From Prostheceraeus crozeri (taxonomy: Eukaryota; Platyhelminthes; Polycladida; Euryleptidae), in contig CAJQUW010003382.1 of the NCBI GenBank assembly GCA_907163375.1, forward strand, positions 52,483 to 116,482: a DNA stretch of 64,000 nt. Direction: 5' to 3'. The notes below the pieces were generated by a model. It was not told the origin of the DNA and did not search any database. It was given only the letters and a program-made list of their open reading frames with translations. Shown piece by piece: positions 1-64,000 of this stretch (position 1 is its first letter; every line of letters begins with the position of its first letter). The position numbers and the translations under genes are program-made.

Positions 1-437
1 TGACAAGTCCTCCAACAACACCAAATACCGCATTGGAGTTCTCCTCTCCATATACATCAGCAAAGGTGCTCGTTACACCAAATGCACCAAGAAAGGCGAA
101 GGTGGAGAAGACATACAATCTCGACAATATACGAAAGTTATCATTATCGGAGGAGGATGAAGAGGAGTTGCCCGACCTAACAGGCATACGGTGGAAATAT
201 TTACAATATGATGCCGAAGGGGTGATGGAGATGACCAGCAAGTCGCACTTGCATCAAATATGGGAGTGGTACACCCCTAACTCCCAACCGCGAACCGTGG
301 CGGAGTGGGCGTACATTGAGAAAGTGAGGGACGCTGCAGAAGAACGTTTAAAGCAGCTCAACTGTTTTTGTAATCTATGTGAAGCCAGACTCTGGGACGA
401 TATTGACGATGAAGACCTTTTGAAATACATGCCATAA
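1..437 (+). CDS. Polinton accessory protein with C-terminal CxxC, 5' edge cut
   Basis: The reading frame is open from base 1. The window begins with TG of what, by comparison with the copy at 59116, is the initiator ATG, so only one base is missing and the protein would be about 145 residues. It has a Pro/Thr-rich N terminus, an acidic stretch, a conserved core with a Trp/Tyr-rich segment (IWEWYTPNSQP) and a C-terminal CFCNLC motif before an acidic end. The function is unknown and I recognise no family. The stop codon is embedded in a polyadenylation signal. The gene is intact here, whereas the element B copy has a nonsense codon. Confidence 0.7.
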   Translation, partial: TSPPTTPNTALEFSSPYTSAKVLVTPNAPRKAKVEKTYNLDNIRKLSLSEEDEEELPDLTGIRWKYLQYDAEGVMEMTSKSHLHQIWEWYTPNSQPRTVAEWAYIEKVRDAAEERLKQLNCFCNLCEARLWDDIDDEDLLKYMP

Positions 438-441
438 TAAA
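436..441 (+). terminator. AATAAA polyadenylation signal overlapping a stop codon
   Basis: AATAAA begins one base into the TAA stop of the upstream gene. The copy in element B has the same arrangement, so the 3' UTR must be very short. Confidence 0.6.
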
Positions 442-500
442 TGTTTATTTCGTATTATCTTTGCTTTCATACTGACTTACTTGAATGGGGTTTTAGTGAA

Positions 501-1105
501 TAATTTAACCATGTATACTTTTTCATTTGGAAATAGTAGCACGCTTAGTTTAACTTGTAAATCTTATAACATTTCATATGGACGATGATGGTAGATGAAA
601 TAGTGTCAAATAAATTAAGATAGCTTACACTTCTGATACAGGGATAGCAATCGACTGCGATCCATGTGTAAAGAGCTTGTTAGACTACGGATGGGCTTAA
701 GTGGATGATTTAACCATGTATACTTTTTCATTTGGAAATAGTAGCACGCTTAGTTTAACTTGTAAATCTTATAACATTTCATATGGACGATGATGGTAGA
801 TAAAATAGTGTCAAATAAATTAAGATAGCTTACACTTCTGATACAGGGATAGCAATCGACTGCGATCCATGTGTAAAGAGCTTGTTAGACTATGGATGGG
901 CTTAAGTGGATGATTTAACCATGTATACTTTTTCATTTGGAAATAGTAGCACGCTTAGTCTAACTTGTAAATCTAAAAACATTTCATATGGACGATGATG
1001 GTAGATAAAATAGTGTCAAATAAATTAAGATAGCTTACACTTCTGATACAGGGATAGCAATCGACTGCGATCCATGTGTAAAGAGCTTGTTAGACTACGG
1101 AAGAG
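501..1105 (+). repeat. Three tandem copies of a 205-bp unit
   Basis: The phrase TTTAACCATGTATAC recurs at a 205-bp spacing, starting near 504, 709 and 914. The three copies are nearly identical, with the last ending near 1100. Element B has one copy (about 59620-59825), so the triplication is specific to A or was lost in B. Each unit ends with the conserved phrase GGGATAGCAATCGACTGC. I see no convincing reading frame in the array. Confidence 0.9.
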
Positions 1106-1106
1106 A

Positions 1107-1617
1107 GAAGTGTGTTATGTTGCGTGTGGCGCGTGAGTGTCCTCCCATTTCATTCCATTCATCAATTCGTCTCATTGATAGAGACAGGTAGAACTCATGG
1201 TTCTCATAACGTATGCAATGGAAAGTTTTAGGCAACCTTCGACAGTTGGCTAAATGTCGCCCTGGCGCGAATGCATACTACGTTGAGACAGAGGCAATCA
1301 CTTGCAAACATGACGCAGAGAGGTTTAACAAGATTGACCATTGCCGAATGTCCCTTGCGGTATACATAGCTACGGGTTTCACCGCCGCCCTTTACAGGAA
1401 CGCCCGTCGAAAGGAAGTATTACACCGAACTGCATTTGCAACGTTCAAGTTGACTGATAGCAGATTCAACTTAATGATAGTATTCGCCAGTCCGAAGACT
1501 GCCCAGGGCAAACCGCGAGGAGGTTCTATCATGTCTTGCCCCATGGTGGCCCTTAAGAGAGCCGATGGTTCGTTCTCGGTGACAATTAAGTTGACTATTG
1601 GCTTGAATAGTCAATAG
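1107..1617 (+). other. Segment conserved in A and B, with a doubtful plus-strand ORF
   Basis: The stretch is almost identical to 59833-60310 in element B. A plus-strand frame at 1213-1617 could encode 134 residues starting MQWKVLGNLRQ, but in B the same frame is stopped inside the shared 3' module. The few differences between copies do not favour synonymous positions. I therefore regard coding as unproven. The conservation may instead reflect recent common ancestry or a regulatory role. Confidence 0.35.
1438..1579 (-). repeat. Shared 3' module, copy 1
   Basis: A unit of about 140 bp recurs at 1963-2100, 2432-2574 and 60167-60310. Read on the minus strand, every copy starts CCGAGAACGAACC directly after the 3' end of a different minus-strand gene. 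Its far end contains an inverted repeat, AAGTTGA against TCAACTT, around a 12-nt loop. Here it follows the 83-residue gene. Confidence 0.85.
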
Positions 1618-1846
1618 GTATGACAGCTAGGTTGTCATAAACCCTATACCGCCGAGGTCGTACTGGTGCATCTGGCACCTTTCGGATGCGGGTGGTTTTA
1701 GGAGTCCACACCTCATCCGTCCAAACGATCCTCTTGATCTTCCCCTTCTTCTCATCCTCATCCCACTCGTCGAGGATGATGAAGTTGGGAATACCGTTGT
1801 CTTCATCGGTGAAGACGGGAATGTTGTCGGCAGATGTCGCTTCCAT
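1595..1846 (-). CDS. Small acidic Polinton accessory protein (83 aa)
   Basis: The frame starts at an ATG at 1846 and encodes a protein with an acidic N-terminal half (FTDEDNG, DEWDEDEKKG) and a basic segment (TTRIRKVP). There is no recognisable domain, signal peptide or membrane segment. A TATA box lies about 45 bp upstream. The 3' end runs into shared 3' module copy 1. Element B has no counterpart, so the gene looks like a gained or lost accessory cassette. An overlapping frame starting at 1857 is treated as a shadow. Confidence 0.5.
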   Translation of the reverse strand: MEATSADNIPVFTDEDNGIPNFIILDEWDEDEKKGKIKRIVWTDEVWTPKTTRIRKVPDAPVRPRRYRVYDNLAVIPIDYSSQ

Positions 1847-1886
1847 CGTGACTTCAAATTGAATGAGAAGCGCTACAATCTTCTGG

Positions 1887-1895
1887 CTTATATAG
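1887..1895 (-). promoter_or_regulatory. TATA box of the 83-aa gene
   Basis: On the minus strand this reads CCTATATAAG, about 45 bp before the ATG at 1846. Confidence 0.5.
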
Positions 1896-1962
1896 GGTTT
1901 TCAACAATGAATTGCTCAACAGCGAATCAGAATGCTTCAGGGATAGCAATCGACTGCATAAT

Positions 1963-2100
1963 GTTCAAGTTGACTGATAGCAGATTCAACTTAATGATAG
2001 TATTCGCCAGTCCGAAGACTGCCCAGGGCAAACCGCGAGGAGGTTCTATCATGTCTTGCCCCATGGTGGCCCTTAAGAGAGCCGATGGTTCGTTCTCGGG
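1963..2100 (-). repeat. Shared 3' module, copy 2
   Basis: Nearly identical to copy 1. On the plus side it is joined directly to GGGATAGCAATCGACTGC, which in the first copy lies several hundred bases away. A deletion or recombination must have brought the two together. Confidence 0.85.
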
Positions 2101-2110
2101 AGTCGTCATC

Positions 2111-2377
2111 CTACAGCCTACCAATTCTGCTGAGAGAGTCAAAGACTCTCTCTTTGGTAGCACTGTCGACTTCCACACTAACTGGCACATGACTAAAAAT
2201 TGGAATGTAGCGCCATTCCGTTGGATTGACAGCAGTTGCTGTCATCGGATTGCCAATCCGAGCAAGATTGTTGTGGACTCTGTCTTGCTCCTCTAGCCTG
2301 ACGAACTCCTCAAATAAATTTCGCGGCCTTAACTGCGGTCCGCGAGGAGAGCTGACTTGACTGTTCGGCGTCTGCAT
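2111..2377 (-). CDS. Small Polinton accessory protein (88 aa)
   Basis: The frame starts at the ATG at 2377 (MQTPNSQVSSP). It continues with an Arg-rich segment and two short helical-looking stretches (LFEEFVRLEEQDRV near the N terminus, ATKERVFDSLSRIG at the C terminus). I recognise no family. A TATA box sits 32 bp upstream, and the stop is followed within about 10 bp by shared 3' module copy 2. It is absent from element B. Confidence 0.5.
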   Translation of the reverse strand: MQTPNSQVSSPRGPQLRPRNLFEEFVRLEEQDRVHNNLARIGNPMTATAVNPTEWRYIPIFSHVPVSVEVDSATKERVFDSLSRIGRL

Positions 2378-2408
2378 GATTGAAATGAAATGAAATGAGA
2401 GGCAGTGG

Positions 2409-2416
2409 TTTATATA
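2409..2416 (-). promoter_or_regulatory. TATA box of the 88-aa gene
   Basis: TATATAAA on the minus strand, 32 bp before the ATG at 2377. This is typical TATA-to-start spacing if the 5' UTR is nearly absent. Confidence 0.55.
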
Positions 2417-2431
2417 CCCCTCTAACGCGAC

Positions 2432-2574
2432 GCAACGTTCAAGTTGACTGATAGCAGATTCAACTTAATGATAGTATTCGCCAGTCCGAAGACTGCCCAG
2501 GGCAAACCGCGTGGAGGTTCTATCATGTCTTGCCCCTAGGTGGCCCTTAAGAGAGCCGATGGTTCGTTCTCGGG
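2432..2574 (-). repeat. Shared 3' module, copy 3
   Basis: Same unit as copies 1 and 2, with CCTAGG in place of the CCATGG seen in the others. It lies after the last exon of the coiled-coil gene at 2675-3910. Confidence 0.85.
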
Positions 2575-2674
2575 AGTAAATTGATGGGGTGGTGAAGGCA
2601 GGCAAAGATCTGCAATGAAAATGATATGTATTAGAATAGGATATACTATCTTATTTACTTTTTCACTTACCAAG

Positions 2675-3910
2675 TTAGTCATCCTTAGGCAGTCTCGCGG
2701 GCTTCCTGATTGAAAATTTGTGGAGATGCCCGCGCATTCTTAGTGTAGCGTGGAGGCATTTCTTGCTCGGATGTCCATGATAGCAAATAATTGATTCGTC
2801 CAGGCTTTTATTGACGAGGACTTCGCCGGCCAGATGGTTATCCCGAATAGGGATGTGGAACTCAAACAAACGATCCTCATTCACACGTTCCCACTCATCC
2901 CTCATGCGCTCCAACTTCTCACACGCCTGCCTCTCATCACCCCGCCGAGCCACAGTCCTCTCCAACTCAACATTCCTCGCTCTCAACACACTCATCTCCT
3001 TCATCATCTCCTCAAACTTCGCTTCTGCCTCTCCCATTCTCCTCTCCGCAGCACTCGCCCTCTTCTCACACTCATCATTCTTGTCTTCCAACACTCGCAC
3101 ATTCTCCTTCAACTCTTTCACAACACGCCTCATACGGATATTCTCATCTGCCACCTCCTTACATTTCACCTCCTTCATTTTCAGCTCACTCAACTCACTC
3201 AACGTTCTCTCATTCACCTTCCTCAAACTTTCATAGCGATCTACCAACAAAGCATGTGCCGCTTGCTGCGACACATGCTTCTTTTCCATGTCCTCATCCC
3301 ACCGCGCCGACTGCTTCCGTACCCCACCACCCTTCACTATTGGGGAAGATGAGCTCTTCGGGGGGTCGCTAATAACAATATTGGATACCTCCGATGACGA
3401 AGAGCTCAACTTCCTCACACACTTCCTCACTCGCTCCCTATCCAAATCCACATCATCCTCATCATCACTCTCAAACACTCTCTTCCGCCACTTGTCAGCC
3501 TTCAAACCGGCCACAGCATTCTCTACCTCATTCTCCACAGCATTCCCACTAGCATTCTCCACAGCATTCCCACTAGCATTCTCAACAACATTCCCACTAG
3601 CATTCTCAACAACATTCTCAACAACATTCGCAACATTCGCCAACATTCGCTCCCTCTCTTCCACAATCAACTGCGTAAACCTCAAATCGGTCACCAACCC
3701 TCCTACACACTCACCATGCCTCCGATAAAACTCGGCCTCCTGCCCAACAACCAACAGCACCCTGCACTTCACACAGGCAATCCTATTCAGGATAACCATG
3801 TGGTCGGCCCCTGCCTTCCTTATGTGGTCCCTGAGACCGTCTCGGCGGTTGATTCTACCGCATACGCACATTTTGATGTGAAATTTTTTGTTTTTGTCGT
3901 TATTGACCAT
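2675..3910 (-). CDS. Zinc-finger and coiled-coil accessory protein of Polinton A (411 aa)
   Basis: The ATG is at 3910. Residues about 15-70 carry Cys/His pairs (MCVCGRINRRD, CVKCR, HGEC) that suggest a zinc-binding domain. A run of an eight-residue repeat (VENASGNA) follows near residues 95-130, then an acidic/Ser-rich linker and a long Glu/Lys/Arg coiled coil (about 225-345). A conserved FHIPIR motif lies near the C terminus. Element B has a diverged, frame-broken homologue with the same order of parts. Three bases after the stop there is a GTAAGT donor (intron 2610-2670, 61 nt, ending TTGCAG), which puts an intron in the 3' UTR. A 5' acceptor (CTTACAG) before the ATG suggests an upstream non-coding exon. 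The function is unknown; a scaffold or DNA-bound structural role is conceivable. Confidence 0.6.
   Translation of the reverse strand: MVNNDKNKKFHIKMCVCGRINRRDGLRDHIRKAGADHMVILNRIACVKCRVLLVVGQEAEFYRRHGECVGGLVTDLRFTQLIVEERERMLANVANVVENVVENASGNVVENASGNAVENASGNAVENEVENAVAGLKADKWRKRVFESDDEDDVDLDRERVRKCVRKLSSSSSEVSNIVISDPPKSSSSPIVKGGGVRKQSARWDEDMEKKHVSQQAAHALLVDRYESLRKVNERTLSELSELKMKEVKCKEVADENIRMRRVVKELKENVRVLEDKNDECEKRASAAERRMGEAEAKFEEMMKEMSVLRARNVELERTVARRGDERQACEKLERMRDEWERVNEDRLFEFHIPIRDNHLAGEVLVNKSLDESIICYHGHPSKKCLHATLRMRGHLHKFSIRKPARLPKDD
3532..3640 (-). repeat. Coding minisatellite, 24-bp unit
   Basis: About four imperfect copies of a 24-bp unit encode the VENASGNA repeat of the coiled-coil protein. 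The element B homologue lacks it, so it expanded recently. Confidence 0.75.
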
Positions 3911-4004
3911 TTTTGTCGTTACTGAGATTTCTCGTTAACTGTAAGATAATGAAATTAGTATAAGTTTTGAATCATGTAGTACAGTCATATTCCTAAAGCA
4001 TTAA

Positions 4005-4222
4005 ACTTAGTCAGGAATGATAGATGTGAGTGTAGTGAGTGGCACTCGATCCCGTCGACAGCCCGAAGGCCTTGTACCGATCACTAGGGAAGTGAGAGAT
4101 CTTCCCCGATACCCGCTCTTTACAGCTAAAGACATCATTGTCACTGCCCCGAAGTGGTAACAGGAACGCCGAGTCAAAGGTAGTGATCAGTAGCTGGGAT
4201 CTAACCCCTCAAAGCTGCCTTA
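4005..4222. ncRNA. Hairpin-rich conserved module, copy 1 (candidate structured RNA)
   Basis: About 215 bp, repeated at 4321-4538 and in element B at 61471-61688, with much higher identity than the flanks. It contains a GCC-CGAA-GGC tetraloop hairpin (4061-4070), a GGGAAG/CTTCCC hairpin (4087-4106), and an 8-bp long-range pairing GATCACTA (4079-4086) with TAGTGATC (4181-4188) that encloses the second hairpin. There is no long reading frame. It lies upstream of the coiled-coil gene's 5' end. It could be a structured RNA, a 5' leader or a packaging/replication site. The strand of any transcript is unknown. Confidence 0.45.
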
Positions 4223-4320
4223 GTTAAATTTCTGATAGCAGATTTGAATGTAGTATACAGCCTAGAACATAATATCATCATTCAACATTCAACTTAGTCA
4301 ACATTCAACATAATATCAAC

Positions 4321-4538
4321 ACTTAGTGAGGAATGATAGATGTGAGTGTAGTGAGTGGCACTCGATCCCGTCGACAGCCCGAAGGCCTTGTACCGATCAC
4401 TAGGGAAGTGAGAGATCTTCCCCGATACCCGCTCTTTACAGCTGAAGACATCATTGTCACTGCCCCGAAGTGGTAACAGGAACGCCGAGTCAAAGGTAGT
4501 GATCAGTAGCTGGGATCTAACCCCTCAAAGCTGCCTTA
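4321..4538. ncRNA. Hairpin-rich conserved module, copy 2
   Basis: A direct copy of 4005-4222 at a 316-bp offset, differing at only a few positions. All three paired regions seen in copy 1 are retained. The spacer between the two copies is simple sequence made of repeated CAACATTCAAC phrases. Confidence 0.45.
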
Positions 4539-4559
4539 GACTTAGTTAAATTTCAAATC

Positions 4560-5095
4560 TGATAGCATATTTGAACTCAGGATACTTGAAAACCTTAGTC
4601 TATATGTTAAAACTTTGAAAAAAGTGAAAATTAAGAATTTTTAAAAAATTCCGCATTTTACTACTCATACTACTTTTAAAAAATTTTATCAGTAGTAAAG
4701 ACACTATCAAACTCTATCATACAAACTTTGAAGTAGCAAGATAGCTTGCCTACTTCAAAAGATAGAGTCCTTTGCACCCGATATCGGGAGCTCAGAGCGA
4801 CGACCGTCGCTTACCTCGTCTTTCGATGAAGTGATCAGACTTACGTTGTCGGGGGTTTATATATGCTCGGAAGAAAACTTAAAATGGCTCTATCTCCGAA
4901 AGTATTCATCGTAGCGACATGCGGTTTGTTGCAAACGATTTGTCTCATCATTCTTTACAATATGACACCTGAACCATTCTCATATGACCACGGGAAGTTG
5001 GTCCGCCAGCACATGTCCATGTAACATGCCACAAGTGAAAAAATTCCTAAGTGTGAGAGCTCCAGTGTGGTGAAAATTTTGAAAAATTTAAAACT
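4560..5095. other. Spacer before the terminal repeat of element A
   Basis: AT-rich sequence with a foldback around ACTACT...AGTAGT near 4665-4700. A similar but diverged foldback lies in element B near 62195-62220. No gene is seen. Confidence 0.5.
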
Positions 5096-5099
5096 TCCG

Positions 5100-5215
5100 A
5101 ATTTCAACCTGGGACCTTAACCAAAACATTTTTCATCAAATTTCACTGACCTCCCCCCCCCTCGTTCAGAGAAATTTGATGAAAAATGTTTTGGTGACGG
5201 TCCCAGGTCGAAATT
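5100..5215. repeat. Inverted repeat at the start of the terminal array
   Basis: The left arm contains AACATTTTTCATCAAATTTC and the right arm GAAATTTGATGAAAAATGTT, with the CCTGGGACC/GGTCCCAGG ends also pairing. The spacer is a C-run. The arms show that the tandem unit starts from a local inversion. Confidence 0.75.
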
Positions 5216-6345
5216 CCACACTTTGGAAAATTTTCAAAATTTTACCCATACAAAGTCACTCTGACACTTAGGATTTTTTCAGGTGAGCGAGCTCCGACCT
5301 AAAATCTTGTAACCGCTCTAACTTTTGAACGAAGACAGATAGGAACAAGCCGATTCTTTCACTGAATTTGTCTCACTCTTAGCTTTCAAACGAGCTATTG
5401 CACGAGAAAATCCGTCCACTAGAAGCCAAGATAGAAGCTAGCTGTCCAGGGGGGGGGAGGTCAGTGAAATTTGATGAAAAATGTTTTGGTGACGGTCCCA
5501 GGTCGAAATTCCACACTTTGGAAAATTTTCAAAATTTTACCCATACAAAGCCACTCTGACACTTAGGATTTTTTCAGGTGAGCGAGCTCCGACCTAAAAT
5601 CTTGTAACCGCTCTAACTTTTGAACGAAGACAGATAGGAACAAGCCGATTCTTTCACTGAATTTGTCTCACTCTTAGCTTTCAAACGAGCTATTGCACGA
5701 GAAAATCCGTCCACTAGAAGCCAAGATAGAAGCTAGCTGTCCAGGGGGGGGGAGGTCAGTGAAATTTGATGAAAAATGTTTTGGTGACGGTCCCAGGTCG
5801 AAATTCCACACTTTGGAAAATTTTCAAATTTTTACCCATACAAAGTCACTCTGACACTTAGGATTTTTCAGGTGAGCGAGCTCCGACCTAAAATCTTGTA
5901 ACCGCTCTAACTTGTGAACGGCTGGTCCGATTGACTCGCAACAAAAAATGTTGTCGAGCAGTTTTTTCTCCTCTTTCAAACGAGTAGCTGTAAGACAAAA
6001 TCCGTCCACTAGAACCAAAGTTAGAAGATTGTTGTCGGGGGGGGGGGGTCAGTGAAATTTGATGAAAAAATGTTTTGGTGACGGTCCCAGGTCGAAATTC
6101 CACACTTTGGAAAATTTTCAAAATTTTACCCATACAAAGCCACTCTGACACTTAGGATTTTTCAGGTGAGCGAGCTCCGACCTAAAATCTTGTAACCGCT
6201 CTAACTTTTGAACGAAGACAGATAGGAGCAAGCCGATTCTTTCACTGAATTTGTCTCACTCTTAGCTTTCAAACGAGCTATCGCACGACAAAATCCGTCC
6301 ACTGGAAGCAAGCCGTCCAGGGGGGGGGGACGTCAGCCGAAAATT
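5172..6345 (+). repeat. Tandem array of a unit of about 297 bp, each ending in a G-run
   Basis: Roughly four copies of a unit that begins GAAATTTGATGAAAAATG and ends with a run of 8-10 G residues (near 5450, 5745, 6040, 6320). Part of the unit (ACAGATAGGAACAAGCCGATT) recurs reverse-complemented in the left terminal repeat of element B. This is a terminal-repeat array, not coding sequence. The ORFs within it are shadows. Confidence 0.85.
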
Positions 6346-6901
6346 TTTTCTCTCCGATTTCGCTGGAAACATCCTTCCTAACCCAAAATTTCACGTAGAT
6401 TCCGAATCTGGCCTCCGTTTTCTCATCCGATGCTTCGTTTGGGCGCTACACACCAAAACGTCCCAAATTCTAACTCTGTCGTTTTTCGAAAAATGTTGAA
6501 AATTTTTTCTCACCGATTGCCTTGAAACTCACCCTACCGATGCAGAATTTCACGCTGAATCCGAATCTGACCTCCGTTTTCTCATCCGACCACTCCTTCC
6601 ACTCGAAACAAGCCATTTTACAACCCAACATTCAGCAGATTGCACCAAAAACATCACACACTATAGCCTCAAGACTAATCCTGGCGGTCGCCCACGTCAA
6701 CCTAGACGGTCGCCCACGTCAACCAGGCGGTCGGACCAACGCACCCGAGTCTCACACTCTGTCGTTGCAGAGGGGGGGGGGGGACTCAGACACGAAGCAC
6801 CACGGCGGCCGACCACGACACTCTGCCGTGCCAGAGGGGGGGGGGGACGCAGCGATGGCCGCCATCTTGCGCGGTCCAGAAGTGGAGTTTTGCTTACTAC
6901 T
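6346..6901 (+). repeat. Terminal inverted repeat, outer part, of Polinton A
   Basis: Reverse complement of 41153-41500 in element B, sharing long blocks such as CATCACACACTATAGCCTCA. Two outermost blocks carry CACTCTG(C/T)CG and end in G11-12 runs. Both elements converge on TTGCTTACTACT at the tip. The 6 bp beyond the tip are TATAGA. The ORF at 6522-6947 is a shadow of this repeat. Confidence 0.8.
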
Positions 6902-9900
6902 TATAGAACTCGAGATTTTTTACTTAAGGACGTTGATGATATCATAACACTACCCAAGATAAGTCGCGTTTTGATTAACCTTGTGCATATTTTATGAAAT
7001 CTTATACATATTTCCACATTGCATTTTTGCACGTATTTATTCTTGTTGCAATATCAAGTTTAAACAATTTTGTAATTTGTGCTTGCTATGCGCACATAAA
7101 TTAAACTTTGTCACTCGATCTCGCTATAAGAATCTCGACGCGTTGCATCAAAAATCTCACATTTTTTAAATTCCTGCAAAAGTCAGAGGCAATTTCAAAA
7201 ATATTTAAGAGTATCGATGGATGATTATTTGAAACTCTCGAAAGTGTGTTAGCCTGTATGGAACTGTCAAAACGAACCTGCAATTTTGTAGCGGTAGATG
7301 ATAAATTGTATTATGTAAATGTATTATTCATGTTGCAAATATAATTATTCAATCATGTTCATAAATTGCATTCATATAAGATATTTTAATATTATTCAGT
7401 TGATCACATAATTCTCGAAAACTAAACATTGCTTTCGTTAATGCCTATTCAATATTCAGTTCATTGCATTGAGGTATATTTATCTTGATATTGAGATTGT
7501 TAATTAATCGCAGTTGCCACTCCTGAGCTATTTCGATGTTTTCCGGACCATTGCGCTCTTTTTGAGTGATATTGCGCAAATCATTTTGATGTCAATGCAA
7601 AAAATGATGAAAGAGATATCTCCGACATGCATTATTGTTCATGAAACATATTATAAAAGATATAGTATGAAAGATATACAACCGAATTCAATGAATGGAG
7701 GAGGTCAAACGTGTGGATAAAACTGTAGCGGAACTGGATAAGCGCAACGTGAAGAGACGACAGTCATACCGGCAGCAGCCGAGTTAGCCTATACTCAAAC
7801 AAAGACAGTTTGACACAAATCTTCTTGATGTCAAGAACGTTTTAGTGACACAATTCTACCCAAAGAACGTACGTTGTTTCTTTAAATTAGAATTGAAGTT
7901 ATTGTTTTTCAGATGTGTATATTCAGATACTAATTTCATCATCCGGTAGATACTTTATTTCCAACTTTTTTTAAAAGTTTTCAGCATGTATGAGCTGTTT
8001 ATGCACAGATGCCTGAAATTAAGTTTGTATGTTTACTGAGGATCTTGATTGGATGTTAGCTGGTTTCATCTACTAGTGTTTCTATCTAACATAATGTAAC
8101 GTACAGGTAGGCTATATATATACGTAAATAAGCAAACTTTACTTTGGGTCAGGTTTCGATTTTTTATCTTAACTGACTGTCTGCGATCTTTTCAGGATTT
8201 TTTCGAGTGGCACCTTTATAATTAATTACTGCCAAATCATTTATTTTTAATTTTTATTATCAGTCAATTATTTCTTTGAATTAGCTTATTATTTGACTAC
8301 ATGTTGGCGTTTTGCAAGGTAATTTGTTGCCGAATTTGTACTCCCGGTCCCCATCTTTGGGCCTGTTTTATGTCAGAGCACTGCTCCTGACCTATAATGG
8401 TCAGTTAACTTTGCTATTTAATGCTATATTATCAACTTTTCAGGTATGGATGTCCTTCCTGCCTTGTGATGGGTGATTACAATTATCAATTCAGAAAAGT
8501 TATATTCAATGTAACGGAGACTTATCGACAAGAACAACTGAGATGTACCAGCAGCATTTATATCAGGTTGTTTCTACGAATTCTCCGGCATTTGGAGTAA
8601 AAAGGCCTACTAAAGTTTCTGAAATATTGAAGCTGCCTAGCCTAGTGGTGTTGATCCCATGCACCTTTTCTATCTCGGTATGAACAAGGCATTGCTTTCA
8701 ATTATTCTCAAGAACGAGCTTGTGGATTGCTTGGTTTTTTCCTCAACCATCGAAAAAGTGGTAGTTCCTCATTATTTTAGAGGAAACACCGAAGTATCTT
8801 GACTGAATTTGCGTTGTGGAAAGCGCAAGAGCATCGAGTATTCCTCTTATATTACGCGCCCTTAGTTTTTGTGTATTGCTTGCGGTTGTCACAAGAACAA
8901 TCTAACGATATATTTTTCGTTTACTGTCAATTCTCTCGAAGTCTGTGTGGTCTGAAAATGTGTGCGATATTATTGACCCTGAATTTTACATAAGAAATTT
9001 CAATCTTATCTGGTGAGTCTATTAGGTGATTCCGTGAGAACTCTGACCCTACACTGTCTATCCGACCTTCCTGAGTAAGTCCGTCGATTTGGTCCCTTGC
9101 AGAATGTCTCAGCAATGTCATTCGAAAACTTATCGCTATTTGAACTTCCAAATTAGTGTTTCATCGTCCAAATATTGTGAAACAGTTCCGCATGCAATCT
9201 GAAAATCGCCACCATTCAAAAGATTTAAAGTGGGTGATCCTGTGTTTCATACCAGTAATTACAATAAATTTTTGAAATGTGAGTCATGCTACGTTTTTTG
9301 AATGATCTTCGTAAATTTTCGAAGATAAAAGCTTTGAATGTAATTAACCGTGAAACATTCATTGTGCAGTGCATAGTATGTGATGACATGTTCCCAATTT
9401 TTCATTGTCAAGTAATTTGAATTTGCCACCACATATTATGACTAATTGTCAAATAACTGTCCGCATATTATCTTGAAGAAGGGAGGAATCAGCGAGATTT
9501 CGCCTATTGAATTTTCCCATCACGCTATTATAATGAAGGAAACAGATTCATATTTTGGTGTTAAAGTGATTAACAATTATGAACATGAGCAATTTCCTGA
9601 AAGGTTGACTAATGTAATATAATTTTTGTTTCTCATGTTTGCTGTTTTTTGCTTGAAATTTTTGAAGCAATTTATTTCAACATTTGATGCAACTTCGAAA
9701 GTGGTAAAAGTCATGTAAACGCGTAATTTTTGGAACGAGTGATCAAATTTAAACCTCAAGCTAGCCAATATATTGACTCGTGTTTAAAACGTTTCTTCTG
9801 TTTCGTATCGCAACGAGATCGTATCTTTTCGAGAAATCAATTTATTGCTACCTCGTTATTTTATTGTTATATGTGCTCTTGGTGTTCGGGAACTCTCCTA

Positions 9901-10074
9901 GGAAAGAAATCTAATTTTTTAATTCCACCTTTCGTTTGGATGTGTGGCTCTTCATATAAATTGATGTAATCCTATCTGAATATTTATAGGTACAGTGATG
10001 TTTTGACATTATCGTTGTTTTGTGATGGCTGCGGAAGGTGTTGGGTAAGCTTAAATACAATTGCATAGCCTAGT

Positions 10075-10320
10075 GGGATGCAGGGCATTACCGACAAAAC
10101 CTAATGGGAAACTATACTAAACTTAATGGGAATCCGTATAAAACCGAGCCAAATTAGTAGGAAACTGGATTAAACCGAACTAACCTAGTGGGAAAACCAG
10201 CGAAACTGGAATAGACCAAATGGGATACTGGATTAAACCTAACAAACCTAGTAGGAAACCAGCAAAACTGGAATAAACCTAATGGGAGACCAATTTATGC
10301 AGAATAAACCTATTGGATAC
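10075..10320 (+). repeat. Degenerate tandem repeat, 63-bp unit
   Basis: The phrase ACTGGATTAAACC recurs at 10164 and 10227 (63-bp period). Shorter 16-20 bp subunits of the form AACCTANTGGGAAAC surround it. It is simple-sequence-like and non-coding. Confidence 0.75.
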
Positions 10321-13303
10321 TCAGCAGGTTTTGATGTCTGAATTACTGGGTTGACTTAATAAGTTTGTTCGGTTATTTTTTCTCGGGTGGCTGAAAAGAG
10401 GTTCATAATTGCACAGGGCACATAGTCTTTAATATGAGGATAAAGATGAGATCAACGTCAACAATATAAGAACTTACCTGAGAAAACCATTGCAATTAGT
10501 TGCAATAATTTCAATAATTAATTGTGGCGCATCACCAATTAAAAATAATTGACTTCATCCAGCACGATTAATTGCAAGGATCCAAATACCTATTTTTGAT
10601 GGCCCTATGTCACATATCATATGGATCCTTATCTTAGTTATTGCAGCGAAAACAACGATGTCGTTGTTAACAGACATGTTCATAGGGCAATGTGACATGT
10701 TCATAACCCAAATTGAAACCGCTTACGAATACAACTAGTCGTCAGCCTTAGAAAAAGTAATTGTTTCTCTACTTTCCACGTGCACTAATTGACAAAGAAA
10801 AAACCATCAATTCGTATTGTCGCAATTAAATTCTATCAAGCAATACACAATTACATCGCCGCAGAGAACGACAGAGACGATTCAAATTTGTTGGGAATCA
10901 AAATGCGTGGAGCACACGGTGCTCTTGAAGGCGAAAAATTATGACCAAAATTCTCCAGAAAAACTGTTGACATATTCTGATTTGGCTATGTGTAGGAAGT
11001 TGTAAAACGTAAAATTTAAAATCATCCATCGAGCTATTCTCGAGAAAATTCAAAATTTGAATTTCAGTAGTAGTCCCTAGTTGCCCAGCCATGGACATAG
11101 AATCCATGATCGATGATTCCAATAAATCCATGGAAAATTAAAAATTGAAAATCATTGTTGGTAAGCATGTTTAATGATTGGAAAGCTTATATGCATTGTC
11201 AAAATACATCGATCATCATTATTGAACCAAAAATACGCAATTATAATATCTTACAAACTTGCATTGATGATTCATGCATAAATCTCGGTTAAACATTGAT
11301 GATAAATTCGCATTGATAAAATAAAGATTATTCTTTTCAATTCTTATACAGTATTCTCGGGTTGGAAAAACCGAGATAATTTATCTAATATATGACTGAT
11401 GGTGATAAATTTTACAAATATTAGATAATTCTTTTATAAAACAATCAAATACTGCATATTTGATACTTTTTAATAATTTTTGATACATTTTTGACTATTA
11501 TTTGACAAATATTATCATAATCACGTAAATGTTCATATCTGAAACATTTTACAAATATTCATAAATTAATTTGTCGATGTAACAAAAATATTTCTGCATA
11601 CTTATATAATTGTTAGCATTAAACAGTGCAGTAAGCGGAGTTCTGAACTCATGTGTTTAGCTACATGATAACAATGTTTACGTCAAATGATTGAAAAATC
11701 ACAACTTTTTATCACTAGCCAGCAGCTGGTGTCAAAACGGAACCGAATCTCCAAGACAAATACGTGAACAATGGAATTGAACTTGAACAGTGTAACTTGC
11801 ACTTGCAGTGTAATATTTTCACATCACATTGAAGTCGATGAACATGCAGTTTGATTTCACAGACAAGCACAATAGCAGCACCCATATTCCCCATACTTCA
11901 TTAATAATTGCAGCTCTACATTAATATGAGCGTTTGTTTCTTCCTTGCATGCCTTCAGTCGAGGACTTCTATATAATACGATTGAGTGACGTTATAACAA
12001 CATCAATCTTGCCTTACACGTAGGATCATTGCTTTATAGAGTGACTCACGCATAGTGTGCGCGTGTCCTCGCCGTCTTTGGCGCGCGTTGACTTACTTTG
12101 CGTTTCTTTTAACAATGCGTGACCTTACTGTCTGGCCATACTGCTGCGCTCGTTTCGATATGCGCTCCTCAGTCGAACAGAAGGGCTGTGAATTGCAAAG
12201 CTTTCACTGGATGTGCCAACGACTTTTCATGCTGATTCTTTACATTGGTGAACTATGATTTCGTGAAGCTTCTTCGAATTAAACGAAATATGATAGAAGT
12301 GTGAATCAAATACCTGTGTGACTCAATTTCTGCCGATTCTCTCAAGTTTACGTGCTGGTAAGGAATAGAGCGGAGGCCACGTAGCAGACGGTAAGACGAT
12401 CACTCATGCTACAAACCAAGTTATTATTCCATGAAGTGTGAGTTAAATTGTATTTTAGCTGTAAGCGTACACCTTCATGGTCTCCTTTTTGAAATAATGT
12501 GCTTGAGATTGAAAAAAATTTAACACTTTTTCTAGACCTACCGGTGTTTAAGTTTTTGATTTAAAAACAATGAATATTTTTCTGAAATTCAGTAGGAAAG
12601 TTCAATCGTCGCATCATTATCAGCGTGATCATTTTTATACTGTGCTTCAATTGAGGGTTCCATTTCTTTTTCTCACTCTGACCCGGGTTTCATTCGGGAA
12701 TAGATATTGGAGAATGTGACACGGCTATTTTAGACTGGGTAGGAATTCAAAAACAGCTTATGTTTTACTCCTTGTTCATCTGGGAGATGTAGTGCGTACT
12801 AGGTTTACAGCATCAAGGTTTCAGGTAGCATCAGGCAAGGAAACTAAGTAGGCCTATTGATAGAGGGTAACATTATAAATTGGAAATTAGTAAGATTTCT
12901 GCAATTTTTAAAGTGTCATGCTAAAATCATGAGTTAATGAAATTGAAAAACATGATATCATAATATACTATAAAATGAACCAACACATGAGGTCTTGAAA
13001 TGAAACCTTATTTTCTCAACCACTGAAACGAATTTTAATGCGCACATTCTGCAGTCATGACTCAAAATAGTTCAGAAATCAGCGCCACTGCACTCGGTTT
13101 ATACAGCATGTTTGAGACGAGTAGTAGGTGGATACTTGCTTTTTTTAGATGGGGCTGCATGAATCTAAATGGTCCCATCCCCTGATTAAGAAATCGGGCT
13201 CAAGCTAGCTACATTAGACGGCTGACCAAATGGACCTCATTTGTGATTTAGCTGGTTAAAAAAGTAAATCGTTTAATTTTCATAACAACTGATATGTCAG
13301 AGC

Positions 13304-13575
13304 TTCCGAATGTTTTGTAATCCTGGATATTTTGTGGCAAATGATATTGATCGGCAGTCGCGGGTATAATACTGAGTCTATTGTGAAGTACTTATGTTGC
13401 ATTCTTAATATTTTTTTGAATTGTGTTTGCATGTAATACATAACTATAATTATGTCTGCTTCTATTTGTTGAATATCTATTTTATATTTCCTATCTTATT
13501 GTCAGAGTGAATGTATTTTGAACCAGTCCTCAGTATGTGGATTGTGCCATGTAAGTCATCATGTAATTTGTGTCA
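13304..13575 (+). repeat. Dispersed repeat, copy 1
   Basis: About 270 bp that match 20978-21260 in the same orientation at moderate identity. The best shared block begins TTCCGAATGTTTTGTAATCC. The family is not recognised; it may be an old transposon or a segmental duplication. Confidence 0.65.
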
Positions 13576-14002
13576 CAATATATGGGTTCTCTGTTATGAC
13601 AATCATGTACTACCGGTATCTACTTAGTTTGGGGGAGGAGTGTACAGTCACAGCCACCGGTTGACTGGATTATCATCACCTCGCTTGAATTCAATAATAA
13701 TCAATAACTTGATGCAGTAATGTGTAATACAATAACTGGAATTCAGTAATATTTTGCTGAAAACATTTTAAACATATTCATCACTCAAAATTTTTAAATT
13801 GATAAGATTTCACTACCGCGTTGAACCAGCCCTTGCTCCCAAGACTATGAATTCACTGTCATATGTTCAACCAGTATTTAACAGAATTCTGTGGTGACTA
13901 TTTGGCACCACACATTTTAATTGTCTATTTAATTGCTTTTACTTTGATTACAACCAATTAAGTCTTCTATGAAATCCTCGCACGGTGACTTACAGTCGTT
14001 AG

Positions 14003-14434
14003 CAGTTCAGAACTAATTTATAACGAAGTTATCTAAGGATCACTTATCAAAAGTAGCGGGCACTATAACAGATCTTGGGTCTTCATATGCGTCTCTAAAT
14101 TAGTTTAGACAACTAAGAAGTATCTCAGTCATAGTGAATTTATTGGTCATCCTTATTTGCGAATGATTGTAGAATTTAAATTTAAAAATTAAATACCATG
14201 ACAGCCTCCAAGAACAGCCAGTTCAGAACTAATTTATAACGAAGTTATCTAAGGATCACTTATCAAAAGTAGCGGGCACTATAACAGATCTTGGGTCTTC
14301 ATATGCGTCTCTAAATTAGTTTAGACAACTAAGAAGTATCTCAGTCATAGTGAATTTATTGGTCATCCTTATTTGCGAATGATTGTAGAATTTAAATTTA
14401 AAAATTAAATACCATGACAGCCTCCAAAAATTGA
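14003..14434 (+). repeat. Perfect or near-perfect 216-bp tandem duplication
   Basis: CAGTTCAGAACTAATTTATA occurs at 14003 and again at 14219, and the two 216-bp copies are identical by eye up to the CCTCCAA at their ends. Such identity implies a very recent duplication, or an assembly artefact. Confidence 0.9.
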
Positions 14435-16434
14435 TATTGATAGAGAGCATGCAACTTCGCATAACAGGGATGAAAATCTTTAGCGGATACGCGTTTCCGC
14501 CAGTGTCCCTTGAAAGGCTATAATGACTTTTTTTTAATTTTCTATTTAGGGCCCACAGAATTCTAGAGGATTCCGTGTTAGGGCCTTTCAAAAGTTGATT
14601 TCTTGTCAGAGCCCTTAATTGCCCGTTCTCATCCCCGCATATGGGTAATGTACGTTTATGTAGGCCGACCAATTAATTGCAATAATTTTATTAAAAAAAT
14701 CAAATGGATTGTCAGCTTAATTTCGTCAATTGAGAAATTAATTAATTGCACCTAATGGTGGCAATTATTTGAAATTAATTCAATAATGAAATTTCATGGC
14801 CCTTGTTTATCAGTGATGTTTGCACTCGGTGAAGGTTTCTTTCTTGAAGACCATTATTTATCAGGGTGCAGTCAGAAGTCAGGTAACATCTAAATCTGCT
14901 TGTCGTCGGTAAAAGGATAAAGGAGCTTAGCGGACGATAACTGATTTATTGTCTTGTATATCTTTCATATCACCTGTTTTTCAAGTGAAATCAAATATAT
15001 GTAAGCCGTCAAGTTTGGCGGTTCGTCCAAGTAAATGCAGATGAAAACGTCTTTGTCGAAATTTGCTGAGGTTGCAGCTGCTGTCCACAGGTGCCCTCCA
15101 TCCAGTGCTGGTACGGAGCGAGTATTCAGCTTATACGCACCGACACACACAAAACTGAGAATCCGTCTTTCACACCCCGTGTTGTGAAGATTGTAATAGT
15201 TCAGTTAGCTCTATAGATGATGACATTGACTAGATTGTGAACGAGTGAAGGATTGTTGTAATGATTGGGGCCATCTTGTTGGCATCTTGTTCAAAAGTCT
15301 ACTCATTTCTTTTATATTTATGTAGGCCCATATTAAGCAAGAAGATGATGCAAATTTGTGTAGAGATGTAATTAAGGAGTTGTTATGTTTAGACTTTTTG
15401 CACTAGTAGATTTATTTTTTTAATTGTTTTCTGATTTTCGTTAAATACACACGTATGTTTTACAGTTTTCAACAGATATCCTGATATTATTTACATGTAG
15501 GCCCAGTTCTTCTTTTTATATTTGTGCCTTCCTTCTGTACCAGATGAGAATATCTGTCAATTTCAGACTGGTCAAACCAAAATATATTTGCGTAGCGAGT
15601 ACATGTGCATGTATTCCAAATTTATGGCATTATCAAAACTTGACATGACTAGACTACCGTGTCATTGACCTTGAACAGCCCGGTTAATATCAAATGATAT
15701 TAACTGAGCAATGCTAACTAATTCAAATATGCCATATCAAAAGTTCGGTTGATAATTTCGTTATATATAGAACTATCTAAATCTGTATATATAACTGCAC
15801 TATATTGCACTTAATATTAAATGGCAGATCTATAGATAAAAGTGAAAAAAGTGCATGTATTTTTTCATTGGAATTTTTGTTTTAATTGCGTAATAGTCGT
15901 TCTGTAAATGTAAAGCTATTATATTGATCAGTATACTTAATCCCTTCTTTGTAGATGGAATTGTTTTCCCATTACACGTATTCTCTCAATTCCATGGGAT
16001 GTTTCGGGCTTTTCTTCAGCTCATTTAAAGTGGTCTCGTTATTCCTGGTAAGTTGCAATTATTATGATCATTTAACAGGCATTTTCGTGTGGATTGACGT
16101 TGAAGGTGGTCGTTTTCCCGGATACACATGTTTTTCCAATTCCATTGAAAGTTATAATTGGTGCTTCTGAGTTTGGCAGCTCATTCTCTACTTGTATATT
16201 AAAGCATATATTTTAAAAGAGGAATCATTTTCAAAATTTGTGGCTGTTTGAGAATGGGACTAGGTCATTCTCTTTTCTCTGCAGCTCAGAAATTCTAAGT
16301 CGTTACATGACTTTCATCATTTATTGTACGATGTAGATGATATAAAAGGAGTTTATCTAATATTGATAGATATAAAGCACGTGATTATGTAATGAAATAG
16401 AAAGAAGAATGGAAATAAATGATCATTTTAAGTA

Positions 16435-16557
16435 ATCGAAAATTGCCGATGCTGTTGAAAATATATTCCCAAACTTTCGTCTGTCTCAGACCGTGTCAGG
16501 AGACGACGAAAATTTGAGAATATGTTTTCAACACAAACAGCATCGGCTATTTTCGAT
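16435..16557. repeat. Imperfect inverted repeat with arms of about 50 bp
   Basis: The left arm begins ATCGAAAATTGCCGATGCTG and the right arm ends CAGCATCGGCTATTTTCGAT. A central TCAGACCGTGTCAGGAGA loop separates them. It is MITE-like or foldback-like. Confidence 0.75.
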
Positions 16558-18994
16558 TTTTTAAAACAGTAGGCTGTTTATGAGGAACAATTCAATGATT
16601 ATTTGAAAATGATATTCTATTCAGCTACAATTTGGTCATCTTAAATCAATAAAGAATCTGTCTAATGATCCGCGCGTGTCCCGAAATTTGAAAGAGACAA
16701 GTGTGAATTTTTGGAAAATCTGGTATACTAGTTGCTATCATGTATTCATAAAAGGTGACTTAATCAGTAAAAGTCAACCATCAAATGTCAAGTTTGAGTA
16801 AGCCCCTCCCCCTCCTATTTGATGTCAATTTCAAACAGCCCTACAATGGTTTTAAAATAACATAATTTTTGTTTCGTTGCAGGTGGTTAATGCTCGTGGT
16901 GATCTCCACATTTGATGCTTTACTTCCTTTGTCCTCGATAACTTTCGGTACTCATTGCTGATCACTGTGTCAATGTGTGCAATTGGATTGATTATCTGTG
17001 GTTGATCTTTCAATATTTCGTGCGAATTTTATGGGATGAATACTGCGAAACAATATTTGTGTTTTTGGAATCCATTGTGTTTATGCATGTCATACTTGTG
17101 TGTCAGAATCTTCGACATCAAACGTGGTTATCGTTTTATTACTATACTGTTGTGTGCTAGGCAGTTTGTCTTCTTGCTTTATTATGCATTTTATTGTTTT
17201 GGTGAGAGCAATCTCCATTCCATTGTTAGAGCCATAACTTTTCCGCGGCATGCATTTCAAGTTCCAATGTCATGCAAAAGTCCAGCTTGTCAGCTATCTA
17301 CGGTACATGACTGGCAATAGACATGTCATGTCATCAGACAATGGATGACCAAACAATTGGTAGCTGACCGTGAGCGAATCTTCACAGACGTATTTAACGC
17401 GGCATGAACAACGGCCGCTAACGCATTCTGGTCTCTCCAAGCGAAGTTGTCGGCGAGAGCCGTTGATGGTGTTTCAGCCTATCTTCTATGTACGAACTAT
17501 CATCGAACTGCTGCGGACGTGATCACCACGGCTTGTGGTCCTGGAAGAATCTGGAGACTCTGTTGGTGCTGTGACTGTCTTATAACTGTGAACGTACCAT
17601 CTGTCCTTATAAGGACTGTTTGCAACATTTATTTATTTTCACAATATAATTTATCCACATTTTTCATTTACATTTTTCAATCATATGTTTTGGGAATATT
17701 AAGAAAATAATAACCCGTAACAATACATATATGGCCCCTTGAAGTGTGAGTGGCTCGAAGCGCGGTCGATTGACTTGCCTTATAAACTTGATATTATCGT
17801 CTTTTTGTCAGTAGAAGTGCAACAACGTGTTTCTTTTCCCAATGACTTAATGCAACACACTTCTGTTTATGATGCCAAATTATACCGATGACTTACTGAT
17901 AATCATTACATCTATCGTGTATATGCATTTTTCAAGTCTTGCAATGTCCTAACGTTATGTCACCATGATTATCGTGAATGCTTTATGAATTTGTCGTCTA
18001 TGAATGTATTGCATTTCATATACATGTATATTAGACCCAGTATAACATGGATTATACAGTGGGATTATATCAATACACGCATGTGTCTTAGCGCATCTAT
18101 CATTTCCGTGTGTAATTCCAGTTCATAGAATCCTAGAGGCCAGCTAACAGGTCTCTCATACGCGAATTAGATGTAATTTTTCTGTTGGATACTGAATTTA
18201 ATTCTGTTTTTAACTAACTTACAAATTTAGTTAGAGTAAATCCCAGAACTTTGAATTGGCTGCTGCGGCTGTGCCTGGGATAAAAGTATGTAAAACAATT
18301 CAATTTTAATTTTTTGAATTGACTCCTTTGAAGGTTTGTTGTGTTTTTCTTTTATGCAACTTAATTTAGCTTTTATTATCCAACTTCAGAAGAATCTCAA
18401 TGTTTGTAAAGAGAAAGACTAGCGAACCAGTTCGTTATATGAAGTGAACTTTTTTGTGGTTATGTTTTTTAGCCTCCATGTTTATACTGATTAATTGTTT
18501 TTTTGTTATAGATAAAATCTATTCATGCCATAATGAGCTATGTATTATTTCCTTAATATGTGAATTTCAGGTAGTTCTAGCATGCAAATCAGATATGATT
18601 TACCATGCAATTGATGAAAACGCAATGGCGCGTCAGGTTGGTGAAATTCATTTTTTGAACCGCATGATCGATCCAGAAATGAATTGAATAGAAATATAAA
18701 AATATATGTGAAGAACCCATTTGTGATTACGAGCACCCCAGTCGGCAAGTGCAATGAATCATTGCATATTTCTAACACGAACTGGTCTATTCCACACTCA
18801 GTTGGAGAATTCAATTATGTATCGATCGTGCTGTTTAAAAGCGCATTCCACCTTCCTGGGGACCATGGTCAACTTCATCAAGTGCATCGTAAAATCATGC
18901 ATGATTTTTTGAGCAACATCAAATGTCACATTGATAAATCATTGATACTTAATGGATAAATCATTCCCCTACAACATTGAAACGTTTCCGTTAT

Positions 18995-19351
18995 GTTTCA
19001 AATTAGTCTCAATACGTCTCATTATGTTCCCCAGACACAAAATGTCGGGTTGAGAGTTTTAAGAAAGGTATAGTATAATCTAAGTAAAATTAGACCATAT
19101 TGAATGATCATTTATTAGTTATTGATCTTTTAACTGATGTATCGAGGTATAATGATTATTCGTCTCTTTTTCGTTCCCGCACTTCTCGATAAGTTTCATT
19201 TCATTCACCATCATTCAACACCATGTTGGTATTTAATGTGAGGTTTTTCATAATCAGAAGACCACATATTATGATAAGATTCACATGAAATTAAGCTCGT
19301 TACTCTAGTTTGTCTGACACGTAATGAGACGAATTGAGACTTAATTGAAAC
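18995..19351. repeat. Inverted repeat flanking about 300 bp (MITE-like)
   Basis: Arms at 18995-19024 and 19322-19351 pair at most of 30 positions (CGTCTCATTA against TAATGAGACG). Additional GTTTCAA/GTCTCAA phrases lie outside both arms. No coding capacity is seen between them. Confidence 0.5.
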
Positions 19352-20977
19352 GTTTGTTTTATAAGTTTCAATTGGTCTCAATTTGTTTCATGCGAGACTT
19401 TAACTTTAAAATGAGGCATGCCTGAACTATGCATGAGGGAACGATTAATATAGTTTACTATTGTTAAGGATCGTAATTATTGTAAATTTTTGTTAAACCA
19501 ATTAACCCTCGAAAAATTAACACTCGATGTCTCTGTAATGTCTCATGGAATAACACGAAAGATTCAGATATCAATCAGATTCACATATCACCTGGAACGC
19601 AATGCGATCACCTACGATTAAAAAATTATGCTAAATGCAAATCAATACCGAAACAGTCGTGATACTTGATAAATCTCGGCGTATACTTGCGTGTTAATCA
19701 GGAAATTAGTCTGAAAATAAAAATCTTGATAATGAATTTGGAATATATGCAATTTATTTACGATTCGTTCCTTCACAATTTGATATATATGATCAATGTT
19801 GATCTATTAAATTGTCGTGACTTTGGTTGCTGGACACGTCAAAAACTTCGGAAGTCTGCTTTACATTCAATTTGAATACGCAAAAATTTTACAGCGTATA
19901 TTTTGCTCATGGAGTTCTATATGTAGTCTATATATGATGTAAAAATTCATCATTGGTTTCTACCCATGCATTTCTTATATCAATAGGATTCATGCTTGGT
20001 ATCAGAAGAATCACAATTTTGCGACTGCATTTGGAATAGATTATAATTGCAACATCTTGATATTATCATACAGTAAGTCTTTTTACGGCTGTGCTTATTC
20101 GATGCATGGACTGAGTCTGTCTTTCGATGATTTACGCAGCTTTAAGATAAAGCGGTCAGTGTATACCCATCGCATTTCATTTCCGAATAGACGAGAACTG
20201 CGCACAGATTATTTCCCCACTCCCGCCTGAGCGACTGACCTTCAATCGACGCGTCACCATCGATAATCACATGACAGCGAGAAGGGAAACGTGCAAACGG
20301 TCTTCATTTCATTTCTGGCTACTCTGCGCATCGAACGTGATTCATTTGTCTAGCATTACGATTTTAGTGAAACGTCTACGACTTAGACCAAATTTTCTTA
20401 AACGACGCCTTGATCACCATCTTTTCTTTGGACATTTAGAGGAACTCAAATTCTGCGAACCACATTCGACCTCCACAATCAATTTATAGGTCATTTATTT
20501 TGTCGTTTCAAGTTGCCGACTAAGCTTTTACCGTTATCATCTTACAAAATATTTTGTGATTTGGTTTACTTCATATTTAGTGACTTGACTCTATTTCCTA
20601 CATTCGTCGCAGAAAACCAGGGCTTTGAATGTCATCTCGTGATAGTTTGATACATTCTGACCACAAAATGTGTTTGGATTAATATTACCAATTGCCAGAG
20701 CTTGCAGGTGAGATGTCTATACTCTTTTCATTGCCTAAGTTTAAATGAATTAATTCTGTATTAGTTATACACGTATTTTCACGAAATTATATGATTTACA
20801 TTTTGAAACTTCATGAAATCACAAAAAATAAAAGAAAAATGATCTTTGTTGTCAATAAAACGATAGCGTCATCTGATATCAATTAATTTGTTGCGAATTC
20901 CTTCACTCTTGAATTCTATCCGAGTCAGATTGCTTCCTCACGCCTAAGATAATTTATCATAATTAGAGGCTTGCATA

Positions 20978-21260
20978 TTCCGAATGTTTTGTAATCCTGG
21001 AATATCATGTGGCAAATGACATCGATCGCCAGTCGCAGGTAAAATTTAATTATTATTGCTGAGACTACTGTTATAAATAAATACGTACGTGTACACAATT
21101 CTTAATGTTTATGGACTAGTGCATGCAATATGTTATGATTATGCATGCATCCATTTGTCGAAAATCTATTTTTTATTTCCTCCAAAGTGCCACATGAGTG
21201 TAATTTGAACCAGTCGGATGTGGATTAATTGTGCCATGTTAAATCCTCATGCAAATTGAG
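20978..21260 (+). repeat. Dispersed repeat, copy 2
   Basis: Matches 13304-13575 in the same orientation, with indels. This copy continues into the region before the CCGACAATTCC minisatellite. Confidence 0.65.
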
Positions 21261-21519
21261 TGCAAATCCATGTATCTATGAACTGTCCCATCATCTTTTT
21301 AAAACTCTGTTTCATTATCTTAGAAAAAGACTTCCTGAAATTCTCTGTAAATGTTTTAATGATATGAATTGTTTTTTAAAATATACTATGAATGTCAACG
21401 AATTGTGCCATTCGAAAGATGTTTTGCAAACTTATCCCGGTGAAAAAAAATTGTCGGTGAACTGTCGGTCCATTGTCGTGAAGCCGACTCGGCTTAATGA
21501 CGGCAAAGGTCCTAATTCC

Positions 21520-21640
21520 CCGACTATCTGCCGACAATTCCACGACTGTTTCGCCGACACACTACCGACAATTCCCCGACAGCCACCGACAATTCCCCGA
21601 CAGCTGCCGCCGACAATTCCCCGACAGCCGCCGACATCTA
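21520..21640 (+). repeat. Minisatellite of CCGACAATTCCCCGACAG
   Basis: Four to five copies of an 18-21 bp unit. The ORF running through it is not supported. Confidence 0.8.
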
Positions 21641-21748
21641 ATTATATGTTCACACTCTTTTGATGAAATTACAGTTATAGCCTACTTGACGTTGTAGCAA
21701 AATATTGAAGAAATTTGCTGTTGATAGTGATGAATATTGTTGATCAAA

Positions 21749-21970
21749 GTCATCCTGCTACGAAATGCTCCAAGGATTAACAGCAGAAAAACTCATGCTG
21801 CTAAAGCCAAAACATTCGGAGTCAGTGACAAGAATAGCCCTACAATATTTATACATTATAAAAATGCTGATCGGTGTCATCCTGCTACGAAATGTTCCAA
21901 GGATTAACAGCAGAAAAACTCAATGCTGCTAAAACCAAAACATTCGGAGGCAGTGACAAATAATCGCACA
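21749..21970 (+). repeat. Tandem duplication, 127-bp period
   Basis: CATCCTGCTACGAAATG occurs at 21751 and 21878. The two copies share about 90 bp with a few substitutions. Confidence 0.8.
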
Positions 21971-22529
21971 AGAAATTATTTTAGCGACTCACCTCAAAAG
22001 TAAATGTCGGCCTACAGAACAGTGGTATGCTTCTCTGCCATCGGTTGTGCTGGCTTGGTAGTGTCCGGGCTCCATTGATGGTATCTTTTTGAGAGACAAC
22101 GACTTTGGTCTAAAATGCGCAGTAAGATGCTTGATGCAAAAAATATTGAATAGTATTGACGCATAAAAAGAAGTTATAGAATTCAACATAATCAAAATAA
22201 ATAGGAACATACATGTACATTTAACATAAAATATAGGAAAACGACATGAGCTTTTATTCATTTCATGTAATTATGCTGCTTAAAATCAATAGCATTACAT
22301 TAATTACCCGACCTGCTATTATTTCCAGACAAAAAATAATAAAACGACAAGAATCACTATAAGTATTACATGAGCACTAGACAAGTTCCGATGAAAAATG
22401 TGTCATAAAACAAATGACGAAATTCAGGATGATTACGAAGGAGATAAAGTGTTCAGTCTAGGAATTTTCAAAAGCAAATATGTGGCTGACGATCAGTATA
22501 AAAAAGGAAGTACATATGACTAATATATA

Positions 22530-22740
22530 TCCATCTGAGAACATGATTGTGAGTGTGGACCAATAGCGCATTTTTGGAAATCTTTAAAGACAATTACAAA
22601 CAGCTAACAATCATGAAAAATAACTATAGCAAATACCTGTCCATTTGTAAACATGATTAAGAGGGTGGGTCAAGTCAAGTCTAATTTGGAAATCTTTTAA
22701 GATAATTATAGACAGCCAACAATCACGTAGAGATGATGCC
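22530..22740 (+). repeat. Degenerate tandem repeat of about 110 bp
   Basis: Two copies of a unit that contains AACATGATT and TTGGAAATCTTT and ends CAACAATCA(T/C)G. Identity is moderate. Confidence 0.6.
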
Positions 22741-22873
22741 TCTTTGGTTGGACATTCTAAATGAAAGTGAAAGTAGGATTGCTAATATGATGCCAATTCA
22801 TTAGATCATGAACCAATTAATTTCAACTATACTGAGCGTAGCCATTTTCAGGGTATAAAAAATGAAAATGCAT

Positions 22874-23350
22874 TGATGAAATTTTAAGCATTCATAAATA
22901 TACCTCTACGCATATTCTTCATTCGCATGTATATAAATGCCTAAAATTCCATCAAGGCATGCTCTGTTCAATTATCATTTTATACCCTGAAGATGACTGC
23001 GTTCTGTAGTTGAAATTACTCGAAATCGGTACGGATGAATAAATCACATCATTAAGTTACACATGCATAAATTACATCAGATAATAATTCAAAAGTATGG
23101 GAATGCCAAATTAGCAGCAATTTGGCATTCCCTTACTTTTGAATTATTATCTGATGTATATGTAACTTAATGATGTGATTTATTCAGCCGTACCAATTTC
23201 GAGTGATTTCATTTTCAACTACAGAACGCATGCAGTCATCTTCAGGGTATAAAATGATAACTGAAAAGAGCATGCCTTGATGGGATATTAGGCATTTTTG
23301 GATATGTGAATGAAGAATATGCATAAAGGTATATTTCTAAATGCTTTCAA
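22874..23350. repeat. Large foldback, arms about 235 bp with a 6-bp centre
   Basis: The arms meet at GGGAATGCCAAATT (ending 23112), AGCAGC (23113-23118), AATTTGGCATTCCC (from 23119). They continue outward through ATAATAATTCAAAAGTA, the TACCCTGAAGATGACTGC block and GCATATTCTTCATTC. Arm identity is about 85-90% by eye. Further single copies of the arm ends lie at 22830-22860 and 23568-23586. This is a foldback or hairpin-type mobile element. Confidence 0.85.
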
Positions 23351-24877
23351 TTATAAAATGCTTCAATTAATTTGCATTTATTGTTACTAAACAAATGTAA
23401 TTACATTTGTAGATGAATTTATGTTTTCCTCACGAAGCTATCTTCAGGGAACATAAATGTTAGGTCATGTTTAATTAATTATAAGTTAGACAAATAGTCC
23501 GGCAACCGGAAGTTAATTAATTAATTGTCATTAATTATTTTTCATAAAATGATGTAGTAACTAACTTGGCATTCCCTTACTTTTGAGATGTTTACATTGA
23601 GTGTACGCAATTGATCACAATTGCATCAGTTATGGCTTTCCTATTTTCATTTGTATTTCGATAACAGTATCAGTGTAAAAAAGAAGCAACGAACCAATGG
23701 AAGCATGATTACAATGTCAATATGGACCTGTTTCCACAAAACGGACCATATGCACTTTTTTACATGCAGGATTTTTACAGTTTTTATCATCGTTGTGTTG
23801 TCACTAAACCAATTTTAGATAGATGAAGATTGCGACTACACAATTCAAAAGTCTTTGTCATTCAGTAACTCGTCCGAAACGTTTAGCCTTGGTTCATCAG
23901 GCCAAGAGAGCCGATAATGTAGGCCTAATCACTGCGGTATTTTCACTTTCACATAGAAGTTTTATAACCTATTTCAAACACGAATACTTACTATCGCTTT
24001 AATGGTTGATTATTGCTTGACATCATTGATTATTGATCACTCATTCTTGAGAAGAAAAAAATGACTTAAATTAGAAGAAAAAATATCATTAATAGACTTA
24101 TTCATAAAAGGATTAACTTTTCTTATTGTATATTATTATTTATATCTATAAACTTTATTAAACTACATCTTTATTTACTGAGTTAAAAGCTAAAAACTGT
24201 TAAACTAACTAAATAAAGATACTAAGCTTGCGACCGATATCCCTGAAAATAACTACTTGAACTATTATATAAGATTTCACTATGGGTTAAGCAAAATTAA
24301 TTTTTGCCATTATCAAAATGAAATCGTACGTCAAGTTGTACCCGTCCTTTGCTAAAAATAGTTGGGTCTCCAGTTATGTGAAGAGAAACTTCACTGTCAA
24401 CACCTTTGACAGCATCGATAAAAGAAGTACAGCTCTAACTCTCTTGGCATCGAAGCTGGAAACAAAACCAAATCTCGTCACAAGTGTAATGGTCGCTCTG
24501 ATAGAGATTTCGTTATTAACAAAAGCTCGCGTAAATAAAAACTATTTTAATGAAAATAAAGTTGTTCTAAATATTGATTTTATTAGTGATAGTTTTCTCG
24601 CAAAATTAATTATCGTATTCGTAAATATAAACTTGACATTAAATTCGCAAATTAAAGTAACCTAAAACTATGCTACTTATTTCGAAACAAGAATAATAAT
24701 AATACACGCTAACTAATTGTTTTCTTTGTAGTAACTTCTTAATCATAATAATTGCAATATTATAGTTTTGTTGTTTATCCGTTTATTTGTCATTTTAGTT
24801 CTAATAGTTACATAGATGATCTTCACGCCCTTTTCGTTTGAGATTTGATGAACATCGCAATGTAGCCACCCCAGTGG

Positions 24878-24917
24878 GTGGTTCAATGTGCCCCACGCAT
24901 GAGGCACATTGAACCAC
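24878..24917. repeat. Perfect 15-bp hairpin
   Basis: GTGGTTCAATGTGCC and GGCACATTGAACCAC flank a 10-nt loop. A third ATGTGCC-like phrase lies at about 25085. Confidence 0.85.
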
Positions 24918-25952
24918 TTTGGTAGAAATTTCAAAATTAAAATTGTGAGGAGATTAAATGTCACAAAAACGTTCAGCAACTCAGAGATTACTAAGGATAT
25001 CCTCAACCTTTCATCCGAGTTTGATTTTGGTTCATTTGATTCAGTATATTCAAACTGTTGAGAAAAGATCAAAAACATGTTCAATGTGCCCTACCCGCCC
25101 CAATCAAGAATGGAGATGCAGCAAGTCCTCTGACTGATCGCTGTTTGAAATGTACCGCGAACTGTATTGAAGACTGACGTCAGTATATTGCTAACTTTTT
25201 GATTGCCCTGTCAAAGCCAGTATCAACGAATCACAACTATAATTCGAAAATTGATTTGTACTTCGCTGTGATTGCCTGGCATGATGTTATTAAATATCAA
25301 TACACATGTCAACGGATTCTCATCGAAGATCGCACCCACAAACTGAAAGCTGTAACAAATACGCGAGTGACTCACAACCAAAAGCAGTTTAACTTAAATT
25401 AATAATGGCAGTTTTTCAATTAAGCAATCAAGCAGATTTTAGAGTCATAACCACACATTTTCACTAAAAGTTGACGTATCTTAATGAACAATACGTCAGA
25501 TAAAAGCCTAGGATTTGACTGTTCATCTCATCCGGGTTTCATCTCTTCATCAACACGATTTCATGTTTAAAAATTATGATTTATGAAGTGGGTTTTACTT
25601 CTGTAGAGACACATTAGGTAATGAGTAGACGTGTAATATACTGTTATCAATTCATCATGAAAAATGCAAATTATCATATCATTGTAATAACATCAGGATA
25701 AGCTTAACGATGTAAAATGTGGAACGCCTTTATTTCTGAACAAATATTGCCAGTGATGGACCTATGCGTACAATAATAAAATTACTAAATCCTGTACAAA
25801 TTATAACTAACAACCGATGGAGAGAAATATTTATAGATCAGCTTACCTATTAACAACTTGATTGTTCGAGTCATAGCAGTGACTTACATTTTGCATAAAT
25901 TAGTCAATTCCGTTTCTTAGATTGTGTCATTCGTTTCCAAGAGATAATAAAA

Positions 25953-26318
25953 TCAATTGCCATGTATCCTGATTCCATCGATGTAGAAGTCAAATGACAA
26001 ATCATGAAATATACGAATGAAACTTTGGAAGTGTGGAGACAATATATTGTTAAATGATTCTGAAGAAAAATGAGATAACACTGCGCACTCGGAAGTCGTA
26101 ATATATGTGTAATTTGTTGGGAGATTTATTGAAGGAAGCCAATCTAAGAGATCCTCGAAATCGGTGATATCATCCTTGGGAATTCGAATTATCAAGTTTC
26201 CATTCTTGTGTTCTCTCCTTCCATGCGAGCTGTTGCCGTTGATGCGTTTTCCACAAAAAGTTTGGTTTGGTTGATGAAGATGCCGAGGTATAGTAAGATG
26301 GAAAGTTGTTGAAAACAC
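25953..26318 (-). CDS. Possible exon or gene fragment (121 aa), unidentified
   Basis: The frame has an amino-acid composition that looks protein-like, with a hydrophobic/aromatic C-terminal half (SFNNILSPHFQSFIRIFH, LSFDFYIDGIRIHG). I recognise no family. An overlapping frame at 26170-26355 extends similar composition, so a frameshift is possible. There is no clear splice site at either edge. It could be a remnant of a transposon gene. Confidence 0.3.
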   Translation of the reverse strand: MFSTTFHLTIPRHLHQPNQTFCGKRINGNSSHGRREHKNGNLIIRIPKDDITDFEDLLDWLPSINLPTNYTYITTSECAVLSHFSSESFNNILSPHFQSFIRIFHDLSFDFYIDGIRIHGN

Positions 26319-26559
26319 TGGGAACTGCCGAAGATTTGAGTTGCAATAGTTTCAATTCTTTTCTGGGACGCTTAGATGATATTGAATTGTTGACTTGTCT
26401 TGATCAAATCATTTTCGAGGAATAGAGCGGGAGCCAGGGGGTCTAAGGTAGCTGGAAAGCTAACCAATTGCCACTAGTACCAGATGAACGAGTAATCCCT
26501 GCTATTCACGAAAATGAGCTTCTGCCGGGTCGCCGTTGGTGGGTGGGGTCACAAAATGA

Positions 26560-26880
26560 CCCCCCAAAATTAGCCTACCTCAGCTGGAAACCTAACCGGA
26601 TGAGACCAGTGCCAAATTGTTCCTTTTAACCCACCAAATACTGAATGGATACTGCCAGAAACTTTCAGTGGTGGGTTGACCCCGCCAGAAGCCCCAAAGC
26701 ACTCGAGCCCCCCAAAATTAGCCTACCTTAGCTGGAAGCCTAACCAGATGAGACCAATGCCAAATTGTTCCTTTTAACCCACCAAATACTGAATGGATAC
26801 TACCAGAAACTTTCAGTGGTGGGTTGACCCCGCCAGAAGCCCCCATTGACCCCCCCAAAAATAGCCTACCTTAGCTGGAA
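26560..26880 (+). repeat. Tandem repeat, unit about 143-148 bp
   Basis: CCCCCAAAATTAGCCTACCT recurs at about 26561, 26709 and 26852. The two complete units share the GGTGGGTTGACCCCGCCAGA phrase. A diverged partial unit precedes them (from about 26434). Confidence 0.85.
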
Positions 26881-26967
26881 TGGTTATGTTTTTTTTATGT
26901 TTGCTAATATTTCTTATGTTTCGTAGTTTAATTTTGACTTTTGAATTATATATTCTATAAATTAAGA

Positions 26968-26978
26968 TTTATTTTATT
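26968..26978 (-). terminator. Two overlapping AATAAA signals on the minus strand
   Basis: TTTATT occurs twice on the plus strand (26968-26973 and 26973-26978), about 100 bp beyond the stop of the broken Academ-like gene. This is a plausible polyadenylation site for it. Confidence 0.5.
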
Positions 26979-27075
26979 AATCTTGTTGAATGTTATTCTT
27001 ATATGTACATGCACGTATGGTGGCCAGAAAAACAGTTTTGAGAATAAAAATCTTTAATTTGATTTTCCAATCATC

Positions 27076-30000
27076 TCATAGTTCAGTATCGGAGTCAGAA
27101 TCACCACTCCAATCCTCATCGATATCGGACGACGACTCCTCATCCTCAATCGTCATAGCATCGCTGAACAAGGAATCCGGAACTGCCGGCCCCTCATACC
27201 AGATAGGGGTAAGGATATCTCCATCAACAGTCCACCCATAGTCTATGGGAGAGAGCCCATCTGTCGGACAAGCGTTTGTAGCATTCAACCACATTGAGGT
27301 TACGTAGTGGGTACGGAGAATCTTCATTGACAGTGTTCTGCGAGTAGGTGGCAGAAGTGAGCAATCGACCTTCTTGATGTTAGCCAATGGTTTATCCTGC
27401 AAAAGATTGAGCATGTAGAAGTCGGCTTTTTGATTTCAGAAAAATCTTATGATCAGCACATCATCATTAGAAGCTTCAAATGAAAATGCACGAAGGAATC
27501 TTGGTACGAGTACATTAACCAACGTAAGTATAAGAATAGAATGAACAAGTTACAGATGTGAATTTTCCTGTGTCCGATTTGATAAAAACAAGTGAAATAT
27601 GTCGTCAATAAACGCTATTATGAATTTGGCTCTTTCATCTGTTGATATCAACACAAATGTGTAGTATACTTCATAGATTACAGGTTAGGGTAAGCATATA
27701 CGATCGTAATTCTCGGAATACATTTGGCCTCTAAAAATGGTTTACCTGATTGATTTTTCCAGAAAGGAATAAGAGTCGTTTATATCGAGCTTCATCAACA
27801 TACTCCGTTTTCATTTGACCATACATCAAACAGACAAGCTGAGACGCCAAGTCAATATCGATATTGGTGTTAGGATCTCTCATTTGGGTGAACAAGTCAA
27901 TGAACCTTCCAGATTGATCGTTTTCCAAAATATTGAGAGCTTTGGTTTTTCCTTTCCTTCAAAGAAGAATGAATATGATGTATTATTACTGAATTTTTTA
28001 TCTGCGCACTAGAAACATTTTTGTAATATATTTACATAAAGTTCACAGTAGCCTTCCATAAACTGGAAGAAATAAAAAGTTAATATAGACTACTGTACAA
28101 TGTACATGCATATAGAGTACATGAGATTACGGATCGAGATGCATTGAACCATTATTTAGAGTATGTATGTCACATAGCTTATGAATTAACAGAAGACAAT
28201 GATGAGTTACCAATCATACACGTATATCACTATACATGTACATGCATATAGGAATATATCTTCCATGAATGTGGGAGTAAGCCAAGAACATATTTTAAGT
28301 ATATCTACATTTGTTTATCGTTAACCGACAGTTATATTTTAGTATATGAAAGTGCTTTAACTGGATTTCTGTAATTACTACTTCCATGAGATGCATGACT
28401 TTTTACAATACTTACCTATAGAACGCGGAGGTGTAGTCGCATCCAGTGAAAGCGTGATAGCCCGGCAGTGCCTCAGCGAGTCCTGGTTTTCGTTCTTCAA
28501 GCACTTGAAAGATTCGCGAGATATTGATGTAACGTCTGTTGTTGTTAATCCCGCAATCCATAATAACGTTTCTCTGCTGCGAAGCCTCTTGAATCATGCG
28601 CTGCGTTCCGAGAAGAATGATGAAAACGTCAGTGTCAGACGATCTCACAATGATGTGACCATTCACATTTTTACAATGAAATGCTATCAATGTATCGGCT
28701 TCCTCGTGATCCCCTTGCAGGTGATCCGGTTTTGTGACATTGATGTTATCCTCATCGTCCGGTTTGTACATATAGCAGTCACCACCGTTTGATGCCATCA
28801 CAGTTTTGTTTTGCATTATGTGCCAATAGTGTTTTTTACTCCATTCATTCAGAAGAAATTTCGTAAGTTCACTTTTGAATGACGAATTTGTCAGCAACTT
28901 TTGACCACTCTGTCGAATGCTTTGTTCTGGACCAGTTATGGTGAAGACAAGTCATTTGTTCGCCGAGATCTGCGTTCGTCGTCTTTAATACAATTAAATC
29001 CATATTTGTCGAAGCATATATGAACTTCCCTCGATTTTCCGGCGCATATTAATGACAGAATTGATCTTGCAATTGAGGAATACGTTGTTCCTACATTTGT
29101 TTGAGAAACTACCGAATGAAGAACAAGCCCTCCATCAGATATCTGGACAGATGGAAGTAATACTTCTTCGGATTCTATTTCTGATTGCAATGTCTCCAAC
29201 TTGACCATCAAGGTGGATTTCTGCGTCTTCACTCGTGTTCCATCGCTGTTGGATATTGACAAGGGATACAATGTAATGGGATATGTCATCAATCTTTGAA
29301 GGTCAAACGAGGTTTTTTCTGCGATCACCATGACGATGCGAATGAACATATCTCTAATATTCTAGGCTTTGATGTTCGATGCCTTTGCTCCTTGTTTAGG
29401 TTTGATAGCGAGATTTTGAGCTGCAAAGTTGTTGATTGGGATTCTTCTCACGGGCTTCTGGAATCGACAGTGTTCGTGGTTCCACTCTTCAATGAACTGC
29501 TTTCTTGCAGTTTCACCTCGTTTCAATGAATTCAGGAGGTAGTTTTCCGTGTCTTTTACCGCAACTTGTCCTGTAGCGATATTAATTAGATGTGGATGGG
29601 TGTCATTCAGGAAGGGGTTACAAAATTCGTCGATTTTTTCGCTTAGAGCTTTCATTTGCATGTTGTCTCGTTTGACCCGTGATGTTTGGCATTGAGTAGC
29701 CGAATGTTCCCCGATTTCAAGACCAGTTAATGCTCTCAATTCTCCAACCGACAAAGCCCTTTGCGTCATGGTTACTGACCATCTTCGCACAGCATTCTCT
29801 GAGTTACGGAATGCAACAATTCCCTTCATTTGCGAAGCTGAGTCGCGGTTGACTGATTGCTCCAGAGACAAGTCTACAGCAGATCGATTGAACTCTTTCT
29901 GTGTTCGTCGTACAGTAAAGGCTCCGTTTTTCAATATTTGAAAATGCCTGGGGTTACAATTTTTCAATTTCTGATAAAACAATGTGCCCCACCTCGCGTA

Positions 30001-32472
30001 GTTCGGACGATTGAGGGCAAAGGATATATTGAGTACATCAGGAAATACCGTAATATATCCACTGACATCATTTGTCTTGACGCATCTTTCTAGTTCTCGG
30101 TGAACACGATTGATGTAAAAGATATAAATTGTCCAGAACTGTGCTGTTGGTCCTTTCTCACCATTTAACATCCTCTGAAAATATTTTTCGTATTTTTTTA
30201 GATGATCAACGAACGGTGTGCAATTGATCAATGTTTCAATATCACATTCGTGTAGCAAGTCAGGCAAGTATTCAGAGGAGGAGTCTTCTTCTGACTTAAT
30301 TTCACTAAGGAAGCTTTCGTAGAGTTTCATCTCCATCACATTTGCTACAAGTTCATGAATCCTGCGACATCGATTGTAGAATTTCCCTTTCATGAATCCA
30401 ATCATTGAACCTTCAGCCAATATATTCGATTCTGTTAGAAGGAGCTCAATGCCACAGTCATTCAGGAAAGTTCCGATCCCGCCGTAGAATGCCAATTCAA
30501 TATGGAAATTTCCAAGAAGAATCAAAAGTTTGTCGAATTCTGGCTTTTCTAAGCCACTGCCAAATCGTATGTTACAATCGCAAACTCTTGTCCAACTTCC
30601 TCTGCAACTTTAAAAGTTCTAATCATTGTCTCTTTGACCACGTTATTTTGCGTTGGTGACTTGGGTATGGGATCCATATAAGAAATGTGTTGAATCGGCA
30701 AGAGATCTTTTGTGTTTTTGCTCATGAAACCGGCATGAAGAGGTGTGTTGCCTTCCTGCAATCGCAAGAACCAATACAAATCAATAGGATTTAGTGATAG
30801 GCCTACTCTTTGAAGTGGGCAAATTTCAGATGTTTCTTCTGTTTCATTTTCCTCTTGGGCTCTGGTTTTGAAGACTGCGGTGTGTAAAGATTTTCTGAAT
30901 GTGGTTATTTGCCTATCTTTTCCCATAAACACCCTGCGGTTTCGTTCAGATCTAAATTCTTCGACTGTTGCTGCTGCTGAGCTTTGTGCTTCCACCGGAC
31001 TGATATTCTGGTAGGTGTGACCTACTGTTGTATGCAGTGTCTGCTTTCCATCCAGGGTTTCAACATTGGCGTCGTTGTTATCCCACACACATGCGGTTGC
31101 TAATGAGGGATTGAGACGGATGCCATGTGGAGTTTCACGGTTGTTGGCCTCCACTGAATAGGCGCATTCAGTTTCTAAACCTTTTGCTTCGCTGTAACTG
31201 ATGCAGTGGCCAAGTCGATTCAAAATTTGTATAGATAATTTTGACCCAGTCAAAGAAGCGAAACCTAGACCCAGCGATGTATGTTTCCACGGTTTCACAG
31301 TACCGCGAGATGCATTGTATATGGCATCAGAAGCCATCGAGTTCACTTTTCGATCTAAGGCATCATTGTTCACTGAAGTGCTAGAAAGAAGGCCATCTAT
31401 AAGAGTGCGAAAAAGTAAATCCAATTGTTCGGGAACTTTTGGTGAACATTCCTTCAGATTATGAATAGTAGTCGGCGAAGGTGTTTGAAATCTTTGTAGT
31501 TTAGTGATCAGACCTCTCAGATAAAGAGCAGACCATCGCAATTTTTTGTTTTGTTCTTGACGCTCACCATCATCGGAAAGGCGATATCTGGCCAATTCTT
31601 CTGAGACTTTCGAGCTGAAGATGAAATTCCTTTTTCCATCAAGTTTGATTAAGATTCGCTGTTGAAATAAAGCCGAAAGTTTGCGCGTCAAATTTTGGAC
31701 AGAATATGAGGAAATATGCGTTTCATTGCCACCATTATTCACATACTCAGTTTGATACATCTCTAAAAGATCAATGACGTAAATCGACTTTTCGTTTTGA
31801 ATAACTTCGTGTTCGATGAAATCCGATATGGATGATAGCGTCATTTTGTGAATATGTGGTGTACTATCTTTCCATTCCTCTTGGCGCTTATTTTCATCTA
31901 TTTCAATGAGATACTTTGACCGACAGGATTTATGGTATTCGGCTTCTTTCGCTATAAGGTCAACACCACTCCTGATTAAGGCTTGTATGCGTTCATTGGT
32001 TGAAAATTTTGCGTCTTCTGTAAGGGACTTGCATCCTGATTCCGTGGCTACTTTTATCATGGGTTCTTCTCTTCCGTGCATTTTTTCGTGCTTTACCACA
32101 GAATATACAGATTCCCTTTAGCATCCCACGATCATCCGGCTTGAGAAGGGAGCTAATTTGGCGTGTTTCTACTCGAACCGTTTTCGAAGTAGAGGCTTCT
32201 TTTGAGAAGTTATGTGTACTTTGAATCTTACGTTTCACTGCTGTGTAATTCTTATTACATGAAGTATGGTACCATACTGAATATTCAGTAGGATTTGTTG
32301 CAAGTAGTTTCCTCGTTGTTGATTCATATTTATCCGATTCCAAACCACGTCTTAATTCTGCTGCCTTTATGACAGTTTTCCAAGTATTATCGACGAACTT
32401 TTTCAGTGAGTTGTTTTCTGTTGAAGCTTCGCCGCAGAGATAACAACAGGCATTACATGTGCTCTCATCCAT
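27076..32472 (-). pseudogene. Broken Academ-like gene: Cys-rich fingers and XPG/PIN-like nuclease domain, with introns
   Basis: It begins at ATG 32472, immediately after an acceptor (TTCTCTTGTAG). The N terminus has repeated Cys motifs (YLCGEAS, YHTSCNKNY, CIFCGKARK, YHKSCRSKYL). The middle has the NFHIELAFYGGIG and YNRCRRIHEL blocks. The C-terminal region has HEEADTLIAFH, SSDTDVFIILL and FTGCDYTSAFYR, the acidic pattern of an XPG/FEN-like nuclease. Two clean introns interrupt the 3' end: 27957-28415 (joining codons within FYRKGK) and 27397-27745 (phase 0). The main exon is broken by frameshifts near 32080, 30546 and 28937 and by an in-frame TAG at 29362-29364. Kept introns rule out a processed copy. 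Academ transposons are described with Cys8 fingers and XPG nuclease, which fits; a host gene family derived from them is the alternative. Confidence 0.65.
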
Positions 32473-32479
32473 CTACAAG

Positions 32480-33465
32480 AGAAATGGAGATCATGATTAA
32501 TACATACCGGTATATATTGTTGCTTTTTGGTATTTTGCTTATTATCTTTTTGAATTACTCGTCTTCGTTGGCGTTACTTATTCGTCACGCCAAAGTTAGT
32601 CGCTTCTGCTACAGAAGACTGCACAGCGACTGGGCCCACCAATCAATAATTGACTTATCACATAAAGCCTATATCGTTGATGCTTTCAAACTATTGTTCT
32701 TTAATTCCATAATTTTTTTAAACATTTTTACTGTAACTTTAATTGGTGCAGCATGAGCTAAAGAAAGGTATTGGTGGGCCTAAATTAATTCATCATATTA
32801 TTCATTATATTATCTACATGCACGTATACAATACTGCAGCCTATTGGCGGGTTTCTACTGCAGTGTAATCCTTATTGCATGAAGTATGGTACCATACTGA
32901 ATATTCAGTAGGATTTATTGACCACCACTGCTGAAGCCTAAAGGGCGAAATATTCGGTGTCATTCAAGAAAAAGTATATTCCACAAGTTGTATTTGTCTA
33001 CGCGAGCATAGTGAGCGGCATGCAAAGACCTCCTAGGGGTTTATGCTTTGCTAATCAATCTACTAAATCTACTTCTACTGTTTCTACTAATTCTAGATCT
33101 GCTGCTACTGATTCTGCTTCGTCTTAATTCTGCTGCATACTAAGCTTCGTATGAATTACATGCGCGTGTGTGTATGTGTTTGCTATTAACTCCTAACTAA
33201 ACTACCTCCGTGATGAGACGAACCACCATCTCATGATCAGAGCTGCTGGCGAATCAAAAGTAACTTTAAACTTCCGTCTCCACTCTCAGATCGATCCATC
33301 CCGGACGGTCTATCCGATCAGGGTATCTGATAGCTTCTTTGACTGTCAAAGTTGTTGCTTTTGACACTACACCCAGACAGGTCATCTGAACGGAGTAGGG
33401 GAGGAATGATGTAGCTATTTTTAAACATACAGTAAGTAGTGGCCAGCCGCTAAATTACAGGGTCA
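32480..33465. other. Spacer upstream of the Academ-like gene
   Basis: No supported gene. It contains a duplicated gene fragment (32865-32925), a Ser/Thr-codon-like CTACT/CTGCT-rich stretch (33055-33135) and a short inverted pair GGGCCCACCAAT/ATTGGTGGGCC at about 32629 and 32770. The plus-strand hydrophobic frame near 32480-32756 is not supported. Confidence 0.4.
32865..32925 (-). repeat. Duplicated fragment of the Academ-like gene
   Basis: About 60 bp around ATGAAGTATGGTACCATACT match 32233-32303 inside the gene with few differences. It is a small local duplication or the remnant of a second copy. Confidence 0.75.
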
Positions 33466-33469
33466 GTCT

Positions 33470-33720
33470 AGTCTATTGGTCGAGTCGGTGGTACACTAAG
33501 CCTTTGAGTTATTCTTCCTTCGACGGCTTCGTTAGCGGATCTCTTCCTCATTCCCACTAAAGACAACCACCCAGGAGTAATCCCGGGGCCGAGGGTTGTC
33601 ACGTCGAAGTAAGTCAAATCTGCTGCCAGATTTGACACAGCGACAAGGCTCTGGTGCCGCTGAGGAGGATACTCCATACCGTATTATACCACCGACCTTG
33701 AGTGTGATAAATGCATCCAT
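33470..33720. repeat. Short element bounded by an inverted TCGGTGGTA repeat
   Basis: GAGTCGGTGGTACAC near 33482 and its imperfect reverse complement TATACCACCGACCTTG near 33682 bound about 200 bp of GC-richer sequence. Two overlapping minus-strand frames cross it without recognisable content. It is SINE- or MITE-like, of unknown family. No Pol III B box is seen. Confidence 0.35.
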
Positions 33721-33760
33721 TTCATTTCATCATTATTCATGCATCGAATTTCTAACTTAC

Positions 33761-33883
33761 CGTTTAAAATAGTATTTCAATGAGAATTCAAATGACACGC
33801 AGTCGACGATAGCAGCTGTCTCCAAAGGAATATCAATGTGGTTATGACTCCTGAGTATGATGTCGAGGGCATTTAAAGCATAT
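33761..33883 (-). CDS. Orphan internal exon (41 codons)
   Basis: On the minus strand, 123 nt lie between a TTTTCAG acceptor and a GTAAGT donor. One frame is open throughout and reads like protein (ALDIILRSHNHIDIPLETAA, then VDCVSFEFSLKYYFKR). Both ends split codons consistently (1 nt before, 2 nt after). I do not recognise the family. It may belong to a host gene whose other exons lie among the insertions. Confidence 0.5.
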
Positions 33884-34249
33884 CTGAAAACGAATCATTA
33901 ACCGATGAATTGTCAGTAGAGTGTCGAATTGCTCTCTCTATGCGAGATTGAAAAGTGGGTTGCATTGTGTGCATGCATGCATTGTGTGAGAAAACATCGA
34001 TAATGTTACCACTGCAGTCAGCTTTGATGGCAGTCGCCACCTTGAACAATAAACGCTGAAGAAAAACCAATGATTGACCGCGATTGACTTCGTCTGCATC
34101 GAGTCACTTCTGTGCATCGAGTGAATGACTCACTCAATTCGGACGCGTGAGATAACTGATTGATAAGTCCACTGTCTTCAGTCATCATCTTACATTACTC
34201 GACGCTACTGTGTTGTGTTCACGTGAACTGGATTCCGTGATTGGACGTC

Positions 34250-34348
34250 TTATTGGTAAATAAGCTCGTTCCGGCTAGATGTTGGTAAACGCTCGCGCAG
34301 ATTTGTGTCGATTTCAACACCTGCTTGGTCAAGTTCCTTAATGATTAT
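34250..34348 (-). CDS. Orphan terminal exon (32 codons plus stop)
   Basis: It follows a CATTTTCAG acceptor on the minus strand and is open to a TAA at 34250. It encodes IIIKELDQAGVEIDTNLRER and a short tail. Directly upstream sit the MITE-like and hAT insertions, which may have separated it from the rest of its gene. The family is not recognised. Confidence 0.4.
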   Translation of the reverse strand: MIIKELDQAGVEIDTNLRERLPTSSRNELIYQ

Positions 34349-34892
34349 CTGAAAATGCTGAGTTGATGGATGGCGTGCGGTAAATTCATCCCTCGGAAAT
34401 TTCATCCCCGGTAAATTCGTCCCTAGGATATTCCATCCCTTGGAAATATTATCCCCGGTAAATTCATCCCTCGGACAATTCAATCTTCGGTTCAGTGGCG
34501 GATCCAGGATTCGACCACAGGGGGGCCCAGCGGCTGATCCTGATTCTGGGGGCTTTTACTTACAGTCATGGTTTCGAAAATACTGTCATTCAACAAAGTA
34601 ATGAAAAATAAAATATTGAAATGATATCAACCTGTACGTTTTAAGACATGTAAAACCGAAAGAAGAAATAGTTATAATTAATGCTTGGTTTAGTCAATTT
34701 GTAAAAAATATAATTCTCTCATATATGTAGGCCACCAGACTTAATGTTAGTAGCCTATGCAAAACGTCACACAATATGTTAATATGAAACGCTCATGTAT
34801 ATTCGTGAAACGCCTATAATTTCTACACATCGTGAATATAGAGTCAAGAAGGAAAAGTTCGTACTTACAGTCTTAGAAGTGAAGGGGTCGGG

Positions 34893-36000
34893 TCACATAG
34901 ATATTCTTGTTTGCTTTCTTGCAAATAATTGTACGACGGCATCAACGGTTTTTTCGCAGTCCATGTCACGATGAATGTAAGCTAATGTCAGACCAGTTAA
35001 GCGCTCTTCTGACATGTTAAATCGCAGATAACTTTTCAAATGTTTCAAGACTGAAAATGTCCTTTCGGCGCTTGCAGATGAAACCGGTAATAAGGCGAAG
35101 ATTTTAAGTAAAGTCTTAATGTTCCAACTAAAGTCTTAATTCACCTTCCAATTCGTCCAAGTTTCCATTTAGATATTCAGAATACAATTCCACAGCAGGA
35201 AGAATATCTTCAAACGCAGTATTAGTTACATTGTTAGGAAGCAGCTTGGAGAGGTGCATCACACTATCAGCATGACCACTAAAACGATCATGCAGTAAGG
35301 AAATCAGTCCATCAAGAAAAGGGTAATATATTCCTCGGCGATAATATTCAATTGGTGTGGTGGATGGTACGTTCGTTCGATGTACCTGCGTTCCAACTGT
35401 TCTCGGAGTTTGTATCGGTCTTGTTGTCAACTTTTCAATCTTTTCGAACAATTCAGAGAAGAACTCTTCATTCCTTCTTGATTTGAGTAAATCTATCACT
35501 GTGTCGACGTGTTGTAGAGCGGAAATCAAGTCATTTGAGGCAGATTGTAATACGCATGCGAGACGTTTGGTTACAGTCATCACTGAGTTCAGCATTACTA
35601 TAGAAACAATAAAATCAACTTTAGTTATTGTGGAATGAATACTGCAAGCATCAGAAGAATATGTACTTCTCTCTTTGCTCATTTTTTGGACTGGTCCACC
35701 AGGATGTTGTAATGCTCGAGCAATGTCGCTTTCTCCTATTCCATTTCCGTCGACCTCGAAACTTTGAGACTTCAATTCTGGCGTTTTGGATGATGACGTC
35801 GAATAAGACGAAGATGTATTTTTCGACTCTCCTTGTATTTCTATTTTAGATGACGAGGACTAACAGGAGAGATTTTGAGATGACAAATTATACGATGACG
35901 TGCTCATAGTATTTTGATTTGTAGAAGTAGCATCCGTTTTCTTCACAGACTCAAAGAAATCAGATATTTTCCTTCGTTTCGTTGGCGGTCTCTCACTCAT
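34893..36000 (-). pseudogene. hAT transposase, internally deleted and broken
   Basis: It begins with MSERPPTKRRKISDFF at 36000, typical of this transposase class. It has an in-frame TAG at 35860-35862 and a conserved ALQHPGG segment. It then jumps directly to the late transposase region (ITKVDFIVSIV, SNDLISALQHVD, TTPIEYYRRGIYYPFLDGL), so the central catalytic part is missing. After a stop at 35128 next to a duplicated ATTAAGACTTTA, the C-terminal dimerisation region resumes in another frame (SSASAERTFS, RLTGLTLAYIHRD) and ends at 34893. It is non-functional. Confidence 0.9.
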
Positions 36001-36473
36001 GTTCACAGTGGACTTTGACTTGCATGTATGTCAACAACAAGCAGCTAAATGTAATATAAGAGAGGGATAGCGTTTCCTTCTTAGTCATTAATCATCTACA
36101 ATCCTCAATAATCATCAATTTTCCTGAAATTTTCGCTTGTGTACTCGTCGTTCTGTGCTTCTCATCGCTGTGCTGTTGGCCTTCATCGTCTACTTCTGGA
36201 ATTATCCCTACGTTCACCGTTCTTTCTAGATTCCTATACCGATAGAGTATTGTTCATCGGTCTCATTCCGTTGTGACTCTGTAGCATTGAATTCTGACGT
36301 CACTAATTGGTGTCCTTACATCAACATAGCTGTTGAAGATCGAGTTAAGTAAACCTATTGAATCGCTTTTTCAACGTTGATTCAGTGGTCGAGTTGATTA
36401 AGGTGCTAATTTGTCGGCAATCCAATCTTGCATCATTTTGGCCTTGGTTCAAATCTTGCCACCTTTCCGAACT

Positions 36474-37239
36474 ATGGATTCGCCATCAAACGTTAGAGAT
36501 AAAGCGACTGGTAAAGATAAGCCGACGACCTTACGTAGCACACGTGCAGGATCTATTTACTGCTGCACATTTCTCAGAATTAAAAACTCTAATTGAGGAA
36601 TCTCGTGTTTCTGTGATAACAACAATTCGAACGGACTTGAGGGAAATGGAAAATGCCTTGTCGGCCCGCATTGTGGCAATTGAAAATTCTATCGAAAATA
36701 TACGTACAAATCATAGTCAGCTTACTTTGGAGGTTGACATGATTAAGCAGGAGATGACAAAAGTACAGAATGACATGTTGAAAAGCGTTGACTTTTGTAT
36801 GGAAGAATTTCAAGGACGATTATCGAGGATGAATAATCTGATATTACGTGGAATTCCGGAGCAGTGTACAGGTTCTGTTGATGAACGAACCAAGTTCGAT
36901 TTGTCTCAAGTTGAACATATTTTTGATGAGCTCGAAGTTTCCAACGCTGGGGTATCTTTGTGCAGGAGGGTTGGTAAACCTCGAAGCAATGGACCTCGGT
37001 TATTGAAGATTAGTGTGAAAGACTTAAGCAAGAAGAATGAAATCATGAAAGTGTCAAAAAACCTTCGCAGTTCTTCAGACTTTAATAGAGTATTTATAAA
37101 CCAAGATCTAACGCCTACTGAGCAAGAACGAAACAGGGTTTTGCGACTTCAGCTGAAGACACGTCGTCAAAATAATGAAGATGTGGTCATCTACCAAGGA
37201 AAGATAGTGAAACGGTCCGACCTACAAAATTTTCGGTAA
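36474..37239 (+). pseudogene. LINE ORF1 protein, one frameshift
   Basis: A start MDSPSNVRDKATGKD at 36474 leads into a Ser/Lys-rich N terminus. The frame changes near 36555, and the rest continues to 37239: a coiled coil (TTIRTDLREMENALSARI and following heptads), an RRM-like start (MNNLILRGIPEQ) and a basic C-terminal domain (RLQLKTRRQN). It would bind the element's RNA. The frameshift makes this copy defective unless it is a sequencing error. Confidence 0.7.
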
Positions 37240-39821
37240 CAGCTTTTAGTAATAGTATTGACAATATTTCAATATTTCTATTCAACTCTCGTTCCCTTCT
37301 GCCAAAATTTGAAGAATTGTGTTCCACAATCAGTACAACTGATTTGATGAGTGACCAACTTTTCAACATCCCAAATTACCGATTCTATCGTCAAGATCGT
37401 AGAAATCGTAAGGGAGGCGGCGTATGTTTATGGGTGAAAGATTGCATACACTCAAATTTGCATATTCCTGTCTTCAGTCCTCCATTATCCTGTGAAGTTT
37501 TATTTGTGAAACTGCAGTTTTCTTTTCATAAAGTTATTTGCTGTATCGCCTATATCCCACCGAGTCTGTGCAGAGACGAGCAACGAAAGATATCTGATAG
37601 CATCTGCAATGAATTAGACTATGTCATGACTGTTGAATCTGACTTTAACGTTATCGTCGCCGGTGATTTCAGCGATTTTCCATGTGCCATTTTTCAGGAA
37701 GAAATGGCTTTAAAGGATAAGGTCAATACCCCAACCCGTGCTAATTCAATTTTGGATAGAATATTCATCGATGCAAAATTGTGTGATTTTTTCGAGGAGT
37801 TTGCTGAGGTAGGTCCTCCGATAAGCAATTCTGACCATAATTCTACCTTTCTACGAGCATCAAAATATTCAGTTGGTGACCTGACTAAAAAAAAATCTTT
37901 TCCTGTGTGGGACTTTCGTGAATCTCATTTAAAGAATTTTGTATCTCGATTGGTCTCGACTGATTTCTCTGTGATTGAAGATGCTGGATCTGTGAATGAT
38001 ATGTGCAACCTTTTCTATCGGCGTCTTTACTATTCTATGAGCGTGATTCCGTACGAAATGGTGACTCTAACATCAAGCGATAAGCCTTGGATTACTCCAC
38101 TTCTTAAACTTCTAATAAATAAGAGGTGGGAGGCCTTCAGACGTCGAGATTGGCCACTTTTCAATCATTTCAAGGACAAAGTAAAAAGCGAAATTATCAA
38201 AGCAAAACGGGCTTGGGCAGATAAGTACAAGCAGAACATCAACGATCTTTGGAAAATTGTGAATGAGGTAAAAAGTTCCCCTGTTTCCGATCCCTTCCTA
38301 CATCTTCGAAATCAGTTTTCGAGCGACAACGAGATACTGCGCGAATTGACCGAAGAGTTTCAGAAAAACTTTAACCATACTTCGGATGTTGAGCTCATGC
38401 CATTTACCGAGGATCATTGGGATTTTGTGATATCTGAGCAGGATGTTTTGAGGGAGCTACTTCGTCTAGATATTGGAAAAGCTTGTGGACCTGACCATAT
38501 TCCAGCGAGACTTTTGAAAGTTGGTGCCGATTTCTTGTACAGACCACTATGCATGTTATTCAATCTCTCCATACGAACAAGAACCTTTCCTGACTCCTTC
38601 AAATCTGCCATTGTACAGCCTATTCCGAAGAAATCTAGGCCAGGATTGAAGGATTTTCGTCCTATTTCACTGCTATCAATCATTGGTAAGATCTTTGAGC
38701 GTCTTGTGCTGCCTGATGTGAAAGATAAATTGGTTCAACTGTATGGTAGCAACCAACATGCATATAGACCTCATGGCTCCACTTCATCAGCTTTGGTTGA
38801 AATTCATAATCTTGTGACTATTTATTTGGACGAGACGCAAACTATGGCTGTTCGCATTACTGCACTGGATATTTCCAAGGCGTTCGATCGACTTCACTTC
38901 AATCGACTTGTGAACTTCCTTGGAACCTCTGGCTTTGACCACGGTCTTCTTCTGTGGTTGAAATCGTATTTGTGTAACAGATGTTTTAAAGTTCGTATCC
39001 ATGGCAACTATGGTTCCTTAGTGTGCACTGATTCCGGTGTACCGCAAGGGTCTGTTTTAGGCCCCTTTCTATTTGCGGCATTTATGTCAACTATTGACTT
39101 CAAGTCGAGCACCGTACAGTGTGTTAAATACGCTGATGATGTTACAATAATTGAGAAAATTCACTCATTATCACAGTATCCGCTACAGACTGATTCAATT
39201 AAAGAAAAGTTTTTTAATGCTGGACTTATGCTAAATTTGAATAAATGTCAGGAACTGTTTGTTCAGAGATCCACTTTGCGAGTTGACCAGATGTTTCCAC
39301 CTATTTTTGCTCGAGTGTCTCGATTATGTATTCTCGGTTTTGTGTTTTCCGACTCTCTGTCTTGGCAAGATCAAATAAGTACCATTTTGAAGAGAGCCGC
39401 GCAAAGACTTTATATAGTGCGTTGTTTAAGATCTGTGCTGAGCAAAAGGGAACTGATTACTGTATATCATGCGATTATAACTTCTCTTTTCCTGTATGGA
39501 AGTCCTACGTATGGTAATTTACCGAAACTCTTGATGGCAAAGCTTGAGAGGTTTCGGAAGAGAGCCCATCGACTAATTTGCGGAATCGATTGTTTTTGTG
39601 ACGCATTTCCTCCATTAACTTCAGTTTTCAAAGAGCATGGACTTCAATTTTTAAAGGTTTGTGAGAAATTTTCAACTCATCCGCTGCATGACATGGTTCC
39701 AGTCCGACTTCCCAATACTGAACACCTTCGGGTTCCTTTCTCATCAACCGCTAGACGCTCGAACGCTTTTTTCCCATGGATTTGTGGTGTAGCAAATGGC
39801 ACGAGCAACGATTTCTTGTGA
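37239..39821 (+). CDS. LINE ORF2: AP-like endonuclease and reverse transcriptase
   Basis: The open frame extends upstream of the first obvious start to include an endonuclease N terminus (FNSRSLLPKFEELC near 37290). Later endonuclease motifs are AGDFSDFP, LDRIFIDAKL and SDHN. The segment that should hold the catalytic Glu (TETWL-type motif) is missing between FEELC and the SDQLFNI block, which suggests a short deletion. The reverse transcriptase has GPDHIPARLL, DFRPISLLS, ALDISKAFDRL, GVPQGSVLGP and YADDV at about 39130. The C-terminal extension is Cys-containing. The RT frame is intact for over 800 codons. The endonuclease is probably inactive. Confidence 0.85.
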   Translation, partial: TAFSNSIDNISIFLFNSRSLLPKFEELCSTISTTDLMSDQLFNIPNYRFYRQDRRNRKGGGVCLWVKDCIHSNLHIPVFSPPLSCEVLFVKLQFSFHKVICCIAYIPPSLCRDEQRKISDSICNELDYVMTVESDFNVIVAGDFSDFPCAIFQEEMALKDKVNTPTRANSILDRIFIDAKLCDFFEEFAEVGPPISNSDHNSTFLRASKYSVGDLTKKKSFPVWDFRESHLKNFVSRLVSTDFSVIEDAGSVNDMCNLFYRRLYYSMSVIPYEMVTLTSSDKPWITPLLKLLINKRWEAFRRRDWPLFNHFKDKVKSEIIKAKRAWADKYKQNINDLWKIVNEVKSSPVSDPFLHLRNQFSSDNEILRELTEEFQKNFNHTSDVELMPFTEDHWDFVISEQDVLRELLRLDIGKACGPDHIPARLLKVGADFLYRPLCMLFNLSIRTRTFPDSFKSAIVQPIPKKSRPGLKDFRPISLLSIIGKIFERLVLPDVKDKLVQLYGSNQHAYRPHGSTSSALVEIHNLVTIYLDETQTMAVRITALDISKAFDRLHFNRLVNFLGTSGFDHGLLLWLKSYLCNRCFKVRIHGNYGSLVCTDSGVPQGSVLGPFLFAAFMSTIDFKSSTVQCVKYADDVTIIEKIHSLSQYPLQTDSIKEKFFNAGLMLNLNKCQELFVQRSTLRVDQMFPPIFARVSRLCILGFVFSDSLSWQDQISTILKRAAQRLYIVRCLRSVLSKRELITVYHAIITSLFLYGSPTYGNLPKLLMAKLERFRKRAHRLICGIDCFCDAFPPLTSVFKEHGLQFLKVCEKFSTHPLHDMVPVRLPNTEHLRVPFSSTARRSNAFFPWICGVANGTSNDFL

Positions 39822-40049
39822 TTTATTTTCATCTTTATTTATTGTGGTCTCTTAAATACTCTTTAACAAATTTTGTTTTTCTTGTGTATTTTTGGTCTGA
39901 TTTTTAATATATCGAATTGGTTATACGTTTATTTTGTGCATGTGTATATCTGACTTATAAATCGAAATGTATGATTTTCATTTACAAAATATAAACGTTT
40001 CTCTCTCTCTCTCTCTACATCTGAATCAGCAGTTCGCAGTCTCGCAAGC

Positions 40050-40093
40050 CATGGAATTCTAGATTCTAGTTAATACATATCTAGAATTCCATG
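40050..40093. repeat. Perfect 14-bp palindrome arms in the hAT 5' region
   Basis: CATGGAATTCTAGA and TCTAGAATTCCATG surround a 16-nt spacer. It is just past the LINE tail, inside the hAT. Confidence 0.8.
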
Positions 40094-41152
40094 CGCAAGC
40101 ATATGCACACAATATTTACAAGTCATTGCAATTGCCAACAAAGAAACCTCTGCGTGTGCAAGCGAATCGCCATTCAATAGTACATCGCTGACGGCGTTGA
40201 AATGTTAAGTCTGATCATGGACTTCTAGATAATAGCACCTGGACATGAAAGTGATGGATGAGAAACGGCCGACTTGGACTTGGCAAGTGGAGGCCAGCGC
40301 TGCTGTAAACGATATCAGTTGTTTCAATCCTCATCCACTCCACACGGCATGCACGACTGTCAAAAATAACTTGATCGATTGAAACTTACAGTAACAACGA
40401 ACGGTGGTGGAGTAGCATTATAGATTGTTGAAACACAGCTTCGCTTTTATTTTATTTCTTTTATCATCTGGAAGTCCATGATCTGATGAAGACAGAAAAT
40501 GCCTTACGTCATCAGATTTCCTTGCATGTTTCTCTCATCAGTCAACATTGATTGATAAATCAAAAAGAGATCGAACACTAACTTAACTGACGGATATTTG
40601 TATTCTGAGTATCACACCCCCGGCCACGGCCGGGTAGGCCCCCCCCTTGAATCCGCCACTGCTTCGGTTTACTATTATTATAGTAATATCATGCCTACTT
40701 AAAGTACTTAAGATGATTGATCATACTAATTAATCATTACAGTTTATGTACGTGTATACAGGGCCCAATATGTGTGTAAATATCACAGCCTTATCAATAT
40801 GTGTGTCTTTATTAGTCATCTGCTATACATAATCTGATAAAAACATTATCTCTCTAAATTGGTATTTTGGTGTCGAAAATATTTGATGAATAATTTAATT
40901 GATCAACTTTCCATGATGAATTCTTTGATATACGCCCTTGTGATTGCATATTACATCATTATGATCATGACATACTTTTTAGTATTAGAGATGAAATTTC
41001 CGAGGGATGAATTTACCGGGGATGAAATTTCCGAGGGATGAATTTACCGGTGACCGATGGACGTAGCAGCTGCAGGACTGCCAGAAATAAATCAGGTGTT
41101 ATCTTACTCTCATTCTCGAAAAGTCCTTCAGAGTCGTCATTTATACGTTATT

Positions 41153-42575
41153 AGTAGTAAGCAAGTGACAAACACTCGACCGGCGCGCCCCCCCCTCTGG
41201 AACGGCAGAGTGTCGTGGTGTGCCGGCCAGGTTGGTTCACGTTCACGAAATGTTCGCTGACTCCCCCCCCCTCTGGAACGACAGAGTGTCGTGGTGGACT
41301 TGGGCGACCGCCAGGATTAGTCTTGAGGCTATAGTGTGTGATGTTTTTCGTGCAATCTGCTGAATGTTGGGTTGTAAAATGGGCTGTTTCGAGTGGAAGG
41401 AGTGGTCGGATGAGAAAACGGAGGCCAGATTCGGATTCGGCGTGAAATTCTGCATCCGTATGGTGAGTTTCAAGTCAATCGGAGAGAAAAATTTTCGCTG
41501 ACGTCCCCCCCCCTCTGGACAGCTTGCTTCGATTTTGGCTTCCAGTGGCCGGATTTTGTCGTGCCATAGCTCGTTTGAAAGCTAAGAGTGAGAAAAATTC
41601 ACTGAAAGAATCGGCTTGTTCCTATCTGTCTTCGTTTAGATGTGAGACGCCATTTAAGATTTTGAGAGATTGACAAAAAACGACAGAGTTAGAATTTGGG
41701 ACGTTTTGGGCTGTAGCTTCAAAACGAAGCATCGGATTGGAAAACGGATTTCAGATTTGGAATCAGCGTGAAATTCTCTATCTGTATGGTGAGTTTCAAG
41801 TCAATCGGCGACAAAAAATTTTCAACATTTTTCGAAAAACGACAGAGTTAGAATTTGGGACGTTTTGGTGTGTAGCGCCCAAACGAAGCATCGGATGGGA
41901 AAACGGAGGCCAGATTCGGATTCAGCGTGAAATTCTGCATCCGTATGGTGAGTTTCAAGTCAATCGGAGAGAAAAATTTTCGCTGACGTCCCCCCCCCTC
42001 TGGACAGCTCGCTTCGATTTTGGCTTCCAGTGGACGGATTTTGTCGTGCCATAGCTCGTTTGAAAGCTAAGAGTGAGAAAAATTCAGTGAAAGAATCGGC
42101 TTGTTCCTATCTGTCTTCGTTTAGATGTGAGACGCCATTTAAGATTTTGGGACATTGGCGAAAAACGACAGAGTTAGAATTTGGGACGTTTTGGGCTCTA
42201 GCTTCAAAACGAAGCATCGGATTGGAAAACGGATTTCAGATTTGGAATCAGCGTGAAATTCTCTATCTGTATGGTGAGTTTCAAGTCAATCGGCGACAAA
42301 AAATTTCGCTGACGTCCCCCCCCCCCCGGCACCGATCTTCCAACTTTGGTTCTAGAGATCGTAGAAAGTCGTGCAATAGCTCGTTTGAAAGCTAAGAGTG
42401 AGAAAAATTCACTGAAAGAATCGGCTTGTTCCTATCTGTCTTCGTTTAGATGTGAGACGCCATTTAAGATTTTGAGAGATTGACGAAAAACGATAGAGTT
42501 AGAATTTGGGACGTTTTGGGCTCTGGCTTCAAACGAAGCATCGGATTGGAAAACGGATTTCAGATTTGCAATCAG
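41153..42575 (-). repeat. Left terminal inverted repeat of Polinton B
   Basis: Tandem-like blocks, each containing GAATTTGGGACGTTTTGG, TCAAGTCAATCGG and a C-run of 7-12 bases (41188, 41265, 41505, 41990, 42316). Read on the minus strand it matches the right terminal repeat of A (6346-6901) and the truncated right repeat of B (62620-62866). ORFs within it are shadows. Confidence 0.85.
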
Positions 42576-42589
42576 CTTGATGTTATTGT

Positions 42590-42638
42590 CCAATGAGGAT
42601 CATCATCCAATGAGAATCAAGCATTTCTTTATAAATAG
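42590..42638 (+). promoter_or_regulatory. Left early-type promoter: two CCAAT boxes and TATA
   Basis: CCAAT at 42590-42594 and 42607-42611 (17 bp apart) is followed by TATAAATAG at 42630-42638. The start-codon exon lies about 100 bp downstream. The same spacing occurs, mirrored, in front of the polymerase gene at the other end. Confidence 0.75.
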
Positions 42639-42732
42639 CGAGCCTTCCACAGTGAGAATCATTCCATCGTTGAATCACACGAGTGACGGACGCATATTTT
42701 CTCTCTCTATTCTATTCTATTATCCAACTAAA

Positions 42733-43508
42733 ATGGTAAGTCGCTACTTCCCTCCCTCTCCTCCCTTGAACGTAAACTTAATACAATCTTTTTTCATTTT
42801 CAGGCATCTACTCCATCTGCTGCACTAGTAGGACAAAATGGCGGTCAAACGTTACAAGGTTCGCTACGGTCAGATCATCTACAACTGAGGCCAGTGGAAG
42901 AAACAACCAAGGTACATAGTCCTACACCGCTACAGCGTAAATTTAAACAAGTCTTGGGTTATGACAATCATAGCGTAGTACTCCAAACGGGAATGCTCCC
43001 TTCCACGGATGTCAAGATAATGCGCAATCAGTATGGGGACTACATACTGATCCCCGTGAGTCCGTACATTCGCCGCCAACTTGATATTATTGAGGAGTAC
43101 GTAACATTAAATATGGACATTCCTACTCCTCTTGCTCAAGAATGGAGGGCTAGAGATGACAAGGATACTCCCTATAGAAAGATTTGGGATGGTAATCACA
43201 TTTGCCTACCGGTATCACATTGGTGTACTTACTATAAGAAGGAGGGAGATAAATCAATACCCATCAGATGTGATGAGCTCGGGGAAGGTACTTGGGATAT
43301 CCTTTTCAAAGTGAATGGGCTATATTATGGTCGGCATAAGGATAATAAAATAGCCTCTCTCTCCATGCATATGGAATCCATCCTATATATTCCAAAACCA
43401 CCCAACGTGGACGACATAATTGATCAAATCCTTAACAGCAGTGGTACGAAGCGCAAGTCGGAGAAGAATGCTGCATCAAAACGCAAATCAAAGAAGGAGA
43501 ATTACTAG
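42733..43508 (+). CDS. Spliced Polinton protein starting from an ATG-only exon (235 aa), function unknown
   Basis: ATG at 42733-42735 (context AAAATGG) is followed directly by GTAAGT. A 68-nt intron (42736-42803) ends TTTTCAG, and exon 2 continues in frame as Ala-Ser-Thr-Pro-Ser through 30 codons that precede the long frame from 42894. The product has a central hydrophobic/aromatic domain (YGDYILIPVSPYIRRQL, ICLPVSHWCTYYKKE, GTWDILFKVNGLYYG) and a Lys-rich tail (RKSEKNAASKRKSKKE) that may be a nuclear localisation signal. I do not recognise a family. It is the first gene of the left transcription unit. Confidence 0.75.
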
Positions 43509-43542
43509 TCCTTTCCTAACTCTACCCTATGACAATTCGCTT

Positions 43543-43668
43543 ATGTGCTTTGAGTGTCGTAGACGTGGTCTTATTAGATACATTTTACTTCTTCGTTGCC
43601 ATCATATCATTTGTGTATTTTGTCGTGAAAAGCATCGATGTAATTCTTCATTTTGTAATATGTTATAG
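43543..43668 (+). CDS. Small RING-like zinc protein (41 aa)
   Basis: The frame starts at an ATG at 43543. It has MCFECRR near the start, then RCHHIICVFC and a final Cys pair, giving C-x2-C...C-H-x3-C-x2-C...C spacing like a minimal RING or treble-clef finger. It lies between the first spliced gene and the acceptor of the exonuclease-like gene, so on the long spliced transcript it would be intronic. A second, longer RING-like protein occurs at 44745. Confidence 0.4.
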   Translation: MCFECRRRGLIRYILLLRCHHIICVFCREKHRCNSSFCNML

Positions 43669-43701
43669 AACGTTTCCTTAGATGTGTAATTTCCGTTTTA
43701 G

Positions 43702-44250
43702 GCTTCTATCATCATTTTTATGGATTGTGAGGGTGAACCTGTACAGGAGCTTAGTGCTATTGCTATGAACAATTGGACATATCAGATTGTTAGTGTCTAT
43801 CATCAACATGCCAACTGCGATCCCAATGTTGATCAATGGGCGAGAAAACACATTCATGGACTTAATCTGAAATATTTGCAAGGCTATGGCTTTTCTTGTG
43901 AGAGTGCTCTTCTTATTGACTTTAAACGATGTTTAGCTGCTTTCAATGTTATACGCATCTTTTGTAATAATCCTGGTAAGGAGAGGAAAGTATTTCCCAA
44001 TCTAATCATTGATGATATTTTGCTCCCGCCTTGGGATAGTAGAGTGAATCAACATTATCATGAAGTCACGAAACGTTTTAAGGATTTGTGTGTTCCTATT
44101 TTGTCTGTTCGTTGTAGTAGCTACGTTCATAACCAATGCTTCTTTCCTCCTTACCTCAACACTGCCAAAGTCCTGTATGGTTATCATTGCTCGCTGTATG
44201 ATAGTTACCAGCTGTATCTATTTTATCTCTTTCAAACCATTGATTTATAA
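43702..44250 (+). CDS. DEDD-type exonuclease-like protein, spliced to the ATG leader
   Basis: The exon begins after an acceptor (CCGTTTTAG at 43701). Its first codons GCT TCT ATC ATC ATT TTT precede MDCEGEPVQELSAIAM in frame. Splicing from the leader ATG at 42733 gives Met-Ala-Ser-Ile-Ile-Ile-Phe before the D-x-E motif, which supplies the hydrophobic beta strand expected just ahead of the first catalytic acid of RNase H-fold exonucleases. A later IIDDILLPPWD may supply another acid. The assignment rests on this motif pattern and is tentative. The gene ends just before an AATAAA at 44273. Confidence 0.6.
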   Translation, partial: ASIIIFMDCEGEPVQELSAIAMNNWTYQIVSVYHQHANCDPNVDQWARKHIHGLNLKYLQGYGFSCESALLIDFKRCLAAFNVIRIFCNNPGKERKVFPNLIIDDILLPPWDSRVNQHYHEVTKRFKDLCVPILSVRCSSYVHNQCFFPPYLNTAKVLYGYHCSLYDSYQLYLFYLFQTIDL

Positions 44251-44272
44251 TGCATGCTTGTTACCGTTATTC

Positions 44273-44278
44273 AATAAA
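44273..44278 (+). terminator. AATAAA closing the left transcription unit
   Basis: It lies 23 bp after the stop of the exonuclease-like gene and before the ATGCAATG element of the next gene. Confidence 0.6.
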
Positions 44279-44337
44279 TGTTACTATGAGAAGAGTTGTT
44301 GTTTTCATGCAATGGATGGGTTAGATAAAGGGCGATC

Positions 44338-44748
44338 ATGTCTTTCTCAAACGACTGCGGAACATTACATTTTCATAGGCAAAGTTTGAAAGGAGATGTT
44401 CAAGATTATGTGATAAATTTTCATAAAGATGAGACCGAGATCGAAGCAGTGGTCGATGATGCTAGCACTCTATTTCTAGAGTTAATGAATACATTCTCTG
44501 ATAGCATTATCATGGCGCGATTAGTTGCGAAAATTAAGTTTAGTCATTTTGGAAAGGAAGAGGTGGAAAGTCGCTCTTTCCATTTTGCTTCTTATTCAAT
44601 GGAAGTGGTAGATCACCCCGAAGAATTTTTTAAAAGACATATGATAAAAATTGCTGAACGTCTTAACGCATTTAACCATCATGGTAGCAGTCTAGTGATT
44701 GACGCGATTTCAGATATTCACATTCAAATTTCCATAAAGAAAAATTGA
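44338..44748 (+). CDS. Stand-alone version of the domain found ahead of the polymerase (136 aa)
   Basis: The start is ATG at 44338, 31 bp after ATGCAATG. The C-terminal half (SYSMEVVDHPEEFF, RLNAFNHHGSSLVIDAI) lines up with a segment N-terminal to the polymerase in the minus-strand gene (ATEVVDCESW, NIDKFNERDSGLVFDGL). In invertebrate Polintons this domain is usually attached to the polymerase. Here it exists both attached and free. The function is unknown. The stop overlaps the start of the next gene by four bases. Confidence 0.55.
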   Translation: MSFSNDCGTLHFHRQSLKGDVQDYVINFHKDETEIEAVVDDASTLFLELMNTFSDSIIMARLVAKIKFSHFGKEEVESRSFHFASYSMEVVDHPEEFFKRHMIKIAERLNAFNHHGSSLVIDAISDIHIQISIKKN

Positions 44749-45074
44749 AAATGCAGTGGTACTTGATTGTAGCACAATTGGTTTTCGAGCTATGTCTGCT
44801 CACTCTCGAAGTATATTCCTTCTGTACATGCGTCTATTATTTAGAAAAGGCTAGCAAATTCATATCTTCAAAAAGACTTGCTATAGACATCAGTAACGGT
44901 GAAACTATGTGTTGCGATGTATGTAAGCGAAAGGATGGAAATGAAAAGCGCATCTTCAAGAGATGTAAGCATGCTTTTTGTCAACGCTGTTTCATACGTA
45001 ATTGCATTCAACTTTGCCAATGTAACCACTGTGATATTGCTCATTTCGAGTGTCACTTATGTCGCAATAGTTAG
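44745..45074 (+). CDS. Membrane-anchored RING-finger protein candidate (109 aa)
   Basis: The N terminus holds a hydrophobic stretch (LIVAQLVFELCLLTLEVY, residues about 6-23) that could be a signal anchor. The C-terminal half has a RING-HC-like pattern: MCCDVC, then CKHAFCQRC, then CQCNHC and CHLC. RING proteins act as E3 ubiquitin ligases; whether this one does is inference. The ATG overlaps the upstream stop, and the next gene starts 51 bp later. Confidence 0.55.
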   Translation: MKMQWYLIVAQLVFELCLLTLEVYSFCTCVYYLEKASKFISSKRLAIDISNGETMCCDVCKRKDGNEKRIFKRCKHAFCQRCFIRNCIQLCQCNHCDIAHFECHLCRNS

Positions 45075-45125
45075 TACCTATGGAAATGTGGTAAAGATAG
45101 GTTTTAGCAAAGACTAACACGGAAA

Positions 45126-45482
45126 ATGGCGAAACGTAAAATGACGAAACGTAAAAGTCAAAAGTTTTCTTCAGCCATTCAAGCTCTCCGACGAATGAAA
45201 GCAAATCAGCGATACAATGCTATACGACATGCTAACGATAAATTCATTTGTGAAATTATTTCTCATGTGAGGAAGTTGAGGACGAAGAAATTAGCGCCAA
45301 AACAACGAAAGTTACTTAAGCGATATGCTACGAAATTGCGTTTCATCTCCAATCCTAAAGTCACCTTTCAAAGAAAGAGGAAAACTCTAACACAAAAGGG
45401 CGGTTTCCTTTCAGCAATACTTCCAATGATAGCTCCTGCCGTGGGCAACCTATTGGGTAATATCTTTGGCTCTAAGCGTTAA
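45126..45482 (+). CDS. Basic Polinton virion-type protein with hydrophobic C terminus (118 aa)
   Basis: Strongly Lys/Arg-rich throughout (MAKRKMTKRKSQKF; SHVRKLRTKKLAPKQRKLL), ending in a Gly/hydrophobic amphipathic segment (GGFLSAILPMIAPAVGNLLG). Similar small proteins with this basic body and hydrophobic tail are common in Polintons beside the ATPase. Adenovirus core and membrane-lytic proteins have comparable composition. A role in genome condensation or entry is inference. The stop overlaps the upstream extension of the ATPase frame. Confidence 0.65.
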   Translation: MAKRKMTKRKSQKFSSAIQALRRMKANQRYNAIRHANDKFICEIISHVRKLRTKKLAPKQRKLLKRYATKLRFISNPKVTFQRKRKTLTQKGGFLSAILPMIAPAVGNLLGNIFGSKR

Positions 45483-45484
45483 TT

Positions 45485-45492
45485 ATGCAAAT
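45485..45492 (+). promoter_or_regulatory. ATGCAAAT box before the ATPase gene
   Basis: ATGCAAAT lies 29 bp before the ATPase start, and the same core precedes several other genes of this element. Confidence 0.5.
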
Positions 45493-45513
45493 GTTGAATC
45501 TCAAAGTAATAAA

Positions 45514-46101
45514 ATGGATTTCAGACTTCAATGTGATAAAGTTCTGACTGTATCAGGTCCATCTCATGCAGGTAAAACTGTTTTCACGCTGAATTTATTG
45601 GATAAAAGATGGGAGTTGTTTAAGGAACCTATCAATCGAGTGATTTGGTGTTATGGTATTTATCAACCGTCGCTGTTTCAGGAATTGCAAAGTCGCAACT
45701 TTATTCGACATGAAGGAATTATTCCAGTGGATAAACTTCAGTCTAATGATGTTGTTGTATTGGATGATTTATTAAAAGAAAGTAAGAATTCAAAAGATGT
45801 TACAGATATGTTCACTCGCGCAGCACACCATAAAAGGTGCTTTATCATCTATATCACACAAAATTTGTTTCCTGATGGAAAAGAAGCTCGTACACGAAAC
45901 CTGAATACACACTATTATGCTATTTTCAAGAATCCGCGAGATAAAAGTCAATTTGAAATTTTAGCGCGACAAGTTGCACCCAGAGGATCAAAAGCCTTAA
46001 TTGAAATTTTCAAGCAGCTACTGAAAAACCATACGGTTACTTATTCATTGACTTTACGCAAGAGTGTCCGGAAGAATTTAGATTTCGAAGTGATATTTTG
46101 A
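45514..46101 (+). CDS. FtsK/HerA-type DNA-packaging ATPase (195 aa)
   Basis: It would pump the element's DNA into the capsid. The Walker A motif is GPSHAGKT (residues 15-22), Walker B is VVVLDDLL (80-87), and the sensor-like YITQN follows at 113-117. The length fits Polinton/adintovirus ATPases. I chose the ATG at 45514 because the longer frame begins at a TTG inside the preceding gene and the ATG sits 29 bp after an ATGCAAAT box. The gene is intact. Its neighbour order (basic protein, ATPase, unknown, integrase) is Polinton-like. Confidence 0.9.
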   Translation: MDFRLQCDKVLTVSGPSHAGKTVFTLNLLDKRWELFKEPINRVIWCYGIYQPSLFQELQSRNFIRHEGIIPVDKLQSNDVVVLDDLLKESKNSKDVTDMFTRAAHHKRCFIIYITQNLFPDGKEARTRNLNTHYYAIFKNPRDKSQFEILARQVAPRGSKALIEIFKQLLKNHTVTYSLTLRKSVRKNLDFEVIF

Positions 46102-46126
46102 AAACTCCCATGATTATCTACAAACT

Positions 46127-46819
46127 ATGAGTTCTTATTCTCGCATGATTGTTATTCCTCAGGATGAATATGTACAATTGACTGCCATGCAGCAAGTAAA
46201 GCAACCTCTTGCAAATCAAATGTATAGGAAAGAAATAGATTATCAGCAAAATGTTCACATCAAAGATCCACATCGTGCTGTATTATTACAATCGGAAACT
46301 GTTGAGCAATTGAAAAACTTGAAGAATAAGATGCGTGACTCTGTATCGACTGCTACACCTTTAGCATCTCGCGCACATGCCACATCTCTTTTCAACAGTA
46401 TTGAATCCCATCTCAATGTAAATGATAGAGGAGAAATCATTACAGATGAAAATAAAGTGATTGATGCTTCACGTTATGAAGACTTGATTCAGTATGCGAC
46501 ACGTAGAAAGCGCCGTCAGGGCTATGTTCCACCTGGTTGGTCATACTTTCTTAAACTATTGAAAAAGCATAATGTGCCAAAATTTTCTTTAAATAATGAG
46601 ACATTGAAAGAACTTGATTCAACAGTGGCTACTGCTCCAATGCTTCAGGCGATGAAAATGCCAACAAATTGGTTTAAGACGTCACCTGCTACATCCCCTC
46701 CCACACTCACTAAGCAAACAAGAGGAAGAACTCGACGTAGATCTACATCACCACTAAAACTAGTAAAAGGAAAACGTAAAACAGCTCCTCCTAGGAAATA
46801 CATGTTCTCAGACTATTAA
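46127..46819 (+). CDS. Conserved Polinton-type protein of unknown function (230 aa)
   Basis: It starts MSSYSRMIVIPQDEYVQL, a pattern I associate with proteins next to the integrase in Polintons. A helical N-terminal half (QSETVEQLKNLKNKM) precedes a folded-looking middle (YEDLIQYATRRKRRQG) and a basic Ser/Pro tail (RGRTRRRSTSPLKLVKGKRK). It may be a DNA- or capsid-associated protein. No catalytic motif is seen. Confidence 0.55.
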   Translation: MSSYSRMIVIPQDEYVQLTAMQQVKQPLANQMYRKEIDYQQNVHIKDPHRAVLLQSETVEQLKNLKNKMRDSVSTATPLASRAHATSLFNSIESHLNVNDRGEIITDENKVIDASRYEDLIQYATRRKRRQGYVPPGWSYFLKLLKKHNVPKFSLNNETLKELDSTVATAPMLQAMKMPTNWFKTSPATSPPTLTKQTRGRTRRRSTSPLKLVKGKRKTAPPRKYMFSDY

Positions 46820-46820
46820 T

Positions 46821-47036
46821 ATGAAGCAGATGTGTTGCTTGCCATGTAATGAGCCGCCAGAGGTGAATGTCGTTGTCACTTGCACTTGCTGCGCCAGCTC
46901 TCATAATGAAACCCCTAAGCAATGTGAACACGATCGCAAAACCGCTAAAGCTAAATGCTGCAGTTGTTGTAAATGTAGAAAGGTAAGAAAACAAAAAGAT
47001 GAGAAGGAGGAAAAAGAGTCAGTCGTCATCGACTGA
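46821..47036 (+). CDS. Very cysteine-rich small protein (71 aa)
   Basis: Twelve Cys residues lie in the first 53 positions (MCCLPC, TCTCC, CCSCCKC), followed by a highly charged tail. It starts two bases after the preceding stop, and its end overlaps the integrase start in another frame. It could bind zinc. A GTAAGA donor-like site at 46983 inside it raises the possibility that part of it is an exon. The family is not recognised. Confidence 0.45.
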   Translation: MKQMCCLPCNEPPEVNVVVTCTCCASSHNETPKQCEHDRKTAKAKCCSCCKCRKVRKQKDEKEEKESVVID

Positions 47037-48087
47037 ACGTTTGAAGTCAATCTATTATGATGTAAAACATCCGGCAGGATTTGCATCTATCAAGAAATTA
47101 TCAAAAGCGAGTGGTCTTCCACAATCACAAGTGAAACGATGGTTAAAGGGTCAGGCTACCTATACACTCCACAAACAAGCGAAAAAGAAGTACCGCACCC
47201 GCCATTATATTGTTCATGACATCGATGAACAGTGGCAAGCAGATTTGTGTGATGTTGCCTCCATTTCAAAACATAACTCGGGCAATAATTTTATTTTAAC
47301 CGTCATTGATATTTTCTCGCGTTATGCGTGGGCTCAACCTTTAAAAACTAAAGAAGGGAAAGGAGTAGCAAAAGCATTCCAAACAATTTTTCGAGAAGGT
47401 CGCATTCCAAAAAGAATTCAGAGTGATCAAGGAAAAGAGTTTGAAAATCAGCATGTGACAAGATTATTTGAGAGGCATGACATTGAGTTGTTTAGTGTAA
47501 ACAGTGCTTATAAAGCTGCACTCGTTGAACGTTTTAATCGCACATTAAAAAATCGCTTGTGGCGACATTTTACCGCCAACTTGACACAAAATTGGACAAA
47601 GGTTCTACAAGATACACTCCATGCCTACAATCACTCTATCCATCGTTCTATTGGACTCAGACCAGTAGATGTAAATGCTGACAATGTAGATAAAGTGCGC
47701 GAATCATTCCAACGTAAACGCACTCATGTGAAAAGTGATGTGAAAATTGGTGATAAAGTTCGTATCTCAAAAGTGAAAAGTGTTTTTGCTAAAGGGTACC
47801 TCCCGAATTGGACAGAGGAGGTATTTACAGTATCAAGGATTAATCAAAAAGACTCTCCGACCACCTACAAGTTGAAAGATTACGATAATGAAGAAATTGA
47901 GGGTAGCTTTTACCGCGATGAGATTGAGGTAGTCACTGAAAGTGAAACATATTTGGTAGAGAAAATCATTCGATGTAAAAAACGGCAAGGTGAAGAATGG
48001 TGTCTTGTTAAATGGACTGGTTATCCTTCAAGTATGAACTCTTGGATGCGTCGTGCCGACAACTTTCATCTAAGTGATCGACAGTGA
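46999..48087 (+). CDS. Retroviral-type integrase with C-terminal chromodomain (362 aa)
   Basis: It catalyses insertion of the element, with short target duplications. A basic N terminus leads to a helix-turn-helix-like segment (KASGLPQSQVKRWLKG). The catalytic core has D82 (QADL), D143 (QSDQGKEF) and E177 (ALVERFNRTLK), the last two separated by 33 residues. The chromodomain at about 315-358 contains YLVEKIIR and LVKWTGYP and may steer integration to methylated histones. The gene is intact. This integrase-chromodomain plan is diagnostic of Polintons. Confidence 0.92.
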   Translation: MRRRKKSQSSSTERLKSIYYDVKHPAGFASIKKLSKASGLPQSQVKRWLKGQATYTLHKQAKKKYRTRHYIVHDIDEQWQADLCDVASISKHNSGNNFILTVIDIFSRYAWAQPLKTKEGKGVAKAFQTIFREGRIPKRIQSDQGKEFENQHVTRLFERHDIELFSVNSAYKAALVERFNRTLKNRLWRHFTANLTQNWTKVLQDTLHAYNHSIHRSIGLRPVDVNADNVDKVRESFQRKRTHVKSDVKIGDKVRISKVKSVFAKGYLPNWTEEVFTVSRINQKDSPTTYKLKDYDNEEIEGSFYRDEIEVVTESETYLVEKIIRCKKRQGEEWCLVKWTGYPSSMNSWMRRADNFHLSDRQ

Positions 48088-48090
48088 TTC

Positions 48091-48098
48091 ATGCAAAG
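48091..48098 (+). promoter_or_regulatory. ATGCAAAG box before the 151-aa virion gene
   Basis: It lies 38 bp before ATG 48129. A TAACTAAC...TTTAG acceptor-like run lies between the two. Confidence 0.4.
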
Positions 48099-48128
48099 TT
48101 GTAACTAACAATGTTTAGGGTTTGAGCT

Positions 48129-48584
48129 ATGAATCCAACTGTCTCATTTTATTCACGACCCTCCTATGTAAGTGGTGGAGGACAAATTTACATCGGCGCT
48201 CGCCGCCAACGTGGAGGTAGCATACTTGGTGCACTGAAATCTGTTGTAGCACCTCTCATATCCAATGTCGGTAGATCTTTAAAACGAAATGTTTTAAGTA
48301 ATGCCGTTGGCTTTGCTGGTGATGTTGCTAGTGATCTTTCCAGAGGTAGAAGTTTTAAGAGCAGTTTGTTGAATCGTGGGAAGGAACGCGGTTTAAAAAC
48401 ATTGAAGCAGACCATTGCTGGTGTTACTCAAGGAAAGAAATCACCTAAACGAATGAAAAAAGGAAGGAGGAAACATCGCGGAGCTGGTAAGGTGCGATCT
48501 TCAGTCAAAAGGCATTCACGCAAACGTCGCAGAGGCTCTAATCATTCATCAGGCGCTAAACGACGACGCTGCTATAACTTCTAA
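48129..48584 (+). CDS. Basic core/minor virion protein, adenovirus pVI/pX-like in composition (151 aa)
   Basis: The N-terminal part has a Gly-Gly-Gly patch and a sheet-like segment (GGGQIYIGARRQRGGS) before an amphipathic helix (ILGALKSVVAPLISNVG). The C-terminal third is almost entirely Lys/Arg/His/Gly/Ser (KRMKKGRRKHRGAG, KRHSRKRRRGSNHSS). Such proteins condense DNA or disrupt membranes in adenovirus relatives. Homology cannot be shown from composition alone. It lies directly before the capsid gene. Confidence 0.6.
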   Translation: MNPTVSFYSRPSYVSGGGQIYIGARRQRGGSILGALKSVVAPLISNVGRSLKRNVLSNAVGFAGDVASDLSRGRSFKSSLLNRGKERGLKTLKQTIAGVTQGKKSPKRMKKGRRKHRGAGKVRSSVKRHSRKRRRGSNHSSGAKRRRCYNF

Positions 48585-48586
48585 TC

Positions 48587-49864
48587 ATGGAGTGTAAAAC
48601 TTCCGGTTTTTGTTTGTTCGATCAACAAGCCATACAGACAGATATTCTTAGTTCAAGTATTGTAGATTATCATCCTCGAACAGCTGAGAATGCTGGCCCC
48701 ATTGAATTTGTTATTCCTGGTGGTAGTGATGACTACATAGATTTGAGTTATGCGATGCTTGATTTGAGGTTTAGAATTCAGCAAGCAGATGGAACTGCTA
48801 TTGACGATGCACGTAAAGTTGGACTGAACAATTTACCATTGACTACATTACTTCGCGATGTTTCTCTAACGATTGGAGAGCAGCAGGTGGAAGGTGGTCA
48901 AAGCGATTATCCCTATAAATCATATTTCAATCATGTATCACAGTTTCATCCAGCAGCACAAAAAAGTCATATGGAAGCCATGGGATGGTACAAAGATGAA
49001 GCAGGAAAATTTGATGTTGAAACAAACAGTGGCTTTGTAAAGCGATCTGCTATGATTAAAGATAGTAGAGTATGTCAGCTATATGGTCCGCTGAATTTAG
49101 ACTTCTTTAGACAGTCAAAGTTTTTACTCTGTAATACCAGCATGCGACTCAAGCTGACATTGAATAAGCCTGAATTTGCGCTGAATGCATTTGCTAAAGT
49201 TGACAATTTTAGAATTCATGTGGAAGATATTGCACTTTACATTCGTCGAGTAGTACCGAATCCAAGTGTCATTAGAGGACATGCTGAAGGTCTTAACCGC
49301 CAAAATGCCATTTACCCCGTTCAGCATACAAAGCTTCTCACCTTTACAATTCCGAAAGATCAAAAGAGTTTCATGAAAGATGGCCTCTTTCCATCGGAAG
49401 CACCGAAGCTCCTCATGGTGGCAATGGTTGAAAATGACGCATTTAATGGTAATATAAAGAAGAATCCTTTCAATTTTAAACACAATCAGTTAAGTGAAAT
49501 TGCTTTACGTGTAAATGGTGTGAGTCATCCTGGTCCACCCTACAAACCAGATTTTGCTGCGGATCAATTTATGCGCAGTTATGTTGATTTTATGGATGTC
49601 TTTGGCTTTTACAATACGCATGATACCAACGGACTGACTATGAAAGAGTTTAAGAGTGGATATACTATTTATGCATTTGATTTGACTGCTGACAGCGATA
49701 TTAGTGCACCCTATCGTCAAGCGAACGTGCCTCATAATATTCGTTTGGATTTGACGTTCAAAAGAACACTACCTGAGACGATCAATGTATTAATTTATGC
49801 AGTCTTCGATTCAAATATTGAAATTACAAAGTATCGTGACGTGATTCTTCAGTATAATCGTTAA
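48587..49864 (+). CDS. Major capsid (hexon-like) protein, F54H12.2-like (425 aa)
   Basis: The N-terminal region carries the signature block PIEFVIPGGSDDYIDLSYAM, followed by LDLRFRI and a LLRDVSLTIGEQQVEGG segment, typical of proteins annotated as F54H12.2-like. These are the putative double-jelly-roll capsid proteins of Polintons and adintoviruses. The frame is full length and unbroken. Its TAA overlaps the ATG of the protease (TAATG). Assignment as the major capsid protein rests on family knowledge and gene order, not on structure. Confidence 0.8.
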   Translation: MECKTSGFCLFDQQAIQTDILSSSIVDYHPRTAENAGPIEFVIPGGSDDYIDLSYAMLDLRFRIQQADGTAIDDARKVGLNNLPLTTLLRDVSLTIGEQQVEGGQSDYPYKSYFNHVSQFHPAAQKSHMEAMGWYKDEAGKFDVETNSGFVKRSAMIKDSRVCQLYGPLNLDFFRQSKFLLCNTSMRLKLTLNKPEFALNAFAKVDNFRIHVEDIALYIRRVVPNPSVIRGHAEGLNRQNAIYPVQHTKLLTFTIPKDQKSFMKDGLFPSEAPKLLMVAMVENDAFNGNIKKNPFNFKHNQLSEIALRVNGVSHPGPPYKPDFAADQFMRSYVDFMDVFGFYNTHDTNGLTMKEFKSGYTIYAFDLTADSDISAPYRQANVPHNIRLDLTFKRTLPETINVLIYAVFDSNIEITKYRDVILQYNR

Positions 49865-50325
49865 TGAGTTGGTTGACTGCTGACGATATTAAGACTAAAG
49901 TGCAGCGTAATGCAGACGAAGCGACGTTGAAAGCTTTCGATAATGTCTATTCACTCGATACCTTACCACCTGCAGTAAATCACTATCCCATCTTTATTGT
50001 GCTAAACACTCATTCTCAGAATTTAGGCGGTGAGCATTGGAAAGCGATCTTTATTGGAGAAGACCGACGTGGTGAACTATTTGACTCTCTTGCTCAACCT
50101 CCAAATATACCAACACAGCAGTGGTTGAGAAAACATACGCGTCAATATCAGCGAAATGAACGCATACTACAACATCCACTTTCATCAACGTGTGGTGCTT
50201 TTGTACTGTACTTCATCTTAAAACGTTTACATGTATCTCGATTTGCATCTATTATTCAAAACTTTTCATGTAATCCATCCTCTAATGAAAAAATGATTTG
50301 TAAGTTCTATCATGATTTGAAATAA
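49864..50325 (+). CDS. Adenain-like cysteine protease (153 aa)
   Basis: It processes capsid precursor proteins during maturation. The catalytic residues can be placed: His58 in GGEHWKAI, Asp74 in ELFDSL, Gln103 seven residues before Cys110, and Cys110 in SSTCGAFVLYF. The spacing matches the adenovirus protease pattern. The start codon overlaps the capsid stop by one base. The stop TAA is embedded in AATAAA. The gene is intact. Confidence 0.9.
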   Translation: MSWLTADDIKTKVQRNADEATLKAFDNVYSLDTLPPAVNHYPIFIVLNTHSQNLGGEHWKAIFIGEDRRGELFDSLAQPPNIPTQQWLRKHTRQYQRNERILQHPLSSTCGAFVLYFILKRLHVSRFASIIQNFSCNPSSNEKMICKFYHDLK

Positions 50326-50326
50326 A
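50321..50326 (+). terminator. AATAAA overlapping the protease stop
   Basis: The last codon context is AAATAAAAA. It probably ends the plus-strand virion transcripts at the convergence with the minus-strand genes. Confidence 0.6.
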
Positions 50327-50350
50327 AACATCATGTTGGAAAAATTGTTT

Positions 50351-50356
50351 TTTATT
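50351..50356 (-). terminator. AATAAA overlapping the stop of the TBP-like gene
   Basis: On the minus strand the stop at 50354-50352 lies within AAATAAAAA, mirroring the protease end only 25 bp away. Confidence 0.6.
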
Positions 50357-50897
50357 TTACAATCCGCTGGGTACGTACATACTCAATGAGATAGTCTAGG
50401 ATCACATTTGCTTGTACATGAGATTTTAGTCCAGTAATGATCACTTTACTATTATGAAAGATTGCCACATGTACAGGTAACCAACAACTAATGAGAGCTG
50501 CAGGAAAAAGTTCGGGTTCATAACACAAATTGTAACTGCTGGTACGAATCTTCAAAAATGATACACTTTCACTCAATTGAGTAGAGATCACCATATTGTC
50601 CACAGTCAGATTCGACATCACACACCTCTCCCTCTTCCATATCCGACGTAGTAGTCTTTGTAGCTCTAAGCGCATTGACTGCGCCGATGAATGAGAAAGG
50701 GCGCCGAGAATCTGTACAGTTCCATTTGGGAAGAGTTGAAGATTCCGTGAATTGTTCATCTTCACCACTAACATTTGAGGTCGGCCCGGGTAATACTTGC
50801 TGTTTGGAAGCTGTTGGTGTAATGTTGTGAAATCGATTTTGGTGTAGAGTCTGAAGCGACGGAGAATGTTGACGATGGTGTAGCGATGGCGCTTCAT
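50352..50897 (-). CDS. TATA-binding-protein-like protein (181 aa)
   Basis: The ATG at 50897 begins MKRHRYTIVNILRRF. The protein has two TBP-type half-repeats: YYPGRPQMLVVKM with LQLFPNGTVQILGALS, and CYEPELFPAALI with VAIFHNSKVIITGLKS. Each has the F-x-N/S-G/K-x-V-x-I-x-G core and a following helix. YEPELFP is also found in eukaryotic TBPs. The length equals the TBP core of about 180 residues. The longer frame upstream (to 51041) overlaps the neighbouring gene and is not needed. It would bind promoter DNA and nucleate transcription. No TBP is part of the standard Polinton gene set known to me. Confidence 0.8.
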   Translation of the reverse strand: MKRHRYTIVNILRRFRLYTKIDFTTLHQQLPNSKYYPGRPQMLVVKMNNSRNLQLFPNGTVQILGALSHSSAQSMRLELQRLLRRIWKRERCVMSNLTVDNMVISTQLSESVSFLKIRTSSYNLCYEPELFPAALISCWLPVHVAIFHNSKVIITGLKSHVQANVILDYLIEYVRTQRIVK

Positions 50898-51219
50898 GAT
50901 GAAAGAATGAGTAAATTGAGCGATGCACCTTCCTTTTATACTTCTCCCAACCACCTTGATGAAATGTGAAGTTAGTATGAAGTTGGGAATGATAGAGTTG
51001 AATTCGCCGATTGTTGACGCGAAGCCAGATGCGATTTCCAATACGTGAATGTCTTTTCATATAGAAGTATTTCAAGTCCTTCATGATTTGATGTAGAGAT
51101 TGAAAATGACGATAAGATAAAACAAATTCTCTTCTCACATTTCCAGTTGAATCTTTGAAATAGACGTTTCGATCATGATCCGTTTCAATACGTTGTAGGG
51201 AATCTAATTTCCAACTCAT
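50569..51219 (-). CDS. Paralogue 2 of a small Polinton protein, with overlapping C-terminal extension
   Basis: The start is MSWKLDSLQRIETDHDRN. Residues 1-105 align along their length with the neighbouring protein at 51242-51598 (NVYFKDS, SYRHFQSLHQIMKDLKYF, IGNRIWLR, KVHRSIYSF). After that the frame runs 320 bp on top of the TBP-like gene with a low-complexity, acidic sequence (EEGEVCDVESDCGQ), so the extension may be a fortuitous overprint. The strand-rich fold and position suggest a nucleic-acid-binding or regulatory role. PC4-like coactivators have a comparable strand-helix plan, but that is speculative. Confidence 0.55.
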   Translation of the reverse strand: MSWKLDSLQRIETDHDRNVYFKDSTGNVRREFVLSYRHFQSLHQIMKDLKYFYMKRHSRIGNRIWLRVNNRRIQLYHSQLHTNFTFHQGGWEKYKRKVHRSIYSFFHHEAPSLHHRQHSPSLQTLHQNRFHNITPTASKQQVLPGPTSNVSGEDEQFTESSTLPKWNCTDSRRPFSFIGAVNALRATKTTTSDMEEGEVCDVESDCGQYGDLYSIE

Positions 51220-51241
51220 GATGTGTGGTAGTCATGTCTGA

Positions 51242-51598
51242 TTAAGATTTGCATAGTAGGGCGATGAACTCACGACGAATAAATGTCATGATGGAGCGAT
51301 GTATGTATCTTCTATACTTCTCCCAATTGTATTTGCGAAATGAGAAACAGTTTGCGGAATGAGAATGGTAGATTTGAATTTCATTTCTGTAATGTCGAAG
51401 CCAAACTTGATCACCCAAGGAGATGAATCTTAATGTTTCAAAATATTCCAAATCCCTCATGATATCATTGAGGTTGACAAATTGTCGCCATGTTAATGTA
51501 ATTCCTCTTGATGTATGACCATGAGAATTTTTGAAATGTACGTTTCCATCACGATCAACTCTGATATATTGTAGAGAGTCCAAAATCCAAGTCTTCAT
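51242..51598 (-). CDS. Paralogue 1 of a small Polinton protein (118 aa)
   Basis: I prefer the ATG at 51598 (MKTWILDSLQYIRVDRDGN) over the TTG at 51610 because the paralogue starts at the equivalent residue. Conserved blocks are NVHFKNS, TWRQFVNLNDIMRDLEYF, LGDQVWLR, IQIYHSH and WEKYRRYIHRSI. It ends without the extension seen in paralogue 2. It is divergently arranged with the minor capsid gene, only 35 bp from start to start. The function is unknown. Confidence 0.6.
   Translation of the reverse strand: MKTWILDSLQYIRVDRDGNVHFKNSHGHTSRGITLTWRQFVNLNDIMRDLEYFETLRFISLGDQVWLRHYRNEIQIYHSHSANCFSFRKYNWEKYRRYIHRSIMTFIRREFIALLCKS
51247..51254 (-). promoter_or_regulatory. ATGCAAAT box before paralogue 2
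   Basis: On the minus strand ATGCAAAT begins 35 bp before the ATG at 51219. It lies within the last codons of paralogue 1. Confidence 0.45.
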
Positions 51599-51604
51599 GA
51601 TGTT

Positions 51605-51612
51605 ATGCAAAG
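51605..51612 (+). promoter_or_regulatory. ATGCAAAG box before the first minor capsid gene
   Basis: It lies 29 bp before ATG 51634, in the short divergent gap. TATAAAA directly precedes the ATG and is too close to act as a normal TATA box. Confidence 0.5.
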
Positions 51613-51633
51613 TCGCAGATCAGCAATATAAAA

Positions 51634-53031
51634 ATGTCGTTTTATCATATTTTGCTTAGCAATGCGGCTACAAAGAGATTTGCTAGTAATCGAGCCGCAC
51701 TCTTTTCTACTCCCATTGATCATGTACAACAGCTAAATGGAAATTGGGAAGTGGGTGTCACTCAACTTGTTTATAGCAATTGTGTCTATACTTTTGATCA
51801 TGAGGTGATGACCATTAATATGAGACGTACAGCTGCTTATCAATGTGAAAAGGGGTGCCGAGTATACATTCCACAGTGGCCAAAGAAAGATCTCTTATCA
51901 TGTAAAAAGTTTATATATGATTTCTTGAATAAAGCGTGTAAACATATTGTCCAATTTACTCCGCACAATGATGATTATACCTATGTACATCATGTAGTTG
52001 AGAAAGATTGGATTGTTGGTTTAAGTCCAAGTTTAAGAAATGATTTAGGCTACCTCGCTAGCGCCTTAACAAGCTATGATAATTTTAACGTTAATTACCA
52101 CATAAGTGGTCATAAACAGTTAATATATCGAGAGGAAGCTTATTATGTAGATCTTATTCCAAGAAATGAGAAGACGTTGGTGAAGAAGATTGTGATTAAG
52201 CCAAGGAAGACAAACATGACTCCTGAAACATTATTGAAGAAATTTAATTATCTCCTTCGAGTTGATGGTAAACAAGTGGCAACATTGACTTATATTAAAT
52301 CATCTAATCATATTGCAATAAGCAAATTAAATGATGATGATCTAGTATTAGTTTGTTCAAAAGATTTTCATCAGTTCTTGCGACATCGTTCTGCAGCTGT
52401 TCATGGAAAATCTGATATGCAACATTTACCATGTGAAAGGTCAAATCAATTTGATACAGAATGGTCCGTATCTTTATACAGAAAGTGTGTAGAGTCTTTA
52501 GGAGGTATCTTACATAAAACAAGAGTGTTGATGCCTCGCATTATTACTTCGGTTAAATTGGTTGTAGATTATTTAAATGAAGTGATTAATGACCAACATA
52601 TTTCATTTTCTGAAAAAGAATGTACTTTGTCTCTCACTATAAGTGGAAAAGGTATTGAACTAATTATGGATAAAACTCTAATGGACATTTTGGGTTTTGA
52701 TCAAAATATCTTTAAAAGTGGTACTGTAACCAAAGCTAGCGCAGACATGTCACTATCGCGTCGTATTAACTATTTTCAGATATATTCCAATATTGGTGAA
52801 GATGTACGTGTGGGAGATGTTGAAGCTCCATTGCTAGCAATGATACCATACCAGCCAAAAAGCTGCAGTATTTTATCTGAGCATACTTTCAAGAAAGTGC
52901 ATTATACAAAGCTGAAATCAAACTACATCCCACAAATTGATATTGCCATTTATGACGATGCTGGTGCGTTGATTCCTTTTCATAAAGATGCTGTGACAAG
53001 TATCACACTCCATTTCCGAATGAAGAGTTAA
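51634..53031 (+). CDS. Minor capsid/penton-type protein 1 (465 aa)
   Basis: The N-terminal domain has the block LLSNAATKRFASNRAA and NGNWEVGVTQLVYSN, shared with the next gene (LPSNASMNKFPKNKPS, EGEWEVGVSS) and widespread in Polinton-like virion proteins. A long C-terminal part is rich in beta-type sequence (KECTLSLTISGKGIELIM, FQIYSNIGEDVRVGD). I assign it to a minor capsid or vertex role from family context. Whether it is the penton itself is uncertain. The frame is intact. Confidence 0.6.
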   Translation: MSFYHILLSNAATKRFASNRAALFSTPIDHVQQLNGNWEVGVTQLVYSNCVYTFDHEVMTINMRRTAAYQCEKGCRVYIPQWPKKDLLSCKKFIYDFLNKACKHIVQFTPHNDDYTYVHHVVEKDWIVGLSPSLRNDLGYLASALTSYDNFNVNYHISGHKQLIYREEAYYVDLIPRNEKTLVKKIVIKPRKTNMTPETLLKKFNYLLRVDGKQVATLTYIKSSNHIAISKLNDDDLVLVCSKDFHQFLRHRSAAVHGKSDMQHLPCERSNQFDTEWSVSLYRKCVESLGGILHKTRVLMPRIITSVKLVVDYLNEVINDQHISFSEKECTLSLTISGKGIELIMDKTLMDILGFDQNIFKSGTVTKASADMSLSRRINYFQIYSNIGEDVRVGDVEAPLLAMIPYQPKSCSILSEHTFKKVHYTKLKSNYIPQIDIAIYDDAGALIPFHKDAVTSITLHFRMKS

Positions 53032-53038
53032 TGCAAAC
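53031..53038 (+). promoter_or_regulatory. ATGCAAAC box before minor capsid-type gene 2
   Basis: It overlaps the TAA of gene 1 and lies 10 bp before ATG 53041, or 40 bp before ATG 53071, which may be the real start. Confidence 0.4.
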
Positions 53039-53040
53039 GT

Positions 53041-54591
53041 ATGCTAATATATTTTTCCAATGTGAATAATATGGAAAGTGAAAATAAGGACTCGTTTCTA
53101 ATCTACTTGCCCAGTAATGCTTCTATGAATAAATTTCCCAAAAATAAACCATCAGACTATCGAGTAGAATTAAATCGGCCACTGCATTTAGAAGGTGAAT
53201 GGGAGGTTGGTGTTTCTAGTATTTGCTATGATAGCAATATTCAGAATGTGAATGATTTGGAAGAAATGATATTGACTCCTCGCACCCATGATGGAATAAC
53301 GATGAATAATGCATTTCAGTTCCCATACAATTTAACATCAGATGGAAAGTGGAACTATGAATGGATTCAGATAAAATCAGATTCTTATGAACCATTTGGG
53401 AATGAGAAAATTATTAAGGCATTCAACAGTGGTAATACTTCCATCATGAAGAATAAAAATCAGAAAGCTTATGAGTTTACTATCTATCATTGGAGTGGGA
53501 GACAGTTCCTCCGCTTTCATTCTTTTACTAAAGGTCTTACGCTGAGGTTGGATAATGAATTCTATCCACATCTTGGTTTTGGTCATGGACTCCATCTAAC
53601 ATCAATTGCTACTGCAAATGTTAAAAAAGTTTATTCAAATAGAATCAACAAATTTCATTATAGATTTAAAATATTTGATGAAGATGTTGTAGAATGCGAA
53701 GAACGCATCATTTTGAAAAAGCGTGGTGTTTAACCTTTATCACTTATTGAGTTAGTAAAACGATGGAATGAGACTGTGGGTAAGAAGTATGGAGAGAAAA
53801 TTATGGCGAACAAAAATAAGTTGGTTATTCAGAAATATAATGACAAACTTACAGTTTATTTCTCTCCAACCTTGCGTCATTTTGTAAGACATTATACACC
53901 TATTATTGGAAGCGGTGTGGTGTATGCTTCTCATAAATATCACACTAAAGCTGATTCAGTTAATGATGAATGGTGGGTGGACATCTATGGCGATCACATC
54001 AAGAAAATTTACCAGTCTTATGAAGAATCTAAAGTTGCTATCAATATAATGCCGCGTCTATATCATACAGTTGAAAGCTTCATTCATGTAGTAAATCCTT
54101 ATATACAACAGAAGTTGAAGCATGTGATGAAAAGTAAATATGATGTAAAGACACACCACATTTCGTTTTCAATTGAAAATCAACGCGTTGTTCTGAGACT
54201 GGGTGATGACATTCAATGTCAATTGAGTAAAAATTTGAAAAAACTCTTTGGTTTTACAATGCTACAAACAGTGTTTGCTGCTGCGCATACGATTGGTATA
54301 GAAACACCAATGACACTTGATAAACATGAACAGCACCTTTACATTCAAAGTGATTTGATTCTACCTATTTCTGTTGGTGAGAAAAAAGAATACATTTTAC
54401 GTGATTTCATTCATGATAAAGACGCTTCATATGGAATAGTCGAGAAGATGTTTGAATCTATTTTCTATCATCCCGTCGTCAAACAAACTATACCCTCTAT
54501 TGCTATCAAAATTACCAATGGTTTGCAAGAGTGCATCCATGTGAAAGATACTAAATCCCTCGTAACTTTAGTGTTTCGGAAAACAAAGTGA
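53041..54591 (+). pseudogene. Minor capsid-type protein 2, split by an in-frame TAA
   Basis: Two frames, 53041-53733 and 53776-54591, are in the same phase and separated only by the TAA at 53731-53733. By comparison with protein 1 they are the N- and C-terminal parts of one protein: the residues around the break align with the uninterrupted segment of protein 1. The second part lacks its own good start (GTG at 53776; an internal ATG at 53803). A nonsense mutation is the simplest reading. Stop-codon readthrough, or use of the first half alone as a truncated form, cannot be excluded. Confidence 0.7.
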
Positions 54592-54606
54592 AGTCTTTAT
54601 ACAACA

Positions 54607-54612
54607 TTTATT
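54607..54612 (-). terminator. AATAAA of the polymerase transcription unit
   Basis: TTTATT on the plus strand. It lies about 285 bp beyond the polymerase stop at 54896, between the converging genes. Confidence 0.5.
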
Positions 54613-54685
54613 GAAATATGTGCATGAATGTGAAGCAATAGACTTTATACAACATCCACTGAAAATATATACATGAGCACACTTC

Positions 54686-54691
54686 AATAAA
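54686..54691 (+). terminator. AATAAA after the minor capsid-type gene 2
   Basis: It lies 95 bp beyond the stop at 54591. The plus and minus signals are crossed, so the two transcript ends overlap by about 80 bp. Confidence 0.5.
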
Positions 54692-54895
54692 CATTGCTAT
54701 ATACAAAAAGTCTTTTTACTTCGTGAAGGGTGGAAATATACAGGGATAGGAAAAATGTCTTTCAGTGGAAAAGTCATCACATGGGGAATGTACAGATGTG
54801 GACACATATTCACAAGGAAAAACAATCTCATGCGATACATAAAACAACAATGTTTATCTACAGAAATCAACATCAAAATACTAAGTTAAGGATGA

Positions 54896-57800
54896 TTATG
54901 CTAAGACGTCTCCTGAATGTGGTAGTGTGGGTTTAATTCTTTTGGGTGGTGGTATGCCTGTATCAGGATGTCCATGTGGAAGAGATATGTTGTGTTCTAA
55001 CCAGCACCTCTTATCCTCCCATGCTGAAAGCGCCCGTTTCCTAAAAGTATGAGTTTTGATCTCATGCGACTTAGATTTTAAGGTTGTCATATTGACAAAC
55101 GTTATATTTTTATTTCTATAGGCTCCCTTGAAATTTTTATGTTTCATGTTAGAGACCAATGATCTTGATATGCCTTTAGCGCGCTTAATGGTATCATCAC
55201 TATCCTTTAATTTCATAGAATACATTTTAGGGCGGAGGAGAATCATTTCAGCTATCTCCTTCCCTGCTGTCTCATCCTTAAAACAAGCAAGTTTGGCCTT
55301 ATTTTTGATGGAGTATAGTGGATGATCAGTAGGATAATTTGATGTATCAAAATATCTTTCTAAAGATTTTCCTACTTCATTAAAATTTAAATCTTTTTGA
55401 GTGGTAATACCTAAGAAGAAACTATCTGTGTCACCACCCAACAAACGAACCTCTTTTACGAGAGGACACGGTTTTAGTATTTTATAGAAGAGTTGATACA
55501 TTTCAAGCTTGGAGTAATCTAGTACAGCTTGACCAATATAGATGGGTTTGCACAACTCAACTTCAGATTTTATCATTTTAACACCTATAAGGTCCTCATC
55601 GATAATGTCTCTATCGATGAATAGAGGTGATGAGGTCAATTTGTGATACTTTTGATCATCATTAACTAGTTTGTAGTTTACGCGCTTTCTAACATCCTCC
55701 ATCGTCTTACCAAATAGACTGTTGTTCTTATATTTATAAAAATCTTTTTCAAAATTATTTTGGGCTAGTGCACGTTTCTGGCTGTTGCTATCAATATATG
55801 GTTTGAGGAAGGCTTTCTGTCTAAATTTAATAATGCGGTGAACTCTTTATAAAATCATTCCCATTTCTAAATAAAATTTTAAGATGCTAAAGTGGACTAG
55901 ATAGTTTTCCTTATCATACTGGGTGAGTAAAAGTTTGCGGCAAGGCTTATACTTGGGTTGTCCACATGATTCTAAATCTTTATGAAATTGTTTCATAAAG
56001 TCGGAAAACATATCTTTACTCACTTCACCTGATTCGGGTGCGAGTGGAAAATCTACGGTTTTATGTTTAATATTATTTGGATAGATTAGATCTATCTCAA
56101 AATAATATCCCCAATCACCTTCATCTGGGATTGCTAGTATGTTAGAAGGGTTGGAGAAATGCTGAATTTCACTATCATCTAACCAGCTAAACTCAGAGTG
56201 AGGGAGTGGTTTGGATAGTGAACTACCATACAAATTATTTTGGTCATAATACTTAAGATGAGTCTGATCATTACCTACTGTTTCAGATTTTAACCTATGT
56301 TTATTTACAAATGTGAGACCACCGCGAATTCCTCGCTCAAATAAATTATACATCTCTGGATCTTGTAAGAGATGAATGGTGTCACCAGTAATTTTAAAAG
56401 CAGACTTAAATGACATGGCTGGCAGACTGACAAAGTGGACGGGATCTAACTTATCTTCTTCTAATGCCACTCGTCGAAACTCCTGAAATACATCAGCCAG
56501 CAAAAATACATCTAACTTAAGGTAGGCAATCATATATTCACCAAATGTATGGCAGTCAAATTTTATCCATGCATCTTGTGCATGATCATAATCTTCAGTC
56601 TTACATTGTGCGCCGGTCAAATCATTTTTAAATTTATCTATGGGCGGAAGAGAAGTCTAGCCGAGTTTACTAATCGCATCAAAATATGCATATGGAAAGA
56701 CTCCTTTCCGTGTGATGACTTCATCGGTTAGATTTGGATATTGTTTCTTAAGATTTTGTGTTAGTGGAAGAGACTTTAGATTTTGCACGAGAGTGGCCAG
56801 TGATGCAGTCATAAATTGGTAGGAATCTAAAAATTTTATATCAAAATAGACCGTCTTATTTTCTTTAGTTTTATCGACAGGCACTTTTGCTGTCATGGCC
56901 ATAAACTTCTCTCTCGTTTGTGCTATTACATCAAGCTTCCACTCTTTCATTTGACTAAACCTCCTTTTATTATCATATGGCTGTCGTAGCCCTTGAAATT
57001 ATGGAAAATGACGGGTAATGTACGCCGTTTCATCCTCAGCGAAAAATTGCATTTTGAACAGAGTGCGTTTCTAAATTTACCAGTGATGTGATCATGGTCG
57101 CGCACTTTCTTAATCTTATCATCGTCAAATGTTTTCCTACATTTGGGGCAAGCGTTGCAACTATCAAATTTTGCTTGATCATCTGCTGTCATATGCAATG
57201 ATCTGCGATAGAGTTCACCATCATACTTTTGTTGAAATTTTACAGCCTGTTCGAGGAATTGTAGGAATTGGTAAATATAATCCTCACCTTGCCAGACGCG
57301 CATTTTATTTTGCCTACTCCTAAAGTGATCATGCCATACTTCATAGCAGGAAATGGCTGCTGGTCGATGGATGTTATCATCGATATAACATTCGATGTCA
57401 GCATAGATGACACGAAGAGGACTTAGTTGATCACCATTCTCTCTATATGAAAACTCCTTATCTTTGGGCATGCGCTCCATTTGTAGTTTACCTCGCTTAC
57501 ACCATTCGTAATGAGTTTCAAATTTAGTTTTCCTCCTAAAGTGGCGAATACATCTGTCGCAGTAATATAACTCTCTACTAGAGTTTTCTAGGTGGTGGTA
57601 TAAGCGAGAGATTTTGGGAATACCGCAGTAGTGCCATTCCTCACTATCATCCTGTTTTACTAATAACAGGTTTACTGTACGTTCATAACAACTCGAACGC
57701 GAGTTGTAGCGCACACCCTTCAATCCTTTTTCCCAAACATGGAGAACTATTTTGATGTTGTTCAATTTTTCAAATTTTTCTATATCTTTAATTTTCATAT

Positions 57801-58837
57801 CGTCACTATTACAGTCATCGAAGTTTAATTCATTCTCCCACTGCCTATAGCTATATGTGCGATTTCGATTCGCATTGATGTCATTATAGTGGAGAATGGA
57901 GAGGACGGCATACTTAAAACATTGCGATTCGCAATCTACAGAAATGACTGCTGCTTTATTTCTTAAATTTTTCGGAAGTTTAAAGGAGCCTCGTCCAGGC
58001 CATCAAAAACGAGACCGCTATCGCGCTCGTTAAATTTATCTATGTTTAATTTTAATCCTTGGATATGAAAATTTATCCAAGACTCACAGTCTACAACTTC
58101 GGTTGCAGGAGAGGAGGGTATGTGAAACTCCAACCTCTCTATTATTTGTCCAGTATGGTGGTCGATTTTTACATATTTTATTTTAAGATAGATGAGCGCC
58201 TTCATCCTAAAATTGTCTAAATTGTTGAAGAGCGCTTCTATCAATGATGAATTTTGATGAAACCATTCCTCAAAGTTAGCAATGGTTTCTGAGGAGTCCA
58301 TCTGGTAGTTCCTCACTAAATTATTTATGGACACTTCAGTGAGTCGGATAGAGGAGGTACCGTTGGTGTAGGTATCGTTCGTGTGTGTATGTTGAAGTCT
58401 GTGCGAAGATAGTTCAAAACGTGTCTCGAAAGACTGAATGCATAAATCGCAAGAAAAGGAGACATCGTTAACAGAATCATCCCTACCTTCGGAGATTGAT
58501 GCCGGCTTAGGTCGACAAACACCTCGCTTGATGTGTCGGGTGAGATCACGCTTCCTCGTGAAGATGTGTCCACAGTCAGCACATTGCCGATCGTTGCCAT
58601 GTCGCGACAATGTTGAATGGACTCGCACGAGATGGAACTCACATCACCTGAAAGAGAAATCATTCTTTCATCTCTGTTCAAGTCTCAGTGTATTGTTACA
58701 ACCTACCTTGACTCAACAACTCTAAACTTTCCTCGAGAAGGGAGGGTGTTGGTGATGAAGTTGATGCCTGAAATTGAGGAAGATGCTATTAGCCACACGT
58801 TTGAGGGAGATGAGAGAGGAAATTTTCAACTTACCAT
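54896..58837 (-). pseudogene. Protein-primed family-B DNA polymerase with N-terminal fingers, broken
   Basis: Fragments run from an ATG-only exon at 58837 to a stop at 54896. Visible are C2H2-type fingers (CADCGHIFTRKRDLTRH; CDLCIQSFETRFELSSH; YYCDRCIRHF), the exonuclease motif YADIECY near 57.40 kb, a Cys/His knot (HDHITGKFRNALCSKC), the exonuclease-III-like KLDVFLLAD, and the polymerase motifs NNLYGSS, NSLFGKTM and GGDTDSFF (55.43 kb). Breaks: frame changes near 58620, 57968 and 56950, and in-frame stops at 56657-56659 (TAG) and 55847-55849 (TAA). Introns 58768-58834 and 58648-58706 are inferred. It should replicate the element, but this copy is probably dead. Confidence 0.85.
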
Positions 58838-59005
58838 TTCAATGAAATCAAGTTTAAGGTTGATACTTCAACAAGATAGAGACTTCACTCAAATTTGGAA
58901 TTCACGAGATAGCAGTTCACTTGTACACCTCAAATAATAACAGAATTCGCTAAAGAACACTTCACTTATACGTCTCAAAGACAGAGTGAAATGACACGAA
59001 TGTCA

Positions 59006-59058
59006 CTTTGCATATATACTTTCATATTCATCATTCATTGGCTGTTCATTCTGATTGG
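59006..59058 (-). promoter_or_regulatory. Polymerase promoter: two CCAAT boxes, TATA and an ATGCAAAG box
   Basis: On the minus strand CCAAT lies at 59058-59054 and 59041-59037 (17 bp apart). A TATATATG box follows at 59019-59012, overlapping ATGCAAAG (59013-59006). The spacing mirrors the left promoter (39 and 22 bp to TATA here, 40 and 23 there). The gap to the divergent gene at 59116 is short, so the boxes may serve both directions. Confidence 0.7.
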
Positions 59059-59115
59059 TTGCTTGTTGATACTTAAGAATTAGAAAACATTTCAAAGTTA
59101 TTATTCACAGTCAGC

Positions 59116-59565
59116 ATGACAAGTCCTCCGACCACACCAAACACAAAATTCTCTTCTCCATGCTCAACACCAAAGGCGCTCGTTGCACCAAACGCTCCAA
59201 CGAAGGGGAAGGTAGAGAAGGTGTACCGACTGGACAATATCAGAAAGTTGTCATTAGCAGCGGATGAGGAAGAGGAGAGTGTATGTGAGAAGGAGTGTCC
59301 CGACTTAACAGGCGTGAGGTGGAAGTATCTCCAGTACGATACTGACGATGTGATGGAGATCACCAGCACGAAATTCCTCCACCAATTATGGGAGTGGTAC
59401 ACCCCTAACTCCCAGCCACGAACTATAGCGGAGTGGGAGTATATTGACAAAGTGAGGCTCGCAGTGTAAGAACGATTAAAGCAAGTGAACTGTTTTTGTG
59501 ATCTATGTGAAGCCAGACTCTGGGACGATATTGATGATGAAGACCTTTTGAAATACATGCCATAA
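59116..59565 (+). pseudogene. Element B copy of the CxxC accessory protein, with a nonsense codon
   Basis: The ATG at 59116 begins MTSPPTTPNTK. The sequence parallels the gene at 1-437 throughout, but a TAA at 59467-59469 replaces a Glu codon. The frame then continues in register through CFCDLC to the conserved end at 59565 and an AATAAA overlapping the stop. The product would lose the C-terminal CxxC motif. It is either a pseudogene or a truncated form. Confidence 0.75.
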
Positions 59566-60166
59566 TAAATTTTTATTTCATATTATCTCTGCTTTCATAC
59601 TGAATTACTTGAATGGGGCTTCAGTGGATGATTTAAGCATGTATACTTTTTCATTTGGTAATAGTAACACGCTTAGTCTAACTTGCAAATCTTATAACAT
59701 TTCATATGGGTGATGATGGTAGTTGATGGTAGATGAAATAGTGTTAAATAAAATTAAGATAGCTTACACTTCTGATACAGGGATAGCAATCGACTGCGAT
59801 CCATGTGTAAAGAGCTTGTTAGACTACGAAAGAGAGAATTGTGTTATGTTGCGTGTGGCGCGTGAGTGTCCTCCCATTTCATTCCATTCATCAATTCGTC
59901 TCATTGATAGAGACAGGTAGAACTCATGGTTCTCATAACGTATGCAATGGAAAGTTTTAGGCAACCTTCGACAGTTGGCTAAATGTCGCCCTGGCGCGAA
60001 TGCATACTACGTTGAGACAGAGGCAATCACTTGCAAACATGACGCAGAGAGGTTTAACAAGATTGACCATTGCCGAATGTCCCTTGCGGTATACATAGCT
60101 ACGGGTTTCACCGCCGCCCTTGACAGGAACGCCCGTCGAAAGGAAGTATTACACCGAACTTCATTT
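59566..60166 (+). other. Conserved spacer of element B (counterpart of 438-1437)
   Basis: It holds one copy of the 205-bp unit that is triplicated in A, then a stretch nearly identical to A. Two plus-strand frames in the same phase (59723-59920 and 59942-60235) cross it. The second is stopped in the shared 3' module, and I do not regard either as established. Confidence 0.5.
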
Positions 60167-60310
60167 GCAACGTTCAAGTTGACTGATAGCAGATTCAACT
60201 TAATGATAGTATTCGCCAGTCCGAAGACTGCCTAGGGCAAACCGCGTGGAGGTTCTATCATGTCTTGCCCCATGGTGGCCCTTAAGAGAGCCGGTGGTTC
60301 GTTCTCGGGG
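60167..60310 (-). repeat. Shared 3' module, copy 4 (element B)
   Basis: Same unit as in A. Here, read on the minus strand, it stays in frame with the preceding exon and would encode the last 35 or so residues of the coiled-coil protein, ending at a TAA at 60200. Confidence 0.8.
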
Positions 60311-61436
60311 TGTGTGGTAGGGACTCAGGCTTGCTGTTTCGACTGTGGCTCCGCAACGGGGCGGGTGGTCGCTTCTCTTGGATGTCTGTAAAGAAAGAAG
60401 TAGTCGAGTTATCATCTTACATTTTAATTTAGTCATTTTTTACTTACAGATCTTCTCGGACGCTTCCTCATAAAGGAAATTCGAGATCGGATCACGATGA
60501 TCGAAGGTGAAGTGTAGGACACTCCACCCCTTTCTTCACCCGAGAGTAGCATTTCATCCCCTCTTCCACGCTCGTACAAGAGAGGAGTTTCTGCTACTCT
60601 CCCCTTTCTAATAGGGATGTGCAGACGACTGGAACGCACCCTTCGATCGCGATCCACCAGCTGCGCCGAACGGTGCAGCTCGTGGTTCGTCTCGACAACC
60701 TTGGCCATCTGCACACGGAGTCTCTCCACTTCCTCCTTCAACCTTCGGATCTCCTTCTCCCTACTGTCCCTCTCTGCTAGCAAAGCCTCGTCTCTGGCGT
60801 TCCCCTCGAGAGTCTTGAGCCTCTCCTGCTCCAACTCGCCATACCGCTCGCTTAATCTCTCCTTCACCTTCTTCATCTCTCCGGCCACGTTCTTTAGGTC
60901 CTCATACTTTGCCTTGTATGAGAAGGCCTCCTCCTTCAACTTCTCCACCTCTTTCTTTAGTCTATCCCGTTCGGCGATCACCGCGGGCGCTTGACAAAAT
61001 TGCGACATTGTGTTGCAATTCCGCTCGCAGTTACGGCTGTAGGGGTCTCGCGATCGAGGTCGACGTCCTCGATAGGTTGCGACTGTAGCTCTCCCTCCTC
61101 CTCCTCACTATCGCTGCTGGACAGCGAGCTCTCGCTACTAAGCGAGGATACAGCGGCAATCGCTTCAATGGCGGATTGTAGCTCAGTGGCCTCAGTGGTG
61201 AAGAGTGAACTCCGTTCTTCTTCGCCTACTTCGCCTGTTTGACACTCGCTGTGTTCTGAGTGCCAATCCTCCAGCCGCTCACTTAAGCGACTGACTTTGT
61301 GGGCTCCGCAATAGTAGCGAGCGACCCCTATCTGTTTCTTGTTAGTGCAAGCGTGTTTCTTGAAGGCGTCAGCTCGGAATACCTTCCGGCATTGACACAG
61401 TTTGAAACTGGTCTTCATATTATTGTATTTCGGCAT
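60200..61436 (-). pseudogene. Zinc-finger and coiled-coil accessory gene of element B, frame-broken and spliced
   Basis: The frame from ATG 61436 has Cys motifs (KLCQCRKVF, HACTNKK, CGAHK) and a Ser/acidic linker (SSDSEEEEGELQS), and ends at 60978. A second frame starting MSQFCQAPAV at 61008 continues with a long coiled coil (EVEKLKEEAFSYKAKYEDL) and the HIPIRKGRV motif. The counterpart in A is one continuous frame, so a one-base frameshift near 60990 is likely; overlapping genes are the alternative. A GTAAGT donor at 60447 and a CTTTACAG acceptor at 60386 define a 62-nt intron that keeps frame into the shared 3' module. The sequence has diverged far from A, unlike the surrounding DNA. Confidence 0.6.
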
Positions 61437-61470
61437 TTCTGAAGCGAAAAACGGAAAACAATGATTTTAC

Positions 61471-61688
61471 ACTTAGTGAGGAATGATAGATTTGAGTATA
61501 GTGAGTGGCACTCGATCCCGTCGACAGCCCGAAGGCCTTGTACTGATCACTAGGGAAGTGAGAGATCTTCCCCGATACCCGCTATTTACAGCTGAAGACA
61601 TCATTGTCACTTCCCCGAAGTGGTAACAGCAACGCCGAGTCAAAGGTAGTGAACAGTAGCTGGGATCTAACCCCTCAAAGCTGCCTTA
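61471..61688. ncRNA. Hairpin-rich conserved module, element B copy
   Basis: It matches the two A copies over about 215 bp with scattered substitutions. The GCC-CGAA-GGC and GGGAAG/CTTCCC hairpins are unchanged. The long-range pairing has one mismatch (TAGTGAAC). It lies in the same place, between the coiled-coil gene's 5' end and the terminal repeat. Confidence 0.45.
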
Positions 61689-61739
61689 GACTTAGTTGAA
61701 TTTGAAATCTGATAGCACATTTGAACTTAGCATACTTGA

Positions 61740-62380
61740 AAACCTTGAGGAAACATCCCAAGTTATTGCTTTGATCAGCTTGATAGCAAGCCGTAGAAAG
61801 CTTGATTCACCAGCATTTTGCAATGGAGATGTTTAGAGGCCACCCATGACAAGATAGCTAAAACTCAACCGATTGGCGTTCAAAGTGCTACGTTGAGAAC
61901 TGTGTCAAATGCCCAACATGAGACATGAGTTGCCCCAGCGGTTTCGGTCTAAACTATGACACACTCCCTTGCCACACTTATCACTACGGCATCGTCCGCC
62001 GTCCCGAAGGAACACCCTGTCAGTGGAATATTAAAGCAAAACTCTCCGTGTCTTGCTCGCTTTCAGTGAAAAGCCGCTATACCATGAGAAGACTGGGCTC
62101 AGACATCATTAAAAATGCTTTCATTGACTTCAGCAGGGTCGAAAACCCCAGAAAACCTCCAAAAATAGTGAATTTAAAATTTTCAACTTTTTAGCACTAC
62201 TTATGAAATTTTATAAGTAGTCTATCACTTAGGGCAGGTCAATAGCGACGGAACCTTTTTTGAATCAAGTCAAACGGACTTGTAGAAGCAAAGTTACAAG
62301 CCTTTAAAGTTTTGGAGTCTTTTATGGCCTGGAGACGAAGGCCATCTCCTGGCAAACCTCTAAGTCTGACGGCTTAGCTG
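61740..62380. other. Spacer of element B before the right terminal repeat
   Basis: No supported gene. The frame at 61925-62194 has no recognisable content. A small foldback lies near 62195-62220, as in A. Confidence 0.4.
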
Positions 62381-62619
62381 ATATCAGCAATGAAATTTTC
62401 TAAGTCGGTTTCTATCAGAAACTCGGGATTTGGAATGTCCGAAGCTATCATCGGAGCTCAGACAGACGACTTACCGTTGGCAATCTCTCGTCTGAATGAC
62501 AAGTCTCTGTCGGTTCCCAGCTTATATAGTGTGTGGCGATCAGCTGATGACGTAATACCCATCATCCAAACACTAAAAACCCGTCTATCTCCGGTTCTAG
62601 TGCTCCGATTGAGCTGGAA

Positions 62620-62866
62620 ATACACCATTTCCATGTAGAATTTGACGCTGAATCCGAATCTGGCCTCCGTTTTCCCATCCGATGCTTCGTTTTGGCTCTA
62701 CAGTAGGCAGCCATCGCAAAAATTCTAACGTTTTTTCGAAAAATGTTGAAAATTTTTCTCTCCGATTGACTTTAAAACTCTCCGATTGACTTGAAACTCA
62801 CCATACAGATAGAGACTTTCACGCTGATTCCAAATCTGAAATCCGTTTTCCCATCCGATTACTACT
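62620..62866 (+). repeat. Right terminal repeat of Polinton B, truncated
   Basis: It is inverted relative to about 41735-41955 of the left repeat (shared TCTGGCCTCCGTTTTC, CGAAAAATGTTGAAAATTTT and TTGAAACTCACCATACAG). After CCCATCCGAT it stops matching and ends TTACTACT, without the outer G-run blocks found in A and at B's left end. Confidence 0.7.
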
Positions 62867-64000
62867 CATGTTCTTAGAACCTTGATTCCACCACACTCAT
62901 GTCGAAGCAAAAGATGGTTGTTTCTTCGAGTTCGAACACAGCGTAGAGTGGATGGCTTTATTTTCTCTTGTGCAAAGATGTATAATGAGGCAATACCAGC
63001 TTCATTGTAAATTTTGTATTTGTCACAACATTTACGACCTAATTTTGCAATTGATTTTGGACCTCCTCCGATTCTCAATTTGGGTTCGTTTTTGTTCTCA
63101 ATAAACGCATATTTACTTTACAAAATAAGTTCAGGGTGTCCGTGCTCTTGAAAGTCCTTGAACGACCTTGAAAATGGACAGGTGTCATTGAACCTTGAAA
63201 ATTGGGAAGTGCAGTTGTAAGAGTTATAAATACTTGAATTTTGTGAGCTGTCATCGAAAATTTTGGACTGTTGGAGGTGAAATGTGCAACTGTGTACCCT
63301 GATGGTGACGGTCAGTCAATAGAAACCTCTTCCCAAGCTCATCACTCCTGTCTCTCGAACAGTCGGAATCGGCTCGCCTCTCAGATCAAAACAGATATAT
63401 ATGCGTATAAGCTTATGCTTTTCAACAATTATATATAGTGACCTTTCTCTTCTGTTCTGTGGCTTCAATTTTATCCCACACCACGCAACATGTTCACGCA
63501 ACCTGTTGAGAATATCTGAGACACACCTGGAGTCATCTTCTATAGACGCCTCAAATCGTCCAGTCTTCGTATTGTTGCTGCTTCCGCTAGTCCTGATATT
63601 TATTTGTATGACCAGGACAAACAGAATGGGAGAAATGGCACATAAGCGATTCTTCTTTCACTTCCTAGCCGACAGATAGTCATGCACCGACTATTGGTAC
63701 TGAAACGGAAGCGGTTGCATCGAAATAGATGCATGTGATACATTCATTTAGCGTTTGAGGCATGTGAAAAATTCAAGAGCGAACTAGTAATAAGACTTTG
63801 ACACTCCACAATGTTATTAGACAACGATGTCTTAGACGATGTTATTAGACAAAATGCGCTCATCTAATCAATTGATTAATTAATTTATAATGCATATTTG
63901 TTGAATGAATTTGTTTTTATAAACAAAATTCTTTTATCATGATTTGATTTTACCAAAGATAAAACAAATCTACGATTAAAACGAAAAAGCTTTGTTATTT
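62867..64000. other. Right flank, host-like DNA
   Basis: AT-rich. A minus-strand frame to about 63078 has a protein-like look (IGGGPKSIAKLGRKCCDKY) but no splice or domain support. Repeated CTTGAA phrases occur at about 63150-63200. No gene is recognised. Confidence 0.4.

What the first reader, a model, noticed from the sequence alone, without database searches (positions are those of the whole stretch)
42733..44250. A start-codon-only leader exon spliced to two alternative acceptors
ATG at 42733 is followed at once by GTAAGT. Two acceptors, at 42803 and 43701, both open exons that begin GCA TCT or GCT TCT in frame with long reading frames, so both proteins would start Met-Ala-Ser. The first join adds 30 open codons. 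The second supplies the hydrophobic strand needed before the D-x-E motif of an exonuclease-like protein. One promoter would thus produce two proteins by choice of acceptor, somewhat like adenovirus leader splicing but with the AUG itself in the leader.
Basis: seen in the sequence. Interest (0 to 1): 0.88.

Follow-up and report, generated by a model that had tools for sequence, protein, structure and literature searches.

The report
Shared start-codon exon in a Polinton
A virus-like jumping element in an animal-type genome appears to keep the start codon of its DNA-replication genes in a separate mini-exon that is spliced onto different proteins, and it carries this start module twice, once at each of two promoters on opposite strands.

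Summary
ATG|GTAAGT (42733-42741), CAG|GCATCT (exon from 42804) and TAG|GCTTCT (exon from 43702) are where stated and in phase. Of 48 genomic copies (the window's included), 45 have the exact ATG-donor, 48 acceptor 1 and 47 acceptor 2 exactly. In 45 of 48 the unspliced ATG is out of frame with gene 1. Left/right similarity exceeds all 1000 shuffles. Gene 1 has a single-stranded-DNA-binding-protein fold, gene 2 a DEDDh exonuclease fold, so the module fronts replication genes. A poly(A) signal at 44273 (46 of 46 copies with data) closes the left unit: one pre-mRNA probably gives two proteins by acceptor choice. Not shown: any transcript, or that gene 2 uses this donor (rival donor 42912, phase 0). 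Some more distant metagenome relatives seem to use ordinary contiguous start codons, so the module looks lineage-specific. New variant of a known kind (common-leader alternative 3' splicing), unusual because the shared coding exon is only AUG.

The parts
42590..42637 (+). Left promoter: CCAAT at 42590 and 42607, TATAAATA at 42630
   Evidence: TATAAATA in 48 of 48 copies, one of them with an inserted base in the 11-nt stretch tallied; no ATG in 42640-42732
42733..42735 (+). Start codon, the whole coding part of the leader exon
   Evidence: ATG in 48 of 48 copies
42736..42803 (+). 68-nt intron GTAAGT...TTTTCAG before gene 1
   Evidence: donor GT kept in 47 of 48, CAG in 48 of 48; indels in 26 of 48 copies; lengths 62-69 without regard to frame
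42804..43508 (+). Gene 1: ssDNA-binding-protein-like, 234 codons plus stop, first in-frame ATG at 42993
   Evidence: 0 of 48 copies with an indel, but the copies were ranked by this protein
43543..43668 (+). Small Cys/His-rich (RING-like) ORF of 41 codons inside the long intron; not assigned to the mechanism
   Evidence: selection not established
42736..43701 (+). 966-nt alternative intron, acceptor ...CCGTTTTAG at 43701
   Evidence: TAGGCT 47 of 48, TAGGCC 1 of 48
43702..44250 (+). Gene 2: DEDDh exonuclease-fold protein, 182 codons plus stop
44273..44278 (+). AATAAA closing the left unit
   Evidence: 46 of 46 copies with data (2 of 48 lack the stretch)
59012..59058 (-). Right promoter: CCAAT at 59058 and 59041, TATA at 59018
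   Evidence: same spacings (17, 23) as the left promoter; no ATG between it and 58838
58829..58837 (-). Second start-codon exon and donor, ATG|GTAAGT
   Evidence: 30 of 30 copies, the window's included
58768..58834 (-). 67-nt intron before the pPolB unit, acceptor CAG|GCATCA
   Evidence: CAGGCA in 30 of 30 copies
54896..58767 (-). pPolB unit: exon beginning GCATCAACTTCA, a second intron candidate 58706-58648, then zinc-finger and DNA_pol_B_2 frames (split into several ORFs in this copy; not joined)
41398..42580 (+). Left terminal repeats, inverted copies at 62614-62866

Best explanation
The element (about 41.4-62.9 kb, Polinton/Maverick type) expresses replication proteins from two promoters on opposite strands, each followed by an exon whose only coding content is AUG. 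In the left unit the pre-mRNA runs from the TATA box at 42630 to the poly(A) signal at 44273. Splicing of the donor at 42736 to 42803 gives Met-Ala-Ser-Thr... of an ssDNA-binding-like protein. Splicing to the weaker acceptor at 43701 skips gene 1 and gives Met-Ala-Ser-Ile-Ile-Ile... of a DEDDh exonuclease-like protein. The right unit uses a homologous module to start pPolB. Shown: the sequence signals, phases, promoter spacing, copy conservation, left/right homology and predicted folds. Inferred: that splicing occurs, that acceptor choice sets the ratio of the products, and that one module arose by duplication of the other.
For: Signals and phase. Copies (48, the window's included): 45 exact ATG-GTAAGT, 48 acceptor 1, 47 acceptor 2; essential sites 1 change of 432 versus 37 of 1862 in the intron body, p=0.006. 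Unspliced ATG out of frame with gene 1 in 45 of 48 copies, and 23 of 48 have a stop in that frame inside the intron. Gene 1's first 62 codons, upstream of any in-frame ATG, change less than the intron (69 of 8928 versus 37 of 1862, p=1e-5), with 11 nonsynonymous of 34 changes against 0.69 expected (p=1.5e-5; helped by the ranking on this protein). Gene 2's first six codons, ahead of its internal ATG, have 1 change of 864 versus 216 of 24585 in the rest (p=0.008). Structure: those codons form part of strand 2-10 carrying D-x-E (pLDDT 92.8). Relatives: P0033 reads ..FRFQ|ASTS.. like the window's FHFQ|ASTP; P0014 and P0030 read ..Q|LSIIF. Second module: score 57 versus best shuffle 34 of 1000; 30 of 30; identical CCAAT/TATA spacing.
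Against: No transcript data. Acceptor 2 has a poorer pyrimidine tract. A phase-0 donor at 42912 (AAG|GTACAT) could feed acceptor 2. A TATA-like match at 43384, inside gene 1's coding sequence, leaves room for a separate gene 2 promoter. In 3 of 48 copies the unspliced ATG is in frame and open into gene 1. One of 48 copies has a broken donor (ATGCTAAGT). Copies are young and, on the left, were ranked by the gene 1 protein; among changes shared by two or more copies the gene 1 N-terminal excess of silent changes is not significant (4 nonsynonymous of 10, p=0.08). The right-unit essential-site test is not significant (0 of 210 versus 10 of 1170, p=0.38). Separate left/right comparisons are weaker than the whole (intron bodies: 7 of 1000 shuffles reach the score; promoters 36; exon starts 14). 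Relatives P0036-P0038 of gene 1 and P0020, P0021, P0023, P0028, P0029 of gene 2 seem to start with contiguous ATGs. Divergent families in the same genome could not be searched.
Confidence: 0.77

Rival explanations
1. Gene 1 uses the AUG leader, but gene 2 is spliced from a donor inside gene 1 (42912, AAG|GTACAT, phase 0 after 36 codons), so gene 2 carries gene 1's N-terminus.
For: Phase 0 and a 7 of 9 donor match.
Against: The ATG|GTAAGT donor matches 8 of 9. Gene 2 relatives P0016, P0020, P0021, P0023, P0025, P0028 and P0029 have a Met at or just before the first strand and so need no such N-terminus.
Confidence: 0.12
2. Gene 2 starts at its internal ATG (43720) from its own promoter or by reinitiation, and acceptor 2 is not used.
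For: ATG 43720 is kept in 48 of 48 copies; gene callers start 10 of the 31 relatives exactly at this Met; a TATA-like match lies at 43384, inside gene 1's coding sequence and 336 nt before 43720.
Against: It removes the first part of strand 2-10. The six upstream codons change less than the rest of the gene. No TATAWAW match lies nearer than 43384 on the plus strand.
Confidence: 0.08
3. The arrangement is chance: ATG and donor coincide by accident and the genes start otherwise.
For: 10 of 100 shuffles contain two or more ATGGTAAGT.
Against: Both occurrences have homologous surroundings and a CAG|GCATC acceptor 67-68 nt after the ATG; gene 1 has no in-frame ATG in its first 63 codons.
Confidence: 0.03

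Closest known systems
Adenovirus common-leader splicing (recalled)
   Same: One promoter, common leader, gene chosen by acceptor
   Different: The adenovirus leader is untranslated; here the AUG is in the leader and the acceptor exons bring no AUG of their own at the start
Viral mRNAs that share an AUG exon: papillomavirus E1^E4 and E8^E2, Rous sarcoma virus env using the gag AUG, polyomavirus T antigens (recalled)
   Same: Splicing from an exon that carries the AUG
   Different: Those shared exons encode several residues (recalled); here exactly the AUG, and the module is present at two promoters
Cellular genes with an intron directly after the start codon, such as some ribosomal protein genes (recalled; my searches for them failed)
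   Same: ATG|GT junction
   Different: One gene per leader, one acceptor
Polinton/Maverick and adintovirus elements
   Same: pPolB, rve-type integrase with chromodomain, protease-like and ATPase-like ORFs below Pfam cut-off, terminal inverted repeats
   Different: No such leader in the listings or passages that I saw; the main adintovirus paper was not held

Membership tests
Polinton/Maverick | Type-B DNA polymerase | tested here: met
   PF03175 DNA_pol_B_2, 32.8 bits, cut-off 25.8; protein priming not tested
Polinton/Maverick | Retroviral-type integrase | tested here: met
   PF00665 rve, E=1e-10; chromodomain 2.8e-6
Polinton/Maverick | Ulp1/adenain-like protease and FtsK/A32-like ATPase | tested here: inconclusive
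   Peptidase_C48 19.1 bits, cut-off 20.7; Pox_A32 14.9 bits, cut-off 22.8
Polinton/Maverick | Terminal inverted repeats | tested here: met
   arms within 41398-42580 and 62614-62866; the arms of 69-90 nt are 78-96% complementary; exact termini not defined
Polinton/Maverick | Double jelly-roll major capsid protein | not tested
   candidate ORF 48578-49864 has no Pfam match; not folded
DEDDh exonuclease (gene 2) | Fold | tested here: met
DEDDh exonuclease (gene 2) | Motif I D-x-E and motif III H-x4-D | tested here: met
   E10, H162 and D167 nearly invariant in 30 aligned sequences; D8 is present in the rows that reach it, other rows begin later
DEDDh exonuclease (gene 2) | Motif II aspartate | tested here: inconclusive
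   N89 and E94 nearly invariant, a Glu where Asp is usual; structural register not checked
ssDNA-binding protein (gene 1) | Fold of viral/phage SSBs | tested here: met
ssDNA-binding protein (gene 1) | ssDNA binding | not testable with these tools
   needs an assay
Alternative 3' splice-site unit with a common AUG leader | Canonical GT-AG signals in phase for both products | tested here: met
Alternative 3' splice-site unit with a common AUG leader | Spliced transcripts of both kinds | not testable with these tools
   no RNA data held

The most novel reading that the evidence does not exclude
A start-codon cassette: a promoter plus AUG-only exon plus short intron that exists as two homologous copies on opposite strands of one virus-like element and supplies the initiation codon to the SSB, the exonuclease and the DNA polymerase, so that the replication set shares one initiation context and is separated only by promoter and acceptor choice. 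It replaced ordinary start codons that more distant relatives still have.
Probability: 0.5. Interest if true: 0.75.

Novelty: new variant of a known kind. Interest (0 to 1): 0.62.

Why it matters
If replication genes of such elements begin with a detached AUG, annotation from contiguous ORFs truncates them. Gene callers did start 10 of 31 gene 2 relatives at the Met of MD-x-E and gene 1 of P0032 at MEETTK, cutting the exonuclease's first strand and the SSB's N-terminus. The arrangement also ties the replication proteins to host nuclear splicing and gives a simple, testable switch between an SSB and an exonuclease. Two homologous modules in one element offer a natural case of how viral regulatory cassettes duplicate.

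Tried and rejected
IMG/VR scans for relatives of gene 1, the capsid candidate and the family alignments A1 and A2 found none confirmed by tblastn. One genome-contig scan gave a single 24% match in a bacterial MAG, set aside. Scanning IMG/VR for the leader pattern gave one contig, L080, in which gene 1, gene 2, the capsid candidate and the integrase have no match better than E 0.19; treated as chance. In the 80 loci held then, the strict leader pattern matched 75: 74 of the 78 own-genome loci (L021, L027, L028 and L030 miss it) and L080, not L079. The phage collection had no gene 2 relative at E 0.01. The profile of A1 against solved-structure sequences found nothing credible (best E 0.32). PHROGs gave no function for genes 1 and 2. 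The first inverted-repeat search stopped at 61500 and missed the right repeats; one search found them.

Considered and dropped: a terminal-repeat origin of the module (the right module lies 3.8 kb inside the right repeats, the left one about 150 nt inside the left repeats, so an internal duplication fits better); the small RING-like ORF as a third spliced product (it has its own ATG; none of the three pyrimidine-rich acceptors listed feeds it).

Not answered: divergent families in the same genome, the test that would have shown how old the module is. No request with a divergent relative was ever answered.

Full report
What is there. The window lies in a 2.05-Gb assembly of 14165 contigs that holds many copies of this element: the gene 1 search gave 14217 first-look candidates (not all need be copies), of which the best 150 were scored, 96-100% identical. 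Around the finding is a Polinton/Maverick-type element of about 21.5 kb: tandem terminal repeats at 41.4-42.58 kb with inverted partners at 62.61-62.87 kb, an rve integrase with a chromodomain, a type-B DNA polymerase on the minus strand and protease-like and ATPase-like ORFs with sub-threshold Pfam matches.

ATG 42733 is followed at once by GTAAGT. Acceptor 1 (...TTTTTTCATTTTCAG, 42803) opens 234 codons starting GCA TCT; acceptor 2 (...TTTCCGTTTTAG, 43701) opens 182 codons starting GCT TCT, and its TAG is also a stop in that frame. Between 42640, just after the TATA box, and 42732 there is no other ATG. In gene 1 the first in-frame ATG is at 42993, 63 codons in, so the '30 open codons' of the finding understates the join.

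Copies. Of 48 copies (8 loci, one of them the window itself, and 40 picked down its list of 150), 45 have ATGGTAAGT exactly; the other three are ATGGTAGGT, ATGGTAATT and ATGCTAAGT (donor lost). CAGGCA is kept in 48 of 48, TAGGCT in 47 of 48 with one TAGGCC. The intron carries indels in 26 of 48 copies and varies from 62 to 69 nt without respect for frame; the unspliced ATG is out of frame with gene 1 in 45 of 48 and in frame and open in 3. Gene 1's exon has no indel in 48 copies, but the copies were ranked by this protein, so that count is biased. Gene 2, not used for ranking, has indels in 5 of 48. Essential sites changed in 1 of 432 cells against 37 of 1862 in the intron body (p=0.006). The codons upstream of each gene's first ATG behave as coding: gene 1's first 62 codons 69 of 8928 against the intron's 37 of 1862 (p=1e-5), gene 2's first six 1 of 864 against 216 of 24585 (p=0.008). 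Nonsynonymous changes are scarce in gene 1's N-terminal part (11 of 34, 0.69 expected, p=1.5e-5), though among changes shared by two or more copies this is 4 of 10 and not significant (p=0.08); in gene 2 shared changes are 10 of 25 against 0.73 (p=0.0009).

The second module. ATGGTAAGT occurs only one other time in the window, at 58837-58829 on the minus strand. There it begins the pPolB unit: a 67-nt intron, then CAG|GCATCAACTTCATC against the left CAG|GCATCTACTCCATC. The two leader regions align with score 57; the best of 1000 dinucleotide shuffles is 34. Taken apart the signals are weaker: intron bodies alone are matched by 7 of 1000 shuffles, promoters by 36, exon starts by 14. Both promoters have two CCAAT boxes 17 nt apart and a TATA box 23 nt after the second. 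In 30 of 30 copies of the right region (10 loci, the window's among them, and 20, out of 40 rows listed) ATGGTAAGT and CAGGCA are kept; the essential-site test there is not significant (0 of 210 against 10 of 1170). Downstream of that exon there is another good donor (58706) and acceptor (58648); their GT and CAG are kept in 30 of 30 copies. In this copy that acceptor leads into a frame other than the zinc-finger frame; I described this and went no further.

Relatives and age. In five metagenome gene calls that reach upstream of the exon start, the residue before it is Gln (CAA or CAG, fitting a CAG acceptor): P0033 for gene 1, P0014, P0030, P0016 and P0025 for gene 2. In the last two the Gln follows the Met directly, so an ordinary start M-Q-F is equally possible. 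P0036-P0038 (gene 1, all starting M-E) and P0020, P0021, P0023, P0028, P0029 (gene 2) look like ordinary contiguous starts; P0031 (M-L-I-V-I-I-D) may be another. The remaining gene 2 calls begin inside or after the strand and say nothing. I infer that the detached AUG is derived in a lineage that includes this element and P0033. The DNA of these contigs was not available, and divergent families in the own genome could not be searched (every such request did not complete).

Mechanism and regulation. A poly(A) signal, AATAAA at 44273, follows gene 2 (46 of 46 copies with data). The other plus-strand matches between the promoter and it, AATAAA 43344 and ATTAAA 43106, lie inside gene 1's coding frame. 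One pre-mRNA with a strong proximal and a weaker distal acceptor is the simplest reading: mostly SSB, some exonuclease. This ratio is inference. A TATA-like match at 43384 inside gene 1 keeps a separate gene 2 promoter possible.

Literature. Searches for Polinton with splicing, intron or alternative splicing, adintovirus with spliced and adintovirus alone were seen as listings, at most 25 rows each; one search found nothing and one unrelated paper. Passages on splicing, intron and related terms were read in PMC11071296, PMC11071308, PMC8363768 and PMC12220804; those shown do not describe such a leader (the last reports group I introns in polinton-like viruses). The main adintovirus paper and a nematode Polinton paper are not held, so priority is not settled. 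Comparisons with adenovirus, papillomavirus, retroviruses, polyomavirus and ribosomal protein genes are recalled, not looked up.

On rereading the calls I corrected the second donor and acceptor of the pPolB unit (30 of 30 each), the acceptor distance (67-68 nt) and the make-up of the copy sets, and added the TATA-like match at 43384 and the non-significant shared-change test. None of these moved the odds.

Noticed in passing
43702-44250: Gene 2's closest solved folds are arenavirus nucleoprotein exonuclease domains, and it has nearly invariant E16, C138, H143 and C163 next to H162 and D167, resembling the zinc site that I recall for those domains.
   Followed up: partly
43543-43668: A 41-codon Cys/His-rich RING-like ORF between genes 1 and 2; 32 of 48 copies encode the identical peptide, but too few shared changes (1 nonsynonymous, 2 silent) to show selection.
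   Followed up: partly
44703-45074: A second Cys-rich, RING-like stretch in the latter half of this ORF (seen; no Pfam match above cut-off).
   Followed up: no
54797-54843 and 58528-58574: Inverted 47-nt, 77% matching copies of the pPolB zinc-finger segment, suggesting a duplicated finger fragment just beyond the pPolB end.
   Followed up: no
58629-58630: Of 30 right-region copies, 25 stop aligning to the window here, inside the pPolB zinc-finger stretch, so copies differ downstream of it.
   Followed up: no
53731-53733: A stop codon divides two adjoining same-frame ORFs (53032-53733 and 53734-54591); not examined in other copies.
   Followed up: no
43702-44250: A predicted structure of a Drosophila-associated adintovirus 2 protein (A0A7D4ZHK6, uncharacterized) matches gene 2 weakly (E 0.023, TM 0.50), so adintoviruses may hold a distant counterpart.
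   Followed up: no
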